Origin: Pseudomonadota bacterium
Lineage (GTDB): Bacteria; Pseudomonadota; Alphaproteobacteria; SHVZ01
DNA length: 64,000 nucleotides
Assembly (NCBI GenBank): GCA_016195085.1
Contig: JACQAG010000031.1
Location: 1-64,000, forward strand
Reading direction: 5' to 3'
This document shows positions 1-64,000 of the stretch, one piece after another. How positions within the stretch are numbered: the stretch's first letter is position 1; each line of letters begins with the position of its first letter. The translations under genes were made by a program, and so were the position numbers. Under the pieces are notes generated by a model. It was given only the letters and a program-made list of their open reading frames with translations. It was not told where the DNA came from and ran no database searches.

Positions 1-166
1 CCTACCGGATGGGAGTCGGTAGGGAAACCACGGCGCAGTTTCAGCGCGACGGCCGGGACCATCTAGCCTACCGGATGGGAGTCGGTAGGGAAACCACGGC
101 AGCTTGGATCGCGCCTCGACAGGAGACAGCAGCCTACCGGATGGGAGTCGGTAGGGAAACCACGGC
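1..166. CRISPR. CRISPR-like array end: three identical repeats at 66-base period
   Basis: Three perfectly identical 34-base units lie at 1-34, 67-100 and 133-166. The second and third are preceded by a shared AG, so the repeat is probably 36 bases with 30-base spacers (35-64 and 101-130); the first is cut by the window edge. The spacers do not resemble each other. Each repeat contains the inverted arms CCTACCG and CGGTAGG around a 9-base loop, followed by GAAACCACGGC. A 36/30 geometry is usual in class 2 (type II, V, VI) arrays; that assignment is inference. No cas gene lies within the window, so any would have to be upstream. Because 66 is a multiple of three, an open frame also runs through the repeats, so a short tandem-repeat coding region is the main alternative. 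Confidence 0.6.
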
Positions 167-167
167 G

Positions 168-212
168 GTAGCGTCACGTGACAGTCCTTCAAGGACTGTC
201 ACGTGACGCTAC
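168..212. repeat. 45-base perfect palindrome next to the repeat array
   Basis: Arms of 22 bases (168-189 and 191-212) are exact reverse complements around a single central C at 190. Each arm contains the sub-palindrome GTCACGTGAC. The palindrome begins one base after the last array repeat. It could act as a strong bidirectional transcription stop for the array, be a protein-binding cruciform, or be a fold-back assembly artefact. There is no T-run, so a classical intrinsic terminator is not shown. Confidence 0.8.
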
Positions 213-251
213 GCTCCGCGCGATAGCCTCCAAAAAGATTCGAGCCTACGA

Positions 252-408
252 TCAGCGCCACGCCTTCCGCTCATCCGCGACACGGGAAGCGGCATCGACG
301 CCCTGCCACAGCTCCTTGCCGAGGCCGCGCAGCCCGGGAATCGAGAGCGCTGCGCCCGTCTCCAGCGCCTGGGCACGCAACACGGTGACTACCTCAGCGA
401 TCGAGCGG
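252..408 (-). pseudogene. Antitoxin C-terminal remnant (copy 1)
   Basis: On the minus strand a frame ending at the stop 252-254 encodes a tail containing GLRGLGKELWQGVD and ending DERKAWR. This kind of tail is common in antitoxins paired with PIN-domain toxins, a family call made from memory. No start codon or N-terminal DNA-binding part is present, and the frame runs directly into the glycosylase remnant on the other strand, so it is a fragment. A second copy in opposite orientation lies at 1807-1899, so the two form an imperfect inverted repeat around the toxin-antitoxin genes. Confidence 0.45.
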
Positions 409-585
409 CTCGTCGCCCATCCCTTCCGCCATGGCGCGCTTTACTACCTGAAGCGGCCGCTCTGGCTCGCCGACAGCTATCATTGCTCGCGTTACAACAC
501 CAACACCGTGCGGTTGACCGAGGCGATGTTCGCCGCGGTGCTGGCAAATTTGAGGTCGATGCTGATCGGATCAGCCGACCATCAG
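409..585 (+). pseudogene. Uracil-DNA glycosylase C-terminal remnant (copy 1)
   Basis: The plus-strand frame encodes HGALYYLKRPLW, then SYHCSRYNTNT and RLTEAMFAAVL. This matches the C-terminal block of family 5 (UdgB-like) uracil-DNA glycosylases, where the HPS-type loop is followed by NTNTGRLT. Only about 59 residues are present. The Fe-S and catalytic N-terminal parts are missing, and the conserved G before RLT is V here. A second, more decayed copy of the same block lies at 1303-1380 in the same orientation. The fragment is not expected to be active. Confidence 0.5.
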
Positions 586-624
586 GGTCGCCAAACAACC
601 CTGCTGCCGAGGTGAAGCGTTGGC

Positions 625-924
625 TCAGCTCGATACGGGAGACGCGCGGAGCCGGAGGCCGAGTGCGCGAACCACCTTCAGCACTGTGCCGAGTTCCGGA
701 TTGCCCTCGGGCGAAAGCGCCTTGTACAAGCTCTCGCGCCCCAGCCCGGCCTCGCGGGCGATTTCAGCCATCCCCCGAGCACGCGCGATATTGCCGAGCA
801 CGGCCGCGATCACTCCGGGGTCGCCGTCAGCCAGAGCCGCTTCCAGATAGGCGGCGATATCCTCAGGGGTCTTGAGCAGCGTCGCATTGTCATAGCGCGT
901 CGTTCGGACTCTTTTGCGCGCCAT
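625..924 (-). CDS. Addiction module antidote (HigA-like antitoxin)
   Basis: This 99-residue protein resembles the putative addiction module antidote family (HigA-type, Cro/C1 helix-turn-helix). The opening with YDNATLLKTPEDIAAYLEAAL, about residues 10-30, is typical. The helix-turn-helix follows near residues 50-75 (MAEIAREAGLGRESLYKAL). It should neutralise the toxin encoded just upstream (942-1232, 17-base gap) and repress the shared promoter. Toxin-before-antitoxin order is the HigBA arrangement. Full length for the family, so the pair is probably functional, although it sits in otherwise decayed DNA. Confidence 0.85.
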   Translation of the reverse strand: MARKRVRTTRYDNATLLKTPEDIAAYLEAALADGDPGVIAAVLGNIARARGMAEIAREAGLGRESLYKALSPEGNPELGTVLKVVRALGLRLRASPVSS

Positions 925-941
925 AGCACTCTCCCAAATCC

Positions 942-1232
942 CTAAAGTTCGCGAGCCAATACCTGAGCCCGCTTGATGTCTCGGGCTTGGGTTTTCTTGT
1001 CGCCGCCGATCAGCAGGATCGCCACATGCCGACCCTGCTGTTTGAAATACACTCGGTAGCCGGGACCATAGTCGACGCGCATTTCGCTGATGCCGCCGCC
1101 CACGGACCTCACGTCGCCGGCGAGCCCGAGAGTCAGGCGATCGATCCGCACCTGGATCCGGGCCCGCGCTGGTCGATCGCGAAGTCTACCGAGCCATGCC
1201 GCAAAAGCCGGCGTCTGGCGAACTTCCATCAC
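942..1232 (-). CDS. Addiction module killer protein (RelE/HigB-like toxin)
   Basis: This 96-residue protein belongs to the RelE/ParE superfamily, in the putative addiction module killer group. It opens with FAAWLGRLRDRPARARI, has a middle GISEMRVDYGPGYRVYF, and a C-terminal ILLIGGDKKTQARDI, the usual conserved blocks including the late G-G-D-K-x-x-Q. Members are usually ribosome-associated mRNA interferases; activity here is inferred. It is first in a two-gene operon with the antitoxin. A palindrome starting 9 bases upstream of the ATG is a likely autoregulatory operator. Confidence 0.85.
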   Translation of the reverse strand: MMEVRQTPAFAAWLGRLRDRPARARIQVRIDRLTLGLAGDVRSVGGGISEMRVDYGPGYRVYFKQQGRHVAILLIGGDKKTQARDIKRAQVLAREL

Positions 1233-1240
1233 CGCGCCAA

Positions 1241-1260
1241 TTGTATCCTATAAAATACAA
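1241..1260 (-). promoter_or_regulatory. Putative toxin-antitoxin operator
   Basis: A 20-base AT-rich palindrome has outer arms TTGTAT and ATACAA around a TATA core. It lies 9-28 bases upstream of the toxin ATG and overlaps the expected promoter region. Autorepression by antitoxin at such a site is the rule for HigBA/RelBE-type modules; binding here is inferred. Confidence 0.5.
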
Positions 1261-1302
1261 AGACACAAGGTGTCGAGGATCTCACAGCACCGGCTCGCGC
1301 GT

Positions 1303-1380
1303 GAGTTCCTCGTCGCCCACAGCGATCACTACTAGCGCTACAACACGAATACCGGGCGGCTGAAACAGTATCGATTGTGA
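1303..1380 (+). pseudogene. Uracil-DNA glycosylase remnant (copy 2)
   Basis: The frame reads EFLVAHSDHY, then a TAG stop at 1333-1335, then RYNTNTGRLKQYRL and a second stop at 1378-1380. RYNTNTGRL is the same block seen in the copy at 409-585, here with the conserved G kept but the gene interrupted. The two copies are in the same orientation on either side of the toxin-antitoxin operon, which suggests duplication or insertion within an original glycosylase gene followed by decay. Confidence 0.4.
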
Positions 1381-1400
1381 CGCTTCGTGAGCGCTCCACA

Positions 1401-1667
1401 CTATCTATGAGGGAATGGAATTACTTTCCCATCTCCTTTGAACTTCAGGCAGAAGCTAGCCAGGTCCGCACGGACCTCCTCTTGATATTCGATGTTTTGA
1501 GCCTCTCGCTCAGCCGCTAATAGCTGCTGACCAACAATCGCCAAATCTAGTTGCCGTTGTGTTGGGTTCTTTCTCCGACGATCACGGCGAATCTGTTTGT
1601 CGCAACGAAGCAGGGAGCAAATTCGACGCTTAAGCTCTCGGATATTTCTGCTGTTTTCCGTGTTCAT
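1401..1667 (-). CDS. Hypothetical protein, basic and helical
   Basis: An 88-residue protein of unknown function, rich in Arg, Lys and Glu. A basic stretch (RRDRRRKNPTQRQ) sits near residue 30, a predicted helix follows, and the C-terminus contains GDGKVIPF. The ATG at 1667 is chosen because GGAG stands 7-8 bases upstream; an upstream GTG at 1679 would add four residues but overlaps that ribosome site. The gene and its upstream region are visibly less GC-rich than the rest of the window, which suggests horizontal transfer. I recognise no family. Confidence 0.55.
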   Translation of the reverse strand: MNTENSRNIRELKRRICSLLRCDKQIRRDRRRKNPTQRQLDLAIVGQQLLAAEREAQNIEYQEEVRADLASFCLKFKGDGKVIPFPHR

Positions 1668-1806
1668 TTTACACTCCACCAGATTGGGAAGTCACCATAA
1701 GTAATTGAAATTGAACACTAAATTGGAAACCGTCAAGAAAAATCGATCTCGGCGCACTACGCTCTTGACAGCTTTTCCGCGTGGCGCACGCGCTGGAGCC
1801 CGATGA

Positions 1807-1899
1807 GCGCTGTCGATCCTAAAACTACGCGGCCTCGGCAAGGAGCTGTGGCGCGGCGCCGATGCCGCCATCCACGTCGAGGACGAGCGGAAGGCGTGG
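1807..1899 (+). pseudogene. Antitoxin C-terminal remnant (copy 2, inverted)
   Basis: The plus strand encodes ALSILKLRGLGKELWRGADA followed by DERKAW, closely matching the minus-strand tail at 252-350. There is no stop at the expected point, and upstream the match continues only in another frame, so it is frameshifted and dead. Together with copy 1 it forms an inverted repeat of roughly 90 bases enclosing 351-1806. Confidence 0.45.
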
Positions 1900-2015
1900 C
1901 CAATTGAATCAATGGGTTGCCGGTGTCCCAGCGTCCCCGAGCCTAGCTCCTGGAGCGGGACAGCGTTGGAGTCCACCCCTCCCGCGCCCGCGCTCCGGCG
2001 GGACGGAGGGAGCCC

Positions 2016-2489
2016 CTACTCCTTCGACTTCTCGCGCATGAGCCTCGCCTTGTCGCGCTGCCAATCCTGCTTCTTCAGGTGCTCGCGCTTGTCGCCTCGC
2101 TTGCGCCCCTTGCCGAGGCCGAGCTCGACCTTGGCGATGCCGCGCTCGTTGAAATAGATCGACAGCGGCACCAAGGTCACGCCCTCGCGCCGGATCGAGC
2201 CCAAGAGGCGATCGCGCTGGCGACGGTGGACCAAGAGCTTGCGCGCCCGCCTCGGCTCGTGATTGAAGCGGTTGGCGGCGCGGTATTCCGGCACATAGGC
2301 GTTGATGAGGTAGAGCTCGCCGTCCTTCTCCCCGGCATAGCTCTCGTTGATCGAGGCTTGGCCGGCGCGGAGCGACTTCACCTCGGTGCCGCTCAGCATG
2401 ATGCCGGCTTCGATCGTGTCGAGGATCTCATAGTCGAAGCGGGCGCGGCGGTTCTGCGCCGCCAGGCGGGCGGCGGGATCGCGAGCCAT
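2016..2489 (-). CDS. smpB: SsrA-binding protein SmpB
   Basis: A 157-residue protein, standard length for SmpB, the partner of tmRNA in trans-translation that frees stalled ribosomes and tags the incomplete peptide. Family blocks seen are [18 protein letters not shown], the GTEVKSLR segment, the INAYVPEY block and the basic C-terminal tail ([15 protein letters not shown]). The ATG at 2489 gives the expected short N-terminus. It lies 32 bases downstream of dapA on the same strand and may be cotranscribed with it, an arrangement common in Alphaproteobacteria. Confidence 0.97.
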
Positions 2490-2521
2490 GGTGCTGTAAG
2501 CCTAGAGAGGTCGGGGTCGGG

Positions 2522-3412
2522 TCAGTTGATGAGGCCGGCCGAGGTCATTGCCGCCTTCACCCTGGCCTTGGTCGCCTCGCTCAGGGGGGCCAGCGGCAGC
2601 CGGCAATTGGGCTGGCAGTGACCCAAGAGGCTGGCCGCGTATTTGACCGGTGCCGGGCTCGTCTCCACGAACAAGGCCTCATGCAACGGCATCAGCCGCT
2701 CGTTCACCTGCTGGGCGGAGCGCAGATCGGCCCGCTGCCAGGCCTCATGCATGTCGGCCAGCGCCCGGGGCGCCACATTGGCGGTGACCGAGATGCAGCC
2801 ATCGCCGGCCTGGGCGAGGAAGGCGAGCGCGGTCGCGTCCTCGCCCGAAAGCTGCGCGAACGCCTCGCCGCACGCCCGCTTGGTCTTCTGCGGACGGGCG
2901 AGATCGTTGGTTGCATCCTTGACGCCGATGATGTTGGCGAGCTTGGCGAGCCGGCCCATGGTTTCGACCGACATGTCGATCACGCAGCGCCCGGGGATGT
3001 TGTAGATGACGATCGGCAGCTCGACCGCATCGTGGATCGCCTTGTAATGCAGGTAGAGCCCCTCCTGCGTCGGCTTGTTGTAGTAGGGGGTCACCACCAG
3101 GGCCGCATCGGCGCCGGCACTCTTGGCATGGCGGGTGAGTTCGATCGCCTCGTCGGTCGAGTTGGAGCCGGTGCCGGCGATCACCGGGACCTTGCGCCCG
3201 CCCGGCTTGCCGCCGGCGACCTCGACGCACAGCTCGACCACGCGCTTGTGCTCGGAATGGCTCAAGGTCGGCGACTCGCCCGTGGTGCCGCACGGGATGA
3301 GGCCGTGGGTGCCGTGGGCGATCTGCCAGGAAACGAAGGCTTGGTATGCCTTGTCATCCACCTTGCCGTTCTGGAAGGGGGTGATGAGCGCAACCAGCGA
3401 TCCCTTGAACAT
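2522..3412 (-). CDS. dapA: 4-hydroxy-tetrahydrodipicolinate synthase
   Basis: This enzyme condenses pyruvate with aspartate semialdehyde in lysine and diaminopimelate synthesis. The 296 residues form a single TIM barrel. Visible active-site elements are GTTGES (Thr43, Thr44), Tyr137 in VIYNIPGR and Schiff-base Lys165 in GVKDAT, all at the family positions. The start at 3412 ([13 protein letters not shown]) is preferred to upstream starts because it matches the conserved N-terminus. Divergent from the lytic transglycosylase gene; smpB follows. Confidence 0.97.
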
Positions 3413-3497
3413 CGTTTTCGCCTTATGGTGTCGGCCTGAAGCCGGGACGATAGTCTCCTCCGTCGAGGGCGGCAAGGCGAGGCTTCGCGCCTGCGGT

Positions 3498-3527
3498 TGT
3501 TGCGCCGGCATGCTTGCGGGTAGAATG
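3498..3527 (+). promoter_or_regulatory. Candidate sigma-70-type promoter for the transglycosylase gene
   Basis: TTGTTG (3498-3503) and TAGAAT (3522-3527) are separated by 18 bases and lie about 35 bases upstream of the TTG start at 3562, in the gap between divergent dapA and slt. The match was made by eye only. Confidence 0.35.
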
Positions 3528-3561
3528 CGGTCGGCGCCAAAAATGTAGATGGGGGTAGGGG

Positions 3562-5904
3562 TTGCGGGGAATTCGGTTGGCTCGAACATGGGCGTGGTCG
3601 CGCCTGTCGCCCGCATGTCTCATGGCCCCGCTCATGGGGCTTCTGTGCCTGGTGGGGCTCGGGGTCCATCCGGCGCTGGCGCTCGGCGGCGATGAGCTGC
3701 AAGCCGCGCGCGCCGCTTACACCGCCGCCGACATTGGCGACTACGCCAAGGCGGTGACGCTGGCGCAGCGGCTGAACAATCCGGTTCTCAACAAGATCTT
3801 GCGCTGGCTCGAGCTGAGGCGCGCCAGCTCCGGGGCGAGCTTCGCCGAGATCACCGGCTTCCTCGCGCAGAACCCCGACTGGCCCAGCCGGCGCCGCCTG
3901 CTGCTGCGCGCCGAGGAGTTGCTGCCGAGCGATCTTGCCGATGTCGCGGTCGTCGCCTGGTTCAAGGCGAATCCGCCGATCAACGCCAATGGCAAGCTGA
4001 GGTTGGCGGAGTCGCTGGCGCGAACCGGCGACGCGCGCGCCGCCGAGGAGATGGTGCGCCAAGCCTGGATCGGCGGCGATTTCACCGCCCCGCAGGAACG
4101 CCAGCTGGCGCAGCGCTACAAGGGCGCGCTCCGGAGCGAGGACCACGTCGCCCGCCTCGACCGGCTGCTCTGGGACGGCAACACCGGTGCTGCCAAGCGG
4201 CTCTATCCACGGGTCGACGACGACCACAGGGCGCTGGCCGAAGCGCGGATCCATCTCCGCGCCAATGTCGGCGGGGTCGAGTGGGCGCTGCGCAAGGTGC
4301 CGGCGCGGCTGGTGAATGACCCGGGGCTGCTCTACGACCGGCTGAAGTGGCGCCGCGTGCGCTCCAATAACGAGGCCGCGCGCGATATTCTGCTGCACCC
4401 GCCGGCGAACCTGGTCCGCCCGGAGCTGTGGTGGCGCGAGCGCGAATACCAGGCGCGGATGGCACTCCGGGAAGGCGACATCTCGCTTGCCTACAAGCTC
4501 GCTGCCGGTCACCGCCAGGCGGGCGGCATCGGCCAGGCCGACTCGGAGTTCCTGGCCGGCTTCATCGCGCTCCGTTTCCTCAACGATACCAAGCCCGCAC
4601 TCGGGCATTTCCAACGGCTCTACGAGGACGTCAACACCCCGATCAGCCGCGCCCGGGGCGCCTTCTGGGCCGGTCGCGCCGCCGATACCCTCGCCAACAA
4701 GCCGCTGGCCGCCGAGTGGTACGGCAAGGCGGCCGAGCACGTGACGACCTTCTATGGCCAGCTCGCCGCGGGCCGCCTCACCGACCAGCCGCCGCCCTTG
4801 CCAAGCGACCCCAAGCCGAGCCGCGCCGAGAGCCAGAGCTTCCTCAAGAGCGAGCTTGCCCAGGCCGTGCGCATCCTCCAGGAGCTGGGCCAGACCGACA
4901 AGCTGCCGACCTTCGCCGCCGCGCTGATGACGCGATCGAAGACGCCGGTCGAGCGGGTGCTGACCCTGGCCCTCCTGCGCGAGCTCGGCCGTCCGGATCT
5001 TGCCGTGACCTTGGCCCGGCGGGTGGCGCGCGACGGCCAGGTCCTGATCGATGACGGCTATCCGGTCTTGGAGCTTCCCGACACGCCGGCGGGCGAGCCG
5101 GCGCTGGTGCACGCGGTCGTGCGCCAGGAAAGCGGCTTCGATGCGCGGGCGGTCAGCCGCGCCAACGCCCACGGCCTGATGCAGCTCTTGCCGTCCACCG
5201 CCAAAGCCGTCGCCAAGGGGCTCAATGTCCGCTTCGACTCCGCCAGCCTCTTGGGCGACCCGCATTACAATCTTCGTCTGGGCCAAGCCTATCTCTCGAG
5301 CCTGCTCGAGGACTTCGATGGCTCCTACCTCGCCGCGGTGGCGGCCTACAACGCCGGCCCCGGCCGCGTCAGGCACTGGCTCAGGGACAATGGCGACCCC
5401 AGGCGCGGCGAGATCGACGTGCTCGACTGGGTCGAGCAGATCCCGGTGGCCGAGACGCGCAACTACGTGCAGCGGGTGCTGGAAGGATTGCAGGTCTACC
5501 GCGTGCGCCTGCACGCGGCCCCGCAGCGGCTCGCCGCGGCGCAAGCGATCGGCCGCTGGTGCCTCTTTGGCTGCGGCGGCGTCATCGAGGCGAGCACGCT
5601 GCCGGCCAGGGTCGGCCGCGCCGCGGTGGAAAGCACCTGCGATCCGGCAAGCGATGCCACCTGCCAAGAGGCGCCGGCGATCGAAATCGGCTGCACGCCC
5701 GGCGTCGATCCCTCCTGCCAGGCGCCGGTGGTGCCGGTCGTGCCCGCCGTCCGCAGCCGCGCCGATCCCGAGCTGGATGGGATGCTGAGCCAGCCCATCA
5801 GGCCGGCGCGCGCGCTGCCTTCCGCCCGGGCGGAACAGGCGGGCCCGGATGTCCGCCCCGGCCTCGGCGCGATCGAGATGCCCGTCAATCACTTGAGGAA
5901 GTGA
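3562..5904 (+). CDS. Soluble lytic murein transglycosylase
   Basis: A periplasmic enzyme that cleaves the MurNAc-GlcNAc bond of peptidoglycan to leave 1,6-anhydro ends. It has 780 residues. An N-terminal signal region has a basic start and hydrophobic core ending near ALA-LGGDE. A long alpha-helical superhelix fills roughly residues 50-480. The C-terminal SLT domain carries catalytic Glu523 in VRQESGFD, followed by AHGLMQLLP and AYNAGPGRV. The tail after about residue 650 is Cys- and Pro-rich and not part of the family core. TTG at 3562 follows a G-rich ribosome site; ATG at 3622 is possible but leaves no positive charge before the hydrophobic core. Confidence 0.9.
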
Positions 5905-5913
5905 CGTGCCGGA

Positions 5914-6612
5914 ATGCCTCACGTGACAGGGCAGGTGCGTTTCAGCGACATCGGCGCCGTGGTCTTCGATGCCTATGGCACGCTGATCGACATCTCGGAG
6001 ATTACCAATCAGTGCCGCGACGCATTGGGCGACAAGGCCGAAGCGCTGTCGCGCCTGTGGCGCGAGAAGCAGCTGCAATACACCTGGCTGCGCAGCCTCA
6101 TGGGCGCCTACGTCGATTTCTGGCATGTGACCAGCGAGGCGTTGGAATATGCGATGGCAGCGCTGGGCATCGCCAATCCGCCGCTCCGCGCCCTTTTGAT
6201 GCAGCTCTATCTCAGCCCGAAGATCTACGCCGACGTGCTGCCCACCCTGCAGCAACTCAGGGCGAAGGGCCTGCGCACGGCGATCCTGTCCAACGGCTCG
6301 CCGACGATGCTGGCCGCCGCCGTCAATTCGAACGTGCTGAGGCCGAGCCTCGATGCGGTGCTGTCGGTCGACGCGGTCAAGACCTACAAGCCGCATCCCA
6401 GCGTCTATCAGCTCGCCGTCGACCGCATGGCGGTCCCCGCAACCCGAATCCTGTTCGTCAGCGCCAATGGCTGGGATGCGGTCGGCGCCGGTCATTTCGG
6501 CTTCCACGTCGCCTGGATCAACCGTTCGGGCCTGCCGCAGGAGGCGCTGCCGCACCGGTCCGAGGCTGAGATCAAGTCATTGGCGGAGCTGCCGGCTCTG
6601 CTCGGGCTCTGA
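5914..6612 (+). CDS. Haloacid dehalogenase type II-like HAD hydrolase
   Basis: This 232-residue protein resembles (S)-2-haloacid dehalogenases, which hydrolyse 2-haloalkanoates through an aspartyl ester. Nucleophile Asp19 is in VVFDAYGTL, motif II Ser in ILSNGSP, motif III Lys in KTYKPHP, and the C-terminal SANGWDAVGA replaces the usual HAD acidic motif in the way typical of type II dehalogenases. The true substrate may be another small acid. It starts 9 bases after slt and is followed 18 bases later by an alpha/beta hydrolase, so a small operon is likely. Confidence 0.85.
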   Translation: MPHVTGQVRFSDIGAVVFDAYGTLIDISEITNQCRDALGDKAEALSRLWREKQLQYTWLRSLMGAYVDFWHVTSEALEYAMAALGIANPPLRALLMQLYLSPKIYADVLPTLQQLRAKGLRTAILSNGSPTMLAAAVNSNVLRPSLDAVLSVDAVKTYKPHPSVYQLAVDRMAVPATRILFVSANGWDAVGAGHFGFHVAWINRSGLPQEALPHRSEAEIKSLAELPALLGL

Positions 6613-6630
6613 GCGAAGGCATCCCTGGCG

Positions 6631-7500
6631 GTGACCGGGAGCACGCTCGAGTCCGGCTACGTCTCCAGGTTCTTTTCCGCGCAAGACGGGCTTCGCCTGC
6701 ACTACCGGGACTATGGCGAGGCCACGGCGCAGCACCCGGCCCTCCTGTGCTTGCCCGGCCTCGCGCGCAACGCCAAGGACTTCCACGTGCCGGCCCTTCG
6801 CCACGCCGGTAAGCGCCGCGTCATCGCTTCCGACTATCGCGGCCGCGGCCGCTCCGAGTGGGATCCCGATTGGCGGAATTACCAGCCGCGCACCTATCTC
6901 GACGACATCCGACACTTGCTCGCAGGCGCCGGCCTCCAGCGCATGGTCGTGCTCGGCACCTCGCTCGGCGGCGCGCTCGCCATGGCCTTGGGCGTGCTTC
7001 AGCCGAGCCTGCTTGCCGGCGTCATCCTGAACGATATCGGCACCGAGGTCGGCTCGGCCGGCATCGCCCGGGTACTCGCCTATCTCGCCAAGGATCGCCC
7101 GCAGCCGGATTGGCCGAGTGCGGCCGCGCATCTCAAGAGCCTGCTCCCCAATCTCTCGATCGACAGCGAGGACGGGTGGCTGCGCTTCGCTGGCGCGACT
7201 TACCGTGAAGGCGATGACGGGCTCTTGCATTTCGATTGGGACCCGACCATCGTGCGGCCGCTCTTGACCGGGCGACAGTCTCCGGTGGATCTCTGGCCCT
7301 TGTTCGGATCCCTCGGCCGGCTGCCGGTCCTGCTGATCCGCGGCGGCAAATCCGACATCCTGTCGGATGCAACCGCGTCCCGCATGGCCGACGCGCATCC
7401 CGGCATGGGCATGGTGACCGTGCCGGGCGCCGGCCATGCGCCGACCCTCGAAGAGCCCGCGGTGGTGGAGGCGATCGATGCGTTCCTCAGCGAGATCTGA
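6631..7500 (+). CDS. Alpha/beta hydrolase
   Basis: A 289-residue alpha/beta-fold hydrolase with nucleophile Ser111 in the elbow GTSLGG, acid Asp242 in GGKSDIL and base His269 in GAGHAPTL. The oxyanion region is LPGLARN, near residue 50. A cap segment of helices lies around residues 140-190. GTG at 6631 is the start closest to the preceding dehalogenase gene. The 3' end overlaps the PLP enzyme gene by 23 bases. The substrate cannot be told from the sequence; esterases, lactonases and C-C hydrolases share this pattern. Confidence 0.85.
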   Translation: MTGSTLESGYVSRFFSAQDGLRLHYRDYGEATAQHPALLCLPGLARNAKDFHVPALRHAGKRRVIASDYRGRGRSEWDPDWRNYQPRTYLDDIRHLLAGAGLQRMVVLGTSLGGALAMALGVLQPSLLAGVILNDIGTEVGSAGIARVLAYLAKDRPQPDWPSAAAHLKSLLPNLSIDSEDGWLRFAGATYREGDDGLLHFDWDPTIVRPLLTGRQSPVDLWPLFGSLGRLPVLLIRGGKSDILSDATASRMADAHPGMGMVTVPGAGHAPTLEEPAVVEAIDAFLSEI

Positions 7501-8485
7501 ACCTGAGGCCGCCCCGCTGCCGAGCTACGAGGATGTGCGCCGCGCCGCCCTCCGCCTCGCCGGCCATGCCGTCCTAACGCCGCTCCTGGAAGCCCCGCTC
7601 CTGAACCAGGCGACGGGCGGCCGGATCCTGGTCAAGGCGGAGCCGCTGCAGCGCACGGGCTCGTTCAAGTTTCGCGGCGCCTACAACCGCATCTCGCTCA
7701 TCCCGGCTGCGGAGCGGGCCGCCGGCGTCGTCACCTATTCTTCCGGCAACCACGCCCAGGGGGTCGCCGCCGCGGCCCGGCTTCTGGGATTGCCGGCCGT
7801 CATCGTCATGCCGAAGGACGCTCCGGCGATGAAAGTGGCGAACACCCGGGCTTATGGCGCCGAGGTGGTGTTCTACGACCGCTACACGGAGATCCGCGAG
7901 GAGATCGGCGAGCGCATTGCCGTCGAGCGCGGCGCCACCATCGTCAGGCCCTATGACGATCCCGGCGTCATCGCCGGCCAGGGCACGGTCGGACTCGAGC
8001 TGGCACAGCAGGCAAAGGTGCTGGGCGTCAAGCCGGATGCCGTGCTGGTCCCCTGCGGCGGCGGCGGCCTCGTCGCCGGCACGGCTCTCGCCCTCGCCCA
8101 TGATCTGCCGGGCGTCCCCGTCTATTCGGTGGAGCCGGCCGGGTTCGACGACACCAAGCGCTCGCTCGCCACCGGCGCGCGGCTCGCCAACGATCCGACG
8201 GCGCGTTCCATCTGCGATGCGCTGCTGGCGCCCACACCGGGTGCCCTCACCTTCCAGCTCAACCGCCTGCTGTTGGCAGGCGGAATCGCGGTGACGGACG
8301 CGGAGGCAAAGCAGGCGATGGCGGCTGCCTTCGGCTATCTCAAGCTGGTGGTCGAGCCGGGGGGTGCCGTGGCGCTGGCCGCCGCCCTCACCGGCAAGCT
8401 CGAGGCCAAGGGCAAAACCATTGCCGTCGTGGCGTCAGGCGGCAACGTCGACGCAGCACCCTATGTCGAGGCGCTTTCCGGCTAA
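7478..8485 (+). CDS. PLP-dependent threonine dehydratase / serine racemase-like enzyme
   Basis: A 335-residue fold-type II PLP enzyme. Schiff-base Lys64 is in SFKFRGAYN, the substrate loop is SSGNHAQG and the phosphate-binding loop is PCGGGGLVAG. There is no C-terminal ACT-like regulatory domain, so it resembles catabolic threonine dehydratase or serine racemase rather than feedback-regulated IlvA. The ATG at 7478, inside the end of the hydrolase gene, gives a normal N-terminus; the in-frame start at 7436 would add an unrelated Arg/Trp-rich stretch. Probably the last gene of the operon that begins at 5914. Confidence 0.88.
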   Translation: MRSSARSEPEAAPLPSYEDVRRAALRLAGHAVLTPLLEAPLLNQATGGRILVKAEPLQRTGSFKFRGAYNRISLIPAAERAAGVVTYSSGNHAQGVAAAARLLGLPAVIVMPKDAPAMKVANTRAYGAEVVFYDRYTEIREEIGERIAVERGATIVRPYDDPGVIAGQGTVGLELAQQAKVLGVKPDAVLVPCGGGGLVAGTALALAHDLPGVPVYSVEPAGFDDTKRSLATGARLANDPTARSICDALLAPTPGALTFQLNRLLLAGGIAVTDAEAKQAMAAAFGYLKLVVEPGGAVALAAALTGKLEAKGKTIAVVASGGNVDAAPYVEALSG

Positions 8486-8518
8486 TCGGCTGAAGTCATC
8501 GGGTCTGATCCGCGGGCT

Positions 8519-8820
8519 TCACCATCGCCCTCGGGACGGACAAGCCTTCGCCGGATCGAGTGGGTCTGCGGCACGGAAACAATCGATCCTGACCGACGTG
8601 TCGACGAGGATCACGCCGGCACCGGTCGGCGCCGCGGCGCCGCCGCCAGATTGGGGTCGCTGCCCCCCAAGGCGCGCCAGTCGGCGCGCGCTCTCGCGCT
8701 CGATCAGCGCCTTCAGCGCTGCGCGAGCCAAAACGGATCTCACCCGAACCCAGTGAGTTCCTGGGCCCTGGCCAACAGCTCATCATCGAGCCCGAGCGCC
8801 GTGCGCGACCGCGATACCTT
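8519..8820 (-). pseudogene. Degraded vapBC toxin-antitoxin module
   Basis: Read on the minus strand, the first frame gives LGLDDELLARAQELTG, a ribbon-helix-helix VapB N-terminus, then hits TGA. The sequence continues in another frame as VLARAALKALIERES and RRLARLGG, the usual VapB C-terminus, and then runs directly into VILVDTSVRIDCFR, the opening of a VapC PIN toxin, which is cut after about 30 residues. A frameshift in vapB and loss of most of vapC, including the later PIN acidic residues, make this a dead module. This explains the 363-base gap between neighbouring genes. Confidence 0.7.
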
Positions 8821-8848
8821 GCCTGCCTTGGTCGCCAACGAAAGCCGG

Positions 8849-9355
8849 CTAGATCCGGCTGTCGCCCTCGGAGGCCTTGTGGCCGGCGCCGTTGGTCGGG
8901 GCGACGACGACCTTGCCGACCTCGCCGGCCTTGCGCGCCAAGGCGGCCGGCATCAGCTGCTCGATCTTGCGCTGCGCTCCGGTGGTGGCGCCTTCGCCTC
9001 GGGAAAAGTGGCGGCAGTTGCCCTCGAAGGAGGCGCCGGGCTCGATCGCCAAGCTCTCCTGCATGACATCGGCAACGACGCGGGCGCTCGTCATCAAGGT
9101 CACCTGGCGGGCTTTGACCTGTCCGGTCAAGCGGCCGGCGATGCGGACGGTCTCGGCCTCGACCGCGCCCTTCACCACCGCCGACTCGCTGATGGTCACC
9201 CGCCCGCTGCGGATGTCGCCATCGACCGAGCCGTCGATTTGGATATCGCCGTCGGACTCGAGATTGCCGGTGATGCGCAGATCCGCGCTGATGATCGAGG
9301 GCGCCGATGCCTTGCTGGGCGCGACCGCGATTTCCCTGCTAGCCTTTGAAAACAT
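8849..9355 (-). CDS. Bactofilin
   Basis: A 168-residue polymer-forming cytoskeletal protein. The central bactofilin beta-helix (about residues 15-120) shows regular short repeats such as SIISADLRITGNLESDGDIQIDG and GRLTGQVKARQV, flanked by short disordered tails. Bactofilins self-assemble without nucleotide and localise cell-wall enzymes. The gene start overlaps the end of the upstream M23 peptidase gene by 17 bases, so the two are translationally coupled. Such pairs are known in stalked and budding Alphaproteobacteria, where the bactofilin recruits the peptidase to shape the cell. Confidence 0.92.
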   Translation of the reverse strand: MFSKASREIAVAPSKASAPSIISADLRITGNLESDGDIQIDGSVDGDIRSGRVTISESAVVKGAVEAETVRIAGRLTGQVKARQVTLMTSARVVADVMQESLAIEPGASFEGNCRHFSRGEGATTGAQRKIEQLMPAALARKAGEVGKVVVAPTNGAGHKASEGDSRI

Positions 9356-10820
9356 CTTTGCCCGCTTTCAAGAATCTGGCCGGATCCCGGGCTTCCCCGT
9401 TAACCAGCACCTCGTAGTGCACGTGCGGCCCCGTCGAGCGGCCCGTCGAGCCCAAGAGCCCGATGACCTCGCGAAACTGGACCCGCTGGCCCCTACGCAC
9501 GTTGAACTTATGCAAATGAGCGTAGCGCGTACGAAGTCCGTGCCCGTGATCGATCTCCACCAGACGACCATAGCGGCTTCTCCAGCCCGCTACCACCACG
9601 ACGCCGGGCGCCGTCGCCATCACCGGAGTCTTGAGCGGCGCCGACAGATCCAGGCCATAATGCATCCCGGCCTGGCCATTGAACGGATCCATGCGCGGAC
9701 CGAAGCCGCTCATCAGGGTAAAGGCGTCGATCGGCGGCGTCAGCGGGATGGCGCGTAGCGCCGATTGGATGCCGTCCAGGTGCTGCAAGTGCAAATTGAG
9801 CGCCGCCGTCATCGCCTCGATATTGCCGCCATCGGCCAGATCCTTGGGCAGCGGCACGAACGGACCGCCCTGGCCGCTCACCGACGTCCCCCGCCGTGTC
9901 GGCGCCACCGGCACCTTCGGCAGCATGGTGTCGAGGTTGAGCCCGGTGCGCGATATGATCTTCTGCACTTCGTTGAGGTCGGCCCGGGTGCGCTCGTTGA
10001 GGCGGGCCAGCACCTCGCGGTGCACGCCTTGCAAATCGGCGATCCGCGCCTCGAGGTCGCCGACCTTGCGCTTCAGGCCGGTGCCTTCATCCGTCGCCTG
10101 GTCACGCTGGACGGCCGTGCTCGCCAGCTCCTGGCGTATGCCGTCGATCGAGCTTTCGAGCTGGGCGTTGCGCGAGAGCACCAGGCGGAGATCGGTCTGC
10201 ATCTGGTTCATGCGGTTGGAGAGAGCCGAGCGCTGGGCGGCGATCTCCTGCTTCTCCGCCTCGATGCTGGCGAGCTGCGAGCGCATGGTGGCGATGTGCC
10301 GCTCGAGCGCGCCGTTCTCTCCCAGCATGCTTCTGAGCGTGCCTTCCAGCTCGTTCAGCTTGTCGCCGATGGCCATCCGGTGCTGGGCAAGATTGGAGCG
10401 CTCCGCCTCCGACAGCTTCAGCTGGCTCTCGGTCGATTTCAGGTCCTGCTTCAGCGCTTCGTTCTGATTGAGCAGTCCGCGCAGATGCGCCTGCTTGGTC
10501 TCAAGCTCGCGCATGATCCCCATGACGGAGACCTGGTAGTCCCCCATCTGGTTGAGAAGATTGCGATAATCGTCCCGCGCCTGGTCCAGGGCCTCGGACT
10601 TGTTCTCGACGATGCGGCTGAACTCGAAATAGCTGGTGGAGGTGAAGCTGACCCAGGCGGCCATCACCACCCAGAAGCCGGCGACCGCCATCTGCAGGTG
10701 CCGGGAGAGCCGGACATAGCGGGTCCGCCCTTCGCTGCGCAAAATGATCTCACGTTCGACGAACCAACGGTTGGGCAGGGCCAACAGCCGTTTGGCAAGT
10801 GGTTCCGGTCGATCGAACAT
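9339..10820 (-). CDS. Membrane-anchored M23 peptidase with coiled coil
   Basis: A 493-residue cell-wall endopeptidase. A short cytoplasmic N-terminus is followed by one transmembrane helix (about residues 45-65, MAVAGFWVVMAAWVSF). A long periplasmic coiled coil rich in Glu, Gln and Leu heptads spans roughly residues 75-290. The C-terminal M23/LytM domain has zinc ligands in HYGLDLSAP and GPHVHYEVL. The coiled coil resembles EnvC/NlpD/LmdC-type partners. ATG at 10820 (MFDRPEPLAKRLL) is preferred; the frame extends upstream without family-like sequence. It overlaps the bactofilin gene, which probably positions it. Confidence 0.9.
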   Translation of the reverse strand: MFDRPEPLAKRLLALPNRWFVEREIILRSEGRTRYVRLSRHLQMAVAGFWVVMAAWVSFTSTSYFEFSRIVENKSEALDQARDDYRNLLNQMGDYQVSVMGIMRELETKQAHLRGLLNQNEALKQDLKSTESQLKLSEAERSNLAQHRMAIGDKLNELEGTLRSMLGENGALERHIATMRSQLASIEAEKQEIAAQRSALSNRMNQMQTDLRLVLSRNAQLESSIDGIRQELASTAVQRDQATDEGTGLKRKVGDLEARIADLQGVHREVLARLNERTRADLNEVQKIISRTGLNLDTMLPKVPVAPTRRGTSVSGQGGPFVPLPKDLADGGNIEAMTAALNLHLQHLDGIQSALRAIPLTPPIDAFTLMSGFGPRMDPFNGQAGMHYGLDLSAPLKTPVMATAPGVVVVAGWRSRYGRLVEIDHGHGLRTRYAHLHKFNVRRGQRVQFREVIGLLGSTGRSTGPHVHYEVLVNGEARDPARFLKAGKDVFKG

Positions 10821-11355
10821 GAGACGGTTCTGCCAGCTCCGGAAATCGTCACGCCATGATCCGACCGCTGGCACGGATCTGCAGGCTGGTTCGAATGCGA
10901 TCGGTGAAATGCGGACTCGGTCCTCGATCAAGCACCACCGCTAGCCGTAGCCATGCGGGCCTCCGCTCGCCCCCCCGACCGATTACTCCCCTGGCTGCCC
11001 CCCGGGCCGTTCCCTCCTTCGGGCACGGTCGCGACGGCGCGTACGGTATCGCGTGCCCCAAGGGTGCGCAACCTTAACCTCGTGACGATCGAGCCGGCGG
11101 AAAAGAGTGAGGCGCATCATGGACATCCTTCAAGAGCGGCGGGTTCGCCGCGGGCTCGGCGCCAGCGCCGGGGCGTGGCCGGGGGGAATCGCGATCTTCA
11201 GGCGACGCCGATTCGCGAGGCTGGACGTTCCGGACAACTAAACTGGACAGTTCAGTTTGGTTTTCGAACCCTGTACTCTCCGGTGGTCTGCCGATGATCG
11301 GAATTGCGGGGCCCGCACGGGCGCGCTCGGTCTGGATTTCCAAGCGAGAGGATGC
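10821..11355. other. Divergent intergenic region
   Basis: A 535-base gap between the divergent M23 peptidase and TetR genes. Small open frames of about 40 codons occur on both strands near 11060-11240, but none resembles a known protein. The only clear signal is the palindrome at 11240-11258, listed separately. Confidence 0.6.
11240..11258 (+). promoter_or_regulatory. Putative TetR-family operator
   Basis: A 19-base imperfect palindrome has perfect outer arms AAACTG and CAGTTT. It lies about 100 bases upstream of the TetR ATG. TetR proteins commonly autoregulate through such sites. A sharp local drop in GC content supports a promoter or operator here. Confidence 0.5.
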
Positions 11356-12015
11356 ATGGCTCTCCCCCGGACGTTGCTTGCCGCGGACTCGGAGCGCGAT
11401 GGTTCCCCCCTCGCCGATAGCTCCAAGCGCGCGGCAATCCTGAAAGCGGCAACCGACAGCTTCCTCGAGGTCGGCTTCGGTGCGGCCAGCATGGATGCGA
11501 TCGCGCAACGCGCGCACGTGTCCAAGGCCACGGTCTACGCGCACTTCTCCAGCAAGGAGGAGCTGTTCGGCACCATCGTCGCCGAGCGCTGCCGGACCGC
11601 CTTCGGGGATGAAGCACCGCTCTTGCCGGATGCCCCGGATGTGGCCGGGACCCTGGCCCAGCTCGGCCGACGGTTCGTCGATCTGCTGGTCTCGCCGGAG
11701 GGGCTCGCCTTCTATCGGCTCGTCGTCGCCGAGTCGCCGCGCTTTCCCGAGATCGGCCGCACCTTCTATGCAGCCGGCCCCGAGCGCCTCTATGCGCAGC
11801 TCGCCCAGTACCTCGAGGAAGCCGACCGTCGCGGCTGGCTCGGCGTGAAGGAGCCGCGGCTCGCCGCCGAGCAGTTCCTCGGCATGCTCAAGGGCGAGGC
11901 GTTCCTGAAGCGCATCCTGGGTCTCGATGCGGCCGATCCGGCCGCGCTCCAGCATGCGATCGACGCGGCGGTCGCCGTCATCCTCAAGGCCTACGCGAAG
12001 CCGCCGCCGGCTTAG
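11356..12015 (+). CDS. TetR/AcrR family transcriptional regulator
   Basis: A 219-residue regulator. The N-terminal TetR DNA-binding domain contains SKRAAILKAATDSFLEVGFGAASMDAI and the recognition helix VSKATVYAHFSSKEELF, about residues 20-65. The C-terminal ligand-binding part resembles the TetR C-terminal domain found in AcrR/AefR-type efflux regulators. ATG at 11356 follows GAGAGG. No efflux operon lies beside it, so its targets are unknown; the palindrome upstream suggests autoregulation. Convergent with the O-antigen-ligase-like gene, whose stop overlaps by 4 bases. Confidence 0.9.
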   Translation: MALPRTLLAADSERDGSPLADSSKRAAILKAATDSFLEVGFGAASMDAIAQRAHVSKATVYAHFSSKEELFGTIVAERCRTAFGDEAPLLPDAPDVAGTLAQLGRRFVDLLVSPEGLAFYRLVVAESPRFPEIGRTFYAAGPERLYAQLAQYLEEADRRGWLGVKEPRLAAEQFLGMLKGEAFLKRILGLDAADPAALQHAIDAAVAVILKAYAKPPPA

Positions 12016-13235
12016 CGCGCGCGCGCCGCCAGGACTGATGCGGCGAAGGCGGCGGCGAACCACAACGCCGCCAGCCACCAGAATTGCCAGATGCCATAGC
12101 TCAGCATGGAGATGAGCAGGCCCGAGGCGAACAAGGCCAATCCCGCCGCCGTTTCAGCTCGCCCCCATCCCGCATTCAGGATGGCGCGGACGATGAGCAG
12201 GACGAGCCCGGCGCCGAGAACCGCTCCGGGCAGGCCCAGCTCGAGCCACCATTGCAGGGCGGCGTTGTGCGGGTGGAGCGGCAAGAGCTGCGCCTGCATC
12301 ATGCCCTCGCGGGTCATGACCGCAATCGTGGCCTCGCCCCCGGGGATCACCCGGGCGGTGTCGAGGCCCCAGCCGGCGAAGGGATGCTTGGCGATCTGGT
12401 CGCCGACGAAATTCCAGATCACCAGCCGATGCACGCCCGAGGGTTTGAGATGGGGTGCCAAGCGCTCGATGACGCCAAGCGGTATGCCCGCGAGGGGCGA
12501 AGCGAGGATCGCGACCGCTCCGCCCGCTGCGGCAGCCCAGCCGACGAAGCGCGGCCAGAAATAGGCGAGCGCGCCGGTGGCAAGCCCGGCCAGCGCGGCC
12601 AGCAGCGCCGAGGCGCTGGCAAGGTGGGCGAGGAGAACGAGCGCCGCCGCGGTCCAGAGCCCGGCCAGCCATGGGCCACGCCGCCGCCGCCGCAAAAGGA
12701 TCGCCGCCACCGGCCATTGCAGCAGCACGAGCACGGTTGCGGCTCGATTGAGGAGGACGTCGATGGGTGCCCGGTCGCCCAACAGGCCGCGAACCGCTTT
12801 GAGCAGCGACAAGCCGCTCGCGATCTCGACGCCGAGCAGCACGGTGCCTAGAAGCGTGCCGATGCAAAGCCAACGCTCCAGGCTCCGCCGCTGCCGCTCA
12901 TCGAGGGCGAGCGCCGCACCCAGCAGCACGAAACCGCACAGCGTGGTACCGGCGAGCCGGAGCGCCATGATGAGGCTGCGCTCCGGAGCGATCGACCAGG
13001 AGATACCAATAAGGCTCCAGACCAGCACGAGCCCGAACAGCATTGCCGTCCCGCGCAAAGGCAGGAGCGCTTCGAGCGCGGCGCGATGGTCGAGGCCGGC
13101 GCCGATGACAGCGACCGCCGTCAGCGCCAGCAGCAACGGAGCCAACGCGAGCGGCGCCGGCACGGCGAGCGGCAGGATGGAAGCGGCGCCGATGCTCAAC
13201 GCCAGGGCCGAGCTCCGCGGCCAGGATAGGTGCAA
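12012..13235 (-). CDS. O-antigen ligase / Wzy-like polysaccharide membrane protein
   Basis: About 407 residues with 10 or more hydrophobic helices. The large periplasmic loop before the last helices carries GVHRLVIWNFVGDQIAKHPFAGWG and later LPLHPHNAALQWWLELGL, the His-bearing pattern of the Wzy_C (O-antigen ligase/polymerase) family. Members join or polymerise lipid-linked glycans at the periplasmic face. No ATG lies near the conserved start. A TTG at 13235, two bases after the SDR stop, gives the best fit but is uncertain. No other glycan genes are next to it. Confidence 0.75.
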   Translation of the reverse strand: MHLSWPRSSALALSIGAASILPLAVPAPLALAPLLLALTAVAVIGAGLDHRAALEALLPLRGTAMLFGLVLVWSLIGISWSIAPERSLIMALRLAGTTLCGFVLLGAALALDERQRRSLERWLCIGTLLGTVLLGVEIASGLSLLKAVRGLLGDRAPIDVLLNRAATVLVLLQWPVAAILLRRRRRGPWLAGLWTAAALVLLAHLASASALLAALAGLATGALAYFWPRFVGWAAAAGGAVAILASPLAGIPLGVIERLAPHLKPSGVHRLVIWNFVGDQIAKHPFAGWGLDTARVIPGGEATIAVMTREGMMQAQLLPLHPHNAALQWWLELGLPGAVLGAGLVLLIVRAILNAGWGRAETAAGLALFASGLLISMLSYGIWQFWWLAALWFAAAFAASVLAARAR

Positions 13236-13237
13236 GC

Positions 13238-14032
13238 TCAGCGGGCGACCCAGCCGCCATCGACCGGCAGCGTATGGCCGGTGACCATGGCAGCCGCATC
13301 GGAGGCGAGGTAGCGCACGGCGTCGGCGACCTCCTCGGCCTCCGCCAGCCGGCCGAGCGGCGTCAGCCCTTCGATCGCCGCCCGCATGCCGGGCTCGGCC
13401 AGGAGGTTGCGGGTGAGCGGCGTCATCGCGAAGGTCGGCGCCACCGCATTCACCCGAACCCCGCGGCCGGCCCACTCGACCGCGAGCGCGCGGGTGAAAT
13501 TGACGAGCGCTCCCTTGGTCGCATGATAGGCGATGTTGGGATAAAGGCCGCCGCCGACCAAGCCCATGATCGAGGCGACGGTCACGATGCTGCCGCGCCC
13601 GGCGGCCAGCATCAGCCTGCCAGCCGCGCGCGAGCAGAGAAAGCTCCCGGTGAGATTGATCGCCAGCACCCGGTTCCAGGCCTCAAGCGGCATGGATTCG
13701 GTCGGTTGCCGGGCACCGGTTCCGGCGTTGTTGACGAGCACGTCGAGCCGCCCATGGCGGCGGCCGATCTCGGCCACGACCGCATCGACCGCGGCCTCGT
13801 CGGCCACGTCCATGGCATGGGCCTCGACACGCTTGCCGGCGGCGGCGAGCGACGCAGCCGCGCGCTCAGCCGCCGCTCCGTCGCGATCGGACAGCGCCAC
13901 GATGGCACCGGCCTCGGCCAGCGCCTGAACGCAGGCAAGCCCGATCCCCGAGGCCCCGCCGGTGACGAGCGCCACCCTTCCCTCCAGGCGCCAGCGGTCG
14001 GCGGCCTTGCTTGGATCAGCTCGCTCGTTCAT
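13238..14032 (-). CDS. SDR family NAD(P)-dependent oxidoreductase
   Basis: A 264-residue classical short-chain dehydrogenase. The cofactor motif is TGGASGIG (about residue 23), the structural motif is NNAG, the catalytic Ser is in VTVASIMG and the YxxxK motif is YHATK; the C-terminus GHTLPVDGGWV is usual. It resembles FabG-like and gluconate or sorbitol dehydrogenases; the substrate is not decided. ATG at 14032 is preferred over the upstream frame start. It precedes the O-antigen-ligase-like gene by 2 bases, so the two are probably cotranscribed. Confidence 0.87.
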   Translation of the reverse strand: MNERADPSKAADRWRLEGRVALVTGGASGIGLACVQALAEAGAIVALSDRDGAAAERAAASLAAAGKRVEAHAMDVADEAAVDAVVAEIGRRHGRLDVLVNNAGTGARQPTESMPLEAWNRVLAINLTGSFLCSRAAGRLMLAAGRGSIVTVASIMGLVGGGLYPNIAYHATKGALVNFTRALAVEWAGRGVRVNAVAPTFAMTPLTRNLLAEPGMRAAIEGLTPLGRLAEAEEVADAVRYLASDAAAMVTGHTLPVDGGWVAR

Positions 14033-14091
14033 GCCGCTCGTCTCCCGCCCTCCCCCTTGCCCGGCGGAGCATAAGCGCAGGCGCGGCAACG

Positions 14092-14150
14092 CATAAAGGG
14101 CTCGTTAACACCCATAAAGGAGTCATTAACCGTTTCCTGAGACCCTTAAC
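14092..14150 (+). promoter_or_regulatory. Phased TTAAC sites within a direct repeat
   Basis: Two 18-base near-identical units (14092-14109 and 14113-14130) read CATAAAGG, five variable bases, then TTAAC. A third TTAAC lies at 14146-14150. The TTAAC boxes are 21 and 20 bases apart, about two helical turns, between the SDR and histidine kinase genes. The phasing suggests a regulator binding one face of the DNA. The spacing does not match the CtrA full site. Confidence 0.45.
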
Positions 14151-14203
14151 GAATATCTCGCGTGTCGGGTATTGGACGTCGGCAACCCAGGGTCAGCGGC
14201 GAT

Positions 14204-16294
14204 ATGTCCAGAGCCGCCGAGCTGTCGGCTACGGCTGCGGTAGTGCGAGCTGAGCTCGACGAACCGCTGCGCGATGCCGTCAACTGCCTCGCCGAAGGCT
14301 TCTCGCTTTTCGATGCGGAAGATCGGTTGGTGCTGCACAACCAGCGGGTCGCCGAATTCTATCCCTCGCTCGCCGCCCAGCTGGTGCCCGGCACGACCTA
14401 TGAGGCGCTGCTGCGCGCCATGGTCAAGGGCGGTCTCGTCGGCGAGGCCGCCGGCGAGGAAGAGGAGTGGATCGACGAGCGCATGGAGCTGCACCGCGCC
14501 GGCCGCGGTCCGCCGATGCCGGTCAGGCGCAGCGGCCGCTGGCTGCAGATCAGGGAAAGGCGAACCGCGGAAGGCGGCTCGGTCGTGGTGCAGACCGATG
14601 TGAGCGAGCTCGTGGTGCGGCGCGAGGAGCTCACGCACCAAACGCTCTTGCTGCACACGACGCTCGAGAGCCTGAACCAGGGCATCGCCGTCTTCGACCG
14701 TGATCTCAAGCTGCTCCTGATCAACCAGCGCTGCCTGAAAATGCTGGACTATCCCGAAGCGCTCAAGCGGCCGGGCACACCCTTCGCCGACTTCGTGCGC
14801 CATTGCGCCGAGCACGGCGAGTACGGCCCGGGCGAGGTCGAGGCGCAGATCCGCGAGCGCATCGAGCGGGCGCGGCAGGGCGAGCCCTATCGGCTCGAGC
14901 GCACGCGCCCCAACGGCACCATGCTGGAGATCGACGTCCACCCCATGCCCGGCGGCGGCTTCGTATCGATCCACACCGATACGACCCAACATCGCCGCTC
15001 GACGGAGGCGCAGGCTGCGGTCAACGCCGCGCTGGTGCAGCGCAATCGGCAGCTCGACATCGCGCTTGGCAACATGACCCAAGGGCTGACCGTCTATGAT
15101 GGCCGCCAACGGCTCATGCTGTGGAACCGTCGCTATGCGGAGCTCTACGGCTTGCCCTCGGGCGGCCTGCACCACGGCATGCCGCTGCGCAAAATCATGG
15201 AGCTGAGCGTCCAGCTCGGCAATTACGACGCGGCGCGCGGCACCGAGATCATCGAGGAACGGCTCGCGGTGGCGGCCTCTGGGCAGCGGCGGGTCTTCTA
15301 TCAGCGTCTTGCCGGAAGCCGTGTGATCGAGGTGATCCACCAACCGCTCGCCGATGGCGGCTCGGTCGATACCTTCACCGAAGTGAGCCAACGCGAACGC
15401 ACCGAGCAGGCTCTGCTCGCGAGCGAGGAGCGGCTGCGCGACCGGGTGCGCGAGCTGGAAGAGACGCGCCAGAGGCTGGAACGGCAAAGCGTCGAGCTGA
15501 GCCAGCTGGCCGACAGCCTGGCGCGCGCCCGCGACGATGCGCAGATGGCAAGCCGCACCAAGTCGGAGTTCCTCGCCACCATCAGCCACGAGTTGCGCAC
15601 CCCCTTGAACGCCATCATCGGCTTCTCGGAAGTGATGAAGGACGAGCTGTTCGGCCCGATCGGCCAAGCGCGCTACCGCGACTATGCCTGCGACGTGCAC
15701 GAGAGCGGACGTCACCTCTTGGCGGTGATCAACGACATTCTCGACATGGCTAAGATCGAGTCCGGACGCCTCGACCTGCATGAGGAGGTGATCGTGCTCG
15801 CCACGCTGACGGCCGATTGCATCCGCCTCATGCGCGAGCGCGCCGAGCAAGCCGGCCTCGGCCTCGATCTGGTGCTGACCGACGGCCTGCCGCGGCTCCG
15901 GGCCGATCCGATCAAGCTGAAGCAGATCATCCTCAACCTGCTATCGAACGCGGTGAAGTTCACCTCATCGGGCGGTCGCATCAAGGTCAGCGCCGAGAGC
16001 CTCGAAGACGGCGGGATCGTCATCGCGGTTACCGACACCGGCACCGGGATGCGGCCGGAGGACATTCCCTTGGCCCTGCAGCCGTTCCGGCAGGTCGACA
16101 CGGTGCTCTCGCGCCGACATTCCGGCACCGGCCTCGGCCTGCCGTTGTCGAAGGCACTGGTCGAGCTGCATGGCGGCCAGCTCGTCATCGAGAGCCGCCT
16201 CGGCGTCGGCACCACGGTGAGCGTGCGCTTGCCCTACGCGCGCGTCGTCGCCGAGCCGGATGCGCCGCCGATCGCCTCGGCGGCCGGGGCCTAG
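14204..16294 (+). CDS. Soluble multi-PAS sensor histidine kinase
   Basis: A 696-residue kinase with no transmembrane segment. Three PAS-like domains, each with the pattern GxxxFDxxxRLxLxNxR (PAS_7 type), occupy about residues 15-130, 145-270 and 280-405. A short coiled coil leads to HisKA with phospho-acceptor His462 in ISHELRTPLN. The ATPase domain follows with the N box LNLLSNAVKF, the G1 box DTGTGM and the G2 box SGTGLGLPLSK. There is no receiver domain and no response regulator nearby, so its partner is unknown. ATG at 14204 is used; an in-frame GTG at 14162 would add 14 residues. Confidence 0.9.
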   Translation: MSRAAELSATAAVVRAELDEPLRDAVNCLAEGFSLFDAEDRLVLHNQRVAEFYPSLAAQLVPGTTYEALLRAMVKGGLVGEAAGEEEEWIDERMELHRAGRGPPMPVRRSGRWLQIRERRTAEGGSVVVQTDVSELVVRREELTHQTLLLHTTLESLNQGIAVFDRDLKLLLINQRCLKMLDYPEALKRPGTPFADFVRHCAEHGEYGPGEVEAQIRERIERARQGEPYRLERTRPNGTMLEIDVHPMPGGGFVSIHTDTTQHRRSTEAQAAVNAALVQRNRQLDIALGNMTQGLTVYDGRQRLMLWNRRYAELYGLPSGGLHHGMPLRKIMELSVQLGNYDAARGTEIIEERLAVAASGQRRVFYQRLAGSRVIEVIHQPLADGGSVDTFTEVSQRERTEQALLASEERLRDRVRELEETRQRLERQSVELSQLADSLARARDDAQMASRTKSEFLATISHELRTPLNAIIGFSEVMKDELFGPIGQARYRDYACDVHESGRHLLAVINDILDMAKIESGRLDLHEEVIVLATLTADCIRLMRERAEQAGLGLDLVLTDGLPRLRADPIKLKQIILNLLSNAVKFTSSGGRIKVSAESLEDGGIVIAVTDTGTGMRPEDIPLALQPFRQVDTVLSRRHSGTGLGLPLSKALVELHGGQLVIESRLGVGTTVSVRLPYARVVAEPDAPPIASAAGA

Positions 16295-16401
16295 CTCATA
16301 TCGAAGGGAATTTCGCTCCGGACACGCCAGAGCCTGCCCGGCCAAAACGCGTTTCGTCGATGCGGAACCATCCTCTACTCGTCACCCGCGGGGAGGTTCA
16401 A

Positions 16402-16519
16402 GGAGGGGGTGATCCTCACCCCCTCCTAAAGTCCACCCCCGCTTGATCCGCGGGTCCATCTTCCGATTGCACGATGGATTGCCTGGGGAGGGTCGGGGAG
16501 GGGTGATCCTCACCCCTCC
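16402..16519. repeat. Two related short palindromes in a gene-free gap
   Basis: The 304-base gap 16295-16598 holds two hairpins. The first (16402-16426) has 11-base arms starting GGAGGGGGTGA around TCC; the second (16497-16519) has 10-base arms starting GGAGGGGTGA around TCC. Each is followed by AAAGTCCACCCCCG. A third member of the same pattern lies at 28736-28760. These are dispersed palindromic repeats; they could also stop transcription between convergent genes. Nothing else was recognised in the gap. Confidence 0.7.
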
Positions 16520-16598
16520 CAAAGTCCACCCCCGTCAAGCCCGGCAATGACGATTTCATAAATGATTTCGGCTAACCGGACGCCGCTCTGGAACCGGC

Positions 16599-17438
16599 TC
16601 AGACTTCGCTGTGCGCGAATTCCCAGTAGAGCGCCCGCGCCTTCGCGGCGATCGGGCCGGGTTGCAGATCGCGCGTCTCGACCTTGGTGCAGGGCTGCAC
16701 CTTGCCGAAGTTGCCGGTGTTGAACACCTCGTCCGCATCCAGCACTTCCGGCAAAGTGACCCGCCGCTCATAGGCGGCGTAGCCGGCCTTGCGCAAGAGC
16801 TCCAGCACCCGCTCGCGGGTGATCCCGGCAAGGAAGCAGCCGTTCGGGATCGGGGTGTGCACCACGCCATCCTTGACGAAAAACAGATTGGCGGTGGCGA
16901 ACTCCGCGACGTTGCCAAGGAGATCGCACATAATGGCATTGTCGAAGCCGCGCGCCTTCGCCTCGGCGATGGCCCGCCCGCTGTTCGGATAAAGGCAGCT
17001 CGCCTTCGCCTCGGTCGGCGCCGTGTCGGGCGAGGCGCGCCGGTAGCGCGAAACGCAGCTGGTGAATCCCGACGCGGGCGGCAGCGGCGATTCGTAAACC
17101 GAGAGGAAGAACCGTGTGGAGTCAGGATCGGGCTCGATCCAGCCGCTCTCCGCGTAGAACATCGGGCGGATGTAGAGCTCGGTGCATTTCGGGAACTGGC
17201 GAATGCCGTCCCAGGCGATCTCGTAGAGCTCGCCCGCGCTCAGCATCGGGCGCAAGCCCATGGTCGCGGCCGAGCGGAGGGCCCGGGCGCAGTGCCGGTC
17301 GAGGTCGGGGGCCACGCCCTCGAAGGCGCGGGCACCGTCGAAGATGACCGAGGACAGCCACGTGGCGTGGGTCATCGGCCCGAGCAGCGGCGGATTGCCT
17401 TCGACCCAATGGCCGTCGATGTAGGTCACCGATCTCAT
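16599..17438 (-). CDS. Class IV aminotransferase (branched-chain amino acid aminotransferase-like)
   Basis: A 279-residue fold-type IV PLP aminotransferase. The family order is visible: the opening YIDGHWVEG, FDGARAFEG, LYIRPMFY, the Lys region EAKASCLYPNSG followed by EAKARGFDNAI, NVAEFATANLFFV, and a C-terminal EVFNTGNFGKVQPCTKVE. It transfers amino groups between branched-chain amino acids and 2-oxoglutarate, or between related substrates. ATG at 17438 follows GGAGG. Divergent from pyrD. It is shorter than E. coli IlvE, as in the widespread IlvE-like subgroup. Confidence 0.88.
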   Translation of the reverse strand: MRSVTYIDGHWVEGNPPLLGPMTHATWLSSVIFDGARAFEGVAPDLDRHCARALRSAATMGLRPMLSAGELYEIAWDGIRQFPKCTELYIRPMFYAESGWIEPDPDSTRFFLSVYESPLPPASGFTSCVSRYRRASPDTAPTEAKASCLYPNSGRAIAEAKARGFDNAIMCDLLGNVAEFATANLFFVKDGVVHTPIPNGCFLAGITRERVLELLRKAGYAAYERRVTLPEVLDADEVFNTGNFGKVQPCTKVETRDLQPGPIAAKARALYWEFAHSEV

Positions 17439-17638
17439 GGCTCGTTTCCTCCCGCGCGATTCTTTAAGGCCTGTCCGCGGAGCGGTCGCGTCGTTCGACG
17501 CAAAGAAGTCTATACCGACAAATCGAGCGGGGCCAAGGTCGCGTCGGCCGCGCCTATACGGTCGTTGAGGAAGCCCGGCGCACGGCCGGCATCGCCAATT
17601 GCCCGTCCGAGGCGTCCGCTGATAGCGTCGGCCCCCGC

Positions 17639-18715
17639 ATGTCGATCGCATTTGATCCTTGGCCGCCGGTCATGGCTGGGCTCCGCCTGTTGGCGCCGGA
17701 ATCCGCCCATCGGCTGACGATCGCCGCGCTGCGCCTGGGGTTGGTGCCTGCGGGAGAACCCGACGATCCAATCCTGGCGCAAACGCTCTGGGGCCGCCGG
17801 CTCGCAAATCCCCTCGGGCTCGCCGCCGGCTTCGACAAGAATGCCGAAGCGATGGCGCCGATGCTGCGGCTCGGCTTCGCGGCGGTCGAGGTCGGCACGA
17901 TCACGCCCCGGCCGCAGCGCGGCAACCCGCGCCCCCGGCTGTTCCGGCTCACCCAGGACCGAGCCGTCATCAACCGGCTCGGGTTCAACAATGCCGGGAT
18001 GGCCGCCGCAGCCAGGCGCCTGGCGGCGCGCGATCGGCATCAGGGCGTCGTCGGCGCCAATATCGGCAAGAACCGGGACTCCGAGGATGCGGTTGCGGAC
18101 TACGTCGCCGGGGTCGAGATGCTGGCGCCGCTTGCCGACTATCTGACGGTCAATGTCTCCTCGCCCAATACGCCGGGACTGCGCCAATTGCAGGCGCGGG
18201 GGCCCTTGGACGCGCTCGTCGTCAAGGTCATGGCGGCGCGCGCTGCCGCCGTTCCCAGCAACCCGCCGCCGCTCTTCGTCAAGGTCGCTCCCGATCTGGA
18301 CGAGGGTGCCTGCGCCGACATCGCCCAGGTGGCGCTGACGCGCGGCATCGACGGCATCATCGTCGCCAACACGACGCTGGCGCGGCCGGCCGACCTCAAA
18401 TCGCCGTCCAGAGACGAGACCGGAGGCTTGAGCGGCCGTCCGCTGTTCCAGCCCTCGACCCGGTTGCTGGCGGACTTCCATCGCTTGACCCAGGGCCGCA
18501 TGCTGCTCATCGGTGTCGGCGGGATCGCCAGCGGCAGGGATGCCTATCTCAAGATTCGGGCCGGGGCGCGGCTGGTGCAGCTCTACACCGCGCTGGTCTT
18601 CGAGGGGCCCGGCCTCGTCGGCCGCATCAAGCGCGAGCTCGCCGATTGTCTCCGCGCCGACGGCTTTGAGAGCCTCATCGAGGCGGTGGGTGCGGGCCTT
18701 CCCTCCCATCCATGA
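17639..18715 (+). CDS. pyrD: Dihydroorotate dehydrogenase (quinone), type 2
   Basis: A 358-residue membrane-associated flavoprotein of pyrimidine synthesis that oxidises dihydroorotate using quinone. It has the N-terminal helical segment of class 2 enzymes (about residues 1-40), then NPLGLAAGFDKN, VGTITPRPQ, the class 2 catalytic loop NVSSPNTPGLR with its Ser base, VKVAPDL, and GVGGIASGRDAYLKI at the FMN phosphate site. The gene is followed 10 bases later by the TipF-like gene. Confidence 0.95.
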   Translation: MSIAFDPWPPVMAGLRLLAPESAHRLTIAALRLGLVPAGEPDDPILAQTLWGRRLANPLGLAAGFDKNAEAMAPMLRLGFAAVEVGTITPRPQRGNPRPRLFRLTQDRAVINRLGFNNAGMAAAARRLAARDRHQGVVGANIGKNRDSEDAVADYVAGVEMLAPLADYLTVNVSSPNTPGLRQLQARGPLDALVVKVMAARAAAVPSNPPPLFVKVAPDLDEGACADIAQVALTRGIDGIIVANTTLARPADLKSPSRDETGGLSGRPLFQPSTRLLADFHRLTQGRMLLIGVGGIASGRDAYLKIRAGARLVQLYTALVFEGPGLVGRIKRELADCLRADGFESLIEAVGAGLPSHP

Positions 18716-18725
18716 ACGCGCGAGA

Positions 18726-19901
18726 ATGAGGAAACGTCCCGGGAGTCCTTCGATCCTCCGCCACATCGCTCTCGTCTTCGTCTACGGCCTCATCGCCGTC
18801 GTAGGCGGCATCCTCGTGCCGCGGTTTCTTCCCGAAGCCGCGGGCGGGATCGCCATCGCCGGCGTGATCCTGCTCCTCGGCGCGGCGCTGCATCTCTGGA
18901 TGCTCGTTACCGGCGAGCTCGACCGCCTCAGCGACCGCCTGTCGGAGATGGAGGCAGATCAACGCCAGCTCAGCAAGGAGATGGGCAAGACCAACGTCGT
19001 GGCCGCCGAGATGCGGGTGCTGCAGACGCTCTTGAAGCAGCTCTCGGCGCAGCGCGCGGCGGCGCGCCAGGAGCCGCCGGCCATTGCCCCGGCGCCGCCG
19101 GCTGCCCTGCGCGCTCCGGTCGCAGCCGAGTCCCCGGGGCGTCCGCGCAGCTTGGACGACAACGCCGTGCTCGACATCGTGCGCGATGCGCTGAACGAGG
19201 AGCGCGTCGACCTGTTCCTGCAGCCGATCGTCAGCCTGCCGCAAAGGCGGCGGCGCTACTATGAGTGCTTCAGCCGCATCCGCGCCGCGGACGGGACGCA
19301 AATCACGCCCGAGCAATATCTGGGCGTGGCCAAGCGCGAGGGCTTGCTTGCGGCGATCGACAACATGCTGCTGTTCCGCTGCATCCAGCTGGTGCGGCGC
19401 GCCCGCAAGGGCCATCTCGACATCGGCTTCGTCTGCAACATCGCCAGCCACTCCCTCGGCGATGCGCGCTTCTTCGACGAGTTCATCGAGTTCCTGGCCG
19501 ACAATCCGACCTTGGCCCAGGGGCTCATCTTCGAATTCGGCCAAGACGATTTGGCGCAGGCGAGCGACCTCGCCCGGCGGCCGATCGTCAAGCTCGCCAA
19601 TCTCGGCTATCGCTTCTCCCTCGACCGGGTGGTCAACACCGATCTCGACGTGCGCGGGCTGGCGGGGCTTGGCTTCCGCTTCGTCAAGATCGAGGCAAAC
19701 ACCATTCTAAGCAAGCTGCGCGCCGTCCCGCCCGCCCTCGACATGCAGGAGTTCCGCCTGGCGCTCGATCGCTCCGCGATCGATCTCATCGTCGAGAAGA
19801 TCGAGTCAGAGGACACGCTGCGCGAGCTCCTCGACTACAACATCGATTTCGGCCAGGGCTATCTCTTCGGCGAGCCCAGACTGTCGGCCGAAGCGGCGTA
19901 G
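18726..19901 (+). CDS. Membrane protein with degenerate EAL domain (TipF-like)
   Basis: A 391-residue protein with two N-terminal transmembrane helices (about residues 15-35 and 42-62), a coiled-coil stretch (about 65-115), a Pro/Ala linker and an EAL-family domain (about 150-385). The EAL signature is ECF, the DDFG metal motif is replaced by SLDRVV, while the late Lys (FVKIEAN) and GQGYLFG remain. It should therefore not hydrolyse cyclic-di-GMP, although it might bind it. The layout matches TipF, the Caulobacter flagellum-assembly factor that binds cyclic-di-GMP. No flagellar genes are nearby, so the role is inferred. Confidence 0.75.
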   Translation: MRKRPGSPSILRHIALVFVYGLIAVVGGILVPRFLPEAAGGIAIAGVILLLGAALHLWMLVTGELDRLSDRLSEMEADQRQLSKEMGKTNVVAAEMRVLQTLLKQLSAQRAAARQEPPAIAPAPPAALRAPVAAESPGRPRSLDDNAVLDIVRDALNEERVDLFLQPIVSLPQRRRRYYECFSRIRAADGTQITPEQYLGVAKREGLLAAIDNMLLFRCIQLVRRARKGHLDIGFVCNIASHSLGDARFFDEFIEFLADNPTLAQGLIFEFGQDDLAQASDLARRPIVKLANLGYRFSLDRVVNTDLDVRGLAGLGFRFVKIEANTILSKLRAVPPALDMQEFRLALDRSAIDLIVEKIESEDTLRELLDYNIDFGQGYLFGEPRLSAEAA

Positions 19902-19906
19902 CGGCG

Positions 19907-20767
19907 ATGACCATCGAGCTTTTGCCCGGCCTCGCCGCCGTGGCCGACGACTATGACGGCTTCATCCTCGATGTCTGGGGCGTGCTCTATGACGGCGGTG
20001 CCGCCTTTCCGGGCGTGGTTGCCTGCCTGGAAGAGCTGCGCCGGCGGGGCAAGCGGATCGTCGTGCTCTCCAACTCGCCGCGCCGGGCCGCGCTGGTCCG
20101 GACCCGCCTCTCCGACATCGGCATCGCGCCGTCGCTCTACGACTCGGTGCACACCTCGGGAGAGGAGACGCATCGGCATCTCGCCACCAGGCCCGATGCC
20201 TGGTATCGCGCACTCGGCCGGCGCTTCGTCGACACCGGCGACCCACGGCCGGGCGATATCACCGCCGGAACCGATGCCCGGCGCGTGGAGCGGGTGGAGG
20301 AGGCCGAATTCGTGCTGGCGACCATGGCGCGCGAGGATGCCAACGATGTTCATCTCTACCAGGATTTCCTCCGGCAAGCGGCTGAGCGAAGCCTGCCGAT
20401 GATTTGCGCCAATCCGGACCTGACCGTCATCCATGGCAGCCGCGTCACGCTGTGCGGCGGCAGCCTCGCCCAGGCCTACGAGGCCGCGGGCGGCAGGGTG
20501 CGCTACCACGGCAAGCCGTACCGCGAGATCTACGATTTCTGTTTCGCGCTCATGGGATCGAGCGATCGCCGGCGCATCCTCGCGGTCGGCGACGGATTGC
20601 TGACGGACATTCCCGGCGCCAGGGAAGCCGGCATCGACGCGCTCCTGGTGCTGGCGGGGCTCCCTTCGCTCGAGCTCGGGCGCGAACCCGACGCCGAGGC
20701 GGTCGATCGGCTCTGCCGGGCGCACGGGGAGACGCCGCTTGCGGCGATCGATTCGCTCCGTTGGTGA
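19907..20767 (+). CDS. HAD-superfamily class IIA hydrolase (TIGR01459-type)
   Basis: A 286-residue phosphatase-like protein. Nucleophile Asp is in FILDVWGVLYDG, motif II in VVLSNSPRR, a class IIA cap contains CANPDLTVIHG, the Lys is in YHGKPYREIYDF, and the acidic motif is AVGDGLLTDIPGA. NagD-like enzymes of this class dephosphorylate nucleotides or sugar phosphates; the alphaproteobacterial subgroup lacks an assigned substrate. ATG at 19907 lies 5 bases after the TipF-like gene, so pyrD, the TipF-like gene and this gene probably form one operon. Confidence 0.88.
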   Translation: MTIELLPGLAAVADDYDGFILDVWGVLYDGGAAFPGVVACLEELRRRGKRIVVLSNSPRRAALVRTRLSDIGIAPSLYDSVHTSGEETHRHLATRPDAWYRALGRRFVDTGDPRPGDITAGTDARRVERVEEAEFVLATMAREDANDVHLYQDFLRQAAERSLPMICANPDLTVIHGSRVTLCGGSLAQAYEAAGGRVRYHGKPYREIYDFCFALMGSSDRRRILAVGDGLLTDIPGAREAGIDALLVLAGLPSLELGREPDAEAVDRLCRAHGETPLAAIDSLRW

Positions 20768-20908
20768 CGCCGCTCTTGCCACCGCCCCACCAGGGGTAGG
20801 AAGGTAATGGGAATTGGCCGGCGCTTCGGCAGGGGTTCCGCCACGCCACGCCGCCCCCATATCTTGGGCACCATTCGCTCAAATCCTCAGCTCAAGGAAT
20901 CCCGCGTC

Positions 20909-22348
20909 ATGACCGTCCCAGCGCTCACCGACGAGCTCTTCTTCACCCATGCCGGCCTCGACCGGGCCCGCGTCGAGACAATCGTCGCCGAGGCGCTGAC
21001 GGGGACCGATGATGGCGAGCTGTTCCTCGAATACAGCCAGTCCGAGAGCCTTGCCTTCGACGACGGTCGGCTCAAATCCGCCAGCTTCGATGTGAGCCAG
21101 GGTTTCGGGCTGAGGGCGGTTGCCGGCGATTCCGCCGGCTATGCCCACGCCACGGAGCTGTCCGAGCCGGCGATCCGGCGCGCCGCGGAGACGGTGAAGG
21201 CGGTGCGCCGCGGCTACACCGGCACCTATACCGATGCGCCCAGGGCGACCAACCGCCACCTCTATGGCGAGATGAATCCGCTGGGGCTCGTCGATTTCTC
21301 CCTCAAGGTCAAGCTGCTGCAGGACATCGATGCCTATGCCCGCGCCAAGGACAAGCGGGTGAAGCAGGTGTCGGCCAGCATTGGCGGCAATTGGCAGGCG
21401 GTGCGCATCTTGCGCGCCGATGGGGCCAGCGTCGGCGACGTGCGCCCGCTGGTTCGTCTCAATGTGGCGATCGTGGTCGGCGAGGGCGAGCGCATGGAAT
21501 CCGGCAGCTACGGCGCCGGCGGCCGCACCACCTACGACCTCTACCTCACCATCGAGCAATGGCAGAAGCATGTCGACGAAGCGCTCCGCCAAGCGCTGGT
21601 CAATCTAGGCTCGGTGCCGGCACCGGCCGGCGAGATGCCGGTGGTGCTGGGTCCGGGATGGCCGGGCGTCATGCTGCACGAAGCCGTCGGCCACGGGCTC
21701 GAAGGCGATTTCAACCGTAAGAAGACCTCCGCTTTCGCCGGCCTCCTCGGCCAGCGCGTCGCCGCCGAGGGTGTGACCGTCGTCGACGACGGCACCATCG
21801 AGAACCGCCGGGGATCGCTCACGGTCGACGATGAAGGCACGCCCAGCCAGCGCAATGTGCTGATCGAAAACGGCATTCTCATCGGCTACATGCAGGACCG
21901 GCAGAATGCGCGGCTCATGGGCATGAAGCCCACCGGCAACGGCAGGCGCCAGAGCCATGCCCATGCGCCGATGCCGCGGATGACCAACACCTTCATGCTG
22001 GCCGGGCCGCATGACCCGCAGGAGATCATCGCCGGCGTCAAGAAGGGCCTCTATGCGGTGAATTTCGGCGGCGGCCAGGTCGACATCACGTCGGGCAAGT
22101 TCGTGTTCTCCGCCTCCGAGGCCTACATGATCGAGGGCGGCAAGGTGGGCCAAGCGGTCAAGGGTGCGACCCTCATCGGCAACGGGCCGGATGCCTTGAC
22201 CCGAATCGCCATGGTCGGCAACGATTTGAAGCTCGACGACGGTGTGGGCACCTGCGGCAAGGATGGCCAGAGCGTGCCGGTCGGCGTCGGCCAGCCGACT
22301 CTGTTGATGACCGGGCTTACGGTGGGCGGCACGGCGAAGGCGGCCTAG
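20909..22348 (+). CDS. tldD: Metalloprotease TldD
   Basis: The 479-residue TldD subunit of the TldD/TldE zinc protease, known for processing microcins and degrading unfolded peptides. The zinc motif HEAVGH (His257, Glu258, His262) is followed by GLEGDFNRK, and the C-terminal MIEGGKVGQAVKGATLIGNG block is typical. ATG at 20909 follows AAGGA. The partner tldE/pmbA is not in the window, which is common because the two genes are often unlinked. Confidence 0.95.
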   Translation: MTVPALTDELFFTHAGLDRARVETIVAEALTGTDDGELFLEYSQSESLAFDDGRLKSASFDVSQGFGLRAVAGDSAGYAHATELSEPAIRRAAETVKAVRRGYTGTYTDAPRATNRHLYGEMNPLGLVDFSLKVKLLQDIDAYARAKDKRVKQVSASIGGNWQAVRILRADGASVGDVRPLVRLNVAIVVGEGERMESGSYGAGGRTTYDLYLTIEQWQKHVDEALRQALVNLGSVPAPAGEMPVVLGPGWPGVMLHEAVGHGLEGDFNRKKTSAFAGLLGQRVAAEGVTVVDDGTIENRRGSLTVDDEGTPSQRNVLIENGILIGYMQDRQNARLMGMKPTGNGRRQSHAHAPMPRMTNTFMLAGPHDPQEIIAGVKKGLYAVNFGGGQVDITSGKFVFSASEAYMIEGGKVGQAVKGATLIGNGPDALTRIAMVGNDLKLDDGVGTCGKDGQSVPVGVGQPTLLMTGLTVGGTAKAA

Positions 22349-22461
22349 AGGCGACATCGAGGCGTGCCTCGCCATCCGAGCGGTGGCTGGTCGCCCGTGT
22401 TCTCATCGGCAACCCTGTCGGCGTTGCCATCTCCGCCCCCGCCCGTCACAATCCGGCCGGC

Positions 22462-23769
22462 ATGCTGACCGACGCCCAAGGCCTTGCCGTCACCACCGAA
22501 CGCCCCGAGACCGTCCGCGCCATCGACCGCTTCGTCGAGCAGTTCCTCGGTTATGGCAGCGATCTGAAGGGGATTCTGGAGGCGGCGGAGGCCGACCGGG
22601 ATTGCGTGGTGGCGCAGGCCCATGCCGGCTTGCTGACCTACCTCATGGAGACCGGCAAAGCCGCCGCGGAAGCGAAGCCGATCCTGGCTGGCGCCACCTT
22701 GACCGCCGCCCTGGCTGGCGAGCGGGAGCGGCTCTATCTCTGGGCGGTCTCGAATTGGACCCAAGGCGAGCCGGGCCTGGCGGTCTCGGCATTGAAGGCG
22801 CTCATCAAGCGCTATCCGCGCGATCTGATGGCAGCCGCACTGGCCCAGCTCATCGAATTCACCCTGGGCGATGCCGCCGGCATGCTGCACTTCGCCGAGG
22901 CAAGCCTCGAGGCCAATGGCGAAAACGCCTATGCCCACGCCAATGTCGCCTTTGCGCTGGAGGAATGCGGCCGCCTCGAGGAGGCGGAAGCAGCCGGCCG
23001 CCGGGCGACCGACATGCGCCGGGACAATCCCTGGGCGCATCACGCGGTGGCGCATGTCATGGAGATGCAGGGCCGTCCCCAGGACGGCATCGCCTGGATG
23101 ATGCCCCTCGCCGATTGCTGGGAGACCTGCAATTCCTTCATGTACACCCACAATTGGTGGCATGTGGCGCTGTTCCACCTCGACCTCGACGACCACGCGG
23201 GCGCCCTCCAGCTCTACGACCGGCGCATCTGGGGACGGGTCAAGACCTACAGCCAAGACCAGGTGAATGCCGTCTCCATGCTGGCGCGCCTCGAGCTCCG
23301 CCAAGTCGATGTCGGCGAGCGCTGGCAGGATTTGGCGAGCTATCTCGAAGGGCGGATCGAGGAGCATGTGCATCCGTTCCTGGACCTGCACTATCTCTAT
23401 GGTCTCGCCCGCGCCGGACGCGACCAGGCCGCCACCCGTCTGGTGGCAAGCATCGAGGCGCATGTCGGCAAGGTGAAGCCGTTCATGCGGCCGATCTGGG
23501 AGGATGTTGCGGTGCCGCTCGCACGCGGCCTCGTCCTCCATGCGCGCGGCCAGCACGGCGAGGCGGTCTCGCACCTGGTCGCGGTGCTGGCCGAGCTGCA
23601 TCGGATCGGCGGCAGCCACGCCCAGCGCGACCTATTCACGCAAATCCTGCTCGATGCTTTGATCCGGGCGGGTTACCGTGCGGAGGCTCGGGCCGTGCTC
23701 GAGCAACGCCGTCAGCAACGGCCGGGAATCCCCGCCATCGAGCGCCAGCTCGCCTCACTCGCCGCTTGA
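22462..23769 (+). CDS. Tetratricopeptide repeat protein (TTC38-like)
   Basis: A 435-residue helical-repeat protein. Pairs of helices of TPR type run through most of its length. The conserved stretch AHHAVAHVMEMQGRPQDGIAWM followed by NSFMYTHNWWHVALFHLDL is characteristic of the TTC38 family found in bacteria and animals, whose biochemical role is not established. No signal peptide or membrane segment is visible, so it is cytoplasmic. It lies 16 bases before the amidase gene and may be cotranscribed with it. Confidence 0.8.
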   Translation: MLTDAQGLAVTTERPETVRAIDRFVEQFLGYGSDLKGILEAAEADRDCVVAQAHAGLLTYLMETGKAAAEAKPILAGATLTAALAGERERLYLWAVSNWTQGEPGLAVSALKALIKRYPRDLMAAALAQLIEFTLGDAAGMLHFAEASLEANGENAYAHANVAFALEECGRLEEAEAAGRRATDMRRDNPWAHHAVAHVMEMQGRPQDGIAWMMPLADCWETCNSFMYTHNWWHVALFHLDLDDHAGALQLYDRRIWGRVKTYSQDQVNAVSMLARLELRQVDVGERWQDLASYLEGRIEEHVHPFLDLHYLYGLARAGRDQAATRLVASIEAHVGKVKPFMRPIWEDVAVPLARGLVLHARGQHGEAVSHLVAVLAELHRIGGSHAQRDLFTQILLDALIRAGYRAEARAVLEQRRQQRPGIPAIERQLASLAA

Positions 23770-23785
23770 GCCCAAGAGAATCCCG

Positions 23786-25183
23786 ATGAGCCGCGATCTT
23801 GCCCTGATGTCCGCGAGCGAGCTCGTCCGCCATTACCGCCGCGGCACCGCCTCGCCGGTCGAGGCGACGCAAGCGGCCTTGGCCGAGATCTCCCGGCACA
23901 ACGAGCGCGTGAATGCGGTCTGCTGGCTCGACGACGATTCAGCGCTCACCGCCGCAAGGGAGAGCGAGGTCCGCTGGCGCGCCGGCAAGCCCATCGGCCT
24001 CATCGACGGTGTGCCGGCGACGGTGAAGGATCTGCTGCTCTCCAAGGGCTGGCCCACGCTCCGGGGCTCGCGCACGGTCCGCCGCGACCAGCCCTGGCAG
24101 GAGGACGCCCCCAGCGTGGCCAGGCTCAGGGCCCATGGCGCGGTCCTCATCGGCAAGACCACCACGCCGGAATGGGGCTGGAAGGGTGTGACCGATTGCG
24201 GATTGACCGGCGTCACCCGCAATCCGTGGAATACCGAGATGACCCCCGGCGGCTCCAGCGGCGGTGCTGCGGTCGCCGCCGCGCTCGGCATGGGTGCCTT
24301 GCATCTCGGCACCGATGGCGGCGGCTCCATTCGCATCCCCGCTGGTTTCACCGGCATCTACGGCATCAAGGCGAGCTTCGGCCGGGTCCCCGCCTATCCG
24401 GCAAGCCCGTTCGGCACCCTCTCCCATGTCGGGCCGATGACCCGCACGGTCGAGGACGCGGCCCTCATGCTGTCGGTGATCGCCGAACCCGATGGCCGCG
24501 ACTGGTACAGCCTGCCCTACCAGCCCTGCGACTGGCGCACCGGGCTTGGCGGCGGCCTCAAGGGGCTCCGCATCGCCTATAGCCCGTCCTTGGGCGGCCA
24601 CAAGGTCGACACCGAGGTGGCGATCCTGGTCGCGGCCGCGGCCCGGGAGATGGCCGAGCTCGGCGCCGAGGTCGAGCAGGCGGAGCCGGATTTCTCCGGT
24701 GCGGAGGATGTGTTTCGGATCCACTGGTATGCAGGTGCGGCCAATCTCATCGAAGGCATACCGGACGAGTCGCGCCAGCTCATCGACCCGGGCCTGGCCG
24801 AGATCGCCGAGGAAGGACGCCGGATCGGGCTCATCGATTATTTCAAGGCGGTCAAGCTGCGCGAGGTCTTCGGCCAGCGTGCGGCGAAGTTCCACGAGAC
24901 CTACGACCTCCTGCTGACACCGACCTTGCCGATGACCGCCTTTGCCGCCGGCCACGAGGTGCCGCCGGGAAGCGGGATGTCGCGCTGGCCGGATTGGACG
25001 CCCTTCAGCTATCCCTTCAACTTGACCCGCCAGCCGGCAGCGACGATTCCCTGCGGGCTCACCCGTTCCGGCCTGCCGGTCGGGCTGCAGATTGTCGGCG
25101 CTCTTTATGACGAAGCCACGGTGCTGCGCGCGAGCCGGGCCTACGAGACCATCCGCCCGGTGCCGCTGCCGAAGCTGAAGTGA
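23786..25183 (+). CDS. Amidase (amidase-signature family)
   Basis: A 465-residue amidase of the Ser-cisSer-Lys class. The catalytic Lys is in GVPATVKDLL (about residue 80), the cis-Ser in TPGGSSGGAA and the nucleophilic Ser in GTDGGGSIRIPA. It hydrolyses amides or carbamoyl compounds to acids and ammonia; GatA is unlikely because no gatB or gatC is near. ATG at 23786 is chosen over an upstream in-frame start inside the TPR gene. The stop overlaps the GTG of the next gene (GTGA), implying coupled translation. Confidence 0.9.
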   Translation: MSRDLALMSASELVRHYRRGTASPVEATQAALAEISRHNERVNAVCWLDDDSALTAARESEVRWRAGKPIGLIDGVPATVKDLLLSKGWPTLRGSRTVRRDQPWQEDAPSVARLRAHGAVLIGKTTTPEWGWKGVTDCGLTGVTRNPWNTEMTPGGSSGGAAVAAALGMGALHLGTDGGGSIRIPAGFTGIYGIKASFGRVPAYPASPFGTLSHVGPMTRTVEDAALMLSVIAEPDGRDWYSLPYQPCDWRTGLGGGLKGLRIAYSPSLGGHKVDTEVAILVAAAAREMAELGAEVEQAEPDFSGAEDVFRIHWYAGAANLIEGIPDESRQLIDPGLAEIAEEGRRIGLIDYFKAVKLREVFGQRAAKFHETYDLLLTPTLPMTAFAAGHEVPPGSGMSRWPDWTPFSYPFNLTRQPAATIPCGLTRSGLPVGLQIVGALYDEATVLRASRAYETIRPVPLPKLK

Positions 25184-25674
25184 CAGTCTTCCTGCACTGG
25201 CTCCTCCGCAGACTCGACTCGGCCGCGGGTGCCGTCTTCGCCGCCCTTGGCTTCGTGCTCGCCTCGCAGTTCCAGGAGTTCCTGCAGCAATACCTGCAGC
25301 GTCTGGGCGGGCATCTGGACGAGGCCCGCGCCAACTATCTGAGCCTGGTCACCGGCGGCGTCGCGCGCACCCTCGACCCGGCCTTGCGCGAGACGGTGGT
25401 GGCCGGCGCGCGGGCCCGGGTCGACTCCCTGGATCGGGCGCTTGCCGCCATTCGCGATGCCGGCCCGGTCACCCGGCCGTTCCAGCTCGTAACCCATATC
25501 GATCTCGAGATCGCGCGGGCGACCTTCGCCGCCTATCAGCCGGCCGTGCCGACCGATCCCCTCAGCCTCGCCTATGCCGCCGCCGGCCTGATTCTGGGTC
25601 TTGTGGTCTGGGAGCTGGTCAAGCTGCCGCCCGCGCTCATCTTTCGCCGTCGCCGTCTGCGCCCTGGGCGCTAA
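25180..25674 (+). CDS. DUF2937-like membrane protein
   Basis: A 164-residue protein with a hydrophobic N-terminal helix (about residues 15-32), a long amphipathic middle (about 40-125) and a C-terminal transmembrane helix (about 128-150, LAYAAAGLILGLVVWELVKLP) ending in an Arg-rich tail. This matches the DUF2937 family, which has no known function. The GTG start overlaps the amidase stop. The 3' end, including the stop codon, lies in a 15-base tandem duplication. Confidence 0.7.
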   Translation: MTVFLHWLLRRLDSAAGAVFAALGFVLASQFQEFLQQYLQRLGGHLDEARANYLSLVTGGVARTLDPALRETVVAGARARVDSLDRALAAIRDAGPVTRPFQLVTHIDLEIARATFAAYQPAVPTDPLSLAYAAAGLILGLVVWELVKLPPALIFRRRRLRPGR

Positions 25675-25695
25675 TATGGCGGGCGCTAATATGGC
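25666..25695. repeat. 15-base perfect tandem duplication
   Basis: GGGCGCTAATATGGC occurs twice head to tail (25666-25680 and 25681-25695) across the end of the DUF2937-like gene. The first copy contains the stop codon; the second is noncoding. It looks like a replication-slippage duplication. Confidence 0.9.
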
Positions 25696-25731
25696 GGGGG
25701 TCGGGCCGGGGATGTAGCGGAGGAGGTCGGC

Positions 25732-26490
25732 ATGGAACGGGTGACACTCTACTGGCAGCCGGGATGCACGAGCTGCCTCAGGACCAAGGAATTCCTCAAG
25801 GCCTCCGGCGTCGATTTCATCTCCGTCAACGTCCATGACGATGCCGAGGGCATGGAAGCCCTCCATCGCATGGGACCGCGCACCGTGCCGGTCGTGGCCA
25901 GGGGCGATCGCTTCGTCTTCGCCCAGGTGCTGGACGACGTCGCCACCTTCCTCGGCATCGCCCATAACTCCAACCGCTTGAGCCCGGCGGCGCTGGTGTC
26001 GCGGCTGGACGGCGTGCTGAGTGCCGCCGAGCGCTATCTCCGCCAGCTTCCCGACGACCGCCTGGAAACCCTGCTGCCGCGCCGCAAGCGCACCTATCGC
26101 GAGCTCGGCTACCACATTTTCCGGATTCCGGCGGCGTTCCTGGAAGTGACCGAGGGCATCGCGTTCAGCGCCGCCAGCGCCAATCTGCTGCCCCCGGCGG
26201 AGATCAGGACCGTGGCCGACATCGTCGGCTACGGCGTGGGTGTGCATCGGGGACTCAGCACCTGGTGGGTCGGCACCGACGACCGCGAATGCCGCCGCGA
26301 GGTCGAAACCTATTACGGGCTGAAGCCCCTGCACCTGGTGCTGGAGCGCACCGCCTGGCACAGCGCCCAGCACACGCGCCAGCTGATGATGGTGCTGGGC
26401 CTCTTGGACATCGAGCCCGATCGCCCACTCGCCGCCGCCGACCTCGCCGGCCTGCCGCTGCCGGAAAACGTCTGGGACCCGGCCGAGTAG
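25732..26490 (+). CDS. Glutaredoxin-like / DinB domain fusion protein
   Basis: A 252-residue two-domain protein. Residues 1-80 form a glutaredoxin/thioredoxin-like fold with active-site CTSC (Cys12, Cys15), the cis-Pro in RTVPVV and a following helix. Residues about 90-245 form a DinB-like four-helix bundle with candidate metal ligands in ELGYHIFRIP and the paired histidines of HSAQHTRQL. Some DinB/YfiT enzymes are metal-dependent thiol S-transferases that use bacillithiol or mycothiol. The fusion suggests thiol chemistry on one chain; that role is inference. Confidence 0.8.
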   Translation: MERVTLYWQPGCTSCLRTKEFLKASGVDFISVNVHDDAEGMEALHRMGPRTVPVVARGDRFVFAQVLDDVATFLGIAHNSNRLSPAALVSRLDGVLSAAERYLRQLPDDRLETLLPRRKRTYRELGYHIFRIPAAFLEVTEGIAFSAASANLLPPAEIRTVADIVGYGVGVHRGLSTWWVGTDDRECRREVETYYGLKPLHLVLERTAWHSAQHTRQLMMVLGLLDIEPDRPLAAADLAGLPLPENVWDPAE

Positions 26491-26498
26491 CGGCGGAA

Positions 26499-26603
26499 AT
26501 AGCCCCCACCCCGGCCCTCCCCCGCCTTCGGCGAGGGAGGGAGTGACGATGCGCTTTTACTCCCTCCCCCACGCATGTGGGGGAGGGTTGGGGTGGGGGC
26601 TAT
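26499..26603. repeat. Paired GC-rich palindromic element (family 1)
   Basis: Outer inverted arms of about 27 bases begin ATAGCCCCCACCCC (left, 26499) and end with its complement at 26603, with two mismatches. Inside are two smaller hairpins built on CCCTCCCCC. The element sits between convergent genes. Related elements are at 27653-27774 and 37586-37694. Confidence 0.8.
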
Positions 26604-26621
26604 CGGCCGGGCCGCTTCGCG

Positions 26622-27620
26622 CTACCGTTGTTCCCCGGCGAACCCTCGCTGCAGCTCCGCCAGGCGGTCGAGCGCCGCCTTGGGGAGCGGACCCTTCTCG
26701 GCCGCGGCCAAGGCGCCTTCGAACTGCTCGGGCGTGGCGATGCCCACGAGGATGGTGCCCATCCGCAGCTCGGAGATGGCGAAGCGGATCGCCGCCTCGG
26801 CAAGGCTCGCGGCGAATCCGGCATCGATGAGCGGCTTCAGCCGGCGCGCCCGGCCGAGATCGGCGTCATAGTCATTGGCCGAGCCGATCGGTTGCGGCGG
26901 CGGGCTCGCGATCGGGTGACGCTCCGCCGTTCCGGACAAGGCGCCGCCCGCCAGCACACGAATGCCGATGACGCCCACGCCTGAGCGCTGCGTGTGCTCG
27001 AGCAGCCGCCCATAGTCCTGGGCCGGATAGGTTCCGGAGAGCGAAGTGGCCGCCGACGGGTTCAGCATGTTGTAGACGATTTGCGCGCTCTCGAAGCGGC
27101 CGGCATCGATCACCTCTTGGAGAGACGCCGTATCGCCGACCGCGGTGATGCCGAGATGGCGGACCTTTCCCTGCTGCCTGAGCGCCTCGAATGCGGGCGC
27201 GACCTCTTCCAGCACCTGCTTTGCCGTCAGCGACTCCTCGCTCTCGGCGTGCGCGATCGGATTGTGCAGGTGGAAAATATCCACCCGCTCCATGCCCAAG
27301 CGCTTCAGGCTGCCCTCGAGCGATTTCGTCACCGCCGCACCGATGCCGCGGCGCTCGTCGGGTCCCACCCTGACCTTGGTGCCGACGACGGCGCCGGTCG
27401 CCTTCAAAGATTTAAGCGCGCGGCCGAGATTGGTTTCCGAGGCGCCATTGCCGTACTGAACCGCGGTGTCGAAGTAGGTGACGCCGGCCGCGAGCGCGCG
27501 GGCGACGGCACGCTCCTGGTCTTTGGGCGTGCCACGCACCATGAGCCCACCCACCGAGCCGCAGCCGAAGCCTAAGACGCCGAGACCAAGACCGGTGCGG
27601 CCGAATTGTCGCTTTTCCAT
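26622..27620 (-). CDS. Aldo/keto reductase
   Basis: A 332-residue NADPH-dependent reductase of the aldo/keto family. The catalytic tetrad is visible as Asp in YFDTAVQYGNG with Tyr in the same motif, Lys in VVGTKVRVG and His in IFHLHNP. The opening MEKRQFGRTGLGLGVLGFGCG is characteristic. It reduces carbonyl groups; the substrate is not indicated. It is on the same strand as, and downstream of, the acetamidase gene, with a palindromic element between them. Confidence 0.92.
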   Translation of the reverse strand: MEKRQFGRTGLGLGVLGFGCGSVGGLMVRGTPKDQERAVARALAAGVTYFDTAVQYGNGASETNLGRALKSLKATGAVVGTKVRVGPDERRGIGAAVTKSLEGSLKRLGMERVDIFHLHNPIAHAESEESLTAKQVLEEVAPAFEALRQQGKVRHLGITAVGDTASLQEVIDAGRFESAQIVYNMLNPSAATSLSGTYPAQDYGRLLEHTQRSGVGVIGIRVLAGGALSGTAERHPIASPPPQPIGSANDYDADLGRARRLKPLIDAGFAASLAEAAIRFAISELRMGTILVGIATPEQFEGALAAAEKGPLPKAALDRLAELQRGFAGEQR

Positions 27621-27652
27621 GGTGAGCCTCCCTGCCGCGCGGCGAATAAGAT

Positions 27653-27774
27653 GCCCCCACCCTACCCTCCCCCACCTTCGGCGGGGGAGGGTTTAGAATG
27701 CAGTGGTCATACTCCCTCCTCCGCGCCCTTCGTCGAGCTCAGGGGCGGGGGCGGGGGAGGGCCGGGGTGGGGGT
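27653..27774. repeat. Paired GC-rich palindromic element (family 1)
   Basis: Inverted arms start TGCCCCCACCCTACCCTCC and close with GGGGGAGGG and GGGGTGGGGG on the right. Two inner hairpins are present. The element lies between the aldo/keto reductase and acetamidase genes. Confidence 0.75.
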
Positions 27775-27783
27775 GTGGCCGAG

Positions 27784-28704
27784 TCAGGTCCGGGTGAAGC
27801 CGGCGTTGAGCTTGGGGAACTCCACGCGGACGCTGCAGCCGATGACCATGCGGCAGTACTGATTGACCCTGAGGTCGCCGGCGATCGACAACAGGCCGAA
27901 GGCATCGACCGGGCTCACGCCTAAGCGCTCGCCCATGAGCTCCATCATCGAGCGCGTGGCGATCTCGGCCGCTTCCTCGAAGCCGGGTGCGGATGCGGTG
28001 GTGATCAGGTGATCCCTGGTCTCGAGCCAGGGCCACTCCCTGGCCTTGCCCTTCTCCAAGGATAGCCTGAGATGCACCCTGGCGCCGATCTCCACGCCGG
28101 TGCCGGAGATCTCGCCGTCGCCCATGGTCGCGTGCACGTCGCCGACATAGAAGTGCGCCCCCGGTACCCTGACCGGCAGATGCACCTTGGTGCCCACCGT
28201 GATCCGGTTGTTGTCCATGTTGCCGCCATGCCGGCCGATATAGGCGGTGCCGATGGACTCGCCCGCCGGTGCCGTCGCCATCACCCCGATCATCGGTCGC
28301 GTCGGCAATCTGAGGCCGTCGAAATGCACCTCGCCGTCGATCACCGGCAGGATCTTCGCTTCCGTGCGGTTGACCAGGCCTTGCACCAACCCAACGTTCG
28401 GCTTCACCAGAACGAAGCCGTAATCGTCGAGATCGATGCGCAGCACCTCGGCCACCACCGCATCGCCGGGCTCGGCGCCGACGATCAAAATGGGCCCGGT
28501 CGCGGGATTGGTCTTGGGGAAGCGATCCTCGAAATTGGGCGCCGTCTTCGGCTCGTCCTCCGGGCGCTTCAGCTTGCCGGTGCGCGCATCATGGGTCTCG
28601 ACCATGACCTCGCAGGGGGCATCGACCGCCAGGCGCGGCGTTGCGGCGCGGTCGAAGCCGTAGACGACGGTGCTGCGGTCGAGGTGGTGGATGGGGAGCG
28701 GCAT
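27784..28704 (-). CDS. Acetamidase/formamidase family protein
   Basis: A 306-residue enzyme of the FmdA/AmdA family, which releases ammonia from short-chain amides. Recognised segments are PILIVGAEPGDAVVAEVLRIDLDDYGF, the metal-site region GRHGGNMDNNRI, VGDVHATMGDGEISGTGVEI, and a C-terminal SIAGDLRVNQ. ATG at 28704 is one base after the stop of the nitrilase-like gene, so both are translated from one transcript. The substrate could equally be another small amide. Confidence 0.9.
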   Translation of the reverse strand: MPLPIHHLDRSTVVYGFDRAATPRLAVDAPCEVMVETHDARTGKLKRPEDEPKTAPNFEDRFPKTNPATGPILIVGAEPGDAVVAEVLRIDLDDYGFVLVKPNVGLVQGLVNRTEAKILPVIDGEVHFDGLRLPTRPMIGVMATAPAGESIGTAYIGRHGGNMDNNRITVGTKVHLPVRVPGAHFYVGDVHATMGDGEISGTGVEIGARVHLRLSLEKGKAREWPWLETRDHLITTASAPGFEEAAEIATRSMMELMGERLGVSPVDAFGLLSIAGDLRVNQYCRMVIGCSVRVEFPKLNAGFTRT

Positions 28705-28705
28705 G

Positions 28706-29704
28706 TCAGCCGGACTTTCCTGGGGGTGGGTTTCGGGAGGGGATGGGGACCATCCCCTCCCCGGCTCTCCCCAGGGGTGGGCCGGCGCCGGTGCGCTCGA
28801 GGATGAGCTTGTAGTGCTCCGGCCGCCGGTGGAGGGCGAAGTTGAAGATCGAGGTCTTGTAGGCCGTGCAGAGATCGAGGTCGCAGCGCGCCACCGCGAG
28901 CTCGTCGCCGAGCGTGGTGCATTGGGCGACGATTTCGCCCGAGGGCGCGATGATGCAGCTCTGGCCGATCTGATCGACCCCCTCCTCCACCCCAGCCTTG
29001 GCGACACCGACGACCCAGGTGCCGTTCTGGTAGGCGCCGGACTGCATGACCAGGTGGTTGTGGAAGGGGCCCAGATCGTCGGTCTCCGGCATCGCCGGAT
29101 TGTGCACCGGCGTGTTGTAGCCGAGCACCACCAGCTCCACGCCCTGCAGGCCCATCACCCGGTAGGATTCCGGCCAGCGCCGGTCGTTGCAGATCATCAT
29201 GCCGACCTTGCCGTCGAAGGCCTTCCACACCGGGAATCCCAGATTGCCCACCTCGAAGTAGCGCTTCTCCAGATTTTCGAAGGGAGAGTTCGGACGCCGA
29301 TCGGTGTAGCCCGGCAGGTGGATCTTGCGATACTTGCCGATGATGCGTCCGTCCTTGCCGACGAGCACCGCAGTGTTGAAGCGGCGCTTCTTGCCGTCCT
29401 CCAGGGCCAGCTCGCAATAGCCCAGATGGATGCCGATGCGATGCCGCGTTGCCGCCTCGAACAAGGGCTGGGTCGCCGGGCTCGGCATCTCCCGCTCGAA
29501 ATAGCTGTCGAGCTCGTCCTCGTCCTCGATCCACCAATGGGGGAAGAATGCCGTCAACGCCGCTTCGGGATAGACGATGAGATCGACGCCCATCTTGGCG
29601 CCCACGTCCATGAGCTGCATGAGGCGGCTCACCACCTCCTGCCGGCTCTCGCTCTTGGCGATCGGCCCGAGCTGGGCCGCCCCTACGGTCACGATCCGCA
29701 CCAT
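28706..29704 (-). CDS. N-carbamoyl-D-amino acid hydrolase-like nitrilase-superfamily enzyme
   Basis: A 332-residue carbon-nitrogen hydrolase. The catalytic triad is visible as Glu in YPEAALT, Lys in YRKIHLPG and Cys172 in MICNDRRWPE, the last motif being characteristic of N-carbamoyl-D-amino acid amidohydrolases, which yield amino acid, CO2 and ammonia in hydantoin breakdown. ATG at 29704 matches the family N-terminus. The final 20 or so residues (Gly/Pro-rich) are encoded by a palindromic repeat at 28736-28760 and are not part of the fold. Operon with the acetamidase-like gene. Confidence 0.88.
   Translation of the reverse strand: MVRIVTVGAAQLGPIAKSESRQEVVSRLMQLMDVGAKMGVDLIVYPEAALTAFFPHWWIEDEDELDSYFEREMPSPATQPLFEAATRHRIGIHLGYCELALEDGKKRRFNTAVLVGKDGRIIGKYRKIHLPGYTDRRPNSPFENLEKRYFEVGNLGFPVWKAFDGKVGMMICNDRRWPESYRVMGLQGVELVVLGYNTPVHNPAMPETDDLGPFHNHLVMQSGAYQNGTWVVGVAKAGVEEGVDQIGQSCIIAPSGEIVAQCTTLGDELAVARCDLDLCTAYKTSIFNFALHRRPEHYKLILERTGAGPPLGRAGEGMVPIPSRNPPPGKSG
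28736..28760. repeat. Short palindrome inside the 3' end of the nitrilase-like gene
   Basis: Arms GGAGGGGATGG and their complement flank GGA. The pattern is the same as the hairpins at 16402-16519. The repeat is read through and encodes part of the protein's C-terminal extension. Confidence 0.75.
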
Positions 29705-29734
29705 GCTTGCTCCTCGCGTGCGCTTAGAGATGTT

Positions 29735-29922
29735 CACCACGGAGACACGGAGAATGGAGAGTTCACGCAGAGGGCGCTGAGGCCGACGCAGAGGCCGCAG
29801 AGGGAAGATTTCAGTGCCGCGCATAGCGCGGCTCAAGCGATTCTTACCTCCGCGACCTCGGCGCTCTTCTCAGCGAACTCCGCGGTTCAATCTTCCGCCG
29901 TGCCCTCCGTGTCTCCGTGGTG
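29735..29922. repeat. MITE-like fold-back element with 18-base terminal inverted repeats
   Basis: Perfect 18-base ends (CACCACGGAGACACGGAG and its complement) bound a 188-base noncoding element. The interior is also partly self-complementary, with GCAGAGG/GCTGAGG-type motifs on one side and their complements on the other. No frame inside resembles a transposase. It fills the gap between the nitrilase-like and gamma-glutamyltransferase genes. No target-site duplication was confirmed. Confidence 0.75.
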
Positions 29923-29943
29923 CGTTTTCTTTGCGTCCCGTCA

Positions 29944-31548
29944 CTACACCCCTAGCGCGTAGCCATCGCGCCTGGGATCGGCACCACCGGTCATCGCCCC
30001 GGTCGCCTGATCGATGGCCACGCCATGCATGCCGCCCACCTTCATGGTGTAGTCCTCGAGCGTCTTGATGTCATGGCCGCGCTTGATGAGCTCGCTGCGG
30101 ACCTTCTCGGGGACGCGCGCCTCGCACCAGGCCTCGCGACCATCCATGAGCCGGAGCCTAGGCGCATCGATCGCATCCTGCAGCGGCTGCTTGAAGTCGA
30201 CATGCTGCACCAGGGCCTGCACCTGGGTCTGGCAGATGCCGTAGCTGCCGGGCGTGCCCAGCGCCAGCACCGGCTTGCCGTCGCGGGTCGAGACCGAGGG
30301 CGCCATCGGCAGAGCGAGCGCCCCGCCGCCTCGCATGTAGTTGGTGCCCTTGGGATTGAGCTCGCCCCAATAGAGGAAGTTGTTGAGGGCGACGCCGCTT
30401 CCGGGCAGGACGACGCCGCAGCCGAAGCCGGCGCCGAGGCTCTGGGTGATGCAGACGACATTGCCCTCGCGGTCGGCGACCGAGAACGAGGTCGTATGCT
30501 CGCGGTCGACGCCGGCCAGCGCCGGCTCGGCTTCCGGAAATTGCTCGGCCGGTCCCGCGATCGGCATGCCGTCGCGAACGCGTGCACGCAGCCGCTCGAT
30601 GCTGCCATTGCCCATGAGCTCGGCCAGCTTGGCGACAGGGGGGTTGTTGTTGTTGATGCGCTCGATGCCGGCAAGCCGGATCGCGCGCATGACCGTGTCG
30701 ATGTGCTCGACGCCGTTCTGCTCGAGCGTGCCCAGATCGAAGCCGTCCAAGATCTGCAGGGTCATCAAGAATTGAAACCCTTCCGAGGGCGGCGGCAGGG
30801 TGTGGACCTTGAGCCCGCGATACGGGGCGACGAGCGGCTCGAGCCACACGGGCTCGGCATTGGCGAAATCCGTGTCGGTCAAGACGCCGCCCAACTTCTG
30901 CACATGCCGGACGATCTCGCGGCCGAGCTTCCCGCCATGGAGATAGCTCGGGCCCTCGGCCGCGATCGCCTCGTAGGTGCGGGCGAGATCGGGCTGCTTC
31001 AGGATGTTGCCGGCGGGCATGCCGCCCTTGCCGTCGGTGTAGGTCTTGAGCCAATCGCCGTAGAAGGCCTTGTAGCTCTTCAGCTCGGCATCGGCTTGGG
31101 CGATATATCCGGCATTGTTCTCGGTCACCGGGAAGCCGTCCCGCGCCAGCTCGATCGCCGGCTGAAAGATCTCGGCCAGCGGCTTCGAGCCATGGGCGCG
31201 GACCAGCTCGCACCATCCGGCGAGATTGCCGGGTGTGGCGATCGCCATCGGCCCGCGCGCCACATCGGAGCGCTTCAGTCCCTTGGCGTTGAACTTCTCC
31301 GGCACGCGTGTGATGAAGTCCAGCGTGCGCACCCGCCGCTCCTTCGCCACATAGCAGGTCGCCATGCCCATGCCGGCCAGCCCCGACATATAGGGCTCGA
31401 CCACGTTGAGGGCGGCAGCAACCGCGGCGATGGCATCGAAGGCATTGCCGCCGGAGCGCAACAGGCGCACCCCCGCCATCGAGGCGTGCGGATGCGCCGA
31501 GGCCACCATGCCTTTGATCGAGCTGATCGTGGGACGTTTACCCGCCAT
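29944..31548 (-). CDS. ggt: Gamma-glutamyltransferase
   Basis: A 534-residue N-terminal-nucleophile hydrolase that cleaves gamma-glutamyl bonds of glutathione and related compounds after self-cleavage into two subunits. The processing/nucleophile site is REHTTSFSVAD, where the Thr starts the small subunit. Substrate-binding segments LPPPSEGF and a Ser/Gly-rich ALGTPGSYG block are present. No clear signal peptide follows the ATG at 31548, so it may be cytoplasmic, as in the subgroup lacking export signals. It diverges from the second amidase gene. Confidence 0.92.
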   Translation of the reverse strand: MAGKRPTISSIKGMVASAHPHASMAGVRLLRSGGNAFDAIAAVAAALNVVEPYMSGLAGMGMATCYVAKERRVRTLDFITRVPEKFNAKGLKRSDVARGPMAIATPGNLAGWCELVRAHGSKPLAEIFQPAIELARDGFPVTENNAGYIAQADAELKSYKAFYGDWLKTYTDGKGGMPAGNILKQPDLARTYEAIAAEGPSYLHGGKLGREIVRHVQKLGGVLTDTDFANAEPVWLEPLVAPYRGLKVHTLPPPSEGFQFLMTLQILDGFDLGTLEQNGVEHIDTVMRAIRLAGIERINNNNPPVAKLAELMGNGSIERLRARVRDGMPIAGPAEQFPEAEPALAGVDREHTTSFSVADREGNVVCITQSLGAGFGCGVVLPGSGVALNNFLYWGELNPKGTNYMRGGGALALPMAPSVSTRDGKPVLALGTPGSYGICQTQVQALVQHVDFKQPLQDAIDAPRLRLMDGREAWCEARVPEKVRSELIKRGHDIKTLEDYTMKVGGMHGVAIDQATGAMTGGADPRRDGYALGV

Positions 31549-31782
31549 GCTGCTTCCTCGTCTTTCTCTTGGGAAATACCTCTCCAGGGCGCTTAGACTG
31601 GCACGCGGCCGGCGGGCGAGGCTAGGCTTTCCAAGGAGCAAGGGTGCGGGCGCGTGGCTATTCCACAGCCTGAAGCGCGTACCGCCGGCATTGGCGCCCG
31701 GCGCCCGGCCTCGCGCTTGCCAGAGGCCGCCGGGCCGGTCCAAAGTCCCGCCCTCTCCGCCATCCCTTCCCAACGAGCCCCC

Positions 31783-33222
31783 ATGACCGAACCCTGCGAT
31801 CTTGCTGCCGTCGAACTGCGCCGTCTCATCGGCACCAAGGCGCTCTCGCCGGTGGAGCTCTTGGAAAGCTGCCGCAAGCGCATCGATTCCGTGAACCCGA
31901 CCGTGAACGCGATCACCGCCACCTGCTGGGGGCGCGCCGAAACCGAGGCGAAGCTGGCCGAGGCAACCGCGATGGCCGGGGAGGATCTGGGGCTCCTGCA
32001 CGGATTGCCCCTCGGTGTGAAGGACCTGAACGAGACCGAGGGGCTCCGGACCACCTGGGGCTCGCCCATCTTCAAGGACCATATCCCGGCCAAGGACGAG
32101 CGGATGGTGGCGGCCTGCCGGGCGGAAGGTGCGATCGTCGTGGGCAAGACCAACGTCCCGGAATTCGGCGCCGGCGCCAACACCAACAACCCGGTCTATG
32201 GGCCGACCGGCAATCCCTTCGATCCCAAGCGCATCTGCGGCGGCTCGTCGGGCGGCTCGGCGGTGGCACTCGCGACCTCGATGCTGCCGATCTGCACCGG
32301 CTCGGACACCGGCGGCAGCCTGCGCATTCCAGCGGCGTTCTGCGGCGTCGTCGGCTTCCGCCCGTCGCCCGGCCTGGTCGCAACCGAGCGCCGGCCCTTG
32401 GGCTGGAGCCCGCTCTCGGTGCAGGGACCGATGGGTCGCAACGTCGCAGATACCTGTCTCTTGCTGGCGGCCCAGGTCTCTTCCGACAGCCGCGATCCCT
32501 TCGCCGGTCCGGTCGACCGCAACGACTTCCTCGGCCTCATGCCTTGCGACCTGGCGCAGCTCCGGGTGGCGGTGACCGAGGATTTCGGCTTCTGCCCGGT
32601 CGATGACCGCATTCGCTCGACCTTCCGCCAGCGCATCGATCGGATCCGCCCGGTGTTCAAGACCTGCGATCAGGCGACCCCGGATATGGGCCGCGCCGAT
32701 GAATCCTTCGAGATCCTGCGCGCCGTGCAGTTCCTGGCCGGGCAGAAGGAGAACTACGAGAAGCGCCGCGACCAGCTCGGCCCCAACATCATCGACAATT
32801 ACGAGGAGGGGCTGCGCTATTCCGCCGCCGACGTCTCCTGGGCGCATGCCGAGCAGACCCGCATCTATCGCCGGGTGCAGACCTTCTTCGAAGACTATGA
32901 CCTCATCCTGTCGCCGACCGTGGCGGTGCCGCCCTTCCCCTGGACGCAGCGCTACGCCGACACCATCAACGGCAAGCCGACGCGCACCTATTTCCACTGG
33001 CTGGCGCTGACCTATGCCATGACCTTGACCGGCCATCCCGCCATCTCGGTTCCCTCGGGCCTCGAGCCGACCGGGACACCCTTCGGGCTGCAGGCGACCG
33101 GCCGCGCCCATGGCGATCGGGCGTTGTTGCGGGCCGCACTGGCCTTGGAGGCGCACTTCGCCGGCGATAGGGAGCTGGCCCGCCCGCTGCCGAACCTGAA
33201 GACGCTGGCGAAGAAACCGTGA
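31783..33222 (+). CDS. Amidase (amidase-signature family)
   Basis: A 479-residue amidase with catalytic Lys in LPLGVKDLN, cis-Ser in CGGSSGGSAVA and nucleophilic Ser in GSDTGGSLRIPA. It is only distantly related to the amidase at 23786-25183. ATG at 31783 gives the usual N-terminus (LAAVELRRLIGTKALSPVEL). The stop overlaps the GTG of the M81 gene by 4 bases, so the two are coupled. Hydrolysis of amides or N-carbamoyl compounds is likely; the exact substrate is unknown. Confidence 0.9.
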   Translation: MTEPCDLAAVELRRLIGTKALSPVELLESCRKRIDSVNPTVNAITATCWGRAETEAKLAEATAMAGEDLGLLHGLPLGVKDLNETEGLRTTWGSPIFKDHIPAKDERMVAACRAEGAIVVGKTNVPEFGAGANTNNPVYGPTGNPFDPKRICGGSSGGSAVALATSMLPICTGSDTGGSLRIPAAFCGVVGFRPSPGLVATERRPLGWSPLSVQGPMGRNVADTCLLLAAQVSSDSRDPFAGPVDRNDFLGLMPCDLAQLRVAVTEDFGFCPVDDRIRSTFRQRIDRIRPVFKTCDQATPDMGRADESFEILRAVQFLAGQKENYEKRRDQLGPNIIDNYEEGLRYSAADVSWAHAEQTRIYRRVQTFFEDYDLILSPTVAVPPFPWTQRYADTINGKPTRTYFHWLALTYAMTLTGHPAISVPSGLEPTGTPFGLQATGRAHGDRALLRAALALEAHFAGDRELARPLPNLKTLAKKP

Positions 33223-34703
33223 AGCACATCGCCATCGCCCGCTTCGGGCATGAGGGCAATTCCTTCTCGCCGGTCGAGGCGACGCTGAAGGACTTCCAGG
33301 ACGGCGAGTGGGCCGTCGGCGAGGAGGTGCCCCGCCACTATCGCGGCAGCAACACCGAGATCGGCGGCGCGGTGAAATTCCTCGACATCCAGCCCGGCTG
33401 GAAGCCGACCTGGCTGCGCTCGACCTTCGCCTCGCCGTCGGGCCCGCTGGCGAAGGGAGTCTATGAGACCATCCTGGATGAGATCCTGGACGGGCTCCGC
33501 GCCCGGCCTTGGGATGCGGTCTACCTCGCCCAGCATGGGGCGCTCAACGCCCATGGTCGGCCCCATGCGGATCTCGATCTCCTTCGTGCGGTCAGGAGCG
33601 TCATCGGCGAGACGCCGCTCGGGGTCACCTACGATCTGCACGCCAACGTGACCCAGGAGCAGGCCGACCTCATCGACATCTCCGTCGGCTACAAATGCCA
33701 TCCGCACACCGATATGGCCGAGTGCGCGGAGAAGTGCCTGAAGCTGCTCCTGCGCAAGGTCGCAGGCGAGATCCGCCCGGTCGCGCGCGTGGCGAAGACC
33801 GGCACCATCCTGCCCAGCATCAATGCGCGGACCACCGACGGGCCGATGGCCTCGGTCGCCGCCTTCGCCCGCGCGATCGAGGCGAAGGAGGGGCTGCTCG
33901 ATGTCACGCCCTATCACGGCTACGCCTATGGCGACAGCCAAGCGGCCGGCGCCTCGGTCCTGGTGTTCGCCGACGGCGACGCGGCGAAGGCCGAGAGCGC
34001 CGCCCGCGATGTGGCGGCCAAGATGAACGAGATCCGCGATGCCTTGTTCGTCAGCCTGCCCAGCGCCGAGGCGGGGATCGCCCGCGCCATCGCCGCCGCC
34101 AAATCGGGCAAGGGCCCGGTGGCGGTCATCGATGCGGCCGACCATCCCGGTGCGGGCGCCATCGGCGATACGCCGGAATTCTTCCGCGCGCTGTTGGCGG
34201 CAAGACCGTCGGTGCCTGCGGCCTTTGTGTTCTTCGCCGATCCGACGACCGTCGCCCGCGCGCATGAAGCCGGTGTCGGCGGCCGCCTTGAGGCCAAGCT
34301 CGGCGGCCGGCTCACGCCGCTCTTCGGACCGCCGGTGCCGGTCGTGGCGCGCGTCGTCACGCTGACGCAAGGCCGCTTCACCAATGTCGGCCCCGTGCAA
34401 AACGGACTCGAGACCAATTTCGGCCGCACCGCCGTGCTCGAGGTGGATGGCATCAGAGTGGTCGTCAGCGAGACCTGCCGCTCGGTGACCGACCCCGCCT
34501 TCTTCCGGCTGCACGATATCGATCTCGCCAAGCTCGGCGTGCTCGCGGTCAAGGCCAAGAACCAGTTCCGCGCCGCCTTCCGCCAGGTGTTTTGCGAGAT
34601 GATCGACATCGACACGCCCGGCCCCGCCGCGCTCGATTTTGCGGCCATGCCCTGGCGCATCGCCGACCGCACGCTCTATCCCTTGAACCGACGGGCGGGC
34701 TAG
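33219..34703 (+). CDS. M81 family metallopeptidase (MlrC-like)
   Basis: A 494-residue protein of the M81/MlrC (formerly DUF1485) family. MlrC is the zinc peptidase that finishes microcystin degradation; most relatives act on other small peptides or amides. Visible blocks are FGHEGNSFSP, YLAQHGALNAHG, YDLHANVT, GYKCHPHTDM with several candidate metal ligands, and a C-terminal half containing IDAADHPGAGAIGDT. GTG at 33219 overlaps the amidase stop. The FAD oxidoreductase gene follows after 10 bases. Confidence 0.88.
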   Translation: MKHIAIARFGHEGNSFSPVEATLKDFQDGEWAVGEEVPRHYRGSNTEIGGAVKFLDIQPGWKPTWLRSTFASPSGPLAKGVYETILDEILDGLRARPWDAVYLAQHGALNAHGRPHADLDLLRAVRSVIGETPLGVTYDLHANVTQEQADLIDISVGYKCHPHTDMAECAEKCLKLLLRKVAGEIRPVARVAKTGTILPSINARTTDGPMASVAAFARAIEAKEGLLDVTPYHGYAYGDSQAAGASVLVFADGDAAKAESAARDVAAKMNEIRDALFVSLPSAEAGIARAIAAAKSGKGPVAVIDAADHPGAGAIGDTPEFFRALLAARPSVPAAFVFFADPTTVARAHEAGVGGRLEAKLGGRLTPLFGPPVPVVARVVTLTQGRFTNVGPVQNGLETNFGRTAVLEVDGIRVVVSETCRSVTDPAFFRLHDIDLAKLGVLAVKAKNQFRAAFRQVFCEMIDIDTPGPAALDFAAMPWRIADRTLYPLNRRAG

Positions 34704-34713
34704 GTGCCGGACC

Positions 34714-35853
34714 ATGACCGAGCACGCGGACTTTCTCGTCATCGGCGCCGGCATCGCCGGCTCGTCGGCGGCCTACGAGCTGGCGGCGCTCGGCAGCGTG
34801 ATCGTAGTCGAGCGCGAGGCGGCACCGGCCTATCACACGACCGGGCGCTCGGCGGCTCTCTACACAGAGACCTATGGCAACCGGGTCATTCGCTCGATCA
34901 CCAGCGCCAGCCGCGACTTCCTCGAGGCACCGCCGCCGGGGCTGGTCGATCATCCCGTGCTGACCCCGAGAGGCACCTTGCTGATCGGGCGCAAGGATCA
35001 AGAGGCGGCACTCGACGCGGCCTTCGCCGAAGCCAAGCGCACGGTCGAGGACGTACACCGCATCGACGAGGACGAGCTGCTGCGGAAGGCGCCGATCTTC
35101 CGGCGGGGCTATGCCGTCGGTGCCGTGTGGGAGCCCGCCTCCCGCGACATCGACGTGCACGAATTGCAGCAAGGGTATCTGCGCGGCATGCGGGCCCGCG
35201 GCGGAAGGCTCGTCGTCGATGCCGGCGTCGAGCGGCTCGTGCGCAACGGCAAGACCTGGACGGTCGAAACCCATGCAGGACGCTTCGAGGCGCCGGTGGT
35301 GGTGAATGCCGCGGGCGCCTGGGCCGACGAGATCGCCACGCTCGCCGGCGCCCAGAAGGTCGGGCTGGTGCCGAAGCGGCGCACCGCCTTCACCTTCGAC
35401 GTGCCGGCGGCGATCCGGCTCGACGCGATTCCTGCCGTCATCGATGTGGACGAGACTTGGTATGTGAAGCCCGAAGCCGGGCGCTTGCTCGGCAGCCCGG
35501 CGGATGAGACCCCCTCGCCGCCCTGCGATGCGCAACCCGAAGAGCTCGACCTCGCCGTTGCGGTCGACCGCATCGAGCAGGCGCTGACCTTCAAGGTGCC
35601 GCGCTTCCACAGCAAATGGGCGGGCCTGCGCTCCTTCGTCGCCGACAAAACGCCGGTGGCGGGCTTCGCCCCGGAAGCGCCCGGCTTCTTCTGGCTCGCC
35701 GGCCAGGGCGGCTACGGCATCCAAAGCTCACCGGGCATGGCCCGAATCGCCGCGGCACTCGCCACCGGCAAGCCCCTGCCGAACGACATCGCCGCCGCCG
35801 GCGTCACCGAAGCGGACCTGGCTCCGGATCGAAAGGCGCTGCGTCCGTCATAG
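34714..35853 (+). CDS. FAD-dependent amino acid oxidoreductase (DAO family)
   Basis: A 379-residue flavoprotein. The N-terminal ADP-binding motif is LVIGAGIAGSSAAYELA with a following acidic residue (VVERE), VVNAAGAWAD is in the middle, and FVADKTPVAGFAPEAPGFFWLAGQGGYGIQ near the C-terminus is typical of glycine oxidase, D-amino acid dehydrogenase and related DAO-family enzymes. It probably oxidises an amino acid released by the upstream amidase and peptidase. It ends 6 bases inside the convergent azlD gene. Confidence 0.88.
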   Translation: MTEHADFLVIGAGIAGSSAAYELAALGSVIVVEREAAPAYHTTGRSAALYTETYGNRVIRSITSASRDFLEAPPPGLVDHPVLTPRGTLLIGRKDQEAALDAAFAEAKRTVEDVHRIDEDELLRKAPIFRRGYAVGAVWEPASRDIDVHELQQGYLRGMRARGGRLVVDAGVERLVRNGKTWTVETHAGRFEAPVVVNAAGAWADEIATLAGAQKVGLVPKRRTAFTFDVPAAIRLDAIPAVIDVDETWYVKPEAGRLLGSPADETPSPPCDAQPEELDLAVAVDRIEQALTFKVPRFHSKWAGLRSFVADKTPVAGFAPEAPGFFWLAGQGGYGIQSSPGMARIAAALATGKPLPNDIAAAGVTEADLAPDRKALRPS

Positions 35854-36150
35854 CCACGGCCGCATCGCGGCCACGGCAGCGATGCCGCAGACGACCGCCA
35901 GCAGCTCGTGACCAATGAGGCGGAGGGCGGCGAAGGTGACGGCGACGCCGAGGAAAAAGGGCGGCCCGCCGCTGAGCGTCGCCGGAGCGACGATGGCGAT
36001 GATGATGGCACCCGGAATCTCCTTGAGCCAGGCCTCGAGCCAGTGCCCGAGCGGCATGAAGCGCATGAGAAAGAAGCCGCCGGCGCGGGTCACGTAGGTC
36101 GCGAGCCCCATGCCGAGGATGGTGAGGAGCACCTCAGGGTCGACCGACAC
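35848..36150 (-). CDS. azlD: Branched-chain amino acid export protein, small subunit (AzlD)
   Basis: A 100-residue protein with three to four transmembrane helices, typical of AzlD/BrnE, the small partner of AzlC in export of branched-chain and related amino acids. The family block GLATYVTRAGGFFLM near the start and IPGAIIIAIVAPATL are visible. GTG at 36150 lies inside the end of azlC (17-base overlap), implying coupled translation. Confidence 0.88.
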   Translation of the reverse strand: MSVDPEVLLTILGMGLATYVTRAGGFFLMRFMPLGHWLEAWLKEIPGAIIIAIVAPATLSGGPPFFLGVAVTFAALRLIGHELLAVVCGIAAVAAMRPWL

Positions 36151-36850
36151 GCGCCAGCGCTCCAACGATGCTGCCGGCGAGTGCCCCCAAGAGCACATGC
36201 GCATAACCCGGCAGCAGCAAAGAGGTAGCGACGGCAACGGTTCCGGCGACCGCCCAGGGCAGGAGATCGGCGCGGCCGCGGCGGATCCCGGAGAGGATCG
36301 GCACGGCAAAGCCGACGAGCATGAAATCGAGACCCCACGCCTTGGGATCGCCGATGAAGGTGCCGGCACCGTAGCCGACGGCGCTGCCCGCGAGCCAGCC
36401 CCCATACATGACCACACCCACGCCGAGGAGGAAGGCGCCGTCGCGCCGGCCGGCGTGATACTCGCGCATGGCGAGCGACCAGTTGCCGTCCGAGAGAAAG
36501 AACAAGGAGCCATAGGCTTTGAGGAGAGGCAGCCGGCCGAACCACGGCCGCAAGGCCACACCCATGAGGATGTGGCGGGCATTGACGGCAAAGGCGGCGA
36601 AGACCAGAGCAAAGACCGGGAGCGGCCAGCCCCAGAGCTGGAGCGCCACCAGCTGCGAGGTGCCGGCATAGACGACCGCGCTCATGATGAGGGCTTCGGC
36701 CAAGCTGAGGCCGCCTTTCAGCGCGAGCGGCCCATAGGCAAGGCCGAAGAGGAAGCTGCTGATTCCCCAGGGCACGCCTTGGCCGAGCCCGTTCACGAAG
36801 CCAGCCCGGCCGAAGCCGATCACCGGATCGCCGTTGGCTGTCGCTCCCAT
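36134..36850 (-). CDS. azlC: Branched-chain amino acid permease, large subunit (AzlC)
   Basis: A 238-residue inner-membrane protein with seven or eight hydrophobic segments. The AzlC/BrnF signature ALIMSAVVYAGTSQLVAL and AFAVNARHILMG are clear. With AzlD it forms an exporter for branched-chain amino acids or methionine, or in other bacteria for toxic amino acid analogues. It is transcribed away from the CGNR regulator; two palindromes lie in the 93-base gap between the two starts. Confidence 0.92.
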   Translation of the reverse strand: MGATANGDPVIGFGRAGFVNGLGQGVPWGISSFLFGLAYGPLALKGGLSLAEALIMSAVVYAGTSQLVALQLWGWPLPVFALVFAAFAVNARHILMGVALRPWFGRLPLLKAYGSLFFLSDGNWSLAMREYHAGRRDGAFLLGVGVVMYGGWLAGSAVGYGAGTFIGDPKAWGLDFMLVGFAVPILSGIRRGRADLLPWAVAGTVAVATSLLLPGYAHVLLGALAGSIVGALARVGRP

Positions 36851-36857
36851 GGCTTCC

Positions 36858-36875
36858 TAACCTGTTAAGAGGTTA
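36858..36875. promoter_or_regulatory. Putative operator between azlC and the CGNR regulator
   Basis: An 18-base palindrome with arms TAACCT and AGGTTA around GTTAAG lies 8 bases upstream of the azlC ATG. The site is suited to repress azlCD; the CGNR protein encoded divergently is the obvious candidate to bind it. Confidence 0.45.
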
Positions 36876-36914
36876 CAAGGTAGGTCACTTGCCGAGACGC
36901 GGTCAACTCCTATG

Positions 36915-36931
36915 ATGGTTAGAAGAACCAT
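36915..36931. promoter_or_regulatory. Second palindrome upstream of the CGNR regulator
   Basis: Arms ATGGTT and AACCAT flank a 5-base centre, 13 bases upstream of the CGNR ATG. The shared GGTT/AACC core with the palindrome at 36858-36875 suggests both could be sites for one regulator. Confidence 0.4.
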
Positions 36932-36943
36932 GACGCGCCACAG

Positions 36944-37585
36944 ATGAGCACGGCCGGGCCACGGGCAAGCGAAGTCAAGCTGGTGGGTGGCGCCCTTTGC
37001 CTCGACCTCGTCAACACGGTCGGTTGGCGAATGCGCGCGGGGCCGGAGGACTGGGAGCGGCTCCGCGACTATGACGATCTCCTGGATTGGAGCGTTCACG
37101 CCGGCGCGCTCGGCGCATTCGAGGGAAAGCGCCTCAGTCGCTTGGCGAAGCGGCACCCGAAGGAAACCGAGGCGGCGCTGGCCCGCGCCCGTGCGCTGCG
37201 CGAGGCGGTCTATCGCATCCTCATGCGCTTGATCGACGGGTTGTCGCCGACCGCAGAGGACCTGGCGATCATCAATGCCGAGCTCGCCCGAGCGCCGACG
37301 CGCCGGAGCCTGGTTCGATCCGGCGCGCGCATCGGATGGGATGCTCCGGCCGATTCCGACCGGCTCGATCGGATGCTCTCGCCCTTGGTCTGGTCGGCGG
37401 CCGATCTCATGGCAAGCCATCGCACGCAGCGCGTCAAGCAATGCGGCGGCGAGGGCTGCGGCTGGCTGTTTGTGGACGAGAGCCGCAATGCCAGCCGCCG
37501 CTGGTGCTCGATGGAAAGCTGCGGCAACCGCGCCAAGGCAAAGCGGCACTATGCGAGGCATCGCGGCAAAGAGAATGGACGATGA
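36944..37585 (+). CDS. ABATE/CGNR zinc-finger transcriptional regulator
   Basis: A 213-residue protein. The N-terminal ABATE-type domain (about residues 10-150) contains ALCLDLVNTVGWR, and the C-terminal CGNR zinc finger (about 165-208) has four Cys (CGGEGC and CSMESC) followed by the name-giving CGNRAKAKRHYARHR. Such proteins are predicted stress- or metabolite-sensing DNA-binding regulators, with few characterised. It is divergent from azlCD, with palindromes between, so it probably controls that exporter and itself. Confidence 0.9.
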   Translation: MSTAGPRASEVKLVGGALCLDLVNTVGWRMRAGPEDWERLRDYDDLLDWSVHAGALGAFEGKRLSRLAKRHPKETEAALARARALREAVYRILMRLIDGLSPTAEDLAIINAELARAPTRRSLVRSGARIGWDAPADSDRLDRMLSPLVWSAADLMASHRTQRVKQCGGEGCGWLFVDESRNASRRWCSMESCGNRAKAKRHYARHRGKENGR

Positions 37586-37694
37586 TGCCCCCACCCCATC
37601 CCTCCCCCACGCTTGCGCGTGAGGGAGGGTGATCGAAGCGAGCGTCTATTCCCTCCTCCACCGTCCTCGGTGGGGGAGGGTTAGGGTGGGGGCA
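37586..37694. repeat. Paired GC-rich palindromic element (family 1)
   Basis: Outer arms start TGCCCCCACCC and end with GGGTGGGGGCA at 37694. Inner hairpins are built on CCCTCCCCCAC and GGTGGGGGAGGG. It begins at the CGNR stop codon and lies upstream of cysD. Confidence 0.78.
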
Positions 37695-37791
37695 ATGCGA
37701 CGCCTCGCGGGCGCCCAGAATCCTCGACAGCGCCCGGGCTTTGGCGTAGACAGCGCCGCAATCCCGCACCCCTTCGAGCATCCCTAGCGAC

Positions 37792-38586
37792 ATGGACCAT
37801 TTGGACGCGCTCGAGAGCCAGAGCGTCTACATCCTGCGTGAGGCGTTCAACCGCTTCGACCGGCTGGCGATGCTGTGGTCGCTGGGCAAGGATTCGAACA
37901 CCATGGTCTGGCTCGCCATGAAGGCGTTCTTCGGCCGCGTGCCGTTCCCGGCGATGTTCTGCGACACCGGCAAGAAGTTTCCGGAGATGTACGCCTTCAA
38001 GGAGCGCTACGCCCGGGAATGGCGGCTCGATCTCAGGGTCGGCGCGTGCCCGCCCTTGGAGACGATCGATCCGAGCCTGCCTCCCGCCGCCCGCTCCTCG
38101 GCGCGCAAGACCGAGGCTTTGAAGGGGCTCGTCGCCAAATACGGACTGACCGCGGTTATCGCCGGGATCCGCCGCGACGAAGACGCGACCCGCGCCAAGG
38201 AGCGGGTGTTCAGCCCGCGCGGCGAGCATGCAGAATGGGATTTTCGCGACCAGCCGCCGGAGCTGTGGGACCAGTTCAAGACCGATTTCGCCCCCGGCAC
38301 GCATGTGCGCATCCACCCGCTCCTCAACTGGACCGAGCTCGACATCTGGCGCTACATCCAGCGCGAAGCGATTCCGGTCGTCGATCTGTATTTCGCCAAG
38401 GGCGGCAAGCGCTATCGCTCGCTGGGCGACACCGACATCACCTCTCCGGTCGCGAGCCAAGCCCGGACCATTGCCGAGATCATCGCCGAGCTGGAACGGA
38501 CCCGCACGCCCGAGCGGGCCGGCCGGGCGATGGACCACGAGGCCGAAGACTCCTTCGAGCGCCTGCGCGCGGCGGGATACATGTGA
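37792..38586 (+). CDS. cysD: Sulfate adenylyltransferase subunit 2 (CysD)
   Basis: The 264-residue ATP-pyrophosphatase subunit that makes adenylyl sulfate from sulfate and ATP together with CysN. The PP-loop-like motif is LWSLGKDSNTMVWLA (SGGxDS type), preceded by LESQSVYILREAF. AGIRRDEDATRAKERVFSPR and a C-terminal KRYRSLGDTDITSPV are characteristic. It is shorter than E. coli CysD (302 residues) and divergent in the first 40 residues. The stop overlaps the cysN start by one base (TGATG). Confidence 0.92.
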   Translation: MDHLDALESQSVYILREAFNRFDRLAMLWSLGKDSNTMVWLAMKAFFGRVPFPAMFCDTGKKFPEMYAFKERYAREWRLDLRVGACPPLETIDPSLPPAARSSARKTEALKGLVAKYGLTAVIAGIRRDEDATRAKERVFSPRGEHAEWDFRDQPPELWDQFKTDFAPGTHVRIHPLLNWTELDIWRYIQREAIPVVDLYFAKGGKRYRSLGDTDITSPVASQARTIAEIIAELERTRTPERAGRAMDHEAEDSFERLRAAGYM

Positions 38587-40469
38587 TGGCGGCGGAGGCG
38601 GACGACGCCCCGCTCAAGGTGGCCGTGGTCGGCCATGTCGACCACGGCAAGTCGACCCTGGTCGCGCGCCTGGTGCATGACACGGGCTCGCTCCCCGAGG
38701 GCAAGGTCGAGGCGATCAAGGCCATGTCGGAGCGCCGCGGCATGCCGTTCGAATGGGCGTTCCTCCTGGATGCCCTCCAGGCCGAGCGCGATCAGGGCAT
38801 CACCATCGACACCTCGGAGATCCGCTTCCGCACCCAGCGGCGCAGCTATGTGCTGATCGATGCGCCCGGCCACAAGGAGTTCCTGAAGAACATGGTGACC
38901 GGTGCCGCATCCGCCGATGCGGCGCTGCTGGTCATCGACGCCAAGGAAGGCGTGCAGGAGCAATCGCGCCGGCATGGCTATCTCCTGCACCTCCTGGGCG
39001 TACGCCAGGTGGGTGTCGCGATCAACAAGATGGACCTTGCCCAATACGATCAAGGCCGCTTCCTCGAGGTGGCGGCGGCGATGCGGGCCTATCTGGACGA
39101 GATCGGCGTCAATGCCGCTTCCTATGTGCCGGTCTCCGGCCGCGGCGGCGACGGCATCGTCGGGCCAGCCGCAACCATGCCCTGGTATCGCGGGCCCAGC
39201 CTCGCCGATCTCTTCGACGGCTTCGAGCGGCCGTCCTCGCCGGTCGATCGGCCGCTCCGCCTGCCGGTGCAGGACGTCTACAAGTTCGACGAGCGTCGGA
39301 TCGTGGTCGGCCGGGTGGAGAGCGGCAGGCTCAAGGTGGGCGACCGCCTCACCTTCGCTCCCGGCGCCAAGAGCGCCCGCATCGCCTCGATCGAGGCCTG
39401 GCACGTGCCCGAGCCGCCCAAGACTGCCGAGGCCGGTCAGTCGATCGGCATCACGCTGGATGAGCCGATCTTCCTCGAGCGCGGCCATGTCGCCCATCAC
39501 GAGAACCATCCGCCGATCGAGACCCATGTGTTCCGGGCGCGGCTGTTCTGGCTCGGCCGCGAACCCCTGGTGAAGGGCAAGCGCTACAAGCTGAAGCTCG
39601 CCACCGCCGAGCATTGGATCGAGGTGCAGTCGATCGAGCGGGTGATCGACGCGGCCGAGCTCAAGAGCCAGCCCGGGCATGAGGTGCCGCGCAACGGTAT
39701 CGCCGAGGTGGTGCTGAGGGCGCGCTCGACCATCGTGCTGGACGAGTACGCGGAGCTGCCGCGCACCGGCCGCTTCGTGCTGGTGGACGGCTACGATCTC
39801 GCCGGCGGCGGCACCATCACCATGGAAGGCTATCCGCGCCAGCGGCAATCGGGCGTGCGGTCGACCAACCTCGGCAATGTCGAGCACCGGGTCGACCTCA
39901 CCCAGCGCTGGGCCGCCAACGGGCACAAGAGCGGCATCCTCTGGTTCACTGGCCTGTCGGGCGCCGGCAAGACCACGCTTGCCATCGAGCTGGAGCAGCG
40001 GCTCTTTCGCAAGGGCTGGCATGTCTATGTGCTCGACGGCGACAATGTTCGCCACGGGCTGTCGGCGGACCTCGCCTTCTCGCCGGAGGACCGCGCCGAA
40101 AATGTTCGCCGGGTGGGCGAGGTCGCCGCCCTTTTCGCCGGTTCCGGCGTGCTGGTGATCGCCGCCTTCATCTCGCCCTACCGCGCCGACCGCGACCGGG
40201 TCCGCGCCATCGCACCCGCCTTGTTCCACGAGGTCTTCGTCAAGGCCGATCTCGGCACCTGCGAAGGCCGCGACCCCAAGGGTCTCTACCGCAAAGCACG
40301 CGCCGGGCTCATCACCGATTTCACCGGGGTGTCCGCTCCCTATGAGGAGCCGGAAGCCCCGGAGCTGGTGGTCGATACCGGGCATGCCGGCATCGAGGAT
40401 TGCTTGAGCCGGCTCGTAGACTATGTCGAGCGCGGCTTCGCCCTCGATGCCGCAAGCGGCGGGCGCTGA
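38586..40469 (+). CDS. cysNC: Fused sulfate adenylyltransferase subunit 1 / adenylylsulfate kinase (CysN-CysC)
   Basis: A 627-residue bifunctional protein. Residues 1-220 form an EF-Tu-like GTPase with GHVDHGKS, switch II DAPGHKEF and NKMD; beta-barrel domains follow to about residue 440. From about 450 an adenylylsulfate kinase begins, with P-loop GLSGAGKTT (456-464), DGDNVRHGL and FISPYRADRDRVR. Together with CysD it makes PAPS for sulfation or sulfate assimilation. The G1 motif is VGHVDHGKS rather than the usual CysN form with VDDGKS, marking a divergent subgroup. No cysH or sulfotransferase gene is in the window. Confidence 0.93.
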   Translation: MAAEADDAPLKVAVVGHVDHGKSTLVARLVHDTGSLPEGKVEAIKAMSERRGMPFEWAFLLDALQAERDQGITIDTSEIRFRTQRRSYVLIDAPGHKEFLKNMVTGAASADAALLVIDAKEGVQEQSRRHGYLLHLLGVRQVGVAINKMDLAQYDQGRFLEVAAAMRAYLDEIGVNAASYVPVSGRGGDGIVGPAATMPWYRGPSLADLFDGFERPSSPVDRPLRLPVQDVYKFDERRIVVGRVESGRLKVGDRLTFAPGAKSARIASIEAWHVPEPPKTAEAGQSIGITLDEPIFLERGHVAHHENHPPIETHVFRARLFWLGREPLVKGKRYKLKLATAEHWIEVQSIERVIDAAELKSQPGHEVPRNGIAEVVLRARSTIVLDEYAELPRTGRFVLVDGYDLAGGGTITMEGYPRQRQSGVRSTNLGNVEHRVDLTQRWAANGHKSGILWFTGLSGAGKTTLAIELEQRLFRKGWHVYVLDGDNVRHGLSADLAFSPEDRAENVRRVGEVAALFAGSGVLVIAAFISPYRADRDRVRAIAPALFHEVFVKADLGTCEGRDPKGLYRKARAGLITDFTGVSAPYEEPEAPELVVDTGHAGIEDCLSRLVDYVERGFALDAASGGR

Positions 40470-40643
40470 ACCGGCTCAGGAACCGGCCGCCCGGCGTAGA
40501 CAATTTGTCATCGACCGCCGCCGGCATTTCGGCTGTACAGCGGCCGACGATCCTCCTACTAGTATTGCCACGGGTTGGCCTCCTGCGTATCGGCGCCGGG
40601 CGATCGACCCTCATCGCGCAACTGAGTTGCCACGGGTCAGCGG

Positions 40644-42371
40644 ATGAGAGTGATCGTCGTACCTGCCTGGTCTGCGAACCTGACCCCCAATCGCTGGGAT
40701 CTGGTGGCGTTGCCGGCGGTGCTGGGCCTGGTGGCGCTCTTGGCCTATGGCGCCAACCAGATGGCGGTCCCCTTCGTGCTGGGCGATCCGATCGAGATCA
40801 CCCTCGATCCCACATACCTTCCCTACTACGCGCTCCGCACCACGCTGCGCATGGGTGCCGCACTCATCTGGTCGTTCGTCTTTACCCTCGTCTACGCGAC
40901 GCTTGCCGCCAAGAACCGTCGAGCCGGGCTGGTGCTCGTGCCCATTCTCGACGTGCTGCAGTCCGTGCCGATCCTGGGCTACATCTCCTTCACTGTCACC
41001 GGCTTCGTGGCAATGTTCCCGGGCAGTCTCTTGGGCGTCGAGATGGCGGCGATCTTCGCCATCTTCACCTCCCAGGCCTGGAACATGACCTTCAGCCTCT
41101 ACCAGGCGCTGCGCACGCTCCCCAGCGACTTGGTCGAGGCGGCCACTCTGTTCAGGCTTTCCGGCTGGCAGAAATTCTGGCGGTTGGAGCTGCCCTTCGC
41201 CGCACCCGGGCTCATCTGGAACACCATGATGTCGGTCTCCGGCGGTTGGTTCTTCGTCGTCGCCTCGGAAGCGATCACCGTCGGCGAGAAGAAGATGACG
41301 CTACCGGGCATCGGCTCCTATGTAGCGCTCGCCATCGAGCAACGGAATTTGGGCGCCGTCGGCTGGGCGGTGCTGGCGATGTTCATCGTCATCCTGCTCT
41401 ACGATCAGCTCCTGTTCCGCCCGATGGTCGCCTGGGCCGATAAGTTCAAGGTCGAGCAATCCCCCGGCATCGCGCCGCGCTCCTGGGTGCGCCAGCTTTT
41501 CCAGCGCACGCACTTGCTCCGGCAAGTGTCCTTTGCCGTTGGCTGGCTCTTGCGCCTGGCATTCGCGCTGGGACCGGCGACGCGGGCCACGGCGAAGCCG
41601 CGCCGCCCGCGTCCGCCCATCGTCGAGACCTGGATCGACCGGGTCTACTACGCGACGCTCGTCATCGCCGCCCTGGCGGCAGCCGCCTGGATGCTGAACG
41701 GAATCGAAACGGCCCTCGGCTGGGCCGAGGTGGGGCATGTGGCCGTGCTCGGCCTCATTACCGGGGTGCGTGTGGTCGTGCTGATCGCGCTGGCCACCCT
41801 CGTCTGGGTCCCAGCCGGCGTCTATATCGGCCTCCGGCCGCGGCTGACCGAGCGCGTGCAGCCGCTGGTGCAGTTCCTCGCCGCCTTCCCGGCCAATCTC
41901 TTGTTTCCGGTGGCGGTGGTCGGCATCGTCAGCTTCCATCTCGACCCGAATATCTGGCTGAGCCCGCTCATGATCTTCGGCAGCATGTGGTACGTGCTGT
42001 TCAACGTGGTGGCAGGCGCGTCGGCCTTTCCCTCCGATCTCAAGGACGCCGCGGCCAATTTGGGCCTCTCCGGCTGGCAATGGTGGCGCCGTGTGATGCT
42101 GCCGGCCATCTTCCCCTATTTCGTGACCGGGGCGATCACCGCCTCCGGCGGCTCCTGGAACGCCTCGGTCGTGGCCGAGTCGGTGAGCTGGGGCGACACC
42201 AGCATTGCCGCCGTCGGCCTCGGCGCCTATATCGCCGAGTGGACGGAAAAGGGCGAGTATGCCCGGATCGCGCTTGGCGTCGGCATGCTGTCCTTGTTCG
42301 TGGTGGCGTTCAACCGGCTGTTCTGGCGACCGCTCTACGCGCTGGCCGAACGCCGCTATCGCATGGATTGA
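40644..42371 (+). CDS. ABC transporter permease with two fused membrane domains
   Basis: A 575-residue inner-membrane protein made of two binding-protein-dependent permease domains in one chain. Each carries an EAA-type coupling loop: EAATLFRLSGWQKFWRLELP in the first half and DAAANLGLSGWQWWRRVMLP in the second, joined by a basic linker near residues 275-335. The family resembles nitrate/sulfonate/taurine-type importers. The ATPase gene follows 7 bases later. No substrate-binding protein is encoded beside it, so the substrate is unknown; proximity to sulfate activation genes only hints at a sulfur compound. Confidence 0.88.
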   Translation: MRVIVVPAWSANLTPNRWDLVALPAVLGLVALLAYGANQMAVPFVLGDPIEITLDPTYLPYYALRTTLRMGAALIWSFVFTLVYATLAAKNRRAGLVLVPILDVLQSVPILGYISFTVTGFVAMFPGSLLGVEMAAIFAIFTSQAWNMTFSLYQALRTLPSDLVEAATLFRLSGWQKFWRLELPFAAPGLIWNTMMSVSGGWFFVVASEAITVGEKKMTLPGIGSYVALAIEQRNLGAVGWAVLAMFIVILLYDQLLFRPMVAWADKFKVEQSPGIAPRSWVRQLFQRTHLLRQVSFAVGWLLRLAFALGPATRATAKPRRPRPPIVETWIDRVYYATLVIAALAAAAWMLNGIETALGWAEVGHVAVLGLITGVRVVVLIALATLVWVPAGVYIGLRPRLTERVQPLVQFLAAFPANLLFPVAVVGIVSFHLDPNIWLSPLMIFGSMWYVLFNVVAGASAFPSDLKDAAANLGLSGWQWWRRVMLPAIFPYFVTGAITASGGSWNASVVAESVSWGDTSIAAVGLGAYIAEWTEKGEYARIALGVGMLSLFVVAFNRLFWRPLYALAERRYRMD

Positions 42372-42378
42372 GCGAGCG

Positions 42379-43719
42379 ATGACGACGATCCTGACCCACG
42401 CCCCGACCGCGGCTCCGGCAAAGGCGCCACTCATGACCGTCGAGGGCGTATGCAAATCATTCCGCATCGCCGACGGCGGCGAGCTGCAGGTCTGCTCCCA
42501 GGTGAACCTCGCCATCGCCCCCCACGAGATCGTCGGTCTCCTCGGCCGCTCCGGTTCGGGCAAGTCGACCTTGCTGCGCATGATGGCGGGGCTCATCGAG
42601 CCGTCGAGCGGCGTGGTGCGCTACAAGGGCCAGGAGTTGAGCGGCCCGGTTTCCAGCATCTCCATGGTGTTCCAGACCTTCGCGCTGTTTCCCTGGCTGA
42701 CCGTCCTGGAGAATGTCGAGCTTGGCCTGGAGGCGCAGAAGGTCGACCGGGCCGAGATGCGCACGCGCGCGCTGGCCGCCATCGACCTCATCGGCCTCGA
42801 CGGGTTCGAGTCGGCCTATCCGAAGGAGCTCTCCGGCGGAATGCGGCAGCGCGTCGGCTTCGCCCGGGCGCTCGTGGTCAACCCCGAGATCCTGTTCATG
42901 GACGAGGCGTTCTCGGCCTTGGACGTGCTGACCGCGGAGACGCTGCGTACCGACTTTCTCGATCTGTGGATCGAGCAGAAGGTCCGCTTGAGCTCCGTGC
43001 TCATCGTCACCCACAACATCGAGGAAGCGGTCTTGATGTGCGACCGCATCCTCGTCTTCGGCGCCAGTCCCGGCCATGTCGCCGCCGAGATCCCGGTTGG
43101 CCTCAAGCATCCGCGCAACCGCCTGGACCCGGCCTTCCGCCAGCTCGTCGACGACATCTACGTGCGGATGACCGCCCGGCCGCGCACCGCGGCCGTCGGC
43201 GTGCCGCACGCGCCCAGCATCTCCGACCGCTTGCCTGATGCGTCCACCAATGAGATCGCGGGGTTCCTGGAGACCCTGGGCTCGCCGCTCTACAAGGGCA
43301 AGGCCGACCTGCCCGACATCGCCAAAACGCTTCAGCTGGAGGTCGACGACCTCTTCCCGGTGACCGAGGGCCTGCAGCTCCTGGGATTTGCCGAAGTGGC
43401 CGAGGGAGACATCAAGCTGACGCCGGCGGGACTCGCCTACGCCAACGCCGATACCCAGCCGCGCAAGCGCATCTTCGCCGAGCATCTCATTCGCAACGTG
43501 CCGATTGCCGCCCATATCCGCCGCGTGCTGGACGAGCGCAGCGGCCACCGCGCACCGCGCGAGCGCTTCCTGGCCGAGCTCGAAGACCATATGTCGGAGG
43601 AGGAGGCGGAGCGCACGCTGCAGCGCCTGGCGAATTGGGGCCGCTACGCCGAAATCTTCTCCTATGACGACAATGCCGGCGTTTTCAGCCTCGAGGATCC
43701 CGGCACCGAGCCCGCCTGA
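42379..43719 (+). CDS. ABC transporter ATPase with C-terminal regulatory-like domain
   Basis: A 446-residue protein. Residues about 15-250 form a nitrate/sulfonate-type ABC ATPase: Walker A GRSGSGKST, Q-loop FQTFALFPW, signature LSGGMRQR, Walker B ILFMDEAFSAL and switch His in VTHNIEEA. Residues about 295-440 form an extra domain with winged-helix-like pattern (DIAKTLQLEVDDLFPVTEGLQLLGF), matching the AAA-associated C-terminal domain found on some ABC ATPases. It pairs with the two-domain permease upstream. Confidence 0.9.
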   Translation: MTTILTHAPTAAPAKAPLMTVEGVCKSFRIADGGELQVCSQVNLAIAPHEIVGLLGRSGSGKSTLLRMMAGLIEPSSGVVRYKGQELSGPVSSISMVFQTFALFPWLTVLENVELGLEAQKVDRAEMRTRALAAIDLIGLDGFESAYPKELSGGMRQRVGFARALVVNPEILFMDEAFSALDVLTAETLRTDFLDLWIEQKVRLSSVLIVTHNIEEAVLMCDRILVFGASPGHVAAEIPVGLKHPRNRLDPAFRQLVDDIYVRMTARPRTAAVGVPHAPSISDRLPDASTNEIAGFLETLGSPLYKGKADLPDIAKTLQLEVDDLFPVTEGLQLLGFAEVAEGDIKLTPAGLAYANADTQPRKRIFAEHLIRNVPIAAHIRRVLDERSGHRAPRERFLAELEDHMSEEEAERTLQRLANWGRYAEIFSYDDNAGVFSLEDPGTEPA

Positions 43720-43749
43720 GTCGAGGATCACCCCAAGGAGGATAGCCCT

Positions 43750-44094
43750 ATGCCCAATCCGGTCGTGCATTTTGAGATCATCTCGAAAGAAGCGAAGGCG
43801 CTGCAGAGCTTCTATGGCAAAACCTTCGGCTGGAAGATCAAGAACATGAAGCCGATGGATTACGGCCTGGTCGACACCGGCGCTTCGCCGATGGGCGGCA
43901 TTGGCGCGCCGATGGGCCGGGGCAAGGGCTGGGTCACCTTCTATGTCGGCGTGAAGAGCATCGCCAAGACGCTGAAGAGCATCGAGAAGGCCGGCGGCAA
44001 AACCATCATGGGGCCGATGCAGGTTCCCAACGGACCGCTGATCGCGCAGTTCCGCGACCCTGCCGGCAACCGCATTGGACTCGTCCAGACCTGA
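43750..44094 (+). CDS. VOC (glyoxalase/dioxygenase fold) protein
   Basis: A 114-residue VOC-fold protein with two beta-alpha-beta-beta-beta units (VVHFEIISKEAKALQSFYGKTFGW and GWVTFYVGVKSIAKTL). It resembles the small VOC proteins with C-terminal IAQFRDPAGNRIGLVQ. Possible metal ligands include His7 and late acidic or polar residues; catalytic function is not assignable. The ATG follows a perfect AAGGAGG 9 bases upstream, the strongest ribosome site noticed in this part of the window. Confidence 0.88.
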   Translation: MPNPVVHFEIISKEAKALQSFYGKTFGWKIKNMKPMDYGLVDTGASPMGGIGAPMGRGKGWVTFYVGVKSIAKTLKSIEKAGGKTIMGPMQVPNGPLIAQFRDPAGNRIGLVQT

Positions 44095-44120
44095 ACCTCG
44101 TTGGCGGTGGTCGCACCGCC

Positions 44121-44336
44121 ATGGCTGAAGACAGCGCTGCCGGCGGATGTTTGCCGGCGGTGTTCGGCCGCTGGTTCGCCGCCAAGGGTTGGCAGCCGCA
44201 TCGCCACCAGCTGGAGATGCTGGGTGCGGCTGCGCTCGGCCAGTCGGCGCGGCTGAGCGCGCCGACCGGCGGCAGCGCGCTCACTCGACTTTTCGCCCTG
44301 GCCTTCCGTCACACGGCGAGCGAAGGTCCTCGATGA
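44121..44336 (+). pseudogene. N-terminal fragment of ligase-associated DEXH helicase
   Basis: The first 50 or so codons encode FGRWFAAKGWQPHRHQLEML and SARLSAPTGG, which match the start of Lhr-like ligase-associated DNA damage response helicases up to the Walker A motif APTGGGKT. The match stops in the middle of Walker A at about 44275; the remaining codons to the stop are read-through of unrelated DNA and overlap the end of the regulator on the other strand. Intact family members have about 800 residues, so this is a remnant. The matching remnant of the partner gene pdeM lies at 49039-49269. Confidence 0.75.
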
Positions 44337-45435
44337 GGGCCTCGGCGGTCTTGAGATCGGCAGTTTCGAAACCCTCGCTGAAGCGCCCATAGATCGGCGC
44401 CAAAAGCTGATGCGCCTCCTTGAACCGGGCTTGGCTCAGCCAATGCCGCGCCAGGCTGGCGGCGACGCGCAGCTCCCACGACAAGGTGCCTTGCCGGCGC
44501 GCCCAATCGAGCGCCGTGCGGAAGCAATCCTCGGCCGTGGTCGCGGCTGCCGGCGCCCCCTCCATGAGGACGATCTCGCCTTTGACACGCAGGAGCTCGG
44601 CCATGCACCAACTCTCCTCATCGTGTTCCGCCCGCGCGATCGCCTCCTCGATCGCGGCCCGCCCCCGGGCGATGTCGCCGGCGGCGGCCAAAGCCTCCGC
44701 CTGCGCGGCGAGGAAGATGACGTAGCGCAGCGCCGATCGGGTCGCGCGCAGGTCGTTGAGCGCCGCGCCGAACAGCCGCAATCCGCCGGCAACATCGCCG
44801 CTCCGGACGAGAAGGATCCCTTGCAGGCAACGGCCGCGGATGTGCAAGACGGGCAGCCCATGCTTTGCCGCGTTGTCGAGGAGCAACGCCACCGAGCGCT
44901 CGGCGGCGGGAAGATCGCCGCGCCAGAGTGCCACCATGCATTCCGCATCGGCGAGCGCATTGCAGAGCGTCATCACGTGATCGCTGCTTCGCGCCGCTTC
45001 GATCGCGGCTTCCGAGGTGCGCTGGGCCTGATCGGGATAGCCTTGGAGCCACAAGATCCGCGCCAGAATCATCTGCGCCATGACCCGCTGGTCGACAAGA
45101 AAGCGGAAGGTGTCCGAGCTGTCCTGGGGCGGGGCATAGCGGCGGAGTACGATCTCGAGGTGACGGCGCGCGTGGACCTGGTCGCCGAGGTAGTGCAGCG
45201 AGATGGCGGTTATCCGATAGCCGATGAAGACGTCGAAGGAATCGACCTGGCGCTCGGCAATGACCGTGAATCTGCGGGCGAATTCCTGCGCAGCGCGGTA
45301 CGCGCCGCAATCCGTGCGGTAGGCCCACAGCCCCCAGAGCGCGCGCAGCTGGTATTCGACATCCTCAAGCCTCTCCGCGATGGCGCCCGTTGGATGATGA
45401 TTCCGAAGTTCGTAGACGAACTTCGGAATCATCAC
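44281..45435 (-). pseudogene. N-terminally truncated TPR-type signalling ATPase/regulator
   Basis: A 384-residue open frame made of TPR-like helices. The internal stretch YQLRALWGLWAYRTDCGAYRAAQEFARRF is typical of the C-terminal part of large winged-helix/ATPase regulators (often over 900 residues) whose N-terminal DNA-binding and NB-ARC-like ATPase domains are absent here. Its first 15 codons (MMIPKFVYELRNHHP) come from a palindromic element at 45395-45434, which apparently replaced the 5' part. A product might still be made, but it lacks the effector domains. Confidence 0.7.
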
Positions 45436-45502
45436 ACTTCCTTCAATAAATTGGCGGCCGGCTTAGCCCTGAAATTCGCCAACGAATTTCAGGGGCGGAA
45501 CA
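45395..45502. repeat. Double-hairpin mobile repeat (family 3, copy 1)
   Basis: The first hairpin has 18-base perfect arms (TGATGATTCCGAAGTTCG, 45395-45412, with complement 45417-45434) around TAGA. The second has 12-base arms CCCTGAAATTCG (45467-45478) and complement (45483-45494). A spacer containing TTCAATAAAT joins them and the element ends GGGGCGGAACAC. A near-identical element lies at 52870-52981. It forms the 5' end of the truncated regulator frame and abuts the first solute-binding protein gene. Confidence 0.85.
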
Positions 45503-45508
45503 CGAGGC

Positions 45509-47101
45509 CTATTGCTTCACCGCGGTAGTGTAGAAGACGTTGTCATTGTTGGTCTTGATCTCCTTCACCTGCTTGTGGACGGCAAGGTTGCGGTTGGTCT
45601 GGAACAGAATGACGAAGGGACCCTCCTGCATGTGCCGGCGCTGGATCTCGGCATACATCTCGTGACGCTTCGCCTCATCCTTCTCCAACAGCGCGCTTTC
45701 AACCATGCCGTTGAACCACACGTCGCTCCAATTGGCGCGCCAGGTCGGGTACTGGGACTTGCGCGCCTCCGGGCGATTGTCGGGGTTGAAGGCCAAGGTC
45801 TCCGCCATGGCATGGGCATCGGGATAGGAGATCGCCCAGGCAGACATCACCACCTCGAAGTTCCGCCCGCGATTGCGCGTCATGATCTGGGCGTAGGCCA
45901 TCTGGTTGATGTTGAGGGTGATCCCGACCTTCGCGGCGTTGGCCTGGATATGTTGGGCGAGGTCCGTGTAGGGGAAGGTGTTGGCGACAATGAACTCCTT
46001 GGTGAAGCCATTGGGGTATCCGGCTTCGCTCAGGAGCTGCTTCGCCTTGGCGAGGTCGAGCCTGAAGGGCTGGCCTTCCTCCTTGGACAAGGCGCCGAAG
46101 GCGCCGAGCGGGATCGGGCTGTTGCGGGCCATGCCCTCGAACCGCATCACCGTCTTCTGCAGGCCCTCATAGTCGACAAGGTAGCGGAAGGCGAGCCGCA
46201 CCTTGGGATTGGCGAGGATCGGGTCGCCGCCATAGAGGGTGAGATAGTAGAACTGCGCCCTGGGCGAGGTGATGACGCGCGATCCCGTGCTCTCGGCAGC
46301 CGCCTCGAGGTCGGTTGGGTTGAGCACGCGGGCGATGTCGATGTCGCCTTTTTCCAGCAAGAGCCGCTCCGCGCTCGACTCGGGCACATGGCGGACGATG
46401 ACGCGGCGAACCTGGCTGGCACCCCGCCAATATCCCTCGTTGCGCTCGAGAATGATCGTGTCGTTGGCGATCCAGCTCTTGAGATGATGGGCGCCGACGC
46501 AGGCGGTGTTGGTCTTGAGCCAGGTATTGCCCAAGTCGTCGCCCTGGGCGTGCTTCATGATCTCCTTCATGTCGAGCACATAGGCGTAGCGGACGGCGAA
46601 CACTGCGGGACCGAGGATCGACCGGGGATATGGCTTATCGAACGTGACGGCGAAGGTGTCCGCGTCGACCGTCTTGATCTTCTCGTCCACCTCGTCCTTC
46701 GAAATGCCCCACTGCGTGATGTTCTGCGCGCTGGCGAGGTTGAGCTTGACCACGCGCCGCATCGACCAGGCGGCGTCTTCCGCGGTCACCGGATTGCCCG
46801 AGGGATGCTTCAGATCCTTGCGGATCTTGAAGGTCCAGGTGCGGCCATCGGGCGAGACCGACCAGCTCTCGGCGACGCCGGGCACGATCTTGCGGGAGTC
46901 CGCGTAGTCCTTGAGCAAGAGCGGATCGCAAACGTTGCCCATGATCTCGTCGGTGATCGTCTCCCCGATCTGTGCTGGATCGAGGGTCAAAACCCCGTCG
47001 AGGTTCCAGGCGATGACCAAGGCATCGCGCGGGGTGGCCGCATTTGCGGCCGCCGACATGAGTATGACGAGAGCTGCTGCAAGTGAGGCCGAGCGATGCA
47101 T
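45509..47101 (-). CDS. ABC transporter substrate-binding protein, family 5 (copy A)
   Basis: A 530-residue periplasmic binding protein of the peptide/nickel/opine (SBP_bac_5) family. A signal peptide (MHRSASLAAALVILMSAAANA) precedes the mature start near ATPRDALVIAWNLDG. Family landmarks are VPGVAESWSVSPDGRTWTFKIRKDLKHPSG and NEGYWRG. Its neighbour copy B has the same length and a closely similar sequence, so they are tandem paralogues. No permease or ATPase genes accompany them in this window. The 3' end abuts a mobile palindromic element. Confidence 0.92.
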   Translation of the reverse strand: MHRSASLAAALVILMSAAANAATPRDALVIAWNLDGVLTLDPAQIGETITDEIMGNVCDPLLLKDYADSRKIVPGVAESWSVSPDGRTWTFKIRKDLKHPSGNPVTAEDAAWSMRRVVKLNLASAQNITQWGISKDEVDEKIKTVDADTFAVTFDKPYPRSILGPAVFAVRYAYVLDMKEIMKHAQGDDLGNTWLKTNTACVGAHHLKSWIANDTIILERNEGYWRGASQVRRVIVRHVPESSAERLLLEKGDIDIARVLNPTDLEAAAESTGSRVITSPRAQFYYLTLYGGDPILANPKVRLAFRYLVDYEGLQKTVMRFEGMARNSPIPLGAFGALSKEEGQPFRLDLAKAKQLLSEAGYPNGFTKEFIVANTFPYTDLAQHIQANAAKVGITLNINQMAYAQIMTRNRGRNFEVVMSAWAISYPDAHAMAETLAFNPDNRPEARKSQYPTWRANWSDVWFNGMVESALLEKDEAKRHEMYAEIQRRHMQEGPFVILFQTNRNLAVHKQVKEIKTNNDNVFYTTAVKQ

Positions 47102-47139
47102 ATATGAAGCTCCGAAAACCGCATCTATCGAATTGAATG

Positions 47140-47237
47140 CCCTCACCCCAGCCCTCTCCCGCAGTGCGGGAGAGGGGGAACGCGACGTCGCCCTCTTGCT
47201 CCCTCTCCCGCACCGTGGGAGAGGGTCGGGGTGAGGG
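47140..47237. repeat. Paired GC-rich palindromic element (family 2)
   Basis: Outer arms CCCTCACCCC (47140-47149) and GGGGTGAGGG (47228-47237) enclose two inner hairpins built on CCCTCTCCCGC and its complement. It lies between the two paralogous binding-protein genes. A sister element is at 59611-59710. Confidence 0.82.
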
Positions 47238-47250
47238 TCGTCATCTGCTC

Positions 47251-48843
47251 CTACTTCACCGCGGTTGCGTACCAGATGCGGTCGTTGTTGGTCTTGATGT
47301 CTTTGACCTGGTTGTGCACGGCGACGTTGCGGTTGGTCTGGAACAGGATGACGAACGGTCCCTCCTGCATGTGGCGGCGCTGGATCTCGGCGTACATCTC
47401 GGTACGCTTCGCCTGATCCTTCTCCAAGAGCGCCTTCTGCACCGTGTCGTTGAACCACTCGTCCGACCAGGTGGCGCGCCAGGTCGGATACTGGACCTTG
47501 CGCGACTCGGTGCGGTTGTCGGGGTTATAGGCCAGCGTCTCGGCCATGCCATGGGCATCGGGGTAGAAGACCGCCCAGGCGGTCATCACCACCTCGAAGT
47601 TGCGGCCGCGATGCTTGGCCACGACTTGCGAATAAGCCATCTGATTGATGTTGAGCTTGACTCCGACCTTCTCCGCATTGGCCTGAATATGCTGGGCCAA
47701 GTCGGTGTAAGGGAAGGTGTTGCCGATGGCGAACTCCTTGCTGAACCCATCGGGGTAGCCGGCCTCGGTCAGGAGCTGCTTCGCCTTCGCCAGGTCGAGC
47801 TTGAAGGGTTGCCCCGCTTCCTTGGACAAGGCGCCGAAGGCTCCGAGCGGGATCGGGCTGTTACGCGCGGTTCCCTCGAACCGCATCACCGTCTTCTGCA
47901 AGGCCTCGTAATCGACGAGGTAGCGGAGCGCCAGGCGAACCTTGGGGTTGCCGAGGATGGGATCGGCGTTATTCAAGGTCATGTAGTAGTACTGCCCGCG
48001 CGGCGAGGTGACGACCCGCATCTCCTTGTTGTCGGCGATCGCCGCCAGATCCGTCGGGTTGAGCAAGCGGGCGATGTCGACATCGCCTTTTTCCAACAGC
48101 AGCCGCTCGGCCGCCGACTCGGTGACGTGGCGGATGATGACCCGGCGGATCGGGCTGTCGCCACGCCAATAGCCCTCGTTGCGCTCGAGGATGATCGTGT
48201 CGTTGGCGTTCCAGGTCCTGAGGTGATAGGGGCCGACGCAGGCGGTGTTGGTCTTCAGCCAAGTGTTGCCCATGTCCTCGCCCTGGGCGTGCGTCATGAT
48301 CTCCTTCATGTCGAGCGCGGCCGCGTTCTGGTCGACGAACAGCGCCGGTCCCAGGATCGACTCGGGATAGGGCTTGTCGAAGGTGACGGTCAGCGTGTCC
48401 TCGCCCAACGCCTTGATCTTGTCGTCGACGTTCTCCTTGCTGATGCCCCATTGAGCGATGTTGGCGACGGCGCCGAGGTTGAGCTTGATCGTGCGCTGCA
48501 TCGACCAGGCGGCATCCGCCGCCGTCACCGGATTGCCCGAGGGGTGCTTCAGGCCCTTGCGAATCTTGAATGTCCAGGTCATGCCGTCGGGTGCGATCGA
48601 CCAGCTCTCGGCGACGCCCGGGATCAGCTTCTTCGAATCCGTATAGTCCATCAGCAGCAACGGATCGCAGATGTTGTTGAAGATCTCGTTGGTGGTGGTC
48701 TCGCCGATCTGGGCTGGATCGAAGGAGATGACGTTGTCGATGTTCCAGGCCATCACCAAAGTGTCCTTCGGTGTGGCCGCCTCGGCGGCGCCGATCGTCC
48801 CGGCAAACACCGCGGCAAGAAGCAGGCGCGAAGAGCGATGCAT
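47251..48843 (-). CDS. ABC transporter substrate-binding protein, family 5 (copy B)
   Basis: A 530-residue SBP_bac_5 family protein with signal peptide ending near GAAEAATPKD. It is closely similar along its whole length to copy A, for example IPGVAESWSIAPDGMTWTFKIRKG and NEGYWRGDS, and identical in long stretches such as RHMQEGPFVILFQTNRN. ATG at 48843 gives exactly the same length as copy A. The upstream copy is probably the one nearest the promoter. Likely ligands are small peptides or similar compounds. Confidence 0.92.
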   Translation of the reverse strand: MHRSSRLLLAAVFAGTIGAAEAATPKDTLVMAWNIDNVISFDPAQIGETTTNEIFNNICDPLLLMDYTDSKKLIPGVAESWSIAPDGMTWTFKIRKGLKHPSGNPVTAADAAWSMQRTIKLNLGAVANIAQWGISKENVDDKIKALGEDTLTVTFDKPYPESILGPALFVDQNAAALDMKEIMTHAQGEDMGNTWLKTNTACVGPYHLRTWNANDTIILERNEGYWRGDSPIRRVIIRHVTESAAERLLLEKGDVDIARLLNPTDLAAIADNKEMRVVTSPRGQYYYMTLNNADPILGNPKVRLALRYLVDYEALQKTVMRFEGTARNSPIPLGAFGALSKEAGQPFKLDLAKAKQLLTEAGYPDGFSKEFAIGNTFPYTDLAQHIQANAEKVGVKLNINQMAYSQVVAKHRGRNFEVVMTAWAVFYPDAHGMAETLAYNPDNRTESRKVQYPTWRATWSDEWFNDTVQKALLEKDQAKRTEMYAEIQRRHMQEGPFVILFQTNRNVAVHNQVKDIKTNNDRIWYATAVK

Positions 48844-49038
48844 GATGGTGCCTCCCAGAGCTGAGCCGAGCGGCATGTGGCTTGGCGCCGCCTTTCCGCT
48901 CCCCCTCAAAGGATGCGCCAATCAGCCTTGAACCACAACGCCGCAGCACCGGGAGGGACCGCTCCGACCCTCCCAGCGGTTGCTTCGCCTCGGACCGGAG
49001 ATACTAGAACGCGGGCTTGACGGAGAAGAGCGTCGCCG

Positions 49039-49269
49039 TGCATCAAACCCTTCCATGTCCGCCGACGCCGCGTGACCGGGCGCTGCTTCGTGACCGATGG
49101 ATGCCGGCTGATCCTGCCCGCTTTCGGGGCTTATGCGAGCGGTCTCGACGCGCTCGACCCGGCGATCCGCGGCCTCTTCGGCCGGCGGGCCGAAGCGCAT
49201 GTGCGCGGGTCCGAGCGGGTCGTCCGCCTCCCCATCGACCGGCTCGCCGCCGTCGACCCCCGAACCTGA
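49039..49269 (+). pseudogene. C-terminal fragment of ligase-associated phosphoesterase PdeM
   Basis: The frame encodes VTGRCFVTDGCRLILPAFGAYASGLDALDPAIRGLF and ends at the TGA before 49270. This is the C-terminal block of the metallophosphoesterase PdeM of the ligase-associated DNA damage response set (R-C-F-V-x-D-x-R-L-x-L-P-A-F-G-A-Y). The metal-binding N-terminal two thirds are missing and there is no good start. It is in the same orientation as the helicase fragment at 44121, its normal upstream neighbour in other Alphaproteobacteria. Confidence 0.7.
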
Positions 49270-49320
49270 GGGGGTGCCGGCGCCCGCAAAAGGTGATCCG
49301 CGGCCTCCAGCCGCGCGTAT

Positions 49321-50757
49321 ATGATCCGAGCGGCGTTTGACGCCATGGGGGGTCGCATAGAGATCGTTGGACCATCCAGCCCGAGGTCTTCCCCGGGGCG
49401 AGAGGGCGCGTTGCGCTCCCCGAGGGGTACCGCCGCAAGCCATTCGGCTGCGCCGGAAGCGTGCCAGCGCATCGCCGTGATCGGCAGCGGCATCTCCGGG
49501 CTCGGCGCCGCATCGGCGCTCTCCGGCCGGCATCACGTGACCGTGTTCGAGAAGGAAAAGCATGTCGGCGGCCATTCCCATACGGTGGACGTGACGTGGC
49601 GCGGCGGCAGGCTTCCCGTCGACACCGGCTTCATCGTCTACAACGAGCGGAACTACCCGAACCTCACCTCGCTGTTCGCGCATTTCCAGGTTCCCACCCG
49701 CAAGAGCGAAATGTCGTTCGCGGTCAGCCTCGACGACGGGCGGCTCGAATATGGCTCGGCCAGCTACGACGCCGTATTCGGCCAGCGTCGCAATCTCTTC
49801 AATCCGCGCTTCCTTCGCCTGCTGCTCGAGATCACGCGCTTCTTTCGCGAGGCGCCGGTCGTGCTCAGCCAGCCGGGAGACCGCACGATGACGCTCGGCA
49901 CCTGGCTCGCCGCCGCCGGCTACCGACGCGCCTTCATCGAGGATCACCTGCTGCCCATGGCCGCCGCGATCTGGTCATGCCCGACTATGACCATGCTGGA
50001 ATTTCCGCTCGAGAGCTTCTTGCGCTTCTTCCACAACCACGGCCTCCTGGTGCTGGCGGATCGGCCGCAATGGCGCACCGTCGTCGGCGGCAGCCGTGAC
50101 TATGTGGAACGCCTGACGCAATCCTTCGCCAGCCGCATCCGAACCGAGACCCCGGCGATCGGCATCGAGCGCGACGCGCGCGGCGTCAGTATCCGCACCG
50201 CCGACGGTGCCTGCCACCGCTTCGATCAGGTGGTGCTGGCGACCCACGCAGATCAAGCGCTCAACCTCCTCGCGGACGCAAGCGAGGCCGAACGAAGCAT
50301 CCTCGGTGCATTCCGCTATCAGCGAAATCACGGTTATCTTCACGGCGACTCGGCGCTGATGCCGAAGCGCCGCCGCGTCTGGTCGAGCTGGAACTATCTG
50401 GGCGAGAGCGACCATAATGGTGAGCGCCGGGTCTCCGTCACCTATTGGATGAACCGGTTGCAGGCGATCGATCCGGCATGCCCGCTCTTCCTGTCGCTCA
50501 ATCCCTGGCGCCAGCCGCGAAGCGCTCTCGTGCATCGCGAGCTCCACTACGAGCACCCGGTCTTCGACACCGCGGCACTTGCCGCGCAATCCCGGCTCGT
50601 CTCCATCCAAGGGGCCAGGCGCACCTGGTACTGCGGCAGCTATCACGGGCACGGCTTCCATGAAGATGGCCTCGCTTCGGGACTGGCCGTGGCCGCGCAT
50701 CTCGGCGCCTTGGCGCCCTGGCGGCGGGAGGCCCTGATGCCGATGGCGGCGGATTGA
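49321..50757 (+). CDS. FAD-dependent flavin amine oxidase-like oxidoreductase
   Basis: A protein of up to 478 residues. The dinucleotide motif RIAVIGSGISGLGAASALS starts near residue 50, followed by GHSHTVDV, DTGFIVYNERNYPNL and a C-terminal YCGSYHGHGFHEDGLASGL, all typical of the NAD/FAD-binding amine-oxidase-like proteins encoded with DUF1365 and Cfa-like genes. The first 45 residues are atypical, so a later start is possible; no better start codon was found. In related clusters this protein acts in fatty-acid modification; the reaction here is inferred. DUF1365 follows with about a 5-base gap. Confidence 0.85.
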   Translation: MIRAAFDAMGGRIEIVGPSSPRSSPGREGALRSPRGTAASHSAAPEACQRIAVIGSGISGLGAASALSGRHHVTVFEKEKHVGGHSHTVDVTWRGGRLPVDTGFIVYNERNYPNLTSLFAHFQVPTRKSEMSFAVSLDDGRLEYGSASYDAVFGQRRNLFNPRFLRLLLEITRFFREAPVVLSQPGDRTMTLGTWLAAAGYRRAFIEDHLLPMAAAIWSCPTMTMLEFPLESFLRFFHNHGLLVLADRPQWRTVVGGSRDYVERLTQSFASRIRTETPAIGIERDARGVSIRTADGACHRFDQVVLATHADQALNLLADASEAERSILGAFRYQRNHGYLHGDSALMPKRRRVWSSWNYLGESDHNGERRVSVTYWMNRLQAIDPACPLFLSLNPWRQPRSALVHRELHYEHPVFDTAALAAQSRLVSIQGARRTWYCGSYHGHGFHEDGLASGLAVAAHLGALAPWRREALMPMAAD

Positions 50758-50762
50758 GATCG

Positions 50763-51581
50763 ATGCAGAGATCGGCACTCTATCTTGGCGAGGTCATGCA
50801 CCGGCGGCTGGGAGCGATCCGGCACCGGTTCACCTATCGCGTATTCTCGCTGCTCGTCGATCTGGACGAGCTCGACGGGCTCGCCAAGCGCCTGCGCTTG
50901 TTTTCGCGCAATCGCTTCAATCTCTTCTCGTTCTTCGATGCCGACCATGGCCCGCGCGACGGCCGGCCGCTCCGGCCCTGGGTGGAAAGCCAGCTCTCGG
51001 CAGCCGGCCTTGCGATCGCCGGCGGACCGATCCGCCTCCTCGCATTCCCGCGGGTGCTGGGATACGCCTTCAACCCGATCAGCCTCTATTTCTGCCACCA
51101 CAAGTCGGGGGCGCTCGCCGCCATTCTCTACGATGTGCGGAACACCTTGGGCGAGAAGCACGGCTATCTGATGAAGGTCGAGAGCGGCCATGCGCCGGGT
51201 CGACCGATCCGCCATGCCTGCGACAAGGCGTTCTATGTCTCGCCCTTCATCCCCATGGGGGCCTCATACCGATTTCGAGTGATGGCGCCCGAGGACCGCT
51301 ATGCGCTGGTCATTCGTGAGCAGGTCCAGGACCGGCCGATCCTGGTCGCAACCCACACCGCCCGGCGCCAAGCGCTCACCGATCGGGCGCTGCTGGCGAC
51401 CTTCTTCGCCTATCCGCTGATGACCGTGAAGGTGATCGGCGGCATTCATTGGCAGGCTCTCAGGCTCTGGATCAAGGGGGCCCGGCTGGAGCCCAGGCCC
51501 GCCCCGCCGGAGGCGATGGTTTCGTTCCCGGCGGAGCCGTGCGAGGATCAGGGCGCGCCCGATCGGCACGCTGCCGATTAG
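50763..51581 (+). CDS. DUF1365 protein
   Basis: A 272-residue DUF1365 member. The family pattern is clear: YLGEVMHRRLGAIRHRFTYRVF at the start, RLRLFSRNRFNLFSFFDADHG, FPRVLGYAFNPISLYFCHH, and CDKAFYVSPFIPMGASYRF. Members are always near Cfa-like methyltransferases and flavin oxidases, and are implicated in making modified (methylated or furan) fatty acids under oxidative stress in some Proteobacteria; the biochemical step is unsettled. ATG at 50763 is preferred over a TTG three codons earlier. Confidence 0.9.
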   Translation: MQRSALYLGEVMHRRLGAIRHRFTYRVFSLLVDLDELDGLAKRLRLFSRNRFNLFSFFDADHGPRDGRPLRPWVESQLSAAGLAIAGGPIRLLAFPRVLGYAFNPISLYFCHHKSGALAAILYDVRNTLGEKHGYLMKVESGHAPGRPIRHACDKAFYVSPFIPMGASYRFRVMAPEDRYALVIREQVQDRPILVATHTARRQALTDRALLATFFAYPLMTVKVIGGIHWQALRLWIKGARLEPRPAPPEAMVSFPAEPCEDQGAPDRHAAD

Positions 51582-51634
51582 GCGGCCGAAGAATGAACCG
51601 AGGTCGAGACGCAAGCGTTGCGGGGGGGGAACAC

Positions 51635-52867
51635 ATGACTCTTGAGGTCACGCGGGGGCAACGTACGACTGCGAGCGCCGCCGCCGCGCCGGGTCCGGGC
51701 CGCTGGAGCCGGTTGTTGCTCATGATCGCCAAGCAGATCCAACGCGGCACCGTCACCATCGTCACTCCCGATGGCGCTCACCATCGCTTCGCCGCCGACA
51801 AGCCGGGCCCGGAGGCGACCTTGGTCATGCATCGCGAACGGGTGGCGAGGCGTTTGCTCGCCGGCGGCGATGTGCCATTTGCCGAGGCCTATATGGACGG
51901 CGATTGGGACAGCCCGTCGCTCACCCAGCTGATCGAGCTCGCGGCACTCAATGGCGATGTGGTCGACCGGCATCTGCAGGAGCGGTTCTGGGGCCGGATC
52001 GTCCGCCGCCTCATGCATGCGCTCCACCGCAACAGCAAGCTCGGCAGCCGGCGCAACATCGCCTACCACTACGACCTCGGTAACGACTTCTACCGCACCT
52101 GGCTCGATGCGAGCATGACCTATTCCTCGGCGTTGTTCGCCGATCCGAAGCTGACGCTGGAGGCAGCCCAGCGGGCGAAGTATATCCGGCTCGCCCGCAT
52201 GCTCGATCTCGATCCGGCGCACCATGTGCTCGAGATCGGCTGCGGCTGGGGCGGCTTCATCGAGACCGCGGTCGCCTCGCATGGTTGCCGCGTGACCGGC
52301 ATCACGCTGTCGCGCGCGCAGCAGGCCTATGCGGTCAGACGGCTGGACCAGGCCGGCTTGGCTGAAAGGGCCAGCATCCGGCTCCAGGACTACCGCGACG
52401 TCGAGGAGCGCTTCGACCGCATTGCCTCCATCGAGATGTTCGAGGCCGTGGGCGAAGCCTATTGGCCGACCTTCTTCCGCGTGCTCCACGACCGGCTGAG
52501 GCAAGGCGGACTTGCGGCACTCCAGGTCATCACCATCGCCGAGGACCGGTTCGAGGCCTACCGCCAACGCCCCGACTTCATCCAGCGCTACATCTTCCCC
52601 GGCGGCATGCTGCCGTCGCTCGAGCGCCTGAAGGCGATCGTCGCCGAGGTCGGCCTCGAATGGCGGGAGGATTGCAGCTTCGGCCAGGACTATGCGCGTA
52701 CGCTCAAGCTCTGGGGAGACCGCTTCCTCGCCGCCTGGCCGCAGCTCAACGAGCTCGGCTTCGACGAGCGGTTCCGGCGCATGTGGCAATACTATCTCGC
52801 CTATTGCGAGGCCGGCTTCCGGGCCGCCACCATCGATGTGAGGCAGATCCTGCTGGCGCGCGGCTAG
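51635..52867 (+). CDS. Cyclopropane-fatty-acyl-phospholipid synthase-like methyltransferase
   Basis: A 410-residue S-adenosylmethionine-dependent methyltransferase. The N-terminal lipid-binding part (about residues 20-120) is followed by the hallmark NIAYHYDLGNDFYRTWLD and YSSALF, the SAM motif VLEIGCGWGGF, IEMFEAVGEAYW and QVITIAEDRFEAY. It methylates double bonds of phospholipid acyl chains, either to a cyclopropane or to a methylated intermediate. ATG at 51635 follows a run of seven G; an in-frame ATG at 51593 lacks a ribosome site. A mobile repeat follows the stop. Confidence 0.92.
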   Translation: MTLEVTRGQRTTASAAAAPGPGRWSRLLLMIAKQIQRGTVTIVTPDGAHHRFAADKPGPEATLVMHRERVARRLLAGGDVPFAEAYMDGDWDSPSLTQLIELAALNGDVVDRHLQERFWGRIVRRLMHALHRNSKLGSRRNIAYHYDLGNDFYRTWLDASMTYSSALFADPKLTLEAAQRAKYIRLARMLDLDPAHHVLEIGCGWGGFIETAVASHGCRVTGITLSRAQQAYAVRRLDQAGLAERASIRLQDYRDVEERFDRIASIEMFEAVGEAYWPTFFRVLHDRLRQGGLAALQVITIAEDRFEAYRQRPDFIQRYIFPGGMLPSLERLKAIVAEVGLEWREDCSFGQDYARTLKLWGDRFLAAWPQLNELGFDERFRRMWQYYLAYCEAGFRAATIDVRQILLARG

Positions 52868-52869
52868 CG

Positions 52870-52981
52870 TGATGATTCCGAGGTTCGCAGGCGAACTTCG
52901 GAATCTGAATCACACTAGATTCAATAAATCAGTGGCCCGCTTATCCCTGAAATTCGCGGGCGAATTTCAGGGGCGGGACAC
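52870..52981. repeat. Double-hairpin mobile repeat (family 3, copy 2)
   Basis: The first hairpin has the arm GATGATTCCGAGGTTCG (52871-52887) against 52892-52905. The second has 12-base arms CCCTGAAATTCG (52945-52956) and complement (52961-52972). The TTCAATAAAT spacer and the GGGGCGGGACAC end match the copy at 45395-45502. It is inserted directly between the Cfa-like and GPH transporter genes, and its last bases appear to supply the ribosome site of the transporter gene. Confidence 0.85.
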
Positions 52982-52984
52982 TTG

Positions 52985-54331
52985 GTGAAGGCGGCGGCAC
53001 CGGGCACCGCCACGCGAACGCCGGCTCTCCTGCTGCTGGCTTACGCGCTGCCGGCGACTCCGCTGGCGCTGCTTGGCCTGCCGCTTTACGTCTATCTGCC
53101 TTCCTACTATGCGGGCGAGCGCGGCTTGGGCCTGGCCGCAGTCGGCTTGGTGCTGTTGCTGGCGCGGCTCTGGGACGTGGTTGCCGACCCGCTCGTGGGA
53201 ATTGCCAGCGACCGGTTCGAGCTTCGCTTCGGACGGCGGCGCCCGTGGCTGATCGCTGCCTTGCCGCTGCTCCTGCTGGCCGTCGCCATGCTGTTCTGGC
53301 CGGCGGAAGGCAGCGGACTCGCCTATCTCCTCATCTGGACGATGGCGCTCTATCTCGCCTGGACCATGCTGCAGCTCCCCTACAGCGCCTGGGGCGCGGA
53401 GCTTTCGGAGGACTATCACGAGCGCACACGCATCGCCGGGGTGCGGGAGGCGGCAGCCATCCTCGGCACGGTCCTGGCGGCTTCGCTGCCGCTTTTCCTC
53501 GCCGGCAACGGTGATCAGGGTCAGGCGCTGGCAGCGTTGGGACGGGCCATCCTGCTGCTGATGCCCGTCACCGTCGTCATCGCCGTCGCCGCCGTGCCGG
53601 AACCGGCCCGCCGCCTCAAAGAGCGCCTCGGCTTTCGCTCAGGCGTCGCCGCCCTCCTACGCAATCACCCGCTCCGGCGGCTCATTGCGGCCTATCTCTT
53701 GAACGGCATCGCCAATGCGCTGCCGGCGACGCTGGTACTGCTGTTCATCGAGCACCGCCTCCAGGCGCGGGACTGGAGCGGGGTGCTGCTGCTCGCCTAT
53801 TTCCTCTCCGGCATCGCGGCGGTGCCGCTCTGGCTCCGGCTCAGCCGGCATTTGGGCAAGCATCGGACCTGGTGCGTCGCCATGCTCTGGAATGTCGCGA
53901 TCTTCGCCCTCGTACCGCTGCTCGGAGCCGGCGACGCCTGGTGGTTCCTCCTCATCTGCATCGCCACCGGCGCCTGTCTCGGCGCCGATCTTACCCTCCC
54001 CTCGGCGATGTGGGCCGATGTGGTCGACTTCGACGCGGCCGAGACCGGCAGCGAGCGTGCGGGGCTCTTCTTCGCGCTCTGGGGCATGGCGACCAAGCTT
54101 GCCCTGGCACTCGCCGTCGGCATCGCCTTTCCGCTCTTGGACCTGGCGGGCTTCTCGACCGCGAGGGGGGCGTCGCCCACGGGACTATGGGCCCTGGTTC
54201 TGCTCTACAGCCTGGTCCCGGTCGGCTTCAAGCTGGGAGCGATCGGACTCCTCTGGGGCTTCGAGATCGGTCCCGCCGAGCAAACCCAGCTTCGCCGGCG
54301 CATCGAGAGCATGGCGAAACGACCGGGCTAG
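52985..54331 (+). CDS. MFS transporter, GPH (glycoside-pentoside-hexuronide) type
   Basis: A 448-residue transporter with 12 predicted transmembrane helices. The GPH signature between helices 2 and 3 is visible as ARLWDVVADPLVGIASDRFELRFGRRRPWL, and SAMWADVVDFDAAETGSERAGLFF is the second family block. GTG at 52985 (or TTG at 52982) is immediately downstream of a mobile repeat. GPH-type members of this subgroup co-occur with Cfa-like, DUF1365 and SnoaL-like genes, so lipid or lipid-precursor movement is plausible but unproven. The 3' end overlaps the convergent SnoaL-like gene by 4 bases. Confidence 0.88.
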   Translation: MKAAAPGTATRTPALLLLAYALPATPLALLGLPLYVYLPSYYAGERGLGLAAVGLVLLLARLWDVVADPLVGIASDRFELRFGRRRPWLIAALPLLLLAVAMLFWPAEGSGLAYLLIWTMALYLAWTMLQLPYSAWGAELSEDYHERTRIAGVREAAAILGTVLAASLPLFLAGNGDQGQALAALGRAILLLMPVTVVIAVAAVPEPARRLKERLGFRSGVAALLRNHPLRRLIAAYLLNGIANALPATLVLLFIEHRLQARDWSGVLLLAYFLSGIAAVPLWLRLSRHLGKHRTWCVAMLWNVAIFALVPLLGAGDAWWFLLICIATGACLGADLTLPSAMWADVVDFDAAETGSERAGLFFALWGMATKLALALAVGIAFPLLDLAGFSTARGASPTGLWALVLLYSLVPVGFKLGAIGLLWGFEIGPAEQTQLRRRIESMAKRPG

Positions 54332-54765
54332 GCGCCGGCGGCGAGGCGTCGCTTGACCAGGCGCAGGATCGCGCCCAGAAGCGGCACATGCTCATAGACC
54401 TGGCTCGCAGCATCCCAGTGATCGACGTGGAGGCGCACCAAGCCTTCCCGGTCGAAGCAGACCATGCTGACGCCCTCGATCTGCCAGGGCTCGGGCCGCC
54501 GGTGCCGGCGAAACCGCATGCGCCAGCCGATGTAGCAGGCCGAGCTGCCCACGGCCCGATCGCGCACGGCAAAGGACGGCCCATCCAGCGTTTCGAACAT
54601 GTGGTGGAACAGCCGGACCACGGCGGCACGCCCGGCGATGGCGTTGAACGGGTCGCGAAACTCCACATCCTCGGCCAAGAGCGCTGCCAGCACCGGCAGC
54701 CGCTCCGGCGTCAGCTGCTCATAGGCCGCCGCATAGCGCTCGAGACAGGTCGACCAATCGCTCAC
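54328..54765 (-). CDS. SnoaL-like (NTF2 fold) protein
   Basis: A 145-residue NTF2-fold protein. The pattern LLAEDVEFRDPFNAIAGRAAVVRLFHHMFETL at about residues 30-62 and VSMVCFDREGLVRLHVDHWDAASQVYE near 100-125 are typical SnoaL-like segments. Its family occurs with Cfa-like and SDR genes in sigma-E/ChrR-controlled lipid clusters. The start codon overlaps the SDR stop (ATGA), so the two are coupled. Enzymatic function is unknown. Confidence 0.85.
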   Translation of the reverse strand: MSDWSTCLERYAAAYEQLTPERLPVLAALLAEDVEFRDPFNAIAGRAAVVRLFHHMFETLDGPSFAVRDRAVGSSACYIGWRMRFRRHRRPEPWQIEGVSMVCFDREGLVRLHVDHWDAASQVYEHVPLLGAILRLVKRRLAAGA

Positions 54766-55529
54766 AAGCCGGTCGCCCGGTGCATGAGCGGAAAATAGAG
54801 GCCATCGGGCAGCAGCCGCAGGAGCTTGAGGCTGCAGGCGAGCCGCCGGGGAAAGCTGATCTCGAAGGCGTTCGAGGCGAGCCCACGGGTGATCCGCTTG
54901 GCCGCCTCCTCGGCGCTGATGATGAACGGCATCGGAAACGGGTTGCGGTCGGTGAGCGGCGTCCTGACGAAGCCGGGCGTTATCAGCTGCACCTTGATGC
55001 CGAGCCGATCGAGGTCGAATTTGAGCGCCTCCGCCATGTTGATGAGCGCCGCCTTGGAGGCGCCGTAGGCGGCCGCGGTGGGCAGACCGCGGAATCCGGC
55101 GACCGAGGAGACGATGGCGATGTGGCCGCGCTTGCGCCGGATCAGACGCGGTATCACCGCGGCGAGCCCGTTCACCACGCCCTGGACATTGGTCGCGAAC
55201 AGCTGGCGGAACACCTCTGCATCGAAGCGCTCGGCGCTCACCGGCTTGTGCGAGCCGGCATTGAGCACGACCAAGCCGATCGGCCCCAGCGCCGACTCGA
55301 TCGCCTCGACGGTCTTGCGGCAGGCATCGACGTCGGTCACGTCGAGGCGATAGGGGGCGATTTGCCCGCCTTTGCCTTTGGCCTCGCGGCTGAGCGCCTC
55401 CAGCGCCGCCCTGCCGCGGGCGCTGGCAGCCACAAGATAGCCCGTCGACGCCAGACGAAGCGCCAACGCCCGGCCGATGCCCGAGCTGGCACCGGTGATC
55501 CAGGCGACGCGGGCAGCGGTCTTATCCAT
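54762..55529 (-). CDS. SDR family oxidoreductase
   Basis: A 255-residue short-chain dehydrogenase: cofactor loop TGASSGIG, VLNAGS, Ser in AIVSSVAG and YGASKAA as the active-site YxxxK. The tail contains SFPRRLACSLKLLRLLPDGLYFPLM, a hydrophobic helix that may associate with the membrane, as in DltE-like lipid-acting SDRs. It is coupled to the SnoaL-like gene and convergent with the rest of the lipid cluster. Confidence 0.88.
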   Translation of the reverse strand: MDKTAARVAWITGASSGIGRALALRLASTGYLVAASARGRAALEALSREAKGKGGQIAPYRLDVTDVDACRKTVEAIESALGPIGLVVLNAGSHKPVSAERFDAEVFRQLFATNVQGVVNGLAAVIPRLIRRKRGHIAIVSSVAGFRGLPTAAAYGASKAALINMAEALKFDLDRLGIKVQLITPGFVRTPLTDRNPFPMPFIISAEEAAKRITRGLASNAFEISFPRRLACSLKLLRLLPDGLYFPLMHRATGL

Positions 55530-55546
55530 CGGCAGACTTCAAGCTT

Positions 55547-56224
55547 CTAGGGGGAAGCGAGCAGAAACGCCGAGGGCGGCGGGCGCAGCACATAGTCGAT
55601 CTCCGCACCGCGCGCGGCGAAGCGTAGCTTCACCCAGGCGCCGTCGGCGGTATACCAGGCCTTGAGGCCGGCATATTCGCCGTCGATCTCATAGGGTGTC
55701 GCGACCACCTCCTCGCCCCCGGCCATGATCCGCTCGGCGGGAAGCCGGCGGATCTTCACCGGCTGGACGATGCCGTAATGCAGATCGAGCAGGACGGCTT
55801 GTGAGACCAGCCGCATATCCCAGTAGCTGCTCGGCATCAGATCCGGCGGGCCGATCACCTCGCCCTCCGAGCCGGTGATCTCGATGCGGCCATTGGCCGC
55901 CTCGGCGCGGACGGCGAGCTTGCGGCCGTCATCGTTGGTTTCCGCCTCGAGCGATTGCAGCCGGCCATCTACCCAAAGCTCGGTTGCCCGGTGGACATAG
56001 CGATAAAGGACGATCGGCCCAATGCCGACGGCGAGGTCGATCGCGACCTTGACCTGCATGCGCTCGCCGTCGGGCAGAAACTCCACGCGGTGGGTGCCGA
56101 TCTCGCTGCCCTGACGCAGCACGGCGAATTCCAGGACCCTTCCCGCCGGGATGGTCGCCGCCGAGGCTGGCACGCCCATGGCCAAGAGCGCGATGACGAC
56201 CCCTGCCCTGATCCCGTGCTTCAT
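55547..56224 (-). CDS. Secreted DUF6134-like protein
   Basis: A 225-residue exported protein. A signal peptide (MKHGIRAGVVIALLAMGVPASA) is followed by a beta-rich body: VLEFAVLRQGSEIGTHRVEF, LYRYVHRATELWVDGRLQSLEAETNDDG and MPSSYWDMRLV. This looks like the DUF6134 family of unknown function, often next to the SDR/SnoaL/Cfa genes. ATG at 56224 is chosen because the signal peptide starts there. It lies 17 bases upstream of the SDR gene and probably heads that operon. Confidence 0.7.
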   Translation of the reverse strand: MKHGIRAGVVIALLAMGVPASAATIPAGRVLEFAVLRQGSEIGTHRVEFLPDGERMQVKVAIDLAVGIGPIVLYRYVHRATELWVDGRLQSLEAETNDDGRKLAVRAEAANGRIEITGSEGEVIGPPDLMPSSYWDMRLVSQAVLLDLHYGIVQPVKIRRLPAERIMAGGEEVVATPYEIDGEYAGLKAWYTADGAWVKLRFAARGAEIDYVLRPPPSAFLLASP

Positions 56225-56469
56225 GGCGATGATCCCCCGAGGCCCGCCGCGGCGGGGCGGCGTATTCGCCCGCCGGGAATGGATCCTGCCTCGAAACGGG
56301 CCAGGCAGCCAGGGCATGCGGCATCGACGGGACGCCTCCGAAGACCCACGCGCTCTTCAATACGTCGCGAACCGGCTTTCGGATCAATGCCCAGGGGATC
56401 GATGCTCCGCCACCTAGGCATTGCCCCGGACCTCGCCTATATATCTCCCGTCGGGTCCTGAGAGGTGCC

Positions 56470-56754
56470 ATGGCTGAGCCGCTTTCCCGCCGCCATTTTC
56501 TGTCGGCCTGGTCAATATTGACGGTGGGCGCCATCGCGCGGCCGGCCGCAGCCTTGACCAACGACACGCTCTCGCCCGCGGCCCAGGCGAGCTACCTCAA
56601 TGCCTGCAGCCAGCGCGAGCAGGATTTCCACAAGCAGCTCCTGGCCCAAGTCGAGGCGACGCTCGATGGCCGCCGCCTCAGCCAGGAAGAGAAGGACCGC
56701 ATCCGAGCGGCGACCACCTGCCCGCTTTGCGGCTGCCCGGTCTTTGCGTCCTAG
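56470..56754 (+). CDS. Small Tat-exported protein with C-terminal Cys motif
   Basis: A 94-residue protein. The N-terminus has a twin-arginine signal (SRRHFLSAW, Arg7-Arg8) and a hydrophobic core ending near AAALT. The mature part is helical and charged, with Cys46, and ends in CPLCGCPVF with Cys84, Cys87 and Cys89. Export through Tat suggests folding or metal binding in the cytoplasm before transport. It lies next to znuA, so zinc binding is a reasonable guess only. I recognise no family. Its 3' end is 13 bases from the convergent znuA stop. Confidence 0.75.
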   Translation: MAEPLSRRHFLSAWSILTVGAIARPAAALTNDTLSPAAQASYLNACSQREQDFHKQLLAQVEATLDGRRLSQEEKDRIRAATTCPLCGCPVFAS

Positions 56755-56767
56755 GGAGAGGGCGGCC

Positions 56768-57742
56768 TCAGCCCTTGGGCAACAGACATCCGCGTAGCGT
56801 GGCCACCAGGCCGCGCATGATCGAGAAATAGGCTTCAGCGGTTTCCGGCACGTTGGCGCCGAGCGCGTCGAGAACGGCGGTTCTGGCGCGCGTGCCTTCG
56901 ATGATACCGCGCACCGGCGCCGGCGTCGCCTGCGGCTCGCCGAACACGCAGATGGCGCCCATCTGCATGACCTTGTCGTGCAGATCCTTGATCCGCCGTG
57001 AGCTCGGACGCTGGTCGGGTCGCGCTGTGACAGCGCCCACCGCGGTCAGCCCGTAGCGCTTTTCCAGGTACTGATAGGCGTCATGAAAGACCACGAAAGG
57101 CAGGTTGCGCACCGGCTGCGTGGCCTCGTTGAGCTCGCGATCCAAAGCTTGCAGGCGCCGCACCAAGGCCTCGGCATTGCGATGATAGATCGGCTCGCGT
57201 TCCGGATCGGCATCAGCCAATTCGTCGGCGATCGCCGCCACCATCACCTGGGCATTGGCTGGATCGAGCCAGATATGCGGGTCGGGATCCGGGTCCTCGG
57301 TCCCCGGCCCGCCCGCGCTGTTGTTGTCGGCGGTCTTGGCCTGGCGAACCAGCTCCTCATCTTCCCAGGCCGCTCCCTTGCGCGGCGGCAGCAAGGTGAG
57401 GCCGTCGATGGCGATGAGCTCGACCACCCGCGAATCCGGCGGCAGCGTCTCGAGCGAGCGGATGAGGAAGCTCTCGAGCCCCTCGCCCACGAAGAACACT
57501 ACATCGGCCCGGTTGAGGGTGCGGGCTTCCGAGGAGCGCATCACATAGGTGTAGGGCGATGCCGCGCCGCGGAGGATCAGCTCCGGCTTGGCCACCCCCT
57601 CCATGACGCCGGCGACCAGCGCATGGATCGGATTGATGGTGGTGACCACCCGCAGCGGCTGCTGCGCCAACGCTATCCCCGAGCCAATGAGGCTCACGGC
57701 GCCGGCCAGGATCAGGGCGGGGAGCGCCGCAGATCGGGTCAT
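56768..57742 (-). CDS. znuA: Zinc ABC transporter substrate-binding protein (ZnuA-like)
   Basis: A 324-residue cluster A-I metal-binding protein with a signal peptide (to about ALAQQ). Of the three zinc histidines, His156 (DPHIWLDP) and His220 (FHDAY) are present, with acidic Glu269 in FGEPQ, but the first is Tyr64 (SPYTY instead of SPHxY). The usual His-rich loop is an acidic EDPDPDP stretch instead. It may bind zinc with altered geometry or another metal. No znuB or znuC is beside it. It is divergent from zur, sharing the gap with a palindrome. Confidence 0.85.
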   Translation of the reverse strand: MTRSAALPALILAGAVSLIGSGIALAQQPLRVVTTINPIHALVAGVMEGVAKPELILRGAASPYTYVMRSSEARTLNRADVVFFVGEGLESFLIRSLETLPPDSRVVELIAIDGLTLLPPRKGAAWEDEELVRQAKTADNNSAGGPGTEDPDPDPHIWLDPANAQVMVAAIADELADADPEREPIYHRNAEALVRRLQALDRELNEATQPVRNLPFVVFHDAYQYLEKRYGLTAVGAVTARPDQRPSSRRIKDLHDKVMQMGAICVFGEPQATPAPVRGIIEGTRARTAVLDALGANVPETAEAYFSIMRGLVATLRGCLLPKG

Positions 57743-57779
57743 GCAACGGCCTCCAGGGAGCGGGATCGCTCGACCGGGA

Positions 57780-57790
57780 TTATGCTATAA
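57780..57790. promoter_or_regulatory. Candidate Zur operator core
   Basis: TTAT and ATAA half-sites flank a 3-base centre (GCT), in the gap between divergent znuA and zur, in an AT-rich patch of otherwise GC-rich sequence. Alphaproteobacterial Zur boxes are AT-rich palindromes of this general type. Only the core matches, so the call is tentative. Confidence 0.35.
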
Positions 57791-57898
57791 ACTGGAGGAT
57801 CGGGCCACATGGCGCTGGCGAGCCAGGGCGGAGGCCGGTTTCCGCCGGCGAAGGCTTGCGGCTTCGCCTCCCGGCCCACATATCTTGGATCCTCATCC

Positions 57899-58417
57899 AT
57901 GTCGCAACCCAGACGAACCGCACCGACAGCGCCCGCGAGCGACCACGACCACGGACGCTGCGTCGACGACGCGCTCGCCCGCGCCGAGGCGATTTGCGCC
58001 GGCCGGGGGGCGCGGCTGACCGAGCTTAGGCGGCGCGTGCTGCAGCTCGTTTGGCGCAGCCACGAGCCGGTCGGCGCCTATGACGTGCTGGAAGCGCTCG
58101 GCGGCGACGGTCGCCGCGCCGCCCCGCCCACGGTCTACCGGGCGCTCGAATTCCTCATCGAGCAAGGGCTCATCCATCGCATCGAGAGCCGCAATGCCTT
58201 TATCGGCTGCGCCATCCCGGATGCGCCCCATAGCGGCCAGTTCTTGCTCTGCGCCGAATGCGGCAGCGCCACCGAGCTCACCGATTCCGGCATCGAGAAG
58301 GCGGTGGCCGCGACGGCGACGCGCGAGGGATTTCGCATCCGCCGGGTGACGCTCGAGGTGGAAGGTCTCTGCCCGCGTTGCCAAGCCGGCGGGCGCAAAG
58401 CCGTGCAGACGCATTAG
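57899..58417 (+). CDS. zur: Fur-family zinc uptake regulator (Zur)
   Basis: A 172-residue Fur-superfamily repressor. The N-terminal winged helix contains RLTELRRRVLQLVW and the recognition region APPTVYRALEFLIEQGLIHRIES. The structural zinc site is formed by CAECGSA and the late CPRCQ. The N-terminal extension carries HDHGRC. Placement between znuA and a CobW GTPase supports Zur over Fur. ATG at 57899 gives the usual N-terminus; an in-frame ATG at 57809 would add 30 atypical residues. The CobW gene follows 14 bases later. Confidence 0.92.
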   Translation: MSQPRRTAPTAPASDHDHGRCVDDALARAEAICAGRGARLTELRRRVLQLVWRSHEPVGAYDVLEALGGDGRRAAPPTVYRALEFLIEQGLIHRIESRNAFIGCAIPDAPHSGQFLLCAECGSATELTDSGIEKAVAATATREGFRIRRVTLEVEGLCPRCQAGGRKAVQTH

Positions 58418-58431
58418 TACGGGATCGAGCC

Positions 58432-59589
<1,158 letters not shown>

Positions 59590-59610
59590 CGCCGCGACGA
59601 AAGACCCTCA

Positions 59611-59710
59611 CCCTCACCCCCACCCTCTCCCGCGGTGCGGGAGAGGGAGACGAAGGGCGCGCTGTCTCATGCCCCCTCTCCCGCACCGCGGGAGAGGGCC
59701 GGGGTGAGGG
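59611..59710. repeat. Paired GC-rich palindromic element (family 2)
   Basis: Outer arms CCCTCACCCC (59611-59620) and GGGGTGAGGG (59701-59710) flank two inner hairpins built on CCCTCTCCCGC and GCGGGAGAGGG. It fills the space between the convergent CobW and malonyl-CoA decarboxylase genes and matches the element at 47140-47237. Confidence 0.82.
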
Positions 59711-59724
59711 TTTGAATACAGACT

Positions 59725-61230
59725 CTAGGGACCCGGCTGCTCGCGGCGGCGCCGGCCGAGGCCGACGGCGTCTTGCAGGCGGGCGATGCCGCTGGCACGG
59801 CTGGTGGCGCCCGGGCTGCCGGCGACGAGCCGCTTCAAGGCGCCCGAGGCCGCGACCGGGCCACCCAAGGCGTAGGTTTCGTGGTTGGCTTCGATGTCGG
59901 CGGAGCGGTAGCCGTAGTTCACCATCATGCCGGCGGACTCGACGAGACCCTTGGGCGAAGTGTCGGCGAGCCAGTTCAGCCGCTCGACGCTGGCGCCGTT
60001 GCCGAGGTGGAACCGCGCCACCGGGTCCAGCGGCTTGCCGCCCCGACGCTCCGCCAGGAGATAGACGGCGGCAAGGCGCGACAGCGGCGCCCGTAGGATT
60101 TCGGTCCACTCCGGCTTCGCGTGCCATCGCGGTTGCTCCAAGAGAGCGCGGAAATCTTCGCCCTGATCCGCCGCATGGGCCGCCTCGGAAGCAGCCACGC
60201 GCTCGTCCGTCGCCAGGTAGTCGTTCAGGTCCTCCAGGGTGAGCTTGCCGAGCCAGCGCCGGAAGCCCGGGATCGGCGACAGCGTGGCGTAGGTCTGGAG
60301 CCGCGGGAACTCCAGAGCCAGATCGTCGACCACGTTCTTGATGAGGAAGCTGCCGAAGCCGATGCCGCGAAGCCCCTCCTGGGTGTTGGAGATCGAATAG
60401 AAGATCGCGGTGTCGGCCTGCCTCGGATCCTGCAGGGGTGCCCGCTCGTCCAAGACCGCCTGAATGCTGCCGGCCATGCCGCGCACGAGTGCCACCTCGA
60501 GGAAGATCAAGGGCTCGTTCGGCATGCGCGGGTGAAAGAAGCCGTAACATCGGCGGTCGGCATCGAGGCGGTTCTTGAGATCCCCCCAAGAGCGCACCCG
60601 GTGCACTGCCTCATAGCGCGACAGCTTCTCCAGGAGCGAGGCGGGCGAGTCCCAGGTGATGCGTCGGAGCTCGAGGAAGCCAACATCGAACCATGACGCC
60701 AGCAGCGCCTTCAGGTCCAAATCCAGGCTTTCCAGCGCCGCATCGCCGTCGGCGGAGCCAAGCAGATCGGCGCGAAGATCGACGAGGAACTTCACCCCGT
60801 CAGGCAGGCTGGCGAACTGCGTGACGAGGCGCACCCGCGGCGCCAGCATGGCGAAGCGTAAGGCGCGTTCCGCCTCCAGGCGCTCGACCTCGTCCGTGGA
60901 GGCGACGTAGCTCTCGACCGCGCGGCCGAGCTCGTTGGTATCGAGGGCGAAGTCGGTGGCGAGGATCTTGAGGAAGCGCTTGCGCCCTTCGGTGCTGAGC
61001 CCGAGATAGGCGCCGCCCAGCTCGGCCGCCCGGGCGCGGGCGGAGACCTCTCCGCCCTTGGCATCGAGGCACTCGCGGAATTGCGTGCGGATCGTCTCGG
61101 CGTCGTCCTCGCTCACGCCGGGATCGCGGATACGGCGCTCGGCGAAGCCGGCCCGCTCGGCCAAGTCGCGCCACATGCTGCTCAAATTGGCGAGCGTGCG
61201 GTCGAAGAAATCCGGCGTCTTCGCGCTCAT
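59725..61230 (-). CDS. Malonyl-CoA decarboxylase
   Basis: A 501-residue enzyme converting malonyl-CoA to acetyl-CoA and CO2. The N-terminal helical domain spans about residues 1-180; the C-terminal GNAT-like catalytic domain has FYSISNTQEGLRGIGFGSFLIK with the catalytic Ser and ARFHLGNGASVERLNW with the His. ATG at 61230 is preferred over one five codons upstream. The C-terminal 25 residues are basic and variable. No malonate uptake or malonyl-CoA synthetase genes are adjacent. Confidence 0.92.
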   Translation of the reverse strand: MSAKTPDFFDRTLANLSSMWRDLAERAGFAERRIRDPGVSEDDAETIRTQFRECLDAKGGEVSARARAAELGGAYLGLSTEGRKRFLKILATDFALDTNELGRAVESYVASTDEVERLEAERALRFAMLAPRVRLVTQFASLPDGVKFLVDLRADLLGSADGDAALESLDLDLKALLASWFDVGFLELRRITWDSPASLLEKLSRYEAVHRVRSWGDLKNRLDADRRCYGFFHPRMPNEPLIFLEVALVRGMAGSIQAVLDERAPLQDPRQADTAIFYSISNTQEGLRGIGFGSFLIKNVVDDLALEFPRLQTYATLSPIPGFRRWLGKLTLEDLNDYLATDERVAASEAAHAADQGEDFRALLEQPRWHAKPEWTEILRAPLSRLAAVYLLAERRGGKPLDPVARFHLGNGASVERLNWLADTSPKGLVESAGMMVNYGYRSADIEANHETYALGGPVAASGALKRLVAGSPGATSRASGIARLQDAVGLGRRRREQPGP

Positions 61231-61453
61231 GGCAATCCGTGGCATCGCCTGGTGGCTGCTGTCGCGGGCCAGCCTATCGCGGATCGGCTTCTCCTGTCAG
61301 CGGCCACGAGCGCGCGAATTTTGCATGGCTGCAATCGCAGGTGCGGCGCATCGGCGGCATTGATCGGAGCGGTCGTTGCAGGCAGGTTTGCGCGCTTGCG
61401 GCCGCCCCGTCGAGGATCATGGACAGCGGCACGGGAACGATGGACGGCTCGCA

Positions 61454-62323
61454 ATGAAGCTCCGCGACCTGGCGCTGGTTCTCCTGATCAACCTCATCTG
61501 GGGCCTCACCTTCATTGCCGGCAAGATCGGGCTCGGCGAATTGCCGCCGGTATGGTTCACCGGCCTCCGCTTCGCCATTCTCCTCGTAGCGCTGGCGCCG
61601 ATGCTTCGCATCGTGCCGCAACAGATGCCGCGCATTCTCGCGGTGGCGCTGTTCTCCGGTGCCTTGCATTTCAGCCTGATGTACTCCGCGCTCAAGCTTG
61701 CGGCGGACGTCTCGACCGTGGCGATCGTCTCGCAGCTGGCCCTGCCCTTGGCCGTAATCCTGGCGGTGGTAATGCTGAGAGAGCGCATCTCCCTCCTCCG
61801 TCTCCTCGGCATGGTTGCGGCGTTTGCCGGCGTGGTCGTGATCGGCTTCGATGCGCGCGTCTTCGGCTACATCGCCGCGGTCTTGCTGGTGATCGCCGCC
61901 TGCCTATCGATGGCGTTCGCCCAGATCCTCATGCGCGGCCTCCGGAACGTCGGGGTGTTCAACCTGCGGGCATGGGTGGCGCTGGTCTCGGCGCCAATCC
62001 TGCTGTTGCTGTCGCTGGGACTCGAGACCGGGCAAGTCCAGGCGATGCGCGATGCCTCGCCGTTGGCCTGGGCGGCGCTCGCCTACACGGCGATCGGCTC
62101 GTCCCTCATCGGCTTCGGCGGCATGTACTATCTCTTGAAGCGCTATCCCGTTTCCTTGGTCACACCGCTCTTCCTGCTGGCGCCCATCTTCGCTGTCATC
62201 GCCGGTATCACCCTCCTCGGCGATGTGATCACGCTTCGGATGATGGTCGGCACCGTGGTGACCCTGGCGGGCGTTCTCGTCATCACCCTCGCCCGCAATC
62301 TCTCCCCCGGCGCCTCCGCCTGA
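61454..62323 (+). CDS. EamA/DMT family transporter
   Basis: A 289-residue inner-membrane protein with ten predicted transmembrane helices arranged as two EamA repeats. Landmarks are LINLIWGLTFIAGKIGLGELPPVWFTGLRF at the start and a second-repeat LLAPIFAVIAGITLLGDVITLRMMVGTVVTLAGV near the end. DMT-type proteins export amino acids and other metabolites; the substrate is not predictable. ATG at 61454 gives the standard N-terminus. Confidence 0.9.
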   Translation: MKLRDLALVLLINLIWGLTFIAGKIGLGELPPVWFTGLRFAILLVALAPMLRIVPQQMPRILAVALFSGALHFSLMYSALKLAADVSTVAIVSQLALPLAVILAVVMLRERISLLRLLGMVAAFAGVVVIGFDARVFGYIAAVLLVIAACLSMAFAQILMRGLRNVGVFNLRAWVALVSAPILLLLSLGLETGQVQAMRDASPLAWAALAYTAIGSSLIGFGGMYYLLKRYPVSLVTPLFLLAPIFAVIAGITLLGDVITLRMMVGTVVTLAGVLVITLARNLSPGASA

Positions 62324-62341
62324 CGCGGCTCGGCTTCCGCG

Positions 62342-62872
62342 TCATGCCGGCAAGCGATCGAATAGGATCGTCGGCTTCTCCTTGTAGGTGGTGCGCTCGA
62401 ATAGGCGGTAGCCGCATTTCTCCGCGACGCGGATGGAGGCGAGGTTATCGGGGCGGATCATGCAGACGGTCCTGGCGGCAGCGAAGTGCCGGTCGCCCCA
62501 GGTGCCGGCGGCGCCGACCGCCTCGGTGGCGAAGCCCGCGCCATGCGCCCACCGGGCGAAGGCCCAACCGATCTCGGGCATGCCGTTCAGCGACGGCTTG
62601 ATGTCGCGTCGATAGTCGGCAAAGCCGACCTCACCCATGAACCGGCCGGATACCTTCTCCTCGACCACCCAGAAGCCGAAGCCGAGCCATGCCCAATGCC
62701 CGGCGTAGCGCAGGAGCCGGGTCCAGACTTCTTCCCCGGTGAAGGGCTTGCCGCCGATAAAGCGCGTCACCTCCGGATCGGCCCACATGGCCAGGCAGGC
62801 CTCGAAGTCCTGGACGCGATGGCCGCGTAGGGTGAGGCGCTGGGTTTCGATGGTGGGGACACAGGGCGACAC
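62342..62872 (-). CDS. GNAT family N-acetyltransferase (RimJ/RimL-like)
   Basis: A 176-residue acetyltransferase of the GNAT_3 type. It begins IETQRLTLRGHRVQDFEACLAMWADPEV, has the acetyl-CoA segment AHGAGFATEAVGAAGTWG and ends PDNLASIRVAEKCGYRLFER. These proteins acetylate N-termini or small amines. The GTG at 62872 is used; an alternative start slightly downstream cannot be excluded because no good ribosome site is visible. Convergent with the EamA gene. Confidence 0.88.
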   Translation of the reverse strand: MSPCVPTIETQRLTLRGHRVQDFEACLAMWADPEVTRFIGGKPFTGEEVWTRLLRYAGHWAWLGFGFWVVEEKVSGRFMGEVGFADYRRDIKPSLNGMPEIGWAFARWAHGAGFATEAVGAAGTWGDRHFAAARTVCMIRPDNLASIRVAEKCGYRLFERTTYKEKPTILFDRLPA

Positions 62873-62916
62873 GGGAGGGATGCCTCGCTTTCAAGGGGTA
62901 AGATCGGCGACCGACA

Positions 62917-63626
<710 letters not shown>

Positions 63627-63630
<4 letters not shown>

Positions 63631-64000
63631 GCGAGCGCCTCTTGGCCCAGGTAGCACTCGAGCACGGCCGGATCGCGCACGACGTCCTCGGGCCGCCCCT
63701 CGCTGATCTTCTCGCCGTGATTGAGCACGATCACCCGCTGGGCCAGCTGCATGACCGCGCGCATGACATGCTCGATCAGGAGGATGGTGAGCCCGGTTCG
63801 GCGATTGAGCTCGGCCAGCATGGCGACCATACGATCGGTCTCGGTCGGGCGCAGTCCGGCCATCACCTCATCCAAGAGCAGGAGCCGCGGCCGCGTCGCC
63901 AGGGCGCGTGCCAGCTCCAAGCGCTTGCGATCGGCAAGCGTCAGGCTCACCGCCAGGCGCCGGGCCTTGTCCTCGAGCTCGAGCAACGCCAGCAAGCGCC
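63627..64000 (-). CDS. livG: Branched-chain amino acid ABC transporter ATPase LivG (partial, C-terminal)
   Basis: About 124 C-terminal residues of a LivG-type ATPase; the 5' part lies beyond the right edge. Visible are the post-signature segment LTLADRKRLELARALATRPRLLLLDE (Walker B with the catalytic Glu), AGLRPTETDRM, the switch His in LLIEHVM and the C-terminal SEGRPEDVVRDPAVLECYLG characteristic of LivG. It precedes livF with a 4-base overlap. Confidence 0.9.

Follow-up and report, generated by a model that had tools for sequence, protein, structure and literature searches.

A contig edge in an alphaproteobacterial genome very probably holds the oldest-spacer end of a type II-C CRISPR array

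The window analysed here comprises 64 000 nt, i.e. bases 1–64000 of contig C31 (JACQAG010000031.1) counted from its left end, in a genome of 4.8 Mb and 95 contigs, and its first 166 bases raise the question of which CRISPR-Cas system, if any, a short run of repeats cut by a contig edge belongs to. The run contains three exact repeats and two 30-nt spacers with start-to-start spacings of 66 and 66, the repeat being AGCCTACCGGATGGGAGTCGGTAGGGAAACCACGGC (36 nt), of which the first copy in the window is without its first two bases. The two spacers are dissimilar to each other, and the repeat had 0 matches at ≤3 mismatches in dinucleotide-shuffled versions of the window. The exact repeats and the shuffle control thus bear out the three identical units at a 66-base period with dissimilar 30-base spacers that were reported in a preliminary description, and the internal stem noted there was recovered as 7–8 bp on folding of the repeat.

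Genome-wide, the repeat was found nine times with 0 mismatches, three copies opening C31 at its left edge and the other six lying at the right edge of contig C83, and the nine copies with their 30-nt spacers, one of which occurs twice, form a CRISPR array. C83 terminates inside the array one base past a repeat, that base being C, whereas the first spacer of C31 begins with G; therefore at least one spacer is missing between the contigs, and the joined array comprises no fewer than 9 repeats and 8 spacers. The proposed extension upstream, with a search for cas1/cas2 and a large RuvC/HNH protein, led to cas9, cas1 and cas2 adjoining the repeats of C83, so the cas genes do lie upstream of the array as predicted, though on another contig. 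The spacer present twice lies near both array ends, in the window as the last one on the far side (101–130) and on C83 as the second from cas2 (L010 17116–17145); it is either a true duplication or a possible sign that the array was misassembled.

Table 1. Features of the array, the cas operon and their surroundings. L010 positions lie on contig C83.
Feature	Position	Strand	Basis or remark
UDG (uracil-DNA glycosylase), full copy	L010 7714–8385
UDG 3′-end remnant	L010 9077–9128	same orientation
UDG 3′-end remnant	L010 12403–12451	same orientation
Anti-repeat	L010 12577–12599	minus	upstream of cas9
cas9 (1030 aa)	L010 12649–15741	+	profile search
cas1	L010 15717–16616	+	profile search
cas2	L010 16623–16955	+	profile search
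Array start on C83	L010 17014		directly after cas2
CRISPR repeat, 34 of 36 nt, remainder cut by contig edge	window 1–34	− (crRNA sense)	sequence reading, genome-wide repeat count
Spacer GCAGTTTCAGCGCGACGGCCGGGACCATCT (+ strand letters), 30 nt	window 35–64	−
CRISPR repeat, 36 nt, exact	window 65–100	−
Spacer AGCTTGGATCGCGCCTCGACAGGAGACAGC (+ strand letters), 30 nt	window 101–130	−	same as second spacer of C83 part
CRISPR repeat, 36 nt, exact; “extra” repeat, crRNA-upstream (oldest-spacer) end	window 131–166	−	orientation from anti-repeat
Perfect 22-bp hairpin, adjoining the extra repeat on its crRNA-upstream side	window 168–212	−	folding, z −11 and z −8
UDG 3′-end remnant, 90% identical to full C83 copy	window 402–545	+
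HI1420-type antidote	window 625–924	−	profile match
Gp49-like protein	window 942–1232	−	profile match
UDG 3′-end remnant	window 1313–1363	same orientation
smpB, conserved backbone gene beyond the locus	window 2016–2489	−

All three Cas proteins scored well above the profile cut-offs: Cas9 with TIGR01865 (613 bits, cut-off 100) and also with Pfam HNH_4 and RuvC_III, Cas1 with TIGR03639 (cas1_NMENI, 278 bits), and Cas2 with TIGR01573 (79 bits). By family, Cas1 belongs with the NMENI Cas1 proteins, as a distant match. The Cas9 catalytic residues were assigned by motif, i.e. LDLGIGS (D23), IELARD (E498), IDHILP (H581) and HHALD (H723, D727), the last with the HH-x-x-D pattern, and a protein with RuvC and HNH domains and these predicted catalytic residues is what a type II system would be expected to encode. 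The Cas9d profile (NF049971) was rejected, as the score stayed below its cut-off (162 vs 375 bits). No further cas1 was found in the genome, and neither csn2 (II-A) nor cas4 (II-B) occurred next to the operon, where only the gap within the array is unseen. The interval between cas2 and the array is too small for another gene, cas9 is flanked on its other side by GntR and transporter genes, and beyond the array lie a toxin-antitoxin pair and smpB. Because cas9, cas1 and cas2 stand without csn2 or cas4 by the operon, the subtype is II-C, and the class 2 assignment originally drawn from the 36/30 layout proved right.

The only strong partial copy of the repeat near the locus (L010 12577–12599) is identical in 22 of 23 positions to the minus strand of the repeat and, as an anti-repeat should, corresponds to the 5′ half of the repeat on that strand. 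A TTGACA lies before it and, further along the minus strand, the predicted tracrRNA contains a GC-rich hairpin; the repeat:anti-repeat duplex has a calculated energy of −52.6 kcal/mol, consistent with the tracrRNA and anti-repeat of a type II system. Ten homologous alphaproteobacterial loci showed the same layout with the anti-repeat at a nearly equal distance, their anti-repeats giving 20–25 matches out of 26 and mostly tracking the variation of their own repeats; a permutation test of this pairing (0/20000) ignores the relatedness of the loci and is taken as support only. From the position and match of the anti-repeat, we infer that the crRNA would be read from the minus strand, towards the cas genes. 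With the crRNA set on the minus strand by the anti-repeat, the window holds the oldest-spacer end of the array, so the array end stated earlier to be in view is indeed there, as its crRNA-upstream end. A hairpin over the end of cas2 (L010 16948–16989) recurs, with differing loops, at most of the homologous loci and plausibly serves as a terminator where the cas operon and the array converge.

That the repeats are instead a tandem repeat within a gene, or some other non-CRISPR repeat, draws on nothing beyond the shortness of the stretch first seen, and it is practically negligible as an explanation: the spacers are unlike each other yet equal in length, cas9-cas1-cas2 lie directly beside the array, and the anti-repeat of the tracrRNA matches the repeat. 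None of the refuting conditions set in the preliminary description holds: upon checking, the unit was not found to lie in a coding gene, and both further repeats and cas genes were present. A different objection is that the repeats on C31 form a second array in trans, with a locus of its own, rather than the end of the C83 array, in line with the occurrence of repeats on two contigs and of one spacer common to both parts; we count it against our own explanation that no read or contig spans the join. Both array pieces, however, are located at contig ends in matching orientations. The last backbone gene of C83 is UDG and the first of C31 is smpB, and these two are adjacent and convergent in several relatives (e.g. 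G003, G005, G006, G022, G033), in the same relative orientation as here, and 3′-end remnants of UDG occur, genome-wide, only near these two contig ends. On the grounds of the UDG-smpB adjacency and of the remnants, C83 and C31 are very probably neighbours, broken within the array, and a second array is very unlikely. We thus hold with high confidence that window positions 1–166 are the crRNA-upstream (oldest-spacer) end of a type II-C array split over the right end of C83 and the left end of C31.

The array, genes, anti-repeat, active-site motifs, hairpin and locus synteny were read directly, giving on the + strand the proposed order of tracrRNA gene (itself on the minus strand), cas9, cas1, cas2, array and a putative guide-sequestering hairpin. 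On the model of established II-C biology, the repeat-spacer units would be transcribed from the minus strand, with promoters that probably lie within the repeats, the tracrRNA would pair with the 5′ part of each repeat, and the duplex would be trimmed by the host RNase III; Cas9 would then cut spacer-matching DNA beside a PAM, and Cas1-Cas2 would insert new spacers at the cas2-proximal end.

II-C arrays acquire new spacers at their last repeat, and an extraneous crRNA can arise from the first; one of the published ways to counter this crRNA is a hairpin in which its guide is sequestered (PMC12080349). By the paired-guide criterion taken from the same study (PMC12080349), 22 of the 25 nt before the extra repeat (131–166), the would-be extraneous guide, are paired in the hairpin at 168–212, which by analogy may mask this guide, and would thereby keep transcription entering the first repeat from giving a useful extraneous crRNA. 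Strong hairpins of other sequence were found at the same place in two related Tistrella-type arrays (L100, L101), and L101 and L102 each have a base change in the extra repeat, which likewise agrees with the published work. The hairpin sequence is unique in the genome and was not conserved in the relatives read. A role as terminator was rejected, there being no T run after it, and Rfam matches to microRNA families, far below the gathering score, were taken as chance.

Whether the hairpin has to do with crRNA control at all bears on the hairpin alone and not on the identity of the array. It might instead be pictured as a DNA recombination site or as a protein-binding palindrome left by an insertion, since its inner part GTCACGTGAC is palindromic itself, a T run is absent, and the nearby UDG remnants show a rearranged junction. 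This reading is a serious contender, albeit the less probable one, as such hairpins occupy precisely this position in II-C systems (PMC12080349), nearly all of the guide is paired, and the two Tistrella-type loci have strong hairpins of differing sequence there. Masking of the extraneous guide is accordingly the function that we favour.

The system is an ordinary, complete-looking type II-C system of a known kind, not a new one. The gene order, the 66-base period, a near-identical repeat and the minus-strand anti-repeat upstream of cas9 are shared with alphaproteobacterial II-C loci L020, L021, L022, L023, L024, L099, L101, L102, L103 and L088/L100 (Tistrella mobilis plasmid pTM3), from which the locus differs in its spacers and in a Cas9 that is 43–70% identical to theirs; the perfect 22-bp hairpin was seen in this genome only, among those read. 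Because close variants of the repeat sit at these homologous loci, the repeat, which the preliminary description had not recognised, is not of an unknown kind. The close relatives of this Cas9 (43–70% identity) are scattered over the Alphaproteobacteria, and none occurred in six genomes sampled from the same family, a distribution which would fit gain of the locus by transfer. The EHCas9 system from the El Hondo metagenome likewise has cas9-cas1-cas2, 36-bp repeats at a contig end, a tracrRNA upstream of cas9 and alphaproteobacterial relatives (PMC10281378), the likeness being one of anatomy, with 1070 aa in EHCas9 versus 1030 aa here; EHCas9 was tested to have an NGG-type PAM (PMC10281378). 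Solved structures labelled Cas9 (best chains 9ar4, 8jtj and 6kc8) are homologous to this Cas9 over nearly its full length, as distant relatives, and match its C-terminal part, the seat of PAM recognition, weakly. The locus adds one compact alphaproteobacterial Cas9, together with its tracrRNA and repeat, that might be useful in PAM surveys, and a clean example of II-C array polarity with a putative extraneous-guide-masking hairpin, leaving existing knowledge unchanged.

No convincing protospacer was found in phages, plasmids, viral contigs, the own genome or relatives. Viral contigs contained no exact match to the 20-nt PAM-proximal seed of any of the six unique spacers, and the spacer at 35–64 had neither a match there (20-nt seed) nor a second one in its own genome. 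A concatenated spacer query against the own genome matched the array alone, i.e. no self-targets; with the contiguous array sequence as query, phages and plasmids yielded one homologous array, of Tistrella, and otherwise nothing but fragments at chance level (E about 1 to 6), and relatives yielded only other arrays.

The series of UDG remnants is a more unusual observation than the CRISPR array. Relatives have UDG and smpB side by side, but here the interval from one to the other contains an Hpt gene, an amino-acid ABC transporter together with a GntR regulator, the CRISPR-Cas locus and a toxin-antitoxin pair, all bracketed by degenerate copies of the UDG 3′-end (80–94% identical), and no integrase was seen in the bracketed modules. 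Tentatively, and as a rather unlikely scenario, the four modules may have accumulated serially at the UDG 3′ end, each leaving a remnant, in which case defence and accessory cassettes would have inserted repeatedly at the end of the UDG gene. The probable toxin-antitoxin pair lies on the minus strand directly beyond the CRISPR array (window 625–1232), and is flanked by an inverted repeat of ca. 95–122 nt with 79–81% complementarity (window 257–379 and 1779–1900).
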